Source: Candidatus Levyibacteriota bacterium | Lineage (GTDB): Bacteria > Patescibacteriota > Microgenomatia > Levybacterales > UBA12049 | DNA length: 48,083 nt | Assembly: GCA_016217835.1 (NCBI GenBank) | Contig: JACRFQ010000014.1 | Span: forward strand, 1-48,083 | Direction: 5' to 3' | Position numbers and translations under genes: made by a program | Shown here: one piece after another, positions 1 through 48,083 of the stretch | Position numbering within the stretch: the first letter of the stretch is position 1 | How the letters are laid out: every line of letters begins with the position of its first letter | Notes under the pieces: model-generated | The model's input: the letters and a program-made list of their open reading frames with translations, nothing else | Told to the model about the DNA's origin: nothing | Database searches by the model: none

Positions 1-456
1 AAAAGTAATCCTAAATACAATGGATTTTATATAAAAAGATTGGATGTAATTTGGGGAAAAATGTTAAAACATGGAGAAACCGGCAATATTAAACTTTTAA
101 GACTTGCCAGAAAAAAAGCAGGAGTATGGTATGGGAAGGTTCATGAACAGTGGCAAATTGACGGTAAAATATCTGAGTTAGAAAATAGCTTAATTCATTA
201 TCCGCATCAAACAATAGATGAATTTTTAAAAGAAATTAATTTTTATACTTCCATAAGGGCAAAAGAGTTATACGAAGCAGGAGTAAGGGGTTCTCTTAAG
301 GATATTATTGTTTATCCTAAGGCAAAATTTATTTTAAATTATTTTATAAGGCTAGGGTTTTTAGATGGAATTGAAGGATTTATATTTGCAATATTTATGA
401 GTTTTCATTCTTTTTTAGTAAGGGGTAAGCTTTGGTTATTATGGAAACAAAAATAA
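1..456 (+). CDS. C-terminal part of a glycosyltransferase-like protein (truncated by window start)
   Basis: Frame 1 is open from base 1 (KSNPKYNGFYIKRLDVIWGKM...), so the listed TTG start at 40 is probably internal. C-terminal pattern (KAGVWYGKVHEQWQIDG...HYPHQTIDEFLKEINFYTSIRA) resembles LPS-type family 2 glycosyltransferases. Confidence 0.6.
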   Translation, partial: KSNPKYNGFYIKRLDVIWGKMLKHGETGNIKLLRLARKKAGVWYGKVHEQWQIDGKISELENSLIHYPHQTIDEFLKEINFYTSIRAKELYEAGVRGSLKDIIVYPKAKFILNYFIRLGFLDGIEGFIFAIFMSFHSFLVRGKLWLLWKQK

Positions 457-532
457 AGTATTTAATTTTTGTAATTTGGTCATTGTTAATTTTAGTTATT
501 TATTTTAAATACCTTTTATGCAGGGGAGGCAT

Positions 533-2110
533 ATGCTTGTAACAGCTTTAATAATAGGATTATATAGTTATTTAATTTTTTTACTAGGAATTTTAGGCCT
601 TCTTTACAAAAATATAATAATTTATTCATCGCTTATTTATTTATTTGCTGTATTTGGTATTATTTTAAAATTTAAAATTTTTAATGTAAGTTTATTAAAA
701 ATAAAATTAAATAAGCTTTCTAAATTTTTATTATCACTCATTCTTTTTCAAGCTATAGTAAATTTAATTGGTGCGTTTGGTCCTGAACTATCATTTGACG
801 CGCTTTGGTACCATTTAACAATTCCTAAAATATTTCTTGAAAACCATAAGATTTTTCATATTCCAGGAAATCTGCTTTATTATTCAGATTTACCCAAAAA
901 CATAGAAATGTTTTATATATCTGCCTTAAGTTTTTCTAATGAAATTGCGGCAAAAATAATTCATTTTGGTTTTGGATTATTATCAGTTGCCGCTTTATAT
1001 AAACTCTCCCGGAAATTTTTAAATCAAGAATTTTCTTTATTAACATGTTTAATTTTTTATTCAAATTTAGTTGTTGGTTGGCAATCTATAACTTCGTATG
1101 TGGATTTAGGAAGGACATTTTTTGAAATTTTTGCTTTATATCAATTTGTCTTATGGTTTGACAAAAGGAAATTTAGAAATTTATTATATGCAGCAATCTT
1201 AATAGGATTTTCTCTTTCAACAAAAATTTCTGCATTAAACTCAGTAGTTTTATATTCATTATTAATTTTTATAATTAATACTTATTCAAAATTGAATATT
1301 AAGGAAACCATAAAAAATATTTCTTCTTTTGTATTTTTTTCTATTTTAATTTCTTTACCATACTTTATGTTTTCATATGTAAATATAGGTAATCCTATTT
1401 ATCCAATTTTTGAAAATAATTTTCATATTACTCCGGATATCAATCCGATAAGTTTAATTAAGCTATTTTTATTTTCCTCGGATCCTATAAACCCTTTATA
1501 TTTAATTTTTTTGCCAACCATAATTATTTTTTATAAAAGGTTTGATATGAAGAATAAAATATTAGTTTATTACTCCTTATTTTCTCTGATTTTTTGGTTG
1601 TTAACTTCATCATTTGGAGGCAGCAGATTTATCCTTCCATATTTACCTGTATTTTCAATTTTGGTTGCAATATCTATTAATAATTTTAAAGACAAACATC
1701 TTAAGAATTATTTATTCGCACTAATTATTCTTGTATCTATTTCCTCAATTGGGTATAGGTTCTTGGCAAACATAAAATATATCCCTGTTGTATTGGGTAC
1801 GGAATCTAAAAATGAATTCTTAAGTAAAAATTTGAATTTCTCGTTTGGAGACTTTTACGATACAGACGGATACTTTGAAAAAAATATTAAAGTTTCAGAC
1901 AAAGTATTATTATATGGATTTCATAATTTATATTATGTAGATTTTCCCTATATAGATTCTTCTTGGGTTAAAAAAGGCGATGAATTTAATTATATAGCCG
2001 TGCAAAATAGTACTCTTCCGGAAAGGTTTTTGGATTGGAAGGAAATTTATTATAATAGTAAAACAAAGGTAAGATTATATTCAAAGGAGGGAAAAAAATG
2101 GGTTTATTAA
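533..2110 (+). CDS. Multi-pass membrane protein, glycosyltransferase (GT-C / mannosyltransferase-like)
   Basis: Many hydrophobic helices; early motif GPELSFDALWYHLTIPK typical of GT-C membrane enzymes. ORF opens at ATG 518; ATG 533 follows GGGGAGG. Confidence 0.55.
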   Translation: MLVTALIIGLYSYLIFLLGILGLLYKNIIIYSSLIYLFAVFGIILKFKIFNVSLLKIKLNKLSKFLLSLILFQAIVNLIGAFGPELSFDALWYHLTIPKIFLENHKIFHIPGNLLYYSDLPKNIEMFYISALSFSNEIAAKIIHFGFGLLSVAALYKLSRKFLNQEFSLLTCLIFYSNLVVGWQSITSYVDLGRTFFEIFALYQFVLWFDKRKFRNLLYAAILIGFSLSTKISALNSVVLYSLLIFIINTYSKLNIKETIKNISSFVFFSILISLPYFMFSYVNIGNPIYPIFENNFHITPDINPISLIKLFLFSSDPINPLYLIFLPTIIIFYKRFDMKNKILVYYSLFSLIFWLLTSSFGGSRFILPYLPVFSILVAISINNFKDKHLKNYLFALIILVSISSIGYRFLANIKYIPVVLGTESKNEFLSKNLNFSFGDFYDTDGYFEKNIKVSDKVLLYGFHNLYYVDFPYIDSSWVKKGDEFNYIAVQNSTLPERFLDWKEIYYNSKTKVRLYSKEGKKWVY

Positions 2111-3297
2111 AACTTTTATTTTTTTTATTTTTAATTTCATTTCCAATTGCGGAAATTGGGAAAGTTCAGCTTGATAATGGCGTTTCTGTTTCCATAAACG
2201 ACGTTCTTTTACTTTTATTAGTTTCAGCTTGGATATTTATTAAAATAAGATATAAAAAACGAAAGAAATATTTTTTGCAAAAGCCGATTTTAATTTTCGT
2301 TTCTATCTGCTTAATTACCTTAATACTGAATTTTTATAATCTGACAGCTGAAACATTTTTTGTTTCATTTTTATACCTTTCCCGCTTTGTTTTTTACGCA
2401 TCTTTATATTTTATAGTAAAGGAATTTGATTTAAATACTAAAAATAATGTATCTTTTCTTCTTCTTTTTTCAGGATTTATTACAGTATTAATAGGGTATA
2501 TTCAATATTTTTTCTATCCAAACCTCGGAAATCTTTTTTATCTTGGCTGGGATGAGCATTTATACAGAATGTTTTCAAGCTTTTTAGATCCCAATTTCGC
2601 AGGAGCTTTTTTTGTATTATATTTTATTTATACCTTAACCTTTGTTAAGGATTATTTTATAAAAAGAAAAATATATAGTTTAATTAGTGTTAGTTTTTTA
2701 TCTGTTCTTACATTAATAGCAGTTTATCTTACATACTCAAGAAGCGCTTTAATTATGCTTTTTGTAAGCGCGATTACATACCTTATTTTAATTAAAAAAA
2801 AGAGATTTATAGTTATTTTGGTTTTATTTTTAATATTAATGGTTTTTGTATCACCAAAATCATTTCAGACAGAAGGGACAAACTTATTAAGGACGGTGTC
2901 AAGTGAAGCAAGAATTGTTTCCATGAAGCAGGGAATATTTATTTTCGAAAAAAACCCTGTTTTTGGAGTTGGTTTTAATGCTTACAGATATGCTCAAAAT
3001 AAATATTTAGGATTAAATAATATTATTTGGAAAACAACACATTCAGGAGCAGGGACAGATAATAGTTTTATTTTTGTTTTAGCAACAACTGGTATTGTTG
3101 GTTTTATAACCTACTTATATTTGCTTTATAAAATTTTTCTTCTTTCCGGAAATAATTTAATTAAAAATAAATACGCAATTGTTTTGTTTTCATCATTATT
3201 AGGATTAACGGCAGGTAGTATTTTTATTAACAGTCTTTTTTACGTTTTTATTTTAGAATGGGTTTTTATATTAGCGGGGCTTATTGAGAATAATTAA
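2098..3297 (+). CDS. O-antigen ligase/polymerase-like membrane protein (WaaL/Wzy family)
   Basis: Polytopic; motifs LTYSRSALIML and NPVFGVGFNAYR...HSGAGTDNSFIFVLATTGIVGF typical of O-antigen ligase superfamily; SD AAAGGAGGG before ATG. Confidence 0.7.
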   Translation: MGLLKLLFFLFLISFPIAEIGKVQLDNGVSVSINDVLLLLLVSAWIFIKIRYKKRKKYFLQKPILIFVSICLITLILNFYNLTAETFFVSFLYLSRFVFYASLYFIVKEFDLNTKNNVSFLLLFSGFITVLIGYIQYFFYPNLGNLFYLGWDEHLYRMFSSFLDPNFAGAFFVLYFIYTLTFVKDYFIKRKIYSLISVSFLSVLTLIAVYLTYSRSALIMLFVSAITYLILIKKKRFIVILVLFLILMVFVSPKSFQTEGTNLLRTVSSEARIVSMKQGIFIFEKNPVFGVGFNAYRYAQNKYLGLNNIIWKTTHSGAGTDNSFIFVLATTGIVGFITYLYLLYKIFLLSGNNLIKNKYAIVLFSSLLGLTAGSIFINSLFYVFILEWVFILAGLIENN

Positions 3298-3988
3298 CTT
3301 TTATTGTTTTTTCTGTTTTGTTTCCGGCCTGGTCTATTGCCACAACTTTTATTTCGTTATCTCCGTTTTGTAAAGGAAGATTATAGGAAAAATTATTATT
3401 ATCGCTTATTACAGCCCAAAATCCATTTACCGTAACATTGACTGCCGGGTCTGTTTTACCCGTAACATTTGCGGTATTTTGGTCTTTTTTAAATTGCGCT
3501 CCATCTTGGGGAGAACTTATTTCAAGACTGGGTGCTGAGTTTGTGTAAATAATATTTAGCGTATTAGAGAAGTCACTTTTTTTATTTTTAATAACTACTC
3601 TTGCTTTTATTTGACTATTACCATTTTTAAGAGTATTTTCGAAAGAAAATTCTCCTTTGTCATCGACATCAGTTTCATCTATTTTGTCATCATTTATAAA
3701 AAGCTCAATTTTGGCATCTTTTACGGATTTACCGGAAATTTTAATTTGAGCGCTGTTTGTGGCAGTTGGTAGGGGATTAAGCGTTGGCGGGGCAATATAA
3801 TTTAAAATATTTTGACCGATTATGCCTTGCTGATCTTTAGAACCTGATAAGAAAAGACTGAAATTTATTAAAAGTCCTATGCCAAATTTAAATAAAAGAT
3901 ATAAGACAATTATTATCCCAACAATATTTAAAATAATTGTTTTTCTTGTTTTTTTCTCCGAGTATTTGCTTAACCGTGATTTTCTCAT
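3281..3988 (-). CDS. Membrane-anchored protein with two Ig-like domains
   Basis: One N-terminal TM helix, then repeated Ig-like beta modules (ENTLKNGNSQIKARVV... and PLQNGDNEIKVVAIDQAGNKTEKTIKV). Confidence 0.6.
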   Translation of the reverse strand: MRKSRLSKYSEKKTRKTIILNIVGIIIVLYLLFKFGIGLLINFSLFLSGSKDQQGIIGQNILNYIAPPTLNPLPTATNSAQIKISGKSVKDAKIELFINDDKIDETDVDDKGEFSFENTLKNGNSQIKARVVIKNKKSDFSNTLNIIYTNSAPSLEISSPQDGAQFKKDQNTANVTGKTDPAVNVTVNGFWAVISDNNNFSYNLPLQNGDNEIKVVAIDQAGNKTEKTIKVNYSQ

Positions 3989-4004
3989 AAGTTTTGCGCT
4001 CTTG

Positions 4005-4076
4005 AGCCGTCTCTCGGGATTGAACCGAGGACCTGCTGTTTACGAAACAGCTGCTCTACCACTGAGCTAAGACGGC
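4005..4076 (-). tRNA. tRNA-Thr (anticodon CGT)
   Basis: Reverse complement folds: acceptor GCCGTCT/AGACGGC, anticodon arm GCTGT-TTCGTAA-ACAGC, T arm CTCGG-TTCAATC-CCGAG. No encoded CCA. Confidence 0.93.
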
Positions 4077-4119
4077 AGTATCATGTTATATTCTAAGGAA
4101 TTTTATTAATTAAGGCAAG

Positions 4120-4538
4120 TTATGAAGTTCTTGAATGGCTTTTATGTTTCTTTGCAATTTTTAATTGCAAAGCGGCTCTTCGAATATCATCCTGAAGCTG
4201 TTCGTATCCTAATTCTTTATCTTTTTCTTTCATTGCTTTTTCAGCGCGTTCCTTAGCTTGTTCGACCCTTGCTATTTCTATATCATTAACATGCGCTGCA
4301 TAATCAGCTAAGATGTTGACGTGATTCTTTGTAACTTCCAGGAAACCTCCCATAATCGCAAAGGGTTCAATTTTATTGTTTCTTCGGATAATCATTTCGC
4401 CACGTGTTATTTTTGTAAATAAATCTATATGACCAGGGAGTATTGAAATTTCTCCGTTAACTGTAGGAATGGTAATTTCATCTACTTCTTCTTTTAAGAT
4501 TACTTTAATAGGAGTTATTACTTCTAAGATAAGTTTCA

Positions 4539-4539
<1 letters not shown>
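4120..4539 (-). CDS. atpC: F1Fo ATP synthase epsilon subunit
   Basis: MKLILEVITPIKVILKEEVDEITIPTVNGEISILPGHIDLFTKI; position at end of atp operon. Confidence 0.95.
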
Positions 4540-6780
<2,241 letters not shown>

Positions 6781-6781
6781 A

Positions 6782-8305
6782 TTATGAAAATGTTTTTTTA
6801 AATTCTGTAACAGTTTTTTCCATTTTTTTGATTAATTCTTCGGATGCTTTTTTGCCCTCACTTAATTCATCTATGATTTTTGGATACTTCCGGTTCATAA
6901 AATCATGATACTTGCCTTCAAATTCCAAAACTTTTTCAACAGCAATATTATCCAAAGAGCCACTTGTAACAAGCCAGATACTTAAGTATTCAAGAGCTTC
7001 CGAAAGGGGGGAGTACTGTGATTGCTTTAGGATTTCGATTGTTCTTTTGCCTCTCTCTAATTGATTAGCCGTTGCCTCATCTAATTCGCTGCCGAATTGA
7101 GCAAAAGCGGCTAAATTGCTAAATTGAGCCAATTCAAGTCTCATTTTTCCCGCAATTGATTTGATTGCCGGGGTTTGAGCAGCTCCGCCGACTCTTGAAA
7201 CAGAATTACTTGCATCAATCGCAGGTCTGTTGCCGCTATAAAAAAGATCGGTCTGGAAAAAGATTTGTCCGTCAGTAATCGAGATTACATTAGTTGGGAT
7301 ATAAGCGGATAAGTCATTTGCCTGTGTTTCAATAATCGGCAGTGCTGTTATTGATCCGCCGCCATTTTCTTTGTTCATTTTTACAGCTCTTTCCAAAAGC
7401 TTTGAGTGAAGATAAAAAATGTCTCCAGGGTATGCTTCTCTTCCTGCGGGACGTCTTAAAATAAGAGAAATTTGTCTGTATGCCCAGGCGTGCTTTGTTA
7501 AATCGTCGTATACGACTAAAACATCTTGTCCTTTTTCCATAAAATATTCAGCAATTGAAACACCTGCGTATGGAGCAAGGTATTGAAGTGAAGCAGGGTG
7601 TGAAGCAGAAGCAACAACTACGATTGTGTATTCCAAAGCTCCGGTTTCTTTAAGTTTTTCAATAACTTGAGCAACTGTTGATTGTTTTTGTCCGATTGCG
7701 ACATAAACACAGATTACTCCTTTTTGTCCTTTCTGTTTTGCGACTTGTTTTTGATTAATAATTGTGTCAATTGCAACAGCGGTTTTACCAATTCCTCTAT
7801 CTCCGATAATAAGTTCTCTTTGTCCTCTGCCGATTGGTATCATGGCATCAATGGCTTTAATACCTGTTTTTAAAGGTGTACTAACAGGTTCTCTTTGAAC
7901 AACTCCTGCGGCGATTCTTTCAAGAGGCATGGCTTTGCCTTTTTTGATTTTTGGTTTTCCGTCTAAAGGTAGCCCTAGCGGGTTAACAACTCTTCCCAAA
8001 AGTTCTTCAGAAGCCTCAATGCTCAAAAGTACTCCGGTTGTTTTTACGCTGTCTCCTTCTTTAATGTCAGTGGCTTGATCTAAAAGAATAATCGAGACAC
8101 TGTCTTCATCAAGATTTAAGATTACTCCTTTTGCGTTGTTTTCGAAAGCAACTAATTCTCCCATCATTGCTTTAGAAAGACCCGAAGCAACAATGACCCC
8201 GTCTGTGTTTTTTTGGACAACACCTACGTTTTTTAAAGATGCGTCGCTTGTAAAATTTGCCAGTCTTTTTTCTAATTGTTTAATTATATTTTCTGAATTT
8301 TGCAT
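6782..8305 (-). CDS. atpA: F1Fo ATP synthase alpha subunit
   Basis: GDRGIGKTAVAIDTIINQK, RRPAGREAYPGDIFYLHSKLLERA, SVSRVGGAAQ. Confidence 0.98.
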   Translation of the reverse strand: MQNSENIIKQLEKRLANFTSDASLKNVGVVQKNTDGVIVASGLSKAMMGELVAFENNAKGVILNLDEDSVSIILLDQATDIKEGDSVKTTGVLLSIEASEELLGRVVNPLGLPLDGKPKIKKGKAMPLERIAAGVVQREPVSTPLKTGIKAIDAMIPIGRGQRELIIGDRGIGKTAVAIDTIINQKQVAKQKGQKGVICVYVAIGQKQSTVAQVIEKLKETGALEYTIVVVASASHPASLQYLAPYAGVSIAEYFMEKGQDVLVVYDDLTKHAWAYRQISLILRRPAGREAYPGDIFYLHSKLLERAVKMNKENGGGSITALPIIETQANDLSAYIPTNVISITDGQIFFQTDLFYSGNRPAIDASNSVSRVGGAAQTPAIKSIAGKMRLELAQFSNLAAFAQFGSELDEATANQLERGKRTIEILKQSQYSPLSEALEYLSIWLVTSGSLDNIAVEKVLEFEGKYHDFMNRKYPKIIDELSEGKKASEELIKKMEKTVTEFKKTFS

Positions 8306-8306
8306 A

Positions 8307-8657
8307 TTAGTTTTTAATAAATGAAACCATTTCGTTTAAAGAATTTTTAATATTTACATCATAGATTGTATCATTGTCGATAAGTCTTATACCGGCCACT
8401 AAAGACTTGTCTTCTTTTATAACAACATTTTTATCCGAATACATTTTTTTAATTTGTTTTACGATTTCATTTGACGCTAAAATGCTTGAAACCAAAAGCG
8501 TAACGGTTTTGCTTTGATCATAATTTTTTAAAAGTTTTATGAATAACTTTAGCTCTTGTCTTGTTAATTGTTTTGAAATCCTATTAACTCTTGCCGAATC
8601 TAAATTATTTTTTATGTAACTTGCGCTTATTAATTTTTTAATTTGTTTTTTTGTCAT
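8307..8657 (-). CDS. atpH: F1Fo ATP synthase delta subunit (short)
   Basis: Operon position between atpF and atpA; C-terminal pattern VTLLVSSILASNEIVKQIKKMYSDKNVVIKEDKSLVAGIRLIDNDTIYDVNIKNSLNEM. Confidence 0.85.
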   Translation of the reverse strand: MTKKQIKKLISASYIKNNLDSARVNRISKQLTRQELKLFIKLLKNYDQSKTVTLLVSSILASNEIVKQIKKMYSDKNVVIKEDKSLVAGIRLIDNDTIYDVNIKNSLNEMVSFIKN

Positions 8658-8658
8658 A

Positions 8659-9162
8659 TTAATTTACTTTTTTGATTTGCTTGAAGCTCTTATTTAATAT
8701 CTGCTTTTGTTCTTTTGCGCTAAATATTCCTTCCAGCGATTTTGTTAACATCTCGGATGCTAATATACTTACTTTCTCTGAAATTTGGCTTTCAACCTCT
8801 TTTGATTCATATTCAATTTGTTGTCTGGCTTCCACGATCATTTTTTCTGTCTGTTTCTTAGCGTTTTCTTCTATTTCTTTTGCAATCTCAATTGCCTGAA
8901 GCCTTGCTTCGTCAATAATGTTTTTACCCTCATTTTGCGCTTTTAATAATATTTTCTTTTCTTCCTCAATTGTTTTTTCTAAAGTAATCTTTATTTCTTC
9001 AGCCTGTTTTAAGCTGTTAGAAATCGTATCCTGGCGTTTTTTAAGCATCTCAAAAACAGGCTTATATAAAAACCTTTTTAGTAAATAGAATATGATTAAA
9101 AAGTTTATAATTTGAGCAACCAGCATGACTGGATCAAACCCAAAGTTTTTCAATATTTCCAT
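8659..9162 (-). CDS. atpF: F1Fo ATP synthase b subunit
   Basis: N-terminal TM then long charged coiled coil; LVAQIINFLIIFYLLKRFLYKPVFEMLKKRQDTISN. Confidence 0.94.
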   Translation of the reverse strand: MEILKNFGFDPVMLVAQIINFLIIFYLLKRFLYKPVFEMLKKRQDTISNSLKQAEEIKITLEKTIEEEKKILLKAQNEGKNIIDEARLQAIEIAKEIEENAKKQTEKMIVEARQQIEYESKEVESQISEKVSILASEMLTKSLEGIFSAKEQKQILNKSFKQIKKVN

Positions 9163-9166
9163 ATTT

Positions 9167-9373
9167 TTATTTAATAAAAGCTAGAATCAAAGAATAAATT
9201 GCGATAGCTTCTGCAAAGGCCATTCCTAAAAGCATTGCCGGGAGAATTTTTCCGGATGCTTCAGGATTTCTTCCGATAGCTTCCATAGCCTTAGCGCCGA
9301 TTAAACCGATTGCCAAAGCTGCCATTTGTCCTCCGATTGCGATAATTAAGCCCCCTGATATACTAAACTGCAT
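9167..9373 (-). CDS. atpE: F1Fo ATP synthase c subunit
   Basis: 68 aa, two TM helices with RNPEA loop and carboxylate in MAFAEAIAIYSL; SD CTAAGGAGGTGAG before ATG. Confidence 0.95.
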   Translation of the reverse strand: MQFSISGGLIIAIGGQMAALAIGLIGAKAMEAIGRNPEASGKILPAMLLGMAFAEAIAIYSLILAFIK

Positions 9374-10109
9374 GCGTACTCACCTCCTTAGCTTCTTCAT
9401 GATGCGGTGTGGTTAAAATCGCCATGAATGCCATAGTTAACATTGAAAATACCAGTGCTTGCACAAGTCCGACAACAACCTCAAGCATTAAAAAAGGAAG
9501 TGGAAATAAGAATGCAAAGATAGTTGCTACGGTACCCAAAACTATTTCTCCTGCAAATATATTGCCAAATAGACGAAAAGAGAGTGAAATTACTTTTGTG
9601 ATTTCAGAAGTTATTTCTAAAAACCCGATAAATAAATATATCGGGTTTAGTGAAAAGTATCTTGATAGATACCCCTTAATGCCGATGGTGTTAATACTCA
9701 TAATATGGGTCGCAAAAGCTGAAACCAAAGCCAGAGCAAGTGTTACATTAAAATCACTGGTAGCTGCTCTAAAAAATGGGATAAGTTTATGGTCTTCATA
9801 AAATCCAACAGCAGAAATACCAGGAATTAGTCCTGTCCAATTAGCAACCAATATGAAAATAAAAAATGAGGTAAAAAAGGGAAATATTTTGGCTGCTCTT
9901 TCTCCTGCAACCGACTGCGCCAATGAATAAAAACCCTCTGTCATAATTTCGATAATATTTTGTAAAATTCCTGGAATTTTTGACATATTTTTATTAACTG
10001 CGATAATTAATCCTATTAAAAAGGCATCAACAAGAAGTGTGTCCAAAAACGCGTTTGTTACACTAAAAAAGCCCAAACGAACAATAGGTTCTGCTGCAAA
10101 TGAAACCAT
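9363..10109 (-). CDS. atpB: F1Fo ATP synthase a subunit
   Basis: SLSFRLFGNIFAGEIVLG motif and operon position. ORF starts at TTG 10112; ATG at 10109. Confidence 0.95.
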   Translation of the reverse strand: MVSFAAEPIVRLGFFSVTNAFLDTLLVDAFLIGLIIAVNKNMSKIPGILQNIIEIMTEGFYSLAQSVAGERAAKIFPFFTSFFIFILVANWTGLIPGISAVGFYEDHKLIPFFRAATSDFNVTLALALVSAFATHIMSINTIGIKGYLSRYFSLNPIYLFIGFLEITSEITKVISLSFRLFGNIFAGEIVLGTVATIFAFLFPLPFLMLEVVVGLVQALVFSMLTMAFMAILTTPHHEEAKEVSTHAV

Positions 10110-10118
10110 CAATAATTA

Positions 10119-10147
10119 ATTTTAAGGGTAAAACACTCTCAAGTCAA
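10119..10147 (-). promoter_or_regulatory. Predicted atp operon promoter TTGACT-17-TAAAAT, 9 nt from atpB ATG
   Basis: -35 is complement of 10142-10147 (overlaps dnaE TGA); -10 is complement of 10119-10124. Confidence 0.65.
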
Positions 10148-13100
10148 GCGGAAAAATTGCCAAAAGATTGAATCTTCTCAACAATAACAACCGGTTTATC
10201 ATTTTTCGTATCAATTTTGCCAGTTATTAATACAACACTTTCTTTTGTTAAAAGACCTTTATACTGATCAAAAATTTTGGGAAATATAACGCATTCAAGA
10301 GTAATCCCGTTCTCGTTGGCGATTAAAAGAAAAGCCATTTCTTTTCCTGATTTTTTTGTAAAAATGCGTTTAATGTTTTCAATGATCCCTCCAATTACAA
10401 CATTGGTTTGTTCTGTTTCCTCCTCTAAGGATTCAATGGTATGAGAAATTTGATCTTTTAATTTTATTAAGTTATCCATTTGGGGGTGGGCTGTTAAATA
10501 AAAACCTAAAAATTCTTTTTCAAAAGCAAGTTTTTCGTTATCTGAAAAATCGGCAAAATTACTTGCAGGATTATCTGAAAGCGGGGCGGTGGCGAATGTA
10601 TCGTCGCCAAAAAGACTTGTTTGTCCTTGAATATCTTGCTTTTTCTTTTTACTTGCTTTGTCAATAATTTGAGGATAATCAATTAAGAGTTTTGCTCTGT
10701 TTCCAAAAGTATCCATGGATCCTGCTTTTATTAAGCTTTCCATGGTTTTTTTATTTATCGTTCCAAGGTCTACGCGTTTACAGAAATTTTCAAATGATTC
10801 AAAATCACCCCTTGCTCTGTTTTCATGAATATTTTTTATTGCCGCATCGCCGACATTTTTAATTGCAGATAATCCAAATCTGATTTTAGTGTTATCTTCA
10901 ATTGTAAATACATCACCGGACTTATTAATATCAGGCGGCAAAACTTGGACATTTAATCTTTTGCATTCTGCGACAGCTTGGGCAATTTTTTCATTTTTAA
11001 TAGGTCCCGTTGTGCCCCTGGATTCGGCAGTTAAGAGCGCTGTCATAAATTCAACAGGGAAGTGGGCTTTTAAGTAGGCTGTTCTAAAGGCAATTGTTGC
11101 ATAGCACGCAGCATGAGCCTTGCCAAATCCATAGCCCGCAAAAGGTTCAAATAAAATCCATAAGTTCTGTGCTTTGTCTCTTGTCATTCCGTTGGTAACA
11201 CAGCCTTCCACAAAATGATCGTGTTCTTTTTTCATTTCAGCAGGTATTTTTTTACCAACTGCTTTTCGGAGCTTGTCTGCTTCAAGCCACGAGTATCCTG
11301 CGACTTTAATAGCGGTTAATAAAAGATCATCCTGGAAGGTAATAATTCCATACGATTCTTTTAAAACATCTTCTAATCTAATGTCTGGGTATTTAATAAG
11401 TTTTGGATTATGTTTTCTTTTGATAAATTCAGGAATATTTGCCATGGGTCCAGGCCTATATAAGGCAACCATGGCTTGTAAATCAAAAATAGTTGTAGGC
11501 TTTAACTCTTTGATGTATCTTCGCATGCCGGGTGATTCAAGCTGAAAAATTCCGGTGGTTTCACCTGACGCTAATAATTTGTATGTTTTTTCGTCTTCAA
11601 ATGAAATTTTTGAAAAATCTACGATTTTTCCCTGGTTTATTTCTATAAACTTAAGCGCTTCCTGAATAATTGTTAAGTTCCTAAGGCCTAAAAAGTCAAT
11701 TTTTAAAAGTCCTACACCGTCTTCCCCGATGCTATACATGTCATATTGGCTGATAATTTTATCTCCGTTTGCTTCTCTTTGTAGCGGTGTATATTCCGTA
11801 ATATCTTTATCTGCAATAACAACACCTGCGGCATGAACAGAAGCGTGTCTTGCAACGCCTTCTACTTTTCTTGCTAAATCAAGAATTTTTCTGGTTTCTT
11901 CTTCGGTTGAGTAGGCAATTTTCAATTCAGGACTTTGCTCTAAGGCCTTATCTAAGGTCATGCTATGTCCCTGCCAGCCGAGGGGGATTAATTTTGAAAT
12001 CCTGTCAGGAATTGAATATGGATACCCCAACACTCTGCCAATATCTCTAACCGAACCTCTTGCCTCCATAGTTCCAAAAGTAATAATTTGAGCGACTTTA
12101 TCTCTACCGTATTTTTGGGTTACATATTCAATAACCTCATCGCGTCTATTATCGGCAAAATCTAAATCAATATCAGGCGGGGAAGGACGCATGGGATTTA
12201 AAAATCTTTCAAAAGGAAGTTTAAAAAATAAAGGATCAATATCTGAAATCCCCAAAGCATAAGAAACTATTGAGCCAGCATTAGAACCTCTTCCCGGACC
12301 AACAGTAATGCCCTGGTCCTTAGCCCAATTAACAAAGTCGGCAACGATTAGGATATAAGTTTCGTAACCCTTTTTAAGAATAATAGAAAGCTCATATTCA
12401 GTTCTTTCTTTGATTTCATCTGTGATGGTCTTATAACGGTTAATAAGTCCTTCATCTACTTTAATTTTTATATATTCAGCCGGTGTGATTCCGCCCGGAA
12501 CTTCAAAAATCGGCATAATCCATTTGCCAAGAGATATTTCAAGATTACACATATCAGCAATTTTCACTGTATTTTCTATGGCCTCAGGTGTTTGGACAAA
12601 AAGACCCGTCATCTCCTCGGAGCTTTTGATATAAAAATCAGGAGATGAAATCATAGATAATTTACGGTCTTTTTGATCAAGTGTAGTTTGGGTCTGGATG
12701 CATAAAAGCGCTTCCTGCGCTCTTGCATCGTCGCTTTCTACATAATGATTATCGTTTGTGGCAACCAAAGGGAGACCTAGTTTTTTGGAAAGCTCAATTA
12801 ATTTTGTATTTAAAACTTCTTGTTCCGGAATATTAATATGTTTTTGAAGCTCTAAATAAAAATTATCTTTGCCAAATATTTCAGAGAGTTCTTTAGCTCT
12901 TTTTTCTGCAGTATCCTGTTGGTTTTTCATTAATGATTCGGAAACAAAGCCGTTTAAGCAAGCGCTTAAACAAATTAAACCTTCATGGTATTCTCTTAAA
13001 AGCTCTAAATCGGTTCTGGGTTTGTAATAGTAGCCCTCAAGCCCTGCAATTGAAATGATTTTCATTAAATTTTTATAGCCTTGAGTATTCTTGGCAAGAA

Positions 13101-13371
13101 GAATCAAATGGTTATAATCAGAGTCAATGCCTGCTTCCTTATCGTGGCGGGTGCGTTTGGTAATATAAATTTCTGCTCCGATTATTGGTTTTATGCCTTC
13201 TTCAACACAAGCCTTGTAGAAATTTATGGTGCCATACATATTGCCGTGATCTGTTATAGCAAGCGCAGGCATATTTAGTTCTTTAGCGCGCCTAACCATG
13301 TCTTTAATTTTTGAAAGACCGTCTAGAAGTGAAAATTCACTGTGATTATGAAGGTGTACAAAATCCGCCAT
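10144..13371 (-). CDS. dnaE: DNA polymerase III alpha subunit
   Basis: N-terminal PHP ([15 protein letters not shown]), [43 protein letters not shown]. Confidence 0.98.
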   Translation of the reverse strand: [1075 protein letters not shown]

Positions 13372-13381
13372 AAATAAAAGG

Positions 13382-14125
13382 TTAGATTATTACTGTTTTA
13401 TTTCTTCCTGTGCGTTTTGCTTCATAAAGACCCTGTTGATCTATTTTTTCAAAGAAATTTACATCATCATAGGGTTTATGAATACCGCCTCCGACACTAA
13501 CGGTTATTGGGATATGTAATCCTTGACCATCAGTTTCAACGTAGAAGGGTGATTCCCCTATTGATGTTCTGATTTCCTCTGCAACTCTCGTAAGAGCTTC
13601 TTTAGTGTGCATACCAGGCATGAGCACAACTAATTCTTCGCCACCGTATCGGTATGCTTTGTCATTTAATCCTTCAGGCCGTGTTTGTCTGACTCCCGAA
13701 TTTATGTTTTTTGATACCTCTATCAATATCCTGTCTCCGTTTGCGTGTCCATGAGTATCGTTTACATTCTTAAAATGATCGATATCAAATATTAAAAGTC
13801 CAAATGGAGCACCGCTGTTTAATAGTTCAGCGTAATCATGTGTGTATTCTCCTTTATTCCAGAGTCCTGTCATTGGGTCTTTTCTTCTTTTTTCATTCGC
13901 TCTTTCTGTAAGTTTTTCTCTAGCTACCATAGATCTGGCAATAAGGTCATCGTATTCATCCTGGGTTAAAATTCTTTTTTCTACTTTTTCTCTTTGTGTT
14001 CTTAACCAGTCTTTTGTAGCTTGAATTTGTTCAGCTGTGGAAAGCTCTCTTCTTTCAACTCCTCTTCTTTCAATAGGAGTATTTGTTTGTGTTGTTGGTT
14101 GGGGTGTTTCTTTGCCGTCTATCAT
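13382..14125 (-). CDS. Soluble GGDEF-domain protein (putative diguanylate cyclase)
   Basis: DPMTGLWNKGEYTHD..., LLIFDIDHFKNVNDTHGHANGDRIL, YRYGGEELVVLMPG. No predicted TM or sensor domain. Confidence 0.9.
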   Translation of the reverse strand: MIDGKETPQPTTQTNTPIERRGVERRELSTAEQIQATKDWLRTQREKVEKRILTQDEYDDLIARSMVAREKLTERANEKRRKDPMTGLWNKGEYTHDYAELLNSGAPFGLLIFDIDHFKNVNDTHGHANGDRILIEVSKNINSGVRQTRPEGLNDKAYRYGGEELVVLMPGMHTKEALTRVAEEIRTSIGESPFYVETDGQGLHIPITVSVGGGIHKPYDDVNFFEKIDQQGLYEAKRTGRNKTVII

Positions 14126-15450
14126 TTTAGTTTCGCGGTTAAAACCGCCTTAATTCTTTCTGCGTCTATCTTTTCTTTAAATTGACGCATAACTCGACCT
14201 ACTAAAAACATTATAACTGTTTCTTTGCCTTTTTTGTAGTCTTGTACCGCATTTTGATTTTCATTTATTACTTTTTCAATTATTTTAGCTAATTTTTCTT
14301 CGTTAACGTCTGTTTTCTTAGTTGTTTTTATAATTTCTTCAATTAATTTTGCAGGCAAAATGATATTAATATCGATTTTTTTGTTAATTATATAATTTGC
14401 AATTTGCTTTGCAGTTAATTCGTGTTTTCTGCCGATTGTCATTGCTTCTTCGAAATAGTCTGCAAGATCTCGTGTTTTAGTTAGTATCTCGCTGTCATAT
14501 ACCGAGAGCCCATATCCGCTTTGAAATCTGAACAGTTTATAAAAAGGTAGTTCTGGTATCAAGCATTCAATTGTTGCTAAATCTTCATTAGTCCATCTTA
14601 TCGGTGGAATGTCGGGTTCCGGGAAATATCTGTAATCTGACGCTTCTTCTTTAACGCGCTGGCTTACTGTTGATGAATTTTTTTCAACAAATCCTCTGGT
14701 TTCCTGGATCGGGGTTTGCCCTTTTTCTAAAATTTCTTGCTGCCTTTTTATTTCATATTCAATTGCTTTGCCGACAAAACCAAATGAATTGATATTTTTT
14801 ACTTCAACCTTGTAGGATGGTAGTTCGGTTTTGAGTTTTGAGTTTTGAGTTTTGAGTTCGCGTAGCGATATGTTTGGTTCAAGTCTCATTTCTCCTTTTT
14901 CCATGTCTGCGTTAGAAACGCCTAAATACCTTACAATTTGTTGAAGTTTTTGTAAATATTCTTTTACTTCCTCTGCGGTTTGGAAATCCGGCTCTGTAAC
15001 AATTTCTACAAGAGGAACTCCCGAACGGTTAAAGTCAATTAGGCTTGAATTTCCTTCGTGGATAAGCTTTCCGGTATCTTCTTCCATGTGAACCCTGGTA
15101 ATGCCTATTTTTTTGCCGTTTGAAAGCTCTATAAAGCCTTTTTGACAAAAAGGCTTATCGTATTGCGATATTTGATAGCCTTTGGAAAGATCGGGATAAA
15201 AATAGTTTTTCCTGTCAAATTTTGAAAATAGGGGAATATCACAATTTAGGGCAAGTCCAATCATTACGCACCATTCGATTGCTTTTTTGTTGGGTACGGG
15301 CAAAGCTCCCGGAAGCCCCAGGCAAACAGGGCAGGTGTGCGTATTTGGCTTTTGACCAAAATAATCAGCAGAACAGCTGCAAAACATTTTACTGTTTGTT
15401 TTAAGTTCTACGTGTACTTCTAAACCAATAACCGGTGTATATTTACTCAT
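14122..15450 (-). CDS. gatB: Asp-tRNA(Asn)/Glu-tRNA(Gln) amidotransferase subunit B
   Basis: TPVIGLEVHVELKTNSKMFCSC, GSLIDFNRSGVPLVEIVTEPDF; C-terminal YqeY-like tail. Confidence 0.97.
   Translation of the reverse strand: MSKYTPVIGLEVHVELKTNSKMFCSCSADYFGQKPNTHTCPVCLGLPGALPVPNKKAIEWCVMIGLALNCDIPLFSKFDRKNYFYPDLSKGYQISQYDKPFCQKGFIELSNGKKIGITRVHMEEDTGKLIHEGNSSLIDFNRSGVPLVEIVTEPDFQTAEEVKEYLQKLQQIVRYLGVSNADMEKGEMRLEPNISLRELKTQNSKLKTELPSYKVEVKNINSFGFVGKAIEYEIKRQQEILEKGQTPIQETRGFVEKNSSTVSQRVKEEASDYRYFPEPDIPPIRWTNEDLATIECLIPELPFYKLFRFQSGYGLSVYDSEILTKTRDLADYFEEAMTIGRKHELTAKQIANYIINKKIDINIILPAKLIEEIIKTTKKTDVNEEKLAKIIEKVINENQNAVQDYKKGKETVIMFLVGRVMRQFKEKIDAERIKAVLTAKLK
14827..14861. repeat. 7-bp tandem repeat (about AGTTTTG x5, degenerate) inside gatB
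   Basis: Read directly: GGTTTTG AGTTTTG AGTTTTG AGTTTTG AGTTCGC; encodes ...LKTQNSKLKTELP... Confidence 0.9.
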
Positions 15451-15488
15451 AATTTTAAATTTTCAATATTTCAATTTTAAATATGATC

Positions 15489-15516
15489 ATAAATCGTATA
15501 TCGTAAATCATAAATC
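15489..15516. repeat. 7-bp tandem repeat RTAWATC x4 overlapping gatA stop
   Basis: Read directly: ATAAATC GTATATC GTAAATC ATAAATC. Confidence 0.85.
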
Positions 15517-16935
15517 TGGTGTTAGTTTTCTCCAATTTTCGTTTTGTGTATTTATTTCGTATTGATGCGCGCTTGCAAGAACCAATTGTTCACTAAATTG
15601 CGGTCCGATGATTTGCATGCCGATTGGCAGTCCTGATTTAGAAAATCCAACAGGAATATTTATACCCGCTAAACCTGCAATGGATGAAGGTTCAACTAAA
15701 ACATCGGCGATTTCCCCAAACATTGAAGTATCCTTTGTCGCTCCGACGGGAAGCGCCAGGGATGGGCTGGTTGGAGCAATGATTATGTCAACTTTTTCAA
15801 ATGCTTTTTCAAAATCTTTAATAATTACGGTTCTAACTTGTTGAGCTTTGTTGTAGTATTGGTCGTAGTAACCCGAAGATAGGGCATATGTGCCAAACAT
15901 AATTCTTCTTTTTGCTTCCTCTGCGAATGACTCTCTGTCTTTTCCGTATCTGATTCCATCGTATCTTGCTAAATTTGAAGAAACCTCTGACCTTTGAATA
16001 ATTGTATAAACATCAATTGCATATTTTGGGTCAAAAAGTTTAATATTTTCAATTTTTGCGCCTAAACTTTCGAATTTTTTAATGGCTGTTTTTATTAATT
16101 CTTCAACTTCTTTATCGATACCTTTAATAAAATAATCGCTTGAAATACCAATTTTTAAATCTTTAACGTCTTTATCTAAATGTTTAGAATACTCTAAAAC
16201 TTCTTTTGGCGAGGTTGTTGCGTCTTTTTCGTCAATGCCTGCTAAAACTTCTAGAATTAAAGCGCTATCCTCAACGGTTTTGGTAATCGGACCGGGGGAA
16301 TCAAGTGAAGAACCCATGGCAATAACACCGTATCTACTTACTCTTCCGTAAGTTGGTTTTAGGCCGGTAACTCCGCACCATGACGCCGGTTGTCTGATTG
16401 AGCCTGCAGTTTCCGAACCAATTGCAGCAATGCACTGATTGGCGGCAACAGAGGCGGCGGAGCCGCCCGAAGAGCCTCCTGGTAAGTGATTTGTATCCCA
16501 TGGGTTCTTTGTCGCTCCGTAGTCGGAAGTTTCAGTAGAAGAACCATGAGCCCAGGCATCCATATTAGTTTTGCCTAAAATTACAGCACCCGCGTCTTTT
16601 AATTTTTTTACTACAGTTGCATCATATGGCGGAATATAATCGTCTAAAACCTTGCTTGACGCAGTTGTACGGATTCCTAGAGTTGAAAAATTATCTTTGA
16701 TAGCAATAGGAATTCCTAATAATGGTTTAGCTTCCAAGGCGTCGCCTTGCGAAGCTAATTCTACATCTGCCTTTCTTGCCTGTTCCAGCGCTTGGTTTTC
16801 AGTTACGGTTACAAACGCATTGAGTTTTGGTTCAGTTTTTTTCATTTGCAAAAGACAAGCTTTTGTTAAATCAACAGCAGAGAAATCCTTATTCTTTAAA
16901 CTTTCTTTAGCTTTTTGTAAGGTAAGTTTATTCAT
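15508..16935 (-). CDS. gatA: Asp-tRNA(Asn)/Glu-tRNA(Gln) amidotransferase subunit A
   Basis: Amidase signature GSSGGSAASVAANQCIAAIGSETAGSIRQPASWCGVTGLKPTYGRVSR. Confidence 0.98.
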   Translation of the reverse strand: MNKLTLQKAKESLKNKDFSAVDLTKACLLQMKKTEPKLNAFVTVTENQALEQARKADVELASQGDALEAKPLLGIPIAIKDNFSTLGIRTTASSKVLDDYIPPYDATVVKKLKDAGAVILGKTNMDAWAHGSSTETSDYGATKNPWDTNHLPGGSSGGSAASVAANQCIAAIGSETAGSIRQPASWCGVTGLKPTYGRVSRYGVIAMGSSLDSPGPITKTVEDSALILEVLAGIDEKDATTSPKEVLEYSKHLDKDVKDLKIGISSDYFIKGIDKEVEELIKTAIKKFESLGAKIENIKLFDPKYAIDVYTIIQRSEVSSNLARYDGIRYGKDRESFAEEAKRRIMFGTYALSSGYYDQYYNKAQQVRTVIIKDFEKAFEKVDIIIAPTSPSLALPVGATKDTSMFGEIADVLVEPSSIAGLAGINIPVGFSKSGLPIGMQIIGPQFSEQLVLASAHQYEINTQNENWRKLTPDL

Positions 16936-17215
16936 TTTCTTTAAAAATTGCTTTTACTTTAAAAAATCCGTTATGTTTTGATTTTGTATTTGATAAAGCT
17001 TCGTTTTGCGACAGCGAGGGTTTTGCTATGTCGTCTCTTGTAATATTTTCAAGGCCTGTAACCTGACTTGTGGGTTCAATATTTTTTGTGTCTACTTGAT
17101 TAAGTTGTTCAACGTAATCAAGTGTTTCTTCAAGTTGCTTTTCGAGTTTCAATTTTTCATCCGGCAGCAAGGTAAGGTTAGCCAGTTTTGCAATATGAGA
17201 AATGTTAATTTTCAT
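16928..17215 (-). CDS. gatC: Asp-tRNA(Asn)/Glu-tRNA(Gln) amidotransferase subunit C
   Basis: ISHIAKLANLTLLPDEKLKLEKQLEETLDYVEQLNQVDT; adjacent to gatA. ATG 17215 preferred over TTG 17218. Confidence 0.95.
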   Translation of the reverse strand: MKINISHIAKLANLTLLPDEKLKLEKQLEETLDYVEQLNQVDTKNIEPTSQVTGLENITRDDIAKPSLSQNEALSNTKSKHNGFFKVKAIFKENE

Positions 17216-17222
17216 CAAGGTT

Positions 17223-17252
17223 ATTATATTGTAACTTTAAGCTTTTTAGCAA
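17223..17252 (-). promoter_or_regulatory. Predicted gatC promoter TTGCTA-18-TATAAT, 7 nt from ATG
   Basis: -10 is complement of 17223-17228 and overlaps gatD TAA (17224-17226); -35 is complement of 17247-17252. Confidence 0.6.
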
Positions 17253-17973
17253 TTATTAATCTTGCTTCTTTTTCATATTGATTATCAATTTTTTTAAGTT
17301 CTATTTTTGTTTTATATTTGTTTTCCAAAGCTTTTTGAATTAAAAAATCTGCTAACTTTGGGTTTTTAGGTAAAATTGGTCCGTGAAGATAAGTTCCGAT
17401 GCTGTTTTTATAAATTGCACCTTCTGTCTGATCGTTTCCGTTATTACCAAACCCTTTAATAACTTTTCCTAATGGTTTAATATTTTTTCCAAGGTATGTT
17501 TTTCCCCCGTGATTTTCAAAACCAATAAGCTTATCAAACAATTCAGAACTTGCTATTATATTGCCGATAAGTCTTGTATTTTCTAAATTTTGAGTATATA
17601 AATCAAAAATTCCAAGTCCCTTAATAATTTGTCCATCGGACTTTTTATAATAATTACCTAAAAATTGATACGCGCCGCAGACATAAAGTCCAGGTATTCC
17701 ATTTTCTATTAAATGTTTTAGATTTTCTTTTTTTGAAAATAAGTCTTTCGCAACAATTTCTTGTTGTCTGTCCTGTGCCCCTCCCATTAATAGCAGGTTG
17801 CACGTAGTAAGTAGCTTGTAGTCAAAGCCTACATTTAAATTTATAATTTTTGTTTCAATACCCCTCCATTCGCATATTTTTTGTAAGACTTTGACGTTAC
17901 CAATATCGCCATAAACATTCATAAGAGTAGGGTAGAGCCAGCCGATGGTTAATGATTTATGATTTTGTGTCAT
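17224..17973 (-). CDS. gatD: Lipid II isoglutaminyl synthase, glutamine amidotransferase subunit
   Basis: CobB/CobQ-like GATase with LLMGGAQDRQQ, GLYVCGAYQFLGNYY, TYLHGPILPKNP; overlaps murT. Confidence 0.88.
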   Translation of the reverse strand: MTQNHKSLTIGWLYPTLMNVYGDIGNVKVLQKICEWRGIETKIINLNVGFDYKLLTTCNLLLMGGAQDRQQEIVAKDLFSKKENLKHLIENGIPGLYVCGAYQFLGNYYKKSDGQIIKGLGIFDLYTQNLENTRLIGNIIASSELFDKLIGFENHGGKTYLGKNIKPLGKVIKGFGNNGNDQTEGAIYKNSIGTYLHGPILPKNPKLADFLIQKALENKYKTKIELKKIDNQYEKEARLIIAKKLKVTI

Positions 17974-19244
17974 GATATTTTTTTGCCGATAATTAATTTT
18001 CTTACTTCAAGCATGGCAGAATAAGTAGGAAGTATGAATAATACTTCATTGTCTTTTGTATTATCAATTGCATAATTCAATGCAGTGTTTAAGTCTTCAT
18101 GGGCTTTGAATCGTAGATTTTCATACCTTAATCTTATTGCTAGGTCATAAGTTCTTTCGCCTGAAATATGAATATTTTTTATTTGTTTAAGATAATCTAA
18201 ATTCGTGTCCCAAATCCAAGAAACATCAAGGCCATCAGGAATTCTGTCGTTTAAAACAATCAGGATATTTTTAGCTTTTAAAGATTTTATCGTGGCGAGT
18301 GATTCATTAAAACTGGTTGGATTTTTTGATAAAAATATTTTTATTTTTTTGCCGTTAAATTCTAAGTCTTCCTGCCGTCCGAACGCAGGCTTAAAAGAAT
18401 TTAGCGCTTTTTGAATAATCTCATCTTTTATATTTTCCTGTTTTGCAAATAAAACTCCTGCCAAAAAATTATATTTGTTATACTCCCCTGCCAACGGATA
18501 ATAGGGGAGTGAAGTAATGCTTGTTTTGGGTTTTTCAAGTCCGCAATTTTGACATTTCCAGTTTCCCAAATGAGAAAAATATACACTTTCGTAGGTTAAA
18601 GTATTAAGGCATTTAGGACAATAAATTGAATCGGCTCCATGACTAATTTTATTATTATTTTTTTCATTTAGACCAAAATATAAAGATTTGTTTTTGGCAT
18701 TGTTAGAAAGGTATGCCACTTGCGGATCGTCTGCGTTTAATATCAATATGGTATCTTTAGAGAGATTTTTAATTGACTCTTTCCATCTTTGAATTATTGC
18801 ATCAACTTCGCCATATCTATCCAATTGATCTCTAAAAAGATTTAAAGCAATAAGATAATCAGGAGTTAAAGCTTTATTTACTTCAGGTACTGAATTTTCA
18901 TCAACTTCAAAAATTGCAAAATCATAATTTGTTTTTTTAAATAGACCGCTTGATAAAATAACAGAAGACGCAATGCCGTTTAGCAAATTTGCCCCTGATG
19001 AATTTAAAAATACTTTTTTATTATTTTCTTTTAGAATTGTTTCAATAAGTTTTGAGGTAGTTGTTTTTCCGTTTGTGCCGCAAATTACGATGATTTTTGT
19101 TTTGCTATTTAAAAAATAATCTTTTACAAAGTTTCTATTTAATTTTAATGCAATATGACCTGGCCAGGTAGAACCGTGGCCCAAGTTTAATTTTTTACTT
19201 AAAAAAGAAAAGATTTTTCCTAATAAAAGGATTATGTAATTCAT
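17970..19244 (-). CDS. murT: Lipid II isoglutaminyl synthase, Mur ligase-like subunit
   Basis: Mur ligase P-loop VICGTNGKTTTSKLIE; inserted Zn ribbon YCPKCLNTL...WKCQNCGLEKP; DUF1727-like C-term. Confidence 0.9.
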   Translation of the reverse strand: MNYIILLLGKIFSFLSKKLNLGHGSTWPGHIALKLNRNFVKDYFLNSKTKIIVICGTNGKTTTSKLIETILKENNKKVFLNSSGANLLNGIASSVILSSGLFKKTNYDFAIFEVDENSVPEVNKALTPDYLIALNLFRDQLDRYGEVDAIIQRWKESIKNLSKDTILILNADDPQVAYLSNNAKNKSLYFGLNEKNNNKISHGADSIYCPKCLNTLTYESVYFSHLGNWKCQNCGLEKPKTSITSLPYYPLAGEYNKYNFLAGVLFAKQENIKDEIIQKALNSFKPAFGRQEDLEFNGKKIKIFLSKNPTSFNESLATIKSLKAKNILIVLNDRIPDGLDVSWIWDTNLDYLKQIKNIHISGERTYDLAIRLRYENLRFKAHEDLNTALNYAIDNTKDNEVLFILPTYSAMLEVRKLIIGKKIS

Positions 19245-19245
19245 C

Positions 19246-20133
19246 TTACATCGAGCGAAGGATCCGTATTCTGTCTTCTAATGGAGGATGAGTGTTAAAT
19301 AGACCTGTAAAAAAGTTTTTTACTTTTCTATTATCAAAGGGATTTTCAATAAACAAATGAGCTGTGGCATTGCTTGCATTTTTGGGCGCAGTTTTATCTT
19401 TTGCAAGTTTTTCTAAAGCGCGAGCAAGTCCCTCGGGATATCTTGTTAAAAGCACACCCGAAGCGTCTGCCAAGTACTCTCTTTTCCGAGAAATTGCGGT
19501 TTGAATTAAGATCGCGGCAATTGGAGAAAGTATAGCAAATACAATCGCTAAAATTAAAAAAATTGTGTTTCCCTTGTTTTCTCTGGAATCGGAATAAAAC
19601 GATGCCCTGATGAAAAGATCAGAAAGAATTGCAACAAATCCGACAAGGATTGCAACAATTCCCATCACCCTAATATCGTAATTTCTAATATGCGAAAGTT
19701 CGTGTCCTATTACGCCTTCAAGTTCCGCGTCATTAAGCATATTTAAGAGTCCTGTGGTGGTGCAGACCACGGCATGCTTGGGATCTCTGCCGGTTGCAAA
19801 AGCATTTGGAGAAGCTTCATCCATTACGTAAACCTTGGGTATGGGAAGTCCAGCGGCAATACAAAGGTTTTCAACAGTCCTAAAGTACCTTGGATAATCA
19901 GATTTTTTTATTTCTTTAGCGCCCGTTGTTGCAAGAACGAGCTTATCTGAATAATAGTAGCTTCCGATACTTGTTAGTCCTGCAATTATTAAAGCAATGC
20001 CTGCATAACCGTATCCACTAAATCCGAGCGCCTTACTGAATATATAAACCATAGTTGTTATTACTAAAACAAATAACAACATGATTATCCATGTTTTATT
20101 TTTATTTGCAGAAATTGCAGAATAGATATTCAT
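19246..20133 (-). CDS. htpX: M48 family metalloprotease HtpX
   Basis: GVIGHELSHIRNYDIRVM (HExxH), SRKREYLADASG, HPPLEDRIRIL. Confidence 0.95.
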   Translation of the reverse strand: MNIYSAISANKNKTWIIMLLFVLVITTMVYIFSKALGFSGYGYAGIALIIAGLTSIGSYYYSDKLVLATTGAKEIKKSDYPRYFRTVENLCIAAGLPIPKVYVMDEASPNAFATGRDPKHAVVCTTTGLLNMLNDAELEGVIGHELSHIRNYDIRVMGIVAILVGFVAILSDLFIRASFYSDSRENKGNTIFLILAIVFAILSPIAAILIQTAISRKREYLADASGVLLTRYPEGLARALEKLAKDKTAPKNASNATAHLFIENPFDNRKVKNFFTGLFNTHPPLEDRIRILRSM

Positions 20134-20135
20134 AT

Positions 20136-20681
20136 TTAAAAATTAACTTTTACTTCTTTTTTTTCTGCTTCTGTTGCGCCGAAAAATTCAGCTTGCCTAA
20201 AATTTAAGAGTTTTGCAAATAAAACATTTGGGAATACTTTAAGTTTTGTATTATAGTCTAAGACTATACTGTTGTAGAACTGCCTTGCGTAAGCTACTTT
20301 ATTTTCCGTATCGGATAACTCTTCCTGAAGTTCCATAAAGTTTTGACTCGCTTTTAAGTCAGGATAGGCCTCGGCAATTGCAAATATTGATTTAAGCGTT
20401 TTGCTAAGTTCAGAATTTACTTTTGCTTTTTCTTCTACTCCCGTTGCTGATACAAGATTTGCTCTTTCTTTAGCTACTTTTTCAAAAAGTTCCTTTTCGT
20501 GTTTAGCGTATCCTTTTACGGTTTCAATTAAATTTGGAATTAGATCAGCTCTCCTTTTTAGTTGCACGTCAATTTGTGAAAGACTTTCGGAAACGCGCAT
20601 TTTTGCAACAATGATGCTGTTATACAGATACCAAAGAAAAATTATTATTGCTACTGCAAATATTAGTAATTGAAGATTCAT
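20136..20681 (-). CDS. lemA: LemA family protein
   Basis: VSESLSQIDVQLKRRADLIPNLIETVKGYAKHEKELFE; ELSDTENKVAYARQFYN; SD AAGGAGGTGTCTT. Confidence 0.95.
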   Translation of the reverse strand: MNLQLLIFAVAIIIFLWYLYNSIIVAKMRVSESLSQIDVQLKRRADLIPNLIETVKGYAKHEKELFEKVAKERANLVSATGVEEKAKVNSELSKTLKSIFAIAEAYPDLKASQNFMELQEELSDTENKVAYARQFYNSIVLDYNTKLKVFPNVLFAKLLNFRQAEFFGATEAEKKEVKVNF

Positions 20682-20702
20682 AAGACACCTCCTTTCGTTA
20701 AT

Positions 20703-22466
20703 TTATTTATTTAACCATTCCAAGAATTCATTATACGATAAAGTGTTTAAGATGTCATTTTTTGTCGCCCAACCTCTTCTTGCCATAAATATACCGTATT
20801 TTTGTAAACCCATCTGTTCAACATCGTGACTATCTGAATTTATCACCATTTTTATATTTGATTCAACAGCCATTTTAATTATATTGTCGGGCAAATCTAA
20901 TCGTCCAGGCCAGCTGTTAATTTCTAAAGCTTTATTATTTGTTTTGCAGAATTCAAATATTTTATCCCAATCCAGTTCAAAACCAGGGCGCTCGTTTAAC
21001 ATTCTGCCTGTCGGGTGAGCGAGTATCTTTGCTTTTTTATGCGAAAGTCCGTTAATTACTCTTTTAGTCATCTCGTCCTTACTCATTGAAAAAACGCTAT
21101 GGATAGAGACAATAGCGCCATCTAAAAGATTTAAACTTTTATTATCGATTGCAAGATTGCCGTTGGGTAAGATATCTGTTTCGAGTAACTTAATTATTCG
21201 AACATCTTTCATGTTTGATTGAAGCTGATTTATGTAATTATTGCGTTTAGATAAAATTTCGTAAATTTTTTGATTAGTATGTTTAGAGACACTGGGGTTG
21301 TGTTCGGAAAATCCTAGGTAATTATAGTTTAAATCTTTTGCTTTTTTAAGCATGGTTTCCATTGTGTCCATGCCTAAATCATGGCTTGGTTCAATTGGAT
21401 AATTTGAATGAATATGCAAATCTCCCCTAAGATCGCTTAATTCAATCAGCTTAGGAAGCGTATTGTTTTCGGAAGCCTCGATTTCTCCTTTGTCTTCGCG
21501 TAATTCAGGAGGAATCCATTGTAATCCGATTGCATTATAAAACTTCTCTTCGTTACTGTATTTTTCAATTTTTCCTGATTTTATATTTTTGATACCGTAT
21601 TCGGATAAAGATAAACTCTTTTTTAACGCAAGTTCGCGTAAGGCAATATTATGATTTTTGCTGCCTGTAAAATGCTGAAGCAGCGATCCAAAGCTTTCTA
21701 ATGGTTGAATCAATAAATCGATTTGTCTTCCTCCCGATACCATAATCGAGGCTGAAATATCGCCTTTTTCAATAATTCTTTCCTTGGAAGGATAGTTTAT
21801 AAAATAGTCTATAATTTTTTTGTGGTCTTTTCCGGCAACTGCAATATCAATGTCTCCAACAGTTGAAACGCGCCGTCTAAGGCTTCCTAGAGCTTCAACT
21901 TTTTCAATTTCCGGGCATTTTCTTAAGTAAATAAGTAATTTTTCAGCTATTTCAAAAGCATATGGGAGAGGCATTCTGGTTGTTTTTCCCTTGCCTTCTT
22001 TAAATTCCTCAATGCTTCTTAATATATCTGATTGCGACTTATTGCCAAAACCCTCCATGTTAGCAATCTTTCCCGATTCTGCCAGGTTTTTTAGTTTTTC
22101 AATTACGGTTTTTGGATCGTTTAAATGAAATTCCTTTACTAATTTATAACTTTTTTTAGGTCCAAATGAGGGTATATCCATGAGCACAAATACGGATTCC
22201 GGAATATCTTTTAAAACCCATTCAAAATGTGAAACCTTGCCCTTTTTAAAAAGTTCAACCAGGTGTGATTTAAGCGTATTACCAATACCGGGGAGGTCAT
22301 TCAATTTATCTTCAAGATAGAAATCTTTTAGTTCTTGAGTAAGATTTAGAATTGTGTCGGCGGCTTTTTGATAGGCGATAATCTGAAAGCGGAATTTATT
22401 TTCATCTTTGATGATATACGAGGCTGCAACATTTTTTAAAAGTTTTGCAATTTGTTGATTACTCAT
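20703..22466 (-). CDS. polX: DNA polymerase X family with C-terminal PHP domain (PolX)
   Basis: HhH region LPGIGNTLKSHL, GSLRRRVSTVGDIDIAVAG, PHP RGDLHIHSNYPIEPSHD. Start moved to ATG 22466 (MSNQQIAKLLKNVA). Confidence 0.92.
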   Translation of the reverse strand: MSNQQIAKLLKNVAASYIIKDENKFRFQIIAYQKAADTILNLTQELKDFYLEDKLNDLPGIGNTLKSHLVELFKKGKVSHFEWVLKDIPESVFVLMDIPSFGPKKSYKLVKEFHLNDPKTVIEKLKNLAESGKIANMEGFGNKSQSDILRSIEEFKEGKGKTTRMPLPYAFEIAEKLLIYLRKCPEIEKVEALGSLRRRVSTVGDIDIAVAGKDHKKIIDYFINYPSKERIIEKGDISASIMVSGGRQIDLLIQPLESFGSLLQHFTGSKNHNIALRELALKKSLSLSEYGIKNIKSGKIEKYSNEEKFYNAIGLQWIPPELREDKGEIEASENNTLPKLIELSDLRGDLHIHSNYPIEPSHDLGMDTMETMLKKAKDLNYNYLGFSEHNPSVSKHTNQKIYEILSKRNNYINQLQSNMKDVRIIKLLETDILPNGNLAIDNKSLNLLDGAIVSIHSVFSMSKDEMTKRVINGLSHKKAKILAHPTGRMLNERPGFELDWDKIFEFCKTNNKALEINSWPGRLDLPDNIIKMAVESNIKMVINSDSHDVEQMGLQKYGIFMARRGWATKNDILNTLSYNEFLEWLNK

Positions 22467-22513
22467 AGCAAAATGAGCATAGCACTTTAGGGCTATTTTA
22501 CGCAAGAATATGA

Positions 22514-22542
22514 TTGACTAGGGTTCAATTATTTGTTAGGAT
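22514..22542 (+). promoter_or_regulatory. Predicted tRNA-Asp promoter TTGACT-17-TAGGAT
   Basis: TTGACT 22514-22519, TAGGAT 22537-22542. Confidence 0.6.
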
Positions 22543-22553
22543 AGGAAAGCTAT

Positions 22554-22628
22554 GGGGTGGTAGCTCAGTTTGGTTAGAGCGCTTCCCTGTCACGGAAGAG
22601 GTCGCGGGTTCGAGTCCCGTTCACCCCG
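22554..22628 (+). tRNA. tRNA-Asp (anticodon GTC)
   Basis: Acceptor GGGGTGG/TCACCCC; anticodon arm CTTCC-CTGTCAC-GGAAG; T loop TTCGAGT. No encoded CCA. Confidence 0.95.
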
Positions 22629-22685
22629 CACATAGCTAAAATCTTCTGCCTAAAATATATCTTCTGTCCGGAAAGGAGGATTATT

Positions 22686-23285
22686 ATGGCTAAAAAAACA
22701 AAATTGAAAAAACCTTCGGTAAGAATTGTTAAATCATCACCTAAAAAACAAGACGGTTTTTTATTTCAAATTAAATGGGGTGAGTCCTATACAAGTTTAT
22801 TTTTGGGAGCAGTAGTCGTTTTAGTTGCATTGGTATTGGTATTTTCATTTTTCAAATCTAAAAATACTCAAACAGGTTTATCATCAGATACTAATTTAAC
22901 AAACGAAACAGTATTGCCACAATCTTATACTGTAAAAGCAGGCGACGATCTATGGTCAATTGCTGAAAAAATATATGGTTCGGGTTACAACTGGATTGAT
23001 TTGGCAAAGGCTAATAAATTAGAAAATCCAAGCGTTTTGTATGTTGGAACAAAATTATCGGTTCCTGATGTTAAAGTATTGGCAAAAACAGTTGAGGTAA
23101 AAAATACTCAATCAAAAAATACAATTACAGGCAATACCTATTCGGTTGTAAAAGGAGATTATCTTTGGGATATTGCAGTTAGAGCATACGGAGACGGATA
23201 CAAATGGGTTGAAATTGCAAGAGTAAATAAACTTGTAAATCCAAATGTAATTCATTCCGGAAACGTGTTTTTACTTCCTAGATAA
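22686..23285 (+). CDS. Membrane-anchored protein with two LysM domains
   Basis: TM helix, then YTVKAGDDLWSIAEKIYGSGYNWIDLAKANKLENPSVLYVGTKLSVP and YSVVKGDYLWDIAVRAYGDGYKWVEIARVNKLVNPNVIHSGNVFLLP; SD GGAAAGGAGG. Confidence 0.92.
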   Translation: MAKKTKLKKPSVRIVKSSPKKQDGFLFQIKWGESYTSLFLGAVVVLVALVLVFSFFKSKNTQTGLSSDTNLTNETVLPQSYTVKAGDDLWSIAEKIYGSGYNWIDLAKANKLENPSVLYVGTKLSVPDVKVLAKTVEVKNTQSKNTITGNTYSVVKGDYLWDIAVRAYGDGYKWVEIARVNKLVNPNVIHSGNVFLLPR

Positions 23286-23329
23286 TTTTATAAATAAATT
23301 TATTACTGTATAATAGCTTTAAGCTTTAT

Positions 23330-23401
23330 GCGGTAGTAGTTCAGTGGTAGAATGTCTCCTTCCCAAGGAGAAGGTCGCCGGTTCGAATCCGGTCTGCCGC
23401 T
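23330..23401 (+). tRNA. tRNA-Gly (anticodon CCC)
   Basis: Acceptor GCGGTAG/CTGCCGC; anticodon arm TCTCC-TTCCCAA-GGAGA; T loop TTCGAAT. No encoded CCA. Confidence 0.94.
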
Positions 23402-23402
23402 C

Positions 23403-23466
23403 ATAAAAATACTGGGCTTTAACCCAGTATTCACGAAGTGTATTGGTCATATATCTCCTTCAGGGT
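23403..23466 (-). ncRNA. Predicted orphan short transcript with SD and mini-ORF ending in an intrinsic terminator
   Basis: Minus strand: TTGACA (complement of 23494-23499), TATAAA (complement of 23473-23478), AAGGAG-ATAT-ATG (ATG at 23450), 9-bp hairpin AATACTGGG/CCCAGTATT (23408-23431), then T tract. Confidence 0.4.
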
Positions 23467-23546
23467 GTTAAATTTATACCCAAATCCCCATTTTGTCAAG
23501 ATGACGATTTATATAAAAGAATATAGAAATATCACAAAATTTATAC

Positions 23547-23575
23547 TTGACCTTTGTTTTTAATTTTGATACTAT
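23547..23575 (+). promoter_or_regulatory. Predicted leaderless pyrG promoter TTGACC-17-TACTAT
   Basis: TTGACC 23547-23552, TACTAT 23570-23575, GTG at 23581; in-frame TAA at 23575-23577. Confidence 0.7.
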
Positions 23576-23580
23576 AAATC

Positions 23581-25251
23581 GTGCCCACCAGAAAAAAAAC
23601 TACAAAATATATCTTTGTTTCAGGCGGTGTAATTTCCGGAATCGGAAAAGGAACCACCGCTGCTTCTATCGCGCTACTTTTAAAATCTGCAGGTTATAAA
23701 ATTGCTCCCATTAAGTTTGAAAACTATTTAAATATTGACGCGGGAACAATCAATCCCATAGAACACGGTGATCCATTTTTGTGTGAAGACGGAACAGAAA
23801 CAGACATGGATATCGGCACATACGAAAAGTTTTTAAACGAAGACATGGGCGAAGATAATTTTGTCACAATCGGAAAAATTTATAAAACAGTCATAGACAG
23901 GGAAAGACGGTTTGAATATAACGGCGAAGACGTAGAGGCAATTCCTTATATTACAGATGAAATTATCGGAAGAATAGAAATTTTAGCAAAAAAGAAAAAG
24001 GCAGATATTGTAATCATTGAATTGGGAGGAACTGCCGGAGAATATCAGAATATATTTTACTATGAAGCTTCCCGCATGATGACCCTAAAAAAGCCAGAAG
24101 ACGTAATTCATATTCACGTAAGTTACGTGCCGACTCCCGGTCATTTAGGTGAGCCAAAAACAAAGCCAACACAACTGTCCGTAAGAACTCTAAATTCAAT
24201 GGGTATTCAGCCTGATTTTATAATCACCAGAGGCGAAAAATACTTAGATCAAAGAAGAAAAGACAGATTAGCGCTTTTTTGTAATATGCATGACGATGAC
24301 ATTATCTCGAGTCCGGATTTGCCTTCGGTTTATGAAATTCCGCTGGTTTTACATAAGCAAGGACTTGATAGGAAAATTTTGAAAAAATTAGGACTTAAAG
24401 TCGTAACTCCAAATTTAAAAGAATGGATAAAGTTTGTTGAGAGCACAAAAAATACCAAAAATGAAATTGAAATAGCAATTGTAGGTAAGTATTTTGATAC
24501 AGGAGAATATCAATTAAAAGATTCTTATGCGGCGCTTTTTGACGCAATTGATCATGCGTCATGGAAAAAAAGTGTGGTTGTTAAAACAAGGTGGGTTGAT
24601 GCAGAAAGAATTGAAAAAGATGGCGCTGAAAAAATTATCGGAAAACCAAACGGAATTATTGTTCCGATTGGCTGGGGAGAAAGAGGGGCAGAGGGCATGA
24701 TTAAAGCTGCTTCTTATGCAAGAGAAAATAAAGTTCCTTATTTGGGGCTTTGTTACGGTATGCAGTTGGCAGCGGTTTCTTATGCCAGGGATGTTTTAGG
24801 ATTTAAAGACGCAAATACGGTTGAAAATGACAAAAAATCAAAACATCCTGTGATTTATTTTATTCCTACTCAAAAAGAGCTTTTAGAAAAAAAAGCCTAT
24901 GGCGGCACAATGAGGCTTGGCGGATGGGATGCATTAGTTAAAAAAGGGACAAGGGCTTTCGAAATTTATAATAAATATAATGGTTTTAAAAATAAGTCAA
25001 ATAGTTTAACCAGTGAAAGACACAGACACAGATATGAATTTAATAATAAATATGCCAATGATTTTGAGAAAGCAGGATTTACAATAAGTGCTAGATCGGT
25101 TAAAGAAAATTTAGTTGAAATAATGGAGCTACCAAAAATCACACATCCGTTTTATTTGGGAACCCAGGGTCATCCTGAATATAAAAGCAGACCATTATTG
25201 CCACATCCCATATTTTTAGAATTCATTGAAGCTTGCGCATCAAAGTATTGA
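23581..25251 (+). CDS. pyrG: CTP synthase (divergent variant)
   Basis: KYIFVSGGVISGIGKGTTAAS; glutaminase GLCYGMQ; GGTMRLGG; RHRHRYEFNN. GTG start. Confidence 0.95.
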   Translation: MPTRKKTTKYIFVSGGVISGIGKGTTAASIALLLKSAGYKIAPIKFENYLNIDAGTINPIEHGDPFLCEDGTETDMDIGTYEKFLNEDMGEDNFVTIGKIYKTVIDRERRFEYNGEDVEAIPYITDEIIGRIEILAKKKKADIVIIELGGTAGEYQNIFYYEASRMMTLKKPEDVIHIHVSYVPTPGHLGEPKTKPTQLSVRTLNSMGIQPDFIITRGEKYLDQRRKDRLALFCNMHDDDIISSPDLPSVYEIPLVLHKQGLDRKILKKLGLKVVTPNLKEWIKFVESTKNTKNEIEIAIVGKYFDTGEYQLKDSYAALFDAIDHASWKKSVVVKTRWVDAERIEKDGAEKIIGKPNGIIVPIGWGERGAEGMIKAASYARENKVPYLGLCYGMQLAAVSYARDVLGFKDANTVENDKKSKHPVIYFIPTQKELLEKKAYGGTMRLGGWDALVKKGTRAFEIYNKYNGFKNKSNSLTSERHRHRYEFNNKYANDFEKAGFTISARSVKENLVEIMELPKITHPFYLGTQGHPEYKSRPLLPHPIFLEFIEACASKY

Positions 25252-25276
25252 GTAATCTTAAAATTTAAGCTATAAT
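25248..25276 (+). promoter_or_regulatory. Predicted rplS promoter TTGAGT-17-TATAAT, 8 nt from ATG
   Basis: TTGAGT 25248-25253 contains pyrG stop TGA (25249-25251); TATAAT 25271-25276. Confidence 0.7.
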
Positions 25277-25284
25277 ACTAACTT

Positions 25285-25572
25285 ATGATTGCAAGTATTG
25301 ATTTTGTTCCAGGGGATATTTTAAAAGTCTACCAAAAAATTAAAGAAGGAGAAAAAACAAGAATTCAGATTTTTGAAGGTGTTGTTTTGGGTATTAACGG
25401 ACGAGGCGAAAATAAAATGTTTACTGTTAGAAAATTAGTCGGAGATGTTGCTGTTGAAAAGATTTTTCCGGTTTATTCACCAAATATAGAAAAAACAGTT
25501 GTTAAAGCTCATTCTAAAAATAAAGTAAATAAAGCAAAACTTTATCATCTTCGCGAGAAACATAACAATTAA
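25285..25572 (+). CDS. rplS: Ribosomal protein L19
   Basis: [67 protein letters not shown]. Confidence 0.95.
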
Positions 25573-25577
25573 TTTTT

Positions 25578-25943
25578 ATGTTTATTCCAAATCCGGTTGC
25601 CAGGCTTGGAGAAGAAAAAGCTTGTCGATACCTCATTAAAAACGGCTACAAAATTATTGAAAGAAATTTCCGAAAAGGCTACGGCGAAATAGATATTGTA
25701 TCGATACATCAAAATATTTTAGTTTTTGTTGAAGTTAAAACAAGAACTTCAAATTTATATGGCGGGGCAATAGATGCAATTTCACCTCAAAAAATTAAAA
25801 AGTTAGTAAGAACTGCGCAGTTTTATAAAATGCTTCATCCAAAATTACCGGATGCCTTAAGGATAGACGCAATTCTAATAGATTTAAATTCAAATAAAGA
25901 AGTATTAAATTTTAAACACGTCGAAAATATTAGTGGGTTTTAA
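25578..25943 (+). CDS. yraN: UPF0102 / YraN family endonuclease-like protein
   Basis: LGEEKACRYLIKNGYKIIERNFRKGYGEIDIVSIHQNILVFVEVKTRTS. Confidence 0.93.
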   Translation: MFIPNPVARLGEEKACRYLIKNGYKIIERNFRKGYGEIDIVSIHQNILVFVEVKTRTSNLYGGAIDAISPQKIKKLVRTAQFYKMLHPKLPDALRIDAILIDLNSNKEVLNFKHVENISGF

Positions 25944-27918
25944 GAAGTTTTATCTGCTCCCGCAGTATAGTTGCCGTTTCAAAATCCAAATCTTTTGCAG
26001 CCTCCCTCATTTCTTTTGTCAGTTTTTTAATTAATTTTGCTTTATCATCGGGAAGTATGACTTCTTTTTTTGTTAATGTCAGTAAATAATTTAAATCTTG
26101 CGCTTTTTGTTCGTGTTCAATCAATTTTCCTCTGATTGTTTTAAAAATTGTTTTTGGAGTAATATTATGTTTTTTGTTGTAAGCAATTTGGATATCGCGT
26201 CTTCTGTTTACCTCATCAATTGCTGCTTTCATAGATCCTGTAACCGAATCTGCATACATAATAACTTGCGAGTCAACATTTCTGGCAGCTCTTCCCATGG
26301 TTTGAATTAGTGAAGTTTTGTTTCTCAAAAACCCTTCTTTACCGGCGTCTAAAATTACAACGAGGGCTACTTCGGGTAAATCTAACCCTTCTCTTAATAA
26401 ATTAATTCCGATTAAAACATCGTGCTCTCCGCTTCGTAATTTATCTAAAACATCCTGCCTTTTTAAAGTTTCAATGTCTGAGTGAAGGTAAGAAACCTTA
26501 ATATCCCTTTCTTCCAAATATGAAGACAGGTCTTCGGACATTCTTTTTGTAAGTGTGGTTATAAGGACTCTTTGCTTCTTTTTAACTCTTGCAGCAATTT
26601 CTTTTATTAAATCCTCAATTTGTCCTTTTGTAGGCTTAACGCTGATTTGAGGATCGATTAATCCCGTAGGTCTTATTAATTGTTCGGTAACTGCATCATT
26701 TTCCTTGGCAAGACTGATTTCATAATCATTAGGAGTTGCGCTGACATAAATTGTCTTATCAACTCTTTTCATAAATTCTTCAAATCTTAAGGGCCTGTTA
26801 TCCAGTGCCGATGGAAGTCTAAATCCGTAATCGATTAGGGTTTGTTTTCTTGATCTGTCACCGTGATACATACCTCTAATCTGGGGAACTGTAATGTGTG
26901 ATTCATCAATAATTGTTAAAAAATCATTGTTGCATTCTTTAAAATAATTTAAAAGAGTATATGGAGGTTCTCCCGGTTTTCTGCCGTCAAAGTAACTTGA
27001 ATAATTTTCAATGCCGTTTACAAACCCAACTTCGTCTATCATTTCTAAATCATAGTTTGTTTTTTGTAAGAGTCTGTGAGCTTCCAGCATTTTTCCCTGG
27101 CTTTTTAATTCATCAACGCGGATTGCAAGGTCTTTTTTAATTTTTGGAAAAATATCTTTGTAGGTTTGTGGGTTAGTCATATAATGTTTTGCAGGATAAA
27201 TTACAGAGCCCTCCAGTATTTTAATTGTGTCTCCTGTGATTGGGTCAAATTCAACTAAATTTTCTATTTTATCGTTTGAGATAGTAATTTTTATGCCATA
27301 ATCTAAATACGCCGGAAATAAATCAATGTCTTCGCCTCTGACCCTAAAAGTGCCCCGGCTGAATTCATAATCATTTCTTTCGTACTGAAGATCTGTGAGT
27401 CGTAAAATAATATCTTTTTGTGTAAGCTTAATGTCTGGTTTTAATTCCAAAACAAATTTTCCGTATTCTAAAGGCGAACCCAAATTATAAATGCAAGAAA
27501 CCGAGGCAACTACGATTACATCATTCCTCGTTAAAAGGTTAGCAGTAGCTGAAAGTCTTAATTTATCAATTTCCTCGTTTATCTGAACTTCTTTTTCAAT
27601 ATATGTGTCATTTTGCGGAATGTAAGCTTCTGGCTGATAATAATCATAATAAGAAACAAAATAACAAACTATATTATTTGGAAAAAAATCTCTAAACTCC
27701 TGATAAAGTTGAGCGGCGAGTGTTTTATTGTGTGAAATTACAAGTGTTGGCTTTTGAATTTTTTGAATAACATTTGCCATGGTAAATGTTTTACCACTGC
27801 CTGTAACGCCTAAAAGTACTTGATTTTTAAAATTACTTTTAAGTCCTTTGGCTAGCTTTTCTATAGCCTGCGGTTGGTCTCCCGTAGGTTTAAATTTTGA
27901 TTCAAGTTTAAACTGCAT
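25930..27918 (-). CDS. uvrB: UvrABC system protein B
   Basis: FKPTGDQPQAIEKLAKG, GVTGSGKTFTMAN, VSYYDYYQPEAYIP, C-terminal UVR domain. Start reassigned to ATG 27918 (MQFKLESKF). Confidence 0.98.
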   Translation of the reverse strand: MQFKLESKFKPTGDQPQAIEKLAKGLKSNFKNQVLLGVTGSGKTFTMANVIQKIQKPTLVISHNKTLAAQLYQEFRDFFPNNIVCYFVSYYDYYQPEAYIPQNDTYIEKEVQINEEIDKLRLSATANLLTRNDVIVVASVSCIYNLGSPLEYGKFVLELKPDIKLTQKDIILRLTDLQYERNDYEFSRGTFRVRGEDIDLFPAYLDYGIKITISNDKIENLVEFDPITGDTIKILEGSVIYPAKHYMTNPQTYKDIFPKIKKDLAIRVDELKSQGKMLEAHRLLQKTNYDLEMIDEVGFVNGIENYSSYFDGRKPGEPPYTLLNYFKECNNDFLTIIDESHITVPQIRGMYHGDRSRKQTLIDYGFRLPSALDNRPLRFEEFMKRVDKTIYVSATPNDYEISLAKENDAVTEQLIRPTGLIDPQISVKPTKGQIEDLIKEIAARVKKKQRVLITTLTKRMSEDLSSYLEERDIKVSYLHSDIETLKRQDVLDKLRSGEHDVLIGINLLREGLDLPEVALVVILDAGKEGFLRNKTSLIQTMGRAARNVDSQVIMYADSVTGSMKAAIDEVNRRRDIQIAYNKKHNITPKTIFKTIRGKLIEHEQKAQDLNYLLTLTKKEVILPDDKAKLIKKLTKEMREAAKDLDFETATILREQIKLLKTH

Positions 27919-27925
27919 GAGCTTA

Positions 27926-27962
27926 ATTTTAACATAAATTGATACAGTCTGACTTCTTGACA
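27926..27962. promoter_or_regulatory. Divergent uvrB/lexA promoter region (with lexA -10 at 27981-27986)
   Basis: uvrB: extended -10 TGTTAAAAT (complement of 27926-27931), 7 nt to ATG. lexA: TTGACA 27957-27962, 18 nt, TATAAA 27981-27986, 8 nt to ATG. Confidence 0.6.
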
Positions 27963-27994
27963 AAGTTCTATTAATTTTCGTATAAAATATACAT

Positions 27995-28621
27995 ATGGCC
28001 GGAGTACTATACAAAAAAGAAAGAGAAGTTTTGGAATTTTTAGCGCAATTTCAAAAACAATATGGTTATTCACCCACATTGGCTGAAATTGCAGCCGGAA
28101 CCGGACACAGAAGCAATTCAACTGTTCATTCACTAATTAAATCGCTGGTTGAAAAGGGTTATGTTCAAAAAGTCGACGGCAATACAAGGGTATTAAAAAT
28201 TGTTGATGATAAAGTCACGCTTTCGCTTACAGGAAGTAAGCCCGCAATAGAATTACCCCTGCTTGGATTTATCGCAGCAGGGAGCCCCTTAGAGCCTCAC
28301 ACAGACCCAAATGCGTCCTTTTTCGTATCGGCATCTCTTTTGTCGGGGAAAAATACCGCTTATGTACTACAAGTTAAAGGAAATTCAATGATTGAGGATG
28401 GTATTTTAGATGGGGATTTTGTAGTTATAGAAAAAATGTCCGAAGCCGCAAACGGAGATATAGTGGTTGCAATTGTAGATGATAATTTAGCAACCCTTAA
28501 AAAGTTTTATAAAGAAAACGATAGAATTGTTTTAAAACCTGCAAATTCAGAAATGTCTCCAATTTATCCAAATCATTTAACAATTCAGGGCAAAGCTGTT
28601 GGGATCGTTAGAAAATTCTAA
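27995..28621 (+). CDS. lexA: LexA-type SOS repressor (S24 self-cleaving)
   Basis: wHTH EREVLEFLAQFQKQYGYSPTLAEIAAGTGHRSNSTVHSLIKSLVEKGYV; AAG cleavage motif; GNSMIEDGI (Ser) and LATLKKFY (Lys). Confidence 0.95.
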   Translation: MAGVLYKKEREVLEFLAQFQKQYGYSPTLAEIAAGTGHRSNSTVHSLIKSLVEKGYVQKVDGNTRVLKIVDDKVTLSLTGSKPAIELPLLGFIAAGSPLEPHTDPNASFFVSASLLSGKNTAYVLQVKGNSMIEDGILDGDFVVIEKMSEAANGDIVVAIVDDNLATLKKFYKENDRIVLKPANSEMSPIYPNHLTIQGKAVGIVRKF

Positions 28622-28634
28622 TAAGAAACAAAAG

Positions 28635-29258
28635 CTATTTTTTAAATTTGATTAATTTTAATTTGTGATTTATATACCAAAGACCAGCCAGTACCACAAA
28701 AACCAAAATAACTAATTCAAATTTTCTAAAATATCCTCCGAGTACGCTCCACTTGCTTCCAAGATAAAAACCTACATAGGAAACAACCGAAACATAGATA
28801 ATTCCACCTAAAAGCGCGCTGATAATAAATTTATAAAATTTAATTTCTGTAATTCCAGCGGCTACTGCGATAAAAGATTTTATGCCGGGGGTCATTTTGC
28901 CGATAAAAACAACAGGACTGCCGTATTTTTTCATCCAATTAGTGGCCTTAAGATAATCATGTTCGGTTAAGAGTATAATTTTTCCGTACTTTTTAATAAG
29001 AGAAAGTAATAAATTTTCTTCCAAAAAAAATCCGATTGCATAACCAATACTGGATCCTACCAAATCTCCTAAAATTCCAATAATAATTACATATAATAAA
29101 GATAGGCTTCCCTGATTCGATAGAAATCCTGCGAAGGGTAGCGTTACTTCAGACGGAATAGGAATTGCAGCGGCGTTTAAAACCATCAATAAAAATATGC
29201 CAAGATAGCCTGTGGATTGAATTAGATGTATAATAAAGCCTGTTAATTGTTCGAGCAT
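28635..29258 (-). CDS. DedA family membrane protein
   Basis: NAAAIPIPSEVTLPFAGFLS, GDLVGSSIGYAIGFF, FIGKMTPGIKSFIAVAAGI. Confidence 0.92.
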   Translation of the reverse strand: MLEQLTGFIIHLIQSTGYLGIFLLMVLNAAAIPIPSEVTLPFAGFLSNQGSLSLLYVIIIGILGDLVGSSIGYAIGFFLEENLLLSLIKKYGKIILLTEHDYLKATNWMKKYGSPVVFIGKMTPGIKSFIAVAAGITEIKFYKFIISALLGGIIYVSVVSYVGFYLGSKWSVLGGYFRKFELVILVFVVLAGLWYINHKLKLIKFKK

Positions 29259-29957
29259 ATGGGTAATTTATACATTGTAGCAACACCGATCGGTAATTTA
29301 CAAGACATTACTTTAAGAGCAATGGATACATTGAGTTTTGTTGATTTTTTATTGTGCGAAGACGTAAGAACAACTTCAAATTTATTAAATTTCATCAATA
29401 AGAGATTAGAAAATGAAGGCAAAAAACCAAGATTAATCCCTTTATATGAAGGAAATGAAGTAAAAGTAATTTCTGAAGTAATTTTGGCGCTTAAAAATGA
29501 TTCCAATATAGCAATTGTATCTGATGCAGGTACTCCTACTATATCCGATCCAGGATTTAAGCTTGTAAGAGAATGCATAAAAGAGGGGATTAAAGTAATG
29601 TCAATTCCGGGACCAACATCTTTGATTTCAGCTTTAGTTTCTTCAGGACTTCCAACAGATAAATTTTTATTTATGGGTTTTTTACCCAAAAAACAGGGTC
29701 ATAAAAAAACAACACTTGAAAATATAAAAAAATCTTTAAAATTAATAAATTCAACTGTGATTATTTTTGAATCACCTCATAGGATAATCGCAACGCTGGA
29801 AGAAATAAAAGAAGAATTTGGCGATATAGAAATAGTTGTTGCAAGGGAACTGACAAAAATTCATGAAGAAATAAGAAAAGATTTAATAAGTAATCAAATA
29901 AGTCATTATAAAAAGGGCATCAAGGGAGAAATAGTTTTACTTTTCAATCTAAAGTGA
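29259..29957 (+). CDS. rsmI: 16S rRNA (cytidine1402-2'-O)-methyltransferase
   Basis: GNLYIVATPIGNLQDITLRA, LLCEDVRTT, VSDAGTPTISDPGFKLV, IPGPTSLISALVSSGLPTDKFLFMGFLP. ATG 29259 preferred over TTG 29247. Confidence 0.96.
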   Translation: MGNLYIVATPIGNLQDITLRAMDTLSFVDFLLCEDVRTTSNLLNFINKRLENEGKKPRLIPLYEGNEVKVISEVILALKNDSNIAIVSDAGTPTISDPGFKLVRECIKEGIKVMSIPGPTSLISALVSSGLPTDKFLFMGFLPKKQGHKKTTLENIKKSLKLINSTVIIFESPHRIIATLEEIKEEFGDIEIVVARELTKIHEEIRKDLISNQISHYKKGIKGEIVLLFNLK

Positions 29958-31208
29958 TTTAATTTGTTTTTCGATTTGCAAAAGCCTGTTATATTTTGCA
30001 ACTCTTTCGCCTCTGACAGGAGCTCCGAATTTTACATAGTCGGCCGAAGCTGCAACGGCAAAATCTGCGATAAAATCGTCATTTGTTTCTTGAGAACGGT
30101 GGGAAACAATAATTTTTAAACCAGCCTGTCTTGCCATTTCAACAACTGCTAATGCTTCAATAACCGTACCGATTTGGTTAGGTTTAATAATAATTCCGGT
30201 AATAGTTTTTTTATCAAGAGCGGTTTGAAGCCTATATGGATTTGTAACTGTTAAATCGTCTCCGACGATAAGCATCTGCGCTGATAGTTGTGAGCAAAGC
30301 TTGGTCCAGCCGTCCCAATCATCTTCGGAAAGACCGTCTTCCAGGTAAAGGAGATGGAAATCTTTACCCAGTAATTCATAAAAAGAAATAATATCGTCGC
30401 TGCCAAGCCCAGCCTGCTTATCTTTTATGTGATATCTTTGATCAATATATAAACTATTTGTCGCAGCATCTAACCCCAAAAAGACATCGAATCCGATTCT
30501 TAAATTTATTGATTCTGTAGCTTGTTTAAGAAGAGTCAGGGCGTCTTGATTAGAGGCAACCGCGGGTGAAAATCCGCCTTCATCTCCAATAAGGGTCGAT
30601 AAATTATTGATTTGTAGATGCTTTTCAAGCGCAAAATAAACAGAAGTGCCGATATTAAGCGATTCTTCATAGGATTTTGATGTAGCCGGGATTAGTAAAA
30701 ATTCCTGAAAATCAATTGTTCCGCGGGCATGTTTTCCACCGTTAATAATGTTAAAAGCAGGGGTGGGGATTTTTAAAGGCATGTTTTCTTTTTTAATGTA
30801 TTCCCTTAAGTATAAAAACAAAGGTAAAACAGAGCTTTTGGCTGCAGCTTTGGCAACCGCCATTGAAACAGATAATGTTGCATTTGCACCAAGCCTGCCC
30901 TTATTATGTGTACCGTCTAAATCAATCATTTTTTTATCAATATCTTGTTGTTTTGAAGCTTCAATTCCCATAAGTGCAGGAGAGATAATTTCATTTATGT
31001 TTAAAATTGCGTTGTTTACTCCAAATCCCTGAAATCTTTTTTCTTCGTTATCTCTTATTTCTACAGCTTCGTATTTCCCCGTTGAAGTGCCTGATGGGCA
31101 AGACGCTGTGCCCGTTGATCCGTCCGTTAAGACAACAGTTGTTTCAATTGTTGGATGACCCTTTGCGTTTAATATTTCTCTTGCAAAGATTTGTTTAATT
31201 TTTGCCAT
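29949..31208 (-). CDS. eno: Enolase
   Basis: IKQIFAREILNAKGHPTIE, GDEGGFSPA, IIKPNQIGT, ISHRSQETNDDFIADF. Confidence 0.98.
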   Translation of the reverse strand: MAKIKQIFAREILNAKGHPTIETTVVLTDGSTGTASCPSGTSTGKYEAVEIRDNEEKRFQGFGVNNAILNINEIISPALMGIEASKQQDIDKKMIDLDGTHNKGRLGANATLSVSMAVAKAAAKSSVLPLFLYLREYIKKENMPLKIPTPAFNIINGGKHARGTIDFQEFLLIPATSKSYEESLNIGTSVYFALEKHLQINNLSTLIGDEGGFSPAVASNQDALTLLKQATESINLRIGFDVFLGLDAATNSLYIDQRYHIKDKQAGLGSDDIISFYELLGKDFHLLYLEDGLSEDDWDGWTKLCSQLSAQMLIVGDDLTVTNPYRLQTALDKKTITGIIIKPNQIGTVIEALAVVEMARQAGLKIIVSHRSQETNDDFIADFAVAASADYVKFGAPVRGERVAKYNRLLQIEKQIKSL

Positions 31209-31209
31209 A

Positions 31210-33468
31210 TTATTTATTTAAAATTTCTTTTTCAGTTTGCGAAAGAAGTTTTCTGGTACTCTCAATTGCATCAGGCGATACAGATACACTGGTAGTTCCC
31301 CATTCAACCAATTTTCTAACAAGCTCGGGATAAGTAGACACTGCTTGTCCGCACATCGAGGATGTAATGCCAAATTTATGCGCTGTTTTAATTATATGTT
31401 CAAAAGCCCAAAGAGTTGATTGGTCCATTTCGTTAAACTCACTGGCAACTTCCGAGTTATCCCTGTCTGTTCCCATTGTAAGCATAGTTAAGTCATTAGA
31501 GCCAATCGAGATACCGTCAATTCCTACTTCAATAAATTTTTCAAGCAAGATCACATTCGAAGGTATTTCAACCATCATCCAAATCTTAAATGTAGATGAA
31601 CGTGAAAGCCTTGAATCATTAATAAGTTTTTTTACTTTTATCAGTTCTTCAACCGTTCTTACAAACGGAATCATGATCCATAAATTTTTATATCCCATTT
31701 TGTTTCTGACATTTTTTATTGCTTCAAGTTCCAGTTTAAACACTTCCGGATCATGAATATATCTAAAAGCTCCCCGGAATCCAAGCATTGGGTTTGACTC
31801 CTGTGGCTCGTAATCTTTTCCGCCGACCAAATTTCTGTACTCATTGGTTTTAAAATCGGAAGTTCTATAAACCACCGGTTTTTGATCAAATGCTTTGCAA
31901 AATTTAGCAATATCATTTGCCAATTTATCAATATATATATGTTTTTTACCATCATGAATCATTTTTTTAGGATGAACCCCGATATCTGCCATGATAAATT
32001 CTGCTCTTAATAAGCCGATTCCGTCGGGATTTTTTTGCGAGATTTTATCAGCCAAATCCGGTTCGGCTAAATTTACATAAAGCTTGGTGACTGTCTTAAT
32101 ATCTGAAACAGCTTCTATATGAGCGTTATTGTTTGTTAAAAATCCGCCTTTATAAATTTGACCGTTTGTGCCGTTAACCGTTATTATATTCCCAGTTTTT
32201 AATTGTTTAGTTGCAAACTCCGTACCTACAACAGCCGGAATTCCAAGTTCCCTTGAAACAATTGCTGCATGTGAAGTCCTACCACCGCTATCTGTAACTA
32301 TTGCCACTGCTTTTTTCATTGCGGGTACAAAGTCGGGATTTGTTTGAGGAGCTACTAAAATATCACCAGATAAAACCTTATCGATTTCTTTTGGTGAAAA
32401 GATTACTCTTACGGGGCCTGATGCAATCCCGGGGCTTGCAGGATCACCTTTTAATATTAGGTCGGATTCTTTAAGGACGGTATTATTTGCTTTAGTGACA
32501 TTTTTTGTAGTTGTAACAGACCTTGTTTGTACAATGTAAATATTATTTTTTTCTATTGCCCATTCAAGGTCTTGGGGAAAATAATAATGTTTTTCAATTT
32601 CTTTTCCCAGTTTTGCTAAGCTTAAAATTTCTTTTTCTGATAATTTTTGTTTTGAACCCTGCTTTTTAGAAAGTTTTATTCCTTTATTATTAACCCCTTT
32701 TTTTATCAAGCTACGGTCTTGAATAGAAGTTTTTTTGGATAAAACTTTTAATTCCTTTTTATCTACTTCGTAATGATCCGGGGTAACTGCTCCCTGAACA
32801 ATTAATTCTCCGAGTCCATATATAGCTTCTATTGTAATTTTGGATTTATCATTTGTAACGGGATCAATTGTAAACATGATTCCGGATTTATCGGATTCAA
32901 CCATTTTTTGCACAACTAAAGCAATGCCAATTTTAATATCGTCATATTTTTGTTGATGTCTGTAATAAATTGCACGGCCGTCATATAAAGAAGCCCAGCC
33001 TTCTTTGATTTTTTCTAAAAGCACAGCATCACCCTTAACATTTAAAAAAGTTTCCTGTTGACCGGCAAAAGAAGCGTTAGCCAAATCTTCTGCAGTTGCG
33101 CTGGACCGTACTGCCACTAAAGCATGACTAAAAGGACCGCTTAATTTATTATACGAAGATACAATGTCTTTAATTAATTGATTTGAAAGCGTACCGTTTT
33201 TAATAAGTTTTTTAATATGTAAAGAAACTTGTTCTAAGGATTTCGAATCTTCAAAATTTGTTGTAGATAAAAGATGTTTGATTTTAATGGTTAAATTATT
33301 TTCTCTGATAAAATCGTAGTAAGCGTTTGAGGTTATTATAAAACCCGGGGGGACGGGAAAACCCGCGCTAGTCATTTCTCCTAAGTTAGCGCCCTTGCCG
33401 CCGACTAAAGCGACATCTTCTTTTCTGATTTCTAAAAACCAAGCAATATGATGAGCAGAATATGCCAT
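31210..33468 (-). CDS. ppsA: Phosphoenolpyruvate synthase
   Basis: LVGGKGANLGEMTSAGFPVPPGFIIT, VAVRSSATAEDLANASFAGQQETFLNV, GGRTSHAAIVSRELGIPAVVG, SIGSNDLTMLTMGTDRDN. Confidence 0.95.
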   Translation of the reverse strand: MAYSAHHIAWFLEIRKEDVALVGGKGANLGEMTSAGFPVPPGFIITSNAYYDFIRENNLTIKIKHLLSTTNFEDSKSLEQVSLHIKKLIKNGTLSNQLIKDIVSSYNKLSGPFSHALVAVRSSATAEDLANASFAGQQETFLNVKGDAVLLEKIKEGWASLYDGRAIYYRHQQKYDDIKIGIALVVQKMVESDKSGIMFTIDPVTNDKSKITIEAIYGLGELIVQGAVTPDHYEVDKKELKVLSKKTSIQDRSLIKKGVNNKGIKLSKKQGSKQKLSEKEILSLAKLGKEIEKHYYFPQDLEWAIEKNNIYIVQTRSVTTTKNVTKANNTVLKESDLILKGDPASPGIASGPVRVIFSPKEIDKVLSGDILVAPQTNPDFVPAMKKAVAIVTDSGGRTSHAAIVSRELGIPAVVGTEFATKQLKTGNIITVNGTNGQIYKGGFLTNNNAHIEAVSDIKTVTKLYVNLAEPDLADKISQKNPDGIGLLRAEFIMADIGVHPKKMIHDGKKHIYIDKLANDIAKFCKAFDQKPVVYRTSDFKTNEYRNLVGGKDYEPQESNPMLGFRGAFRYIHDPEVFKLELEAIKNVRNKMGYKNLWIMIPFVRTVEELIKVKKLINDSRLSRSSTFKIWMMVEIPSNVILLEKFIEVGIDGISIGSNDLTMLTMGTDRDNSEVASEFNEMDQSTLWAFEHIIKTAHKFGITSSMCGQAVSTYPELVRKLVEWGTTSVSVSPDAIESTRKLLSQTEKEILNK

Positions 33469-33474
33469 AGTATT

Positions 33475-33503
33475 ATTATCATAGCATTTTTAAAAATATT
33501 CAA
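33475..33503 (-). promoter_or_regulatory. Predicted leaderless ppsA promoter TTGAAT-17-GATAAT, 6 nt from ATG
   Basis: Complements of 33498-33503 and 33475-33480. Confidence 0.65.
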
Positions 33504-33508
33504 GGAGG

Positions 33509-34120
33509 TTATTTTTGTAAGGGGTATTCACTCGCATTTATAATTTTTATGTCAGGTATTTTTTTATATTTAATATTTTTAACTAACGCCGGTTTACCAT
33601 GTTCTTCAATAATATAATAACAAAAACCCTGCATTTTTCTTACGGCTTCATAATCTGCGTGTCCGGGAAATGATACAGGATTTGCTTCATCGAAGTTAAC
33701 AGGGGAGTCGTCCACGGTAGCAAAATAGGTTTTGGAAATATTTGCCACCAAGTGTCCCCATTCGGGGGGGATGTAAATATTATCTCCTGGGAAAACATGG
33801 ATTGCATAAACCTCATCGATTTCATCATCAATTGGGTTCCCGTTTTGATCAGTTGCTCTTTTTTGGACAAGAACAATTCCTTCTCCGAAAATTGGCCAAT
33901 AAGTTTCATTTAATTTACCCACATGATAGTGGCCGTATGTTTTAATATATTCTTTTCCAACAAGACCCGGTTCCCAGATTGTAATATTGCGTTGATCGCT
34001 TCCGCCTCTGACCATATGATAATGAATATCAGGACCGTGAGCCAAGGGATCCATAAGAACATCCTTCATTTTTTCATGTGTTCTTGAAGCATAATGTTTA
34101 GTGGAAAAATCTTTTTTCAT
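33509..34120 (-). CDS. Cupin-type (archaeal-type) glucose-6-phosphate isomerase
   Basis: EYIKTYGHYHVGKLNETYWPIFGEGIVLVQK...HVFPGDNIYIPPEWGHLVANISKTYFATVDDSPVNFDEANPVS matches the cupin phosphoglucose isomerase family. Confidence 0.88.
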   Translation of the reverse strand: MKKDFSTKHYASRTHEKMKDVLMDPLAHGPDIHYHMVRGGSDQRNITIWEPGLVGKEYIKTYGHYHVGKLNETYWPIFGEGIVLVQKRATDQNGNPIDDEIDEVYAIHVFPGDNIYIPPEWGHLVANISKTYFATVDDSPVNFDEANPVSFPGHADYEAVRKMQGFCYYIIEEHGKPALVKNIKYKKIPDIKIINASEYPLQK

Positions 34121-34554
34121 AATAATCCTCTTTCTTTTTTTCTCTGTTCTTCAGTTTCATCGGGTCTTTTATAATCATCTTCAAGTCTAAAAGTTGTACC
34201 AATTTCAGGCGTAGAAACCTCCAAAACCTCACAATCAGTTATTCCTGCAAGTCTATGTCTTTGTCCGATTTGACAACTATATCCTTTTCCACTTTCAAGT
34301 TCTGCTTCAACAAGTTCACCTAATTCATTGTCCCAGATTACTTTTGCTCTGCCGTTTAGTAAGTACCAGCTTTCTTCTTTTCTATCGTGAACCTGCAAAG
34401 AGAGTCTTTGTCCTGCATTTATGTGTAGGACTTTACCCATATATGGTTTATTTTCAGGCACCCAATGAATTTCGTAACCCCAGGGTTTATCAATTTTCTT
34501 TGCAAAAGAAGAGTTACTAAATTTTGTTTTATCAATATTTTTTAAATCGCTCAT
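34117..34554 (-). CDS. Cupin, mannose-6-phosphate isomerase type II-like
   Basis: KPWGYEIHWVPENKPYMGKVLHINAGQRLSLQVHDRKEESWYLLNGRAKV...GQRHRLAGITDCEVLEVSTPE. Confidence 0.85.
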   Translation of the reverse strand: MSDLKNIDKTKFSNSSFAKKIDKPWGYEIHWVPENKPYMGKVLHINAGQRLSLQVHDRKEESWYLLNGRAKVIWDNELGELVEAELESGKGYSCQIGQRHRLAGITDCEVLEVSTPEIGTTFRLEDDYKRPDETEEQRKKERGLL

Positions 34555-35933
34555 TATTTTTTTGTTGCATTTATTAAACTCGTAAGCTCTTTTGTTTTTT
34601 GTTCAACCTCATCCTTATTATATCCTTCAACATTTAGTCTTAAAAGCGGTTCTGTGTTTGAAGTTCTTACGTTAAATCTCCATGAGCCATAAGCAATCGA
34701 AACGCCGTCAAGTTCCCATAACTCTCCATCTCTGTATTTATCTTTTAGTATTGAGAGAATTTCAGGTGCATTTGAAACTTTGAAATTATATTCCACGGAT
34801 TCATAGCTTCGCCTAACTTCTTCAACCAACCCAGAAAGTGTTTTATTTTCATCACTTAATACCTTAAGGATAATAAGAATTACAGGTAGGTTTGATTCAG
34901 CATTTCCATTTACTTTAAAAAACATATGCCCCGATGATTCGCCGGCAAAAATTCCACCCGTTTTATTCATAGCTTCAGTTATGTAAGCATGTCCTACTCT
35001 TACAATTTCAGATTTTCCACCGAATTCTTCAACAATTTTTTGCGGTCCCAAAACATCTCTAATGTCAAAATAAATTAATCCTTCTGGATGTTTTTTCAAA
35101 ATTTCCCGGGCAACAATTGAAGTTATCGCGGTTGCTCTAACAATTTCTCCCTTTTCGTCTATAAAATATAATCTATCTCCGTCACCGTCTGTTGCAATTC
35201 CTAAATCTGCTTTTTCATCTAAAACCCTTTGTTGTAAGCTTTTTAATGTTTCAAAATTTAAAGGATTTGGTTCGTGGACCGGAAAATTTCCGTCCAATTC
35301 AAAATTCATTCTGATTAAATTCGCAGGAACTTTTTTAAATAATGCGTCTATGTACTGAGCGCCCATTGCATTACCCGGATCTGCAACAATCTTAAACTTC
35401 TTGATAACAGGATTATTAAGAAGTTCAAGCGCTGCAGTTACTTCATCTTCTAAAATACCTTCTTTTCTTGAAATTTTACCTTGAGTTTTTGAAATAAAAT
35501 TAATTTCTTCCATTGCAAGTTTTTGCACATCATCCATTCCTGTCGGTTTACCAATTTTAACTAAACCCTTAGGAGTGCTTCTGACAAACTTCATTCCGTT
35601 CCATTCTTTTGGATTGTGTGAAGCAGTTATTTGAATTCCGCAGTCATAGCCATAATGAAAAACAGCAAAATAGAACGATGGGGTAGATAATTGACCCGCA
35701 TCAATAACATTTGCTCCCATATCAAGAAGTGTTTTTTTTGCAACTTCAAAAAGTTGTGGACCTGATAGTCTCATGTCATATGCTAATAGAATTGTCGGTT
35801 GTTCTTTTTTTATCGATTCGTAAAAAAACTTATAAATTGCCTTTATAATTTGGGATGTATTTTCTTTGTTGATCTGCGTTGGGTAGATGCCCCTGATGTC
35901 GTAAGATTTAAAAATCGAAGGATCAATTGTCAT
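34554..35933 (-). CDS. Phosphomannomutase/phosphoglucomutase
   Basis: FKSYDIRGIYPTQIN, ITASHNPKEWNGMKFV, GIATDGDGDRLYFID, GGIFAGESSGHMFF. Confidence 0.95.
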   Translation of the reverse strand: MTIDPSIFKSYDIRGIYPTQINKENTSQIIKAIYKFFYESIKKEQPTILLAYDMRLSGPQLFEVAKKTLLDMGANVIDAGQLSTPSFYFAVFHYGYDCGIQITASHNPKEWNGMKFVRSTPKGLVKIGKPTGMDDVQKLAMEEINFISKTQGKISRKEGILEDEVTAALELLNNPVIKKFKIVADPGNAMGAQYIDALFKKVPANLIRMNFELDGNFPVHEPNPLNFETLKSLQQRVLDEKADLGIATDGDGDRLYFIDEKGEIVRATAITSIVAREILKKHPEGLIYFDIRDVLGPQKIVEEFGGKSEIVRVGHAYITEAMNKTGGIFAGESSGHMFFKVNGNAESNLPVILIILKVLSDENKTLSGLVEEVRRSYESVEYNFKVSNAPEILSILKDKYRDGELWELDGVSIAYGSWRFNVRTSNTEPLLRLNVEGYNKDEVEQKTKELTSLINATKK

Positions 35934-35939
35934 TAGTCT

Positions 35940-35968
35940 ATCTTATAAATCAACAAGGAAAAAGTCAA
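35940..35968 (-). promoter_or_regulatory. Predicted leaderless phosphohexomutase promoter TTGACT-17-TAAGAT, 6 nt from ATG
   Basis: Complements of 35963-35968 and 35940-35945; -10 overlaps the upstream gene's TAA (35943-35945). Confidence 0.65.
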
Positions 35969-36635
35969 TTGATTTTTCTAGAGGAAAAGAAATCTTGCCG
36001 GTTTTGTGCTTTAAATCAATCTCAAAAAGTTTATTATATGAGTTCAAAAGTTTATTTTTATCATAATATGAAAGCTGCTTTTTAAATTTGGAAAGCTGCC
36101 ACGGCGCCATTCTTTTTACTTCGTCTATTGTATTATTGCTGCTATCCAGCTGACTTATTAAGAGTCTAAATTGTCTTATTATCATAAACATTACAATTTC
36201 AACTTCAATTGTTTTTAAAAGTTCATGGAAAAGAGTTATTAAATATTTTGAGTTTTGGGGTTTAATATTATCTAAAAATAAAAACAAGTTTTGAGGTAAT
36301 GAAAAATTCTTAACAGTTGCATTACTAAAAGCAGTTAGCGCCGGCTTTGAAACTTCTGCATTTTCCCAAAAAATAATATCAATGGTTTTGTTTTTATTAA
36401 TATATGACGCAATTTCTTTAAAATCAGACGAATTTGCTTTAATTTTCGAAAAAAAGTTTTCTACAATGACTGTTGTAGATTTTTCAAAAAAGTTTTTATT
36501 TTCGGACGTTTGAAAAAGCAAGTCAACGGTTACTAAATCGGGATTTATTAAAACAGTGTTATCTAATTTATTTTTTTCTTCAAAAAAATAATTTCTTGAT
36601 TTTTCAATGTCATTCCCGTGAATTATTAAAATCAT
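35943..36635 (-). CDS. Small DNA polymerase III delta-like (HolA-like) protein
   Basis: MILIIHGNDIEKSRNYFFEEK..., FFEKSTTVIVENFFS, IDIIFWENAEVSKPAL, MAPWQLSKFKKQLSYYDKNKLLNSYNKLFEIDLKHKTGK. Distant similarity to the HolA layout. Confidence 0.6.
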   Translation of the reverse strand: MILIIHGNDIEKSRNYFFEEKNKLDNTVLINPDLVTVDLLFQTSENKNFFEKSTTVIVENFFSKIKANSSDFKEIASYINKNKTIDIIFWENAEVSKPALTAFSNATVKNFSLPQNLFLFLDNIKPQNSKYLITLFHELLKTIEVEIVMFMIIRQFRLLISQLDSSNNTIDEVKRMAPWQLSKFKKQLSYYDKNKLLNSYNKLFEIDLKHKTGKISFPLEKSIDFFLVDL

Positions 36636-36636
36636 T

Positions 36637-37032
36637 TTATTTTATAGATAATTTTTTGTATTCGTTAAATAACGCAGTTGCGGTTTTTCCCAAATGCCTG
36701 CTCTTTGTAACATGGGGAACAAGCGCGCCTGAGAAATTTTTTGGAATATGCAATAATTCGTGAATTAAAACCTTGGATTTTTCATCGTCGTTTAATTTAT
36801 CGTAATATTTTGCTAAAACCTCAATAACATAAGCAGGTTCCAAATCGAGGGCGTGTTGAAAAATTTTTGGCATTGACCAGATTCTTGCATAAGCTCTTGA
36901 TTTTGAACCTTGAGTTCTGTAACAAAAGATTCTTTTTGCCTCAACGTGAGGCAAATCCAAGACTTTGAGTATTTTTGTTATTTCTTTTTTTACATCAGGA
37001 GCAATCTCCCATTCAAGTTTTTGATTTTTCAT
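36637..37032 (-). CDS. Putative metallopeptidase (HExxH)
   Basis: KVLIHELLHIPKNFSGALVPH; resembles the small putative phage/archaeal metallopeptidase family. Confidence 0.75.
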   Translation of the reverse strand: MKNQKLEWEIAPDVKKEITKILKVLDLPHVEAKRIFCYRTQGSKSRAYARIWSMPKIFQHALDLEPAYVIEVLAKYYDKLNDDEKSKVLIHELLHIPKNFSGALVPHVTKSRHLGKTATALFNEYKKLSIK

Positions 37033-37044
37033 ATATTTAAAATT

Positions 37045-37079
37045 ACTTTTGAATTTTGACTTTTAACTTTTGAATTTTA
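37045..37079. repeat. 7-bp tandem repeat ANTTTTR x5 (intergenic)
   Basis: Read directly: ACTTTTG AATTTTG ACTTTTA ACTTTTG AATTTTA. Confidence 0.9.
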
Positions 37080-37604
37080 TTACGTGTGTTTATCCGCAAC
37101 ATAGGATGCTGCATAAGCTTCGGGTTTAGTTTTTGCAACGAATCCGTTTCCCGTAACCATTCCGACAACTTCTTTTATCATATTTCTTGTATCTCCGTGC
37201 TCGCCGACGTCAACATGAATTTCCAAATTATAATTTGGAGAAGCGCCGTTAAGGTGTTTTTTAAATAAAGGAACAAATATTGATGCGAAAGTTAAAGAAG
37301 TAATAGTCTCGGCATATATTTTTTCTCTTAAAGAATGAATATTTTTTTGATTTTTTCTTCTCCAGAAATATTTTCCGCCAAAACCTTTTCTGTGAATTAA
37401 AATTGCAGTAACTAAATTTATCTGATGCCCGCCGTTTTTTGAATCAGAATCAATTTTTTCATGCGAGTCCGATCCGATAACAAGACTATATTCGCTGTCA
37501 GGATCTTCTTCTAAGAATTCTTTGATTTTTATTATAATTTCATCGATTTTCAAAACGCCATGCGTGTGGCTTTGAAATATCTCATCGGTTAAATCTTGAT
37601 TCAT
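37080..37604 (-). CDS. YkuK / DUF458 family RNase H-like protein
   Basis: SHTHGVLKIDEIIIKIKEFLEEDPDSEYSLVIGSDSHEK, LEIHVDVGEHGDTRNMIKEVVGMVTGNGF. Confidence 0.85.
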   Translation of the reverse strand: MNQDLTDEIFQSHTHGVLKIDEIIIKIKEFLEEDPDSEYSLVIGSDSHEKIDSDSKNGGHQINLVTAILIHRKGFGGKYFWRRKNQKNIHSLREKIYAETITSLTFASIFVPLFKKHLNGASPNYNLEIHVDVGEHGDTRNMIKEVVGMVTGNGFVAKTKPEAYAASYVADKHT

Positions 37605-37646
37605 ACATTTTCCTTTTGAGGCAATAGTAAATTATACCATAGCTAT

Positions 37647-38789
37647 TCAAGCTCCAAGAAGCCATTTAAAAAATGTTTTTGAAGACTTATTAATATTGTT
37701 AAGTATTGAATTAAAGTTATTTTTATTCTTGAACTCTTTTGTTTTGTAAACAAATTGCAAACCTGAAAAGTCAAAAACGTCTTTTGAAAGCAAGGGTTGT
37801 CCTCTGACTTTTAAAATGCTTTTATAAGTATTATAAATTTTAGTTTTTTGTCCGCTTTTTATAAATGAAAATTGAGCAAACGGGCCTTTATCTGCTATAA
37901 AAATGAATGGCGTAACCGCTATTACGCTTGGATCATTCCAATAACTCCTGAAAGCGTCTTGATAATAAATAGATTGCTGATCTTGTGAAATTGTGTCCGA
38001 TGTCCAACCTGTTTCGGTTATAAATACAGGTATATCTTTACCCGATAAATTGTCTGCGATATTTTTTTGATAAAAAAAACTAAATACTCCGTTTTTGGTA
38101 CTTGATGGGGGAGATGAAAACGCGGGATTTGGGTACGAATGGCTTCCGATTCCGTCAATCTTTGCAAAAATTCCAGGTACAGCATCTTCCATTTGATACA
38201 TATAGTCGTATTGATTAATATATCTATCGGTAACATTTATCGAAGCATTATCAAATCCTGCAGAAATTATAAAAAAATCTTGATTTTTATTTTTAAATTC
38301 ATCAATTGCATAATTTAAAATTTCTGCGTATTCAGCCGCGTTTGGTATCCCACCCCATTCGTCTCCTCTATTAACTTCGTTATAAACTATAATGTACCTA
38401 TTTTTAGTAGGCCAGCTTAAAGAATTTAAAAAATTAGAAAAATCTAAAATATCATAATTAGATGGTTTTGCCCACGAAATTTTATCAAAGTAATCACCAT
38501 CTGTTGCAAGTCGAATTATTGGAATAACATGATATTTTTTAGCGTTATTCATAAAAGTCTGCCATTTATCAAGGTCTCTGTCGGATGCCCTGATTGGAAT
38601 TGTTACATATCCCCAATCACCGCCAGATGAATTAATAAGAGCAGCGGCTTCGCTAATTTCTTCGGGAAACAAAATATGAATACCGAATTTATTGTTATCG
38701 ACAGAGCGGGGATCGTAAATTGCGTAAGATTTTTGAATAGAAAACAATAAAAATATAATAAATGTTATTAAAAATATTAATTTTTTCAT
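37647..38789 (-). CDS. Secreted/membrane-anchored TIM-barrel glycoside hydrolase-like protein
   Basis: Signal/TM N-term; YIIVYNEVNRGDEWGG and VFITETGWTSDTI (candidate catalytic Glu pair), GIGSHSYPNPAF. Confidence 0.65.
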   Translation of the reverse strand: MKKLIFLITFIIFLLFSIQKSYAIYDPRSVDNNKFGIHILFPEEISEAAALINSSGGDWGYVTIPIRASDRDLDKWQTFMNNAKKYHVIPIIRLATDGDYFDKISWAKPSNYDILDFSNFLNSLSWPTKNRYIIVYNEVNRGDEWGGIPNAAEYAEILNYAIDEFKNKNQDFFIISAGFDNASINVTDRYINQYDYMYQMEDAVPGIFAKIDGIGSHSYPNPAFSSPPSSTKNGVFSFFYQKNIADNLSGKDIPVFITETGWTSDTISQDQQSIYYQDAFRSYWNDPSVIAVTPFIFIADKGPFAQFSFIKSGQKTKIYNTYKSILKVRGQPLLSKDVFDFSGLQFVYKTKEFKNKNNFNSILNNINKSSKTFFKWLLGA

Positions 38790-38826
38790 CAGCAAAGGAT
38801 ATTTTACATCAAAAGTAGAATATTTG

Positions 38827-39684
38827 TTAAATAAAGGAAAGCCTTGAGATAATTCCTGTTGAAAGAAGCCGTGTGCTTTCCTGCTCTAAAGCCAGTTCTC
38901 CATATTCAAGATTTCCTTTCGGAAAATAATCCTCGAACAAATTCTTAAGCATAATTGCAGAAGCTGAAACAGCGTATGCATTTGCAATTACAAATAATGG
39001 CTTATCTGATAAAAGTTTTGAGCAGTGATCGAGCAGTATTGGAAAGCTTTTATTAAAATCCCAAAGCTCGCCATTTGGACCATGTCCGTAAACAGGGGGA
39101 TCCATAATAATTCCGTCATATTTATCGCCTCTCCTTATTTCCCTGGCGCAGAATTCAATAGCGTCATCAAGTATGTATCTGATAGGTTTATCTAAAAGAT
39201 TTGATAAGGTCTGATTTTCTTTTGCCCAGGCTATAGATGGCTTAGAAGCGTCAACGTGAGTTACTTTTGCGCCATTTGCGGCTGCCACCAGGCTTGCAAT
39301 TCCTGTATAGGCAAAAAGATTTAATATGTAGGGCTTGCTATTGTTTATTGATTTTTGATTATTGATTTTTTCTTCAATAAAATCCCAATTTAAGCTTTGT
39401 TCAGGAAAAATGCCTGTGTGTTTAAAAGGAGTTAGTTTTGCCAAAAATTTTAATTCTTTATAATTAACGTGCCAATTTTGGGGAAAATCACTTTTCTTAA
39501 TCCAAGTGTCGTTTTGAAATTTTGCATCCGCTGCTTCCCATTGGCTTTTAGCTAAGCTTTGATTCCAGATAGCTTGTGGGTCGGGTTTTGAAATAACAAA
39601 CTTTCCGAATCTTTCTAATCTAAGCCCGTTGCCGCTGTCCAAAAGCCCGTAATCGCTCCAGCCTTTTGTTGAAATAACTTTCAC
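38827..39684 (-). CDS. Class I SAM-dependent methyltransferase (RlmI-like)
   Basis: YILNLFAYTGIASLVAAANGAKVTHVDASKPSIAWAKEN, YDGIIMDPPVYGHGPNGELWDF. GTG start. Confidence 0.88.
   Translation of the reverse strand: MKVISTKGWSDYGLLDSGNGLRLERFGKFVISKPDPQAIWNQSLAKSQWEAADAKFQNDTWIKKSDFPQNWHVNYKELKFLAKLTPFKHTGIFPEQSLNWDFIEEKINNQKSINNSKPYILNLFAYTGIASLVAAANGAKVTHVDASKPSIAWAKENQTLSNLLDKPIRYILDDAIEFCAREIRRGDKYDGIIMDPPVYGHGPNGELWDFNKSFPILLDHCSKLLSDKPLFVIANAYAVSASAIMLKNLFEDYFPKGNLEYGELALEQESTRLLSTGIISRLSFI
39340..39367. repeat. 7-bp tandem repeat WTTGWTT x4 inside the methyltransferase gene
   Basis: Read directly: ATTGTTT ATTGATT TTTGATT ATTGATT; encodes ...KINNQKSINNSK... Confidence 0.85.
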
Positions 39685-39691
39685 AAGATAA

Positions 39692-39714
39692 ATTTTAGCA
39701 TAAAATGATAAAAT
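39692..39714. promoter_or_regulatory. Divergent leaderless promoter pair (methyltransferase / obg)
   Basis: Minus: TGC-TAAAAT (-10 complement of 39692-39697), 7 nt to GTG. Plus: TGA-TAAAAT (39709-39714), 6 nt to obg ATG 39721. Confidence 0.6.
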
Positions 39715-39720
39715 GTATGC

Positions 39721-40680
39721 ATGTTAATCGATGAAGCAAAAATTATTGTTAAAGCGGGTAAAGGCGGTAATGGCGCGTCGAGCTTTAAAAGAAATGCGCA
39801 AACCGCAAAAGGCGGACCGGACGGAGGAAACGGCGGTAATGGGGGAAATGTATATTTTTGCGGCATAAATGATATCACGGCGCTTTCCGAATTTACTTAC
39901 AAAAAAAAGATATCGGCCGAAGACGGGATAAAAGGCGGAAAGCAAAACCTTTATGGCAGGAATGGAAAAGATACAGTCGTATTTTTACCGATTGGGACAT
40001 TCGTTACAGATTTAGATACGAATAAGACTTTTGAAATTTTAAATACACAGGATAAAATTTTGATTGTAAAAGGCGGAAAAGGCGGTAGGGGAAATAATGA
40101 GTTTAAATCAGCAACACAGCAAACACCTTATTACGCGGAAAAAGGGTTACCGGGGGAAGAAAAAAAACTTTTATTAGTTCTTAAACTGATTGCAGACATA
40201 GGGCTTATCGGACTTCCGAACTCAGGCAAAAGCAGTCTTTTGAGTGTTTTAACCAGGGCTCATCCAAAAATTGGAGATTATCCGTTTACTACATTGGAGC
40301 CCAATTTAGGAGTTTTGAGTAGTATTGTAATCGCAGATATTCCAGGTCTTATTGAAGGCGCATCTGACGGCAAAGGACTGGGGATTAAGTTTTTAAAACA
40401 TATCGAAAAGACAAAAGTATTAGTTCATTGCATAGATATTCAATCACAAGATTTACCAAAAGATTATGAAATTGTTAGGAAAGAGCTAATTCAATATGAT
40501 AATAAGTTAAATGAAAAAACAGAAATTATACTTTTAACAAAGTCAGATTTATTATCAAAAAAAGAAGTTAATCAAAAATTGAAAGTAGCAAAAAAATTAA
40601 ATTATAATTCTTTTACAATGTCTATTTATAATGATAAAGAACTTTCCAGCCTCACCGAATTATTAATAAACATAAAATAG
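39721..40680 (+). CDS. obg: Obg family GTPase
   Basis: Gly-rich N-term GKGGNGASSFKRNAQTAKGGPDGGNGGNGGNVYF; GLPNSGKSSLLSVLTRAHPKIGDYPFTTLEPNLG; DIPGLIEGASDGKGLGIKFLKHIEK. Confidence 0.97.
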   Translation: MLIDEAKIIVKAGKGGNGASSFKRNAQTAKGGPDGGNGGNGGNVYFCGINDITALSEFTYKKKISAEDGIKGGKQNLYGRNGKDTVVFLPIGTFVTDLDTNKTFEILNTQDKILIVKGGKGGRGNNEFKSATQQTPYYAEKGLPGEEKKLLLVLKLIADIGLIGLPNSGKSSLLSVLTRAHPKIGDYPFTTLEPNLGVLSSIVIADIPGLIEGASDGKGLGIKFLKHIEKTKVLVHCIDIQSQDLPKDYEIVRKELIQYDNKLNEKTEIILLTKSDLLSKKEVNQKLKVAKKLNYNSFTMSIYNDKELSSLTELLINIK

Positions 40681-40684
40681 CCGC

Positions 40685-40766
40685 AAAAAAACCCCTTGCG
40701 GGGTCTTTTCGGGGCATACTCTTGCGAGTATTTCCTGCCTTTTTGATACTTGCGTATCTGAAGGTA
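40685..40766 (-). ncRNA. Predicted structured small RNA with three GCAA-capped hairpins and intrinsic terminator
   Basis: Promoter TTGACA (complement of 40796-40801) -17- TAAAAT (complement of 40773-40778); hairpins GAUAC-GCAA-GUAUC, AUACUC-GCAA-GAGUAU, ACCCC-GCAA-GGGGU followed by U6-7. Confidence 0.6.
40691..40704. terminator. Intrinsic terminator, probably bidirectional (obg / minus-strand RNA)
   Basis: ACCCC-TTGC-GGGGT flanked by A7 upstream and TCTTTTC downstream on the plus strand. Confidence 0.75.
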
Positions 40767-40868
40767 AGAAGCATTTTATATTATATTTCAGCTTCTGTCA
40801 ATAGGGTAAAAATAGGTCAAAAGGAGTCAATATTGGCATATATGTACTTTAAGCACGTAACAGCATGA

Positions 40869-41138
40869 CTAATTGTAAACTTCATCATGAGTCCCTATTT
40901 TGATAAAATAAGCTTTGTCTTCGCTTAATAATTTGTATACCATTCGTATACTCATTATGATTGAAATACTCCACAAATTATTCATACTCGAATTAAGTTT
41001 ATGTGTACGTAAAGACGGATGTTTGAGATTTATGCTAAATAAATATAGTTGCTTTTGGATTCTTGAAGATAGTTTTACATTTTTTTGTTTTATCTTTTTG
41101 AGGTCTTTTACTACTTCCGGAGAAAGTTTAATATGCAT
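40869..41138 (-). CDS. RelE/YafQ-type toxin
   Basis: SPEVVKDLKKIKQKN...HPSLRTHKLNSSMNNLWSISIIMSIRMVYKLLSEDKAYFIKIGTHDEVY. Confidence 0.85.
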   Translation of the reverse strand: MHIKLSPEVVKDLKKIKQKNVKLSSRIQKQLYLFSINLKHPSLRTHKLNSSMNNLWSISIIMSIRMVYKLLSEDKAYFIKIGTHDEVYN

Positions 41139-41140
41139 GA

Positions 41141-41398
41141 TTATAAATTTTTGAAAAATTCGTTAACGTTATCAATATCAATAGCTTCATCAATATGCTC
41201 CATTGCTTCTCTTGCGGCCTTTTCCGTGACAGTAGATGCTTTAAAAATAGGATATTCTTCATCTTTAACCTCGTCTATAATAAGATGTTTCACTAATTGA
41301 GTTATAGGAACACCCAGACGTTCAGCTTTAGATTTTAGTAAATCACCTAATTGTTGGGAAATGCTTACTCTGATTTGTATTTGTCCGCTATCTATCAT
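41141..41398 (-). CDS. Antitoxin of the RelE-type pair (RHH-like)
   Basis: IQIRVSISQQLGDLLKSKAERLGVPITQLVKHLIIDEV plus an acidic C-term; 2 nt from the toxin ORF. Confidence 0.75.
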   Translation of the reverse strand: MIDSGQIQIRVSISQQLGDLLKSKAERLGVPITQLVKHLIIDEVKDEEYPIFKASTVTEKAAREAMEHIDEAIDIDNVNEFFKNL

Positions 41399-41422
41399 AT
41401 TTTACCACCTTTTTACACTTAA

Positions 41423-41450
41423 ATTATACTACTTTTTGACGTTTTGTCAA
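41423..41450 (-). promoter_or_regulatory. TA promoter with inverted-repeat operator
   Basis: TTGACA-16-TATAAT on minus; inverted repeat TTGAC-GTTTT-GTCAA (41436-41450) overlaps the -35. Confidence 0.65.
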
Positions 41451-41526
41451 TAGATAAATCATTACGTGTTTAAAATACATATAAGCCTCAAAATTAAAAT
41501 TATGCCGCTTCAATAAGAAATGCTAA

Positions 41527-41832
41527 CTAACCGGCGTAAGGGAAAATACCTTCATGAATTGTTTGAAATGTCTTATCGGGTTTTTGAGTTATATGATAAC
41601 TAATTTCTAATTTATTACCTTGAAGAGGAATCCGTATTCTTCCTTGTTCAAATCCGCTTTTTTTACTTACTCCATAATAATCAAAAATAATTCTGCTACC
41701 CTGACCATATACGGGTACGTTTTCTTCGTTGCCATTTCTAATATTTTGAACATAAGACTCCCAAGTAGCTGATGGAGGTGGGGGAACTATATTGTCATGG
41801 ACAACTCTTTCAATTACTTCTTTAATGTTCAT
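41527..41832 (-). CDS. Hypothetical protein (101 aa)
   Basis: ORF with TATAAT (complement of 41839-41844) 6 nt upstream of ATG. Confidence 0.6.
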   Translation of the reverse strand: MNIKEVIERVVHDNIVPPPPSATWESYVQNIRNGNEENVPVYGQGSRIIFDYYGVSKKSGFEQGRIRIPLQGNKLEISYHITQKPDKTFQTIHEGIFPYAG

Positions 41833-42021
41833 CAGTTAATTATACTATAAGTTAACACGAAAACAAAATCAGGCTTAAGCACTCGAAATAAGTATTTGAA
41901 ATGTTTATAACTTTCCACCCGGGAGACGACTAGATAGAAAACAGCGACATTGGTATTCTATTAAAGAATAATAATAATTACTTAACATACTTACTCAAAA
42001 GAATGATATTATTGTTTAACT

Positions 42022-42579
42022 ATGGAAGAAGTATGTCCTAAATGCGGATCGCCACTTGCACCTATTACAGAAACTTCTACGGGAAGAAAGCTGCAGCGTT
42101 GTTCAACAGGTTCCTGGAATAAAGATACAAGGCAAAATGAAGGCTGCGATTACGTAAAATGGATTCAAGCTGAACCCGAAACATTGGATGAAAAATGTCC
42201 AAAATGCGGTTCGCCTTTGGTAATGCAATTTATAAGATTTGGCAAAAAAATGAAAAAATGCAGCGCCGGCAGTTGGGATAAAAATACAAAAAAAACTGTT
42301 GGTTGTGATTATGTAGAGTGGATTAACGGCACAACTGAAAAACTTGATGAAATGTGTCCTGAATGCGGTAGCCCACTTGTTTTATTTACTACCAATGCCG
42401 GTAAAAAGATGAAAAAATGCTCAACCGCAGGCTGGGATAGCGCTAAAAGAGTAGCAACGGGATGCACATATGTAGAATGGCTTAAATTTGATGCTAAAAA
42501 ATCCGAGCAGGACGAAAGCGGCGGCGAAGAATTTTTACCCCCGGAACCTCAATCAGACGGAAAAGACGTAGAAATATAA
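42022..42579 (+). CDS. Protein with three tandem zinc-ribbon modules (topoisomerase-type ribbon-like)
   Basis: Three copies of CPxCGSPL...K(M/L)(K/Q)(K/R)CS..(S/G)W(N/D)......GC(D/T)YV(K/E)W; acidic C-terminal tail. Confidence 0.8.
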   Translation: MEEVCPKCGSPLAPITETSTGRKLQRCSTGSWNKDTRQNEGCDYVKWIQAEPETLDEKCPKCGSPLVMQFIRFGKKMKKCSAGSWDKNTKKTVGCDYVEWINGTTEKLDEMCPECGSPLVLFTTNAGKKMKKCSTAGWDSAKRVATGCTYVEWLKFDAKKSEQDESGGEEFLPPEPQSDGKDVEI

Positions 42580-42745
42580 TATTAATTTTTTAATATTTCA
42601 TAATTAGAATTAGATTCGTGCCTGTTTACAGCAATGGAAGCAAATTCTTACGCCTACTCCTATTATCCGCTGCCTCTTACTACCATTGGTTATTAGAACC
42701 AAGTATGTGTTGACAAAACTCAACAGAATTATTTACACTAGTTAC

Positions 42746-43378
42746 ATGCAACCATCTTATCCTGAAGGTGAACAACCAAAAATATCCTTACCTCAAATTA
42801 CAAACGAAACAAGAGATAGATTAAAAGAAGAAGCTCCAGATAAATATGATGTCTTTCGTGGGGGTAGAAGATTTGCGAAAGATGTTTTCGGAAGTTTAGT
42901 TTCATCTAATAGGAGTCTTGTTGAAGGTATTTACAGGGAGCTTCATAGAGTAAAACCAGGATACGACAATCAGCATAGTATTGATGATTATGCAATCGGT
43001 ATGGCTGTTGTGCTTAGGGCATTTGATATCAATTCGGACTTTCGTTTGATGGAAAAATTCAAAGAATTAACAAATGAAGATGTAGAAAAAGGGGTCTGAG
43101 TTGTAAAAGAAACGATGGATGAAGAAGAATCAGCTAAATCTATATTTGCCTCCGTCTTAAGAGCTCCAATGATTCCTGAACACCAGATAAATTTACGGAG
43201 TGCTTTGCATGATTTTGAAATGGGTTCTGGTATGTCACAAACTGAATTGGGAGGACAAATGATGTATAAGATATTGGAAGACTTATGGCCTAAATTACAA
43301 ACTAATAACAATCATGGAGGGGAAAGTCTACCAGTACCCCCACCTAATCAACCACCTTTTTTCCCATCACAGGAATAG
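42746..43378 (+). pseudogene. Hypothetical gene with one in-frame TGA (43097-43099); two ORFs in the same frame
   Basis: ORFs 42686-43099 and 43115-43378 share a frame. TTGACA (42710-42715) -18- TACACT (42734-42739) then 6 nt to ATG 42746. Could alternatively be two separate genes. Confidence 0.45.
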
Positions 43379-43419
43379 AGATTATTCTGTCATATCAATC
43401 TAAACTCATCGCCAATTTG

Positions 43420-43493
43420 TACCGCGGAGGGGATTCGAACCCCTGATAACCTGGCTGAAAACCAAGTGTCCTAGGCCACTAGACGACCGCGGC
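43420..43493 (-). tRNA. tRNA-Glu (anticodon TTC)
   Basis: Acceptor GCCGCGG/CCGCGGT; anticodon arm CTTGG-TTTTCAG-CCAGG; T arm AGGGG-TTCGAAT-CCCCT. Confidence 0.93.
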
Positions 43494-43533
43494 GAGGAAT
43501 TAATTATAGCCTAAAACTAAATTTAGGGCAATA

Positions 43534-44208
43534 TTAAATCCTGCTAAACTTTTTCTTTACTTCTTCGACAACGTCTTTAGCAGCGCCCTGTCCTCCAAGT
43601 CCGAATGCAATCCCGCCTGCAATAGCAAGCATTGCAACCAAACCTGTAAACAGAATTTTAATTAAATCAGATGCAACTCCGAGCTGGTTTAATACTGCAA
43701 GCAGTACGAAAACATTTACAGCCCATCTTACAACAGATGCAATTGCCGCTGCGGTTTGTTCATCGACACCTTTTGCCGATGCTAAAACAACATCATGCGA
43801 AAGCCTTGCTAAAACAAAGCCAACCATAGCAATAACTGCTGCCACAAAAACATTTGGTAAATAGTTAAGGAAATCGTTTAAGACTGTTATTATTCTTTGT
43901 AGTCCCCAAACATCTGCTGTCGGGATTAGAAATACGATAATAACAAACCATCGAACAATTTCCGATAACATATTTGCCCAGGAAAATTGATCTTTTGCCT
44001 CCGGCACTCCGTATCTTTTAAGAATTTCTTCAAGTTTTAATGTTTTAAATAAACTTAAAACAACTTGCTTTAATATGGACGCAACAATTACGCCAATTAA
44101 AAAAATTATTGCCCCTGCTAAAAATTTTGGGATAAAGCTTACGACACCGTAGAAGGCACTATTAAAGGAGGCAGTTAAGGTTAATCCAATGTCCGGCATT
44201 TTATTCAC
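43534..44208 (-). CDS. Small-conductance mechanosensitive channel-like membrane protein
   Basis: FLAGAIIFLIGVIVASILKQVV...; Gly/Ala-rich TM3-like GLVAMLAIAGGIAFGLGGQGAAKDVVEEV; SD AAAGGAGGTG. Confidence 0.8.
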   Translation of the reverse strand: MNKMPDIGLTLTASFNSAFYGVVSFIPKFLAGAIIFLIGVIVASILKQVVLSLFKTLKLEEILKRYGVPEAKDQFSWANMLSEIVRWFVIIVFLIPTADVWGLQRIITVLNDFLNYLPNVFVAAVIAMVGFVLARLSHDVVLASAKGVDEQTAAAIASVVRWAVNVFVLLAVLNQLGVASDLIKILFTGLVAMLAIAGGIAFGLGGQGAAKDVVEEVKKKFSRI

Positions 44209-44256
44209 CTCCTTTCATTGATATGTTAAATTTAGTCTAATCCTAGTTTAATTGTC

Positions 44257-44285
44257 TTGTCAATAAGGAATTAGGTTGATATAAT
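44257..44285 (+). promoter_or_regulatory. Predicted tRNA-Lys promoter TTGTCA-17-TATAAT
   Basis: TTGTCA 44257-44262, TATAAT 44280-44285. Confidence 0.65.
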
Positions 44286-44290
44286 CAAAT

Positions 44291-44325
44291 TCTAGTATCT
44301 AGTTTCTATTATCTAGCTTTTAGTT
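44291..44325. repeat. 7-bp tandem repeat TCTAGTT-like x5 upstream of tRNA-Lys
   Basis: Read directly: TCTAGTA TCTAGTT TCTATTA TCTAGCT TTTAGTT. Confidence 0.88.
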
Positions 44326-44327
44326 AT

Positions 44328-44399
44328 GGGCCGGTAGCTCAGCGGTAGAGCAGGAGCCTTTTAAGCTCTTGGTCACAGGTTCGAATCCTGTCCGGCTCA
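44328..44399 (+). tRNA. tRNA-Lys (anticodon TTT)
   Basis: Acceptor GGGCCGG/CCGGCTC; anticodon arm GGAGC-CTTTTAA-GCTCT; T arm ACAGG-TTCGAAT-CCTGT. Confidence 0.94.
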
Positions 44400-44500
44400 C
44401 ATTTCGGCAAGCTCAGTGTAAACACATTGAGATTGCTAAAGTTAAGACAGGATGAGAAGTTTATGCTGAACGTAGTTGAAGAAAATCCTGTCCGGTTCAC
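44384..44500. repeat. 100-bp-spaced direct repeat of the tRNA-Lys 3' end
   Basis: AATCCTGTCCGGCTCAC (44384-44400) vs AATCCTGTCCGGTTCAC (44484-44500), 16/17 identical. Confidence 0.85.
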
Positions 44501-44505
44501 TGGGT

Positions 44506-45576
44506 TTAGAAAGTTTCTACGTCGTGAGCGTGACTTTCTTTAAGACCCGCAGAAGTAATTTGGACAAATTTTGCTCTTTTATGTAACTCGGGAATATTTA
44601 ATGCTCCCGAATAAGAAAGACCAGACCGTATACCGGCTGACAAACTTTCTACAACGCCTTTAACTGGACCCTTGTATTTAACCATTGCTTCAACGCCCTC
44701 AACATGAAACTCAAAGGTGGGTTTAATTCCATTCCGGTCTTTCTTAACCTGTTTGTGTTTCTGAAAATTCGAAGTAGAACCATCATAAAATTTATATCTT
44801 TGACCGTTCTTTTCTATAATTTCTCCGGGTGCTTCATCTGTTCCTGCAAAAAGAGAACCGCACATGTAGGCATCAGCGCCTGCTGCAAGTCCCTTAACAA
44901 TATCGCCGGACTTAGAAGCTCCTCCATCTCCCAAAACAAATTTATTTTTAAACTTATTTCTTGCTCTATTTGCTTCTATAATTGCTGTAATTTGAGGTAC
45001 TCCGCTTCCTGCAACTATTCTTGTTGTGCATATTGTACCTGCGCCAATTCCGACTCTAACAGTATCGGCTCCTGCTTTAAATAAATCATAGGCGCCCTCA
45101 TAGGTCGCAATTGTTCCCGCGATCATGGGGACAGATTTAAATTTATTTTTAAATTCAGATACGGCCCTAAGAGCATTAGTCGTATGCGCGTGCGCAATAT
45201 CCAATGTTATTCCGTCCGCACCTGCTTTTATTAACATAACTGCTCTTTCTAGATAATTATCCCTAAGCCCAATTGCCGCCACAACTCTTTGACCCGCGTT
45301 TTTAACTTTAGAAACTTTTTCTGCTTGTATATTTGGTAAGTCAAATCTTGGCATACAACCTATCGCGCCCAACCTAGACATTTCAATCGCCATATCAACA
45401 CCGGTGACAGTATCCATGCTTAAACTAATCAAGGGAATTTCAAGTTTTAAACCAGGAGCTATAAAAGTAGATAAATCAATTTGCATTCTTGATGCTATGT
45501 CTGATTTTTGTGGAACAAGTAAAACATCATCAAATGTCAAAGCAATAGGAAAGCTTGGATAATTTTGATCAGACAT
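44506..45576 (-). CDS. IMP dehydrogenase/GMP reductase family protein without CBS domains
   Basis: ALTFDDVLLVPQKSD, GIGAGTICTTRIVAGSGVPQITAI, VKGVVESLSAGIRSGLSYSGA, ITSAGLKESHAHDV. Start reassigned to ATG 45576 (MSDQNYPSF). Confidence 0.9.
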   Translation of the reverse strand: MSDQNYPSFPIALTFDDVLLVPQKSDIASRMQIDLSTFIAPGLKLEIPLISLSMDTVTGVDMAIEMSRLGAIGCMPRFDLPNIQAEKVSKVKNAGQRVVAAIGLRDNYLERAVMLIKAGADGITLDIAHAHTTNALRAVSEFKNKFKSVPMIAGTIATYEGAYDLFKAGADTVRVGIGAGTICTTRIVAGSGVPQITAIIEANRARNKFKNKFVLGDGGASKSGDIVKGLAAGADAYMCGSLFAGTDEAPGEIIEKNGQRYKFYDGSTSNFQKHKQVKKDRNGIKPTFEFHVEGVEAMVKYKGPVKGVVESLSAGIRSGLSYSGALNIPELHKRAKFVQITSAGLKESHAHDVETF

Positions 45577-45635
45577 AGTATAAAGCCAAAAATTATAATA
45601 AACAAAAGTAATAATCTTTGTCAAGATACAGTCAA

Positions 45636-45664
45636 TTGCCATAGCTTGAAACTTGAACTATAAT
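45636..45664 (+). promoter_or_regulatory. Predicted uvrA promoter TTGCCA-17-TATAAT
   Basis: 45636-45641 and 45659-45664; ATG at 45681, short leader without SD. Confidence 0.6.
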
Positions 45665-45680
45665 AGGTAGTCAATCAATT

Positions 45681-48083
45681 ATGGATAAGATAATCATCAA
45701 AGGCGCTAGGGAACATAATTTAAAAAATATCGACTTGGAAATTCCTAAAAACAAATTAGTCGTTTTTACAGGTCTTTCGGGAAGCGGTAAGTCATCGCTT
45801 GCATTTGATACTATTTACGCCGAAGGACAAAGACGATATGTAGAAAGCCTATCTTCTTACGCCAGGCAATTTTTAGGAATTATGAAAAAGCCGGATGTTG
45901 ATTTAATCGAAGGGTTATCTCCTGCAATATCGATTGATCAAAAATCCACTTCGCACAATCCAAGGTCAACAGTTGGAACAGTCACGGAAATTTATGATTA
46001 TTTAAGGCTTTTGTTTGCAAGAATTGGTCATCCTCATTGTTCTAAATGCGGACGGGAAATTTCAAGGATGAGTAAAGAACAAATTGTTAACAGTGTATTT
46101 GAATTATTAGATAAAAAAGTTTCTAAAAATTTAAGGATTATGATTCTTTCCCCAATTGTAAAAGACAGAAAAGGCGAGTATTTGGAATTATTTAATGATC
46201 TTAAAAAACGCGGATACAAAAAAGTCAGAATTGATGGGCACATTTTTAATATTAGTGATGATTTTGTCTTAATAAAAACAAACAAGCATACCATTGAAGT
46301 AGTGATTGACAGTATCTCTTTATCTAAAACAACCGACAGAGGAAGAATTGCCTCTGATGTCGAGCAAGGATTGATTCTTGGGAACGGAGAATTAATTGTT
46401 TGCGAAATTAAAGACGCAGGATTTGAAATTCCAGAAAAACCAAAAAAAATGGAAGACGAACTTTTCTCTGAAAAATTTGCCTGTCCAGTTGATAATATAT
46501 TTTTACCCGAAGTTGAACCAAGAATTTTTTCGTTTAATACTCCTCATGGAGCTTGTGCGGTATGTAATGGGTTAGGGACAATGTTAACGGTGGATAAAGA
46601 CTTAATTTTTAATGATAACTTAACTATTGGTGAAGGCGGAATTATGCCATTTTCAACCACACTTTCTCACGACACATGGTTTACAAGAACTTTTAAAACA
46701 TTTTGTAAGGAAAATAACATCCCTTTAAATATTAGGCTTAAAGATATTTCAAAAGGGATGAAAGAGCTTTTGCTTAACGGCACAGGAGAAAGAGTTTATA
46801 GTGTAGAAGGAGAGAACAGATGGGGTAAAGACACGGAAATCAGGGAAACATTTAAAGGAGTGCTTAACGATTTAAAACAAAAGTATCAATCGACTGAATC
46901 AACATTTTTAAGATCTCAAATTGAAAAATACATGCGTTATGAAGTCTGCACTGGCTGCGATGGAGCAAGGCTTAAAAAAGAAGCATTAAATGTAACTATA
47001 AATAGTAAATCAATTGTTGAGGTTTCGGATATGTCGATTCAAAATTCGTATGAATTTTTTCAACTCGTTTCTAGTCAAATTTCCGAGAGAGAAAAAGAAA
47101 TCAGTAAGTTAATTTTAAAAGAAGTTAAACAAAGGCTTTCATTTCTATTAGACGTTGGACTTGATTATTTAACTTTATCGAGAGGAGCTCAGACACTTGC
47201 AGGCGGAGAAGCGCAAAGAATAAGGCTTGCTTCTCAAATCGGTTCCGGGCTTACAGGAGTTTTATACGTATTGGATGAACCTTCAATCGGGCTTCATCAA
47301 CGAGATAATCAAAAACTTATTGATACTTTAAAAAAATTGCGTGATTTAGGAAATACTGTTTTAGTTGTAGAACACGACGAAGAAACCATGAAACAATCCG
47401 ATTACATTGTTGATTTTGGTCCTGGAGCTGGACTAGCAGGCGGTAAAATTGTTTCTAAGGGGATAATCCAAGATATTAAAAAAGACCCTAATTCATTAAC
47501 GGGACAATATTTGTCTTTAAAAAGAAAAATTAAAGTTGCAAATCCAAAACAGGAAGATTTAGTTGAAAAGATAAAAAATTCTAAAACTTTAAGAATAGAG
47601 GGCGCTACAGAACATAATCTTAAAAATATCGATGTTGATTTTCCTCTTAATAATTTAATTGTAATAACAGGAGTCTCCGGAAGCGGAAAGTCGACACTTA
47701 TAAATGATATTTTGTATCATGCTTTAATGCAAAAAAATAATCCGTACCATAGGCAAAAACCGGGTAAATATCGCTCGTTAAATGGCTTTGAAAATATTAA
47801 AGATGTCTACATGATTGATCAGTCTCCGATCGGCAGGACCCCAAGAAGCAATCCTGCAACTTACATTGGTGCATTTTCTTATATCAGAGATTTATTTGCT
47901 AAAACTAAAGCCGCAAAAATGAAAGGATATGGTCCCGGAAGATTCTCATTTAATGTAAGAGGTGGAAGGTGCGAGGCGTGTGAAGGAGAAGGAAGAATAA
48001 AAATTGAAATGCAATTTTTACCTGACGTTTATGTAACTTGCGAAGTTTGTAATGGGTCACAATACAATAAAGAAGCGCTTGAG
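45681..48083 (+). CDS. uvrA: UvrABC system protein A (3' end beyond window)
   Basis: MDKIIIKGAREHNLKNIDLEIPKNKLVVFTGLSGSGKSSLAFDTIYAEGQRRYVESLSSYARQFL; frame open to the window end (not in the ORF track because no stop). Confidence 0.97.
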   Translation, partial: MDKIIIKGAREHNLKNIDLEIPKNKLVVFTGLSGSGKSSLAFDTIYAEGQRRYVESLSSYARQFLGIMKKPDVDLIEGLSPAISIDQKSTSHNPRSTVGTVTEIYDYLRLLFARIGHPHCSKCGREISRMSKEQIVNSVFELLDKKVSKNLRIMILSPIVKDRKGEYLELFNDLKKRGYKKVRIDGHIFNISDDFVLIKTNKHTIEVVIDSISLSKTTDRGRIASDVEQGLILGNGELIVCEIKDAGFEIPEKPKKMEDELFSEKFACPVDNIFLPEVEPRIFSFNTPHGACAVCNGLGTMLTVDKDLIFNDNLTIGEGGIMPFSTTLSHDTWFTRTFKTFCKENNIPLNIRLKDISKGMKELLLNGTGERVYSVEGENRWGKDTEIRETFKGVLNDLKQKYQSTESTFLRSQIEKYMRYEVCTGCDGARLKKEALNVTINSKSIVEVSDMSIQNSYEFFQLVSSQISEREKEISKLILKEVKQRLSFLLDVGLDYLTLSRGAQTLAGGEAQRIRLASQIGSGLTGVLYVLDEPSIGLHQRDNQKLIDTLKKLRDLGNTVLVVEHDEETMKQSDYIVDFGPGAGLAGGKIVSKGIIQDIKKDPNSLTGQYLSLKRKIKVANPKQEDLVEKIKNSKTLRIEGATEHNLKNIDVDFPLNNLIVITGVSGSGKSTLINDILYHALMQKNNPYHRQKPGKYRSLNGFENIKDVYMIDQSPIGRTPRSNPATYIGAFSYIRDLFAKTKAAKMKGYGPGRFSFNVRGGRCEACEGEGRIKIEMQFLPDVYVTCEVCNGSQYNKEALE

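Follow-up and report, generated by a model that had tools for sequence, protein, structure and literature searches.

A conserved three-hairpin small RNA with a predicted promoter and intrinsic terminator in uncultured Levybacteria

Small RNAs of the RsaE and FsrA type are C-rich, trans-acting regulators of Firmicutes that carry anti-Shine-Dalgarno sequences and end at intrinsic terminators, and several of them work without a strict requirement for Hfq. The RNA described here resembles them in having its own promoter, a small size, hairpins followed by an intrinsic terminator, and a C/U-rich stretch that is similar to an anti-Shine-Dalgarno sequence. It differs in that no covariance relation was found through Rfam, and in that its CU stretch occupies the extreme 5' end, where it is part of a weak stem. 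With CsrB/CsrC and RsmY/RsmZ it shares a hairpin array, a purine motif containing GGA, and a terminator. However, those RNAs present several GGA motifs in their loops, whereas this one has a single GGA outside the loops, and the 11 genomes searched among those that carry it gave no CsrA. It is a new small-RNA family of a general kind that is already known. Our search of the literature for small or structured RNAs of the CPR, Patescibacteria, Microgenomates, or Levybacteria returned no relevant paper, most subscription journals being outside the search. Bacteria of the candidate phyla radiation have tiny genomes and are mostly uncultured, and the RNA gives a searchable handle on RNA regulation in this group: it covaries and has its own promoter in 24 species-level genomes, with Hfq (21 carriers tested) and CsrA (11 tested) not found. 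The covariance model can be deposited and used to search metatranscriptomes.

The locus and the predicted fold

The window, by which we mean the whole stretch of 48,083 nucleotides that was analysed, comes from a Candidatus Levyibacteriota bacterium and holds the RNA on its minus strand (Table 1). Both neighbours named in the initial annotation, the convergent obg gene and an upstream RelE-type toxin gene, were confirmed by their profiles, the latter just below the cut-off. The promoter was also present as described, with 17 nt between its -35 and -10 elements, both of which are conserved in relatives. The RNA probably starts at the A of ACCUU and ends in the U-run of the terminator. The region from 40680 to 40770 folds with a minimum free energy of -40.5 kcal/mol, compared with a shuffle mean of -18.6 (z = -6.9), and none of 200 shuffles was as good. 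All three stems of the window copy close with a C-G pair over GCAA, as had been reported, and the proposed extension of hairpin 1 is found in the fold as P1. A candidate toxin-antitoxin pair (40869-41398), with a weakly CopG-like antitoxin and on the same strand as the RNA, lies directly upstream of the RNA promoter; the loci read in relatives had no such pair at the corresponding position.

Table 1. Positions of the RNA, its elements, and its neighbours in the window, and loci of the three cousin types
Feature	Position or loci	Strand	Basis or remark
Upstream stretch of direct repeats, TTGAC-type (ATATTGACTCCTTTTGACCTATTTTTACCCTATTGACA); final repeat forms the -35	40796-40833	minus	Sequence; repeats recur before relatives' copies
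-35 element TTGACA	40796-40801	minus	Sequence; kept in nearly all 25 full-length copies
-10 element TAAAAT	40773-40778	minus	Sequence; TATAAT-like in relatives
Small RNA ACCTTCAGATACGCAAGTATCAAAAAGGCAGGAAATACTCGCAAGAGTATGCCCCGAAAAGACCCCGCAAGGGGTTTTTTT, ~81 nt	40685-40765	minus	Covariance model, 25 full-length copies; fold z -6.9
5' stem P1 (CCUU/AAGG) around hairpin 1	40738-40765	minus	Fold; 94.6% of P1 cells paired over 25 copies
Hairpin 1, GAUAC-GCAA-GUAUC	40745-40758	minus	Two-sided changes in 5/5 pairs
Linker 1, AAGGCAGGAAA, purine-rich, largely unpaired, conserved	40731-40741	minus	Per-column conservation
Hairpin 2, AUACUC-GCAA-GAGUAU	40716-40731	minus	Two-sided changes in 6/6 modelled pairs; sequence varies, fold kept
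Hairpin 3, intrinsic terminator, GACCCC-GCAA-GGGGU + U-run	40685-40709	minus	Sequence; most conserved part of the family
obg	39721-40680	plus, convergent to RNA	PF01018
RelE/ParE-superfamily (ParE/YafQ-type) toxin-like gene	40869-41138	minus, upstream	PF05016, E 1.8e-4, just under curated cut-off
Predicted secreted protein, 382 aa (AIYDPRSVDNNKFGIHILFPEE..., AIYDPxSxPNNKFGIHI...)	37647-38795
Type C RNA	L123, L125, L126, L132, L134, L138, L143, L144, L147		Family f5; in the window's family, G003 and G026
Type D RNA (AAUAGUCGAGAACGCAAGUUUUCGAUCAGAGAUACUAGCAAUAGUAAAUCGG...)	L122, L124, L127-L131, L133		Family f19; two copies in some genomes
Type E RNA	L135-L137, L139, L140, L145, L146, L148		Two- to three-hairpin GNRA RNAs

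The view that the RNA matches no known family is borne out by Rfam 15, which at the gathering threshold returned five tRNAs from the window and nothing at the RNA. With E-values allowed up to 10, the best match was tsr26 on the opposite strand, at 18.3 bits compared with a gathering score of 141. Relatives and cousins yielded tRNAs only, apart from one TPP riboswitch adjoining a copy. This riboswitch match scores 63.8 bits, above gathering, and is found in G061, shortly downstream of that genome's RNA copy (L037 1337-1448, minus strand). The window's genome holds a single copy, the next best match (E 0.18) being the antisense of the same place, and this one copy rules out a terminator element scattered through the genome, which the initial annotation had named as a finding that would refute its proposal.

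Conservation and covariation

A DNA search of 60 relatives gave matches in 13 genomes, and nearly all of the aligned copies have the promoter, three hairpins, and the terminator. Covariance models were built from 13 copies and later from 25. The covariance search located 25 full-length copies, each scoring at least 61 bits, spread over 24 of the order's 82 genomes; these differ in completeness, and failure to find a copy in a genome does not prove that it lacks one. When 287 genomes from across the phylum were searched, strong full-length matches were restricted to this order. A DNA pattern applied independently to GTDB genomes picked out 14 contigs (11 titled Levybacteria or Levyibacteriota, 2 Patescibacteria group bacterium, and 1 bacterium); the same pattern had 0 matches in viral contigs, on which ground a viral origin was rejected. 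Judged by these searches, the RNA unit is maintained across many genera of one Patescibacteria order and is known so far only in uncultured Levybacteria. One genome, G021, has two copies about 860 nt apart (L085; C7:153725-153814 and 154588-154682), one of them without GCAGGA.

Standard pairs fill 94.7% of cells over the 25 copies, two-sided changes occur in 15 of the 23 pairs, and the cells with such changes number 67, compared with a maximum of 16 when partners are slid by 1 to 3 columns and a shuffle mean of 17; fitting this alignment to the structure of the model biases the result towards that structure, and several copies come from closely related genera, so that the changes counted cannot be taken as independent events. 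A plain MAFFT alignment of 13 copies gave the same result in weaker form (27 two-sided cells, with a maximum of 6 after sliding), and RNAalifold predicted the same helices from the 25-copy alignment. The fold is retained across copies because compensatory changes keep the pairing. Conservation and covariation among relatives, which the initial annotation had said should be sought, are both present, and along with the single genomic copy they support its proposal of a novel small structured RNA that carries both a promoter and a terminator of its own.

The elements of the RNA vary to different degrees. The stem of hairpin 2 is the most variable (top-base fraction 0.61-0.68), although almost every copy caps it with GCAA. 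Linkers 1 and 2 stand at 0.83-0.84, and linker 1 together with the loops of hairpin 2 and the terminator (0.83-0.98) is more conserved than this stem. The loop of hairpin 1 is GCAA, GUAA, or GAAA and in one copy UUCG (C(UUCG)G in L040), while that of hairpin 2 is GCAA, rarely GAAA or GUAA, with a larger loop in L035. Because of the CUUCGG of L040 and the larger loop of L035, loop identity itself cannot be called conserved. The three identical loops that had been thought unlikely to arise by chance are real in the window copy, but relatives show a preference for GNRA rather than an invariant signal, and the sequences suggest that the GCAA caps serve as stabilisers.

There are two arrangements of the linkers. 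In variant A, hairpins 1 and 2 are joined by AGGCAGGAG and hairpin 2 is followed by CCCCGAAAAGA; variant B (L021, L030-L032) has sequences like GGGUAGAGA and CGGCAGGAAGA at the respective places. The motif GCAGGA precedes hairpin 2 in most copies, follows it in variant B, and is absent from a few; in three of the four variant-B copies it has been relocated rather than lost. The changing place and occasional absence of the motif weigh against the favoured explanation given below. A second CCCC had been put forward as an alternative partner for the GGGG of the terminator. This pairing is not conserved, the first CCCC being absent from variant-B copies, and a CCCC/GGGG switch was rejected since variant B does not retain it.

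Possible modes of action

The element is very probably a standalone conserved sRNA gene. By its sequence, it has the promoter and terminator of its own that are expected of an intrinsically terminated sRNA of this kind, and it appears to lie outside the leader of any neighbour. Transcription would begin at the conserved ACCUY from a sigma-70-type promoter, and the repeats ahead of the -35 point to possible control by a DNA-binding regulator. Hairpins 1 and 2 would act as scaffolds that stabilise the RNA and expose two segments, the 5' ACCUY strand and the purine-rich linker, whose sequence is AGGCAGGAG or close to it. These segments could make short trans contacts with mRNAs in a manner that needs neither Hfq nor CsrA. 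The ACCUY strand resembles an anti-Shine-Dalgarno sequence and would be held in a weak stem of 3-4 bp by the AGG of the linker; opening of this stem could allow ribosome-binding sites to be masked. We hold this explanation as a whole, a free-standing regulatory sRNA with hairpin scaffolds and trans contacts, to be evenly balanced between right and wrong. Action in trans on RNA, taken alone, is a real possibility that falls a little short of even, and the ACCUY/AGG anti-Shine-Dalgarno detail is improbable. The 3' end of the genome's 16S sequence is canonical. Shine-Dalgarno sequences precede 5 of 42 first ATGs in the window versus 7 of 140 internal ATGs, and because their use looks weak, the anti-Shine-Dalgarno idea is only a suggestion.

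Searches for partners of the RNA bear on this scheme. Hfq (PF17209) was not found in 21 carrier genomes and was detected in five control genomes, and an Hfq-dependent sRNA was rejected on this evidence. CsrA (PF02599) was not found in 11 carriers (G000, G007, G011, G012, G017, G018, G021, G022, G037, G039, and G041); in 40 relatives the sole match was in G043, which is without a full-length copy of the RNA, and controls were positive. The antisense of linker 1, TCCTGCCTTT, was read at 60 places in 16 carrier genomes and did not gather near start codons. These places were mostly on the antisense strand of frames or within genes, with three intergenic; no start site recurred, which speaks against the linker-1 antisense as a target seed. 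Duplex energies of the RNA with the mRNA of a neighbouring secreted protein were mostly within the control range and surpassed those of every other start in 3 of the 15 genomes. Pairing with this mRNA was not consistently better than with other starts and is disfavoured.

Ranked close behind trans-acting base-pairing, and somewhat unlikely in itself, is the possibility that the RNA binds protein. Its hairpins would expose the linker of AGGCAGGA type for recognition by an RNA-binding protein specific to the lineage, leading either to sequestration, as CsrB and RsmY do with CsrA, or to a small RNP. Consistent with such a role are a conserved purine motif, short and framed by rigid hairpins, that persists although its place relative to hairpin 2 shifts, the negative antisense-target tests, and the near-consensus promoter elements, which suggest abundance. 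However, the protein families searched for were not found, CsrA in the window's genome and ten other carriers and Hfq in any of 21, and each RNA has one GGA motif. CsrA sponges carry many GGA motifs, and a CsrA sponge in particular was rejected given that no CsrA was found in the 11 carriers searched, the single AGGA in a linker, and the GNRA loops.

Base-pairing in trans also has to be set against three readings that tie the element to its neighbours or to translation. A leader or attenuator of the downstream gene, with hairpin 3 as a conditional terminator, is suggested by L088, L098, and L151, where a same-strand gene begins 50-150 nt past the terminator. The immediate downstream gene varies, though, being a convergent obg in six genomes including the window's, other convergent genes in the f2 family, and various same-strand genes elsewhere, and because of this a leader role for one gene is unlikely. 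The terminator is moreover conserved more strongly than any other part, and the copies showed no conserved pairing that could act as an antiterminator; the convergent genes largely refute a leader, which we consider highly unlikely. The position between convergent genes and the well-conserved terminator stem would also suit a bidirectional terminator shared by obg and the toxin operon and nothing else, but it is preceded by a promoter and a pair of covarying hairpins, all kept in genomes that have no convergent gene there, which refutes this reading as a full explanation and makes it more improbable still, although the RNA's terminator may help to terminate obg too. Least credible of all is an mRNA for a tiny protein with AGGAG as its ribosome-binding site. 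AGGAG or AGGAA is found in linker 1 of many copies and a 40-aa frame overlaps the RNA in the window, but copies differ in length by 1-2 nt, neither an open frame nor a start codon after AGGAG is conserved among them, and the stems covary.

Gene neighbourhood, promoter repeats, and cousin RNAs

Fifteen copies from the window's family sit no more than about 2 kb ahead of a gene that encodes a predicted secreted protein, and a mechanosensitive-channel-like gene often flanks the RNA on its other side. The protein has no relative by sequence in Pfam, NCBIfam, or the PDB, and its gene is widely conserved beside the RNA; this common neighbourhood may be inherited gene order only. In many copies, TTTTGNYMTA-like units are spaced about 10-11 bp apart upstream of the -35. 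The strict repeat pattern followed by TTGAC was found in 758 kb of DNA only before these RNAs and one type-E RNA (see below). Of 32 RNA promoters, a set that counts some loci more than once, 20 have at least one unit no further than 45 nt from the -35, versus 10 of 112 other promoter-like sites. A related pattern applied to 32 genomes mostly returned RNA promoters; the remaining matches were coding or unremarkable DNA, an mraZ-type promoter, and single chance-like sites, and a promoter-repeat regulon was rejected for that reason. A regulator dedicated to the RNA promoter is plausible from this arrangement.

Outside the order, matches at E-values up to 0.001 among 374 genomes of the class were confined to families f5 and f19. 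These are promoter-hairpins-terminator RNAs of three other types, C, D, and E (Table 1). Like the window's RNA, they have GNRA-capped hairpins, a near-consensus promoter, and an intrinsic terminator, but they reach only 34-59 bits and have other stems and linkers. Weak matches of this sort could come from GNRA hairpins and a terminator alone, in RNAs of separate descent. Type E shares two further features with the window's RNA. Eight genomes, seven from f5 plus G043 from the window's own order, have it immediately downstream of the same secreted-protein gene, and in four genomes (L135, L139, L140, and L145) it has similar TTTTGNYMTA-like repeats upstream. The broadest interpretation would be a larger class of GNRA-hairpin-array RNAs, with repeat-controlled promoters and GCAA terminators, in several families of one Patescibacteria class, repeatedly beside the same secreted-protein gene and under one lineage-specific transcription factor. 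Working without Hfq or CsrA, these would form a small-RNA system of ultra-small bacteria, a proposal that we consider doubtful. Rfam had no match to type C in the two loci scanned (L125 and L132). The type C RNA (AAUAGCUCUAUGGCGCAAGCUGUAGGGUUAGAGGAAUUCUAGCAAUAGAAUCUCUUGGG...) is a near-identical three-hairpin GCAA RNA with a promoter and terminator that appears in differing gene contexts.
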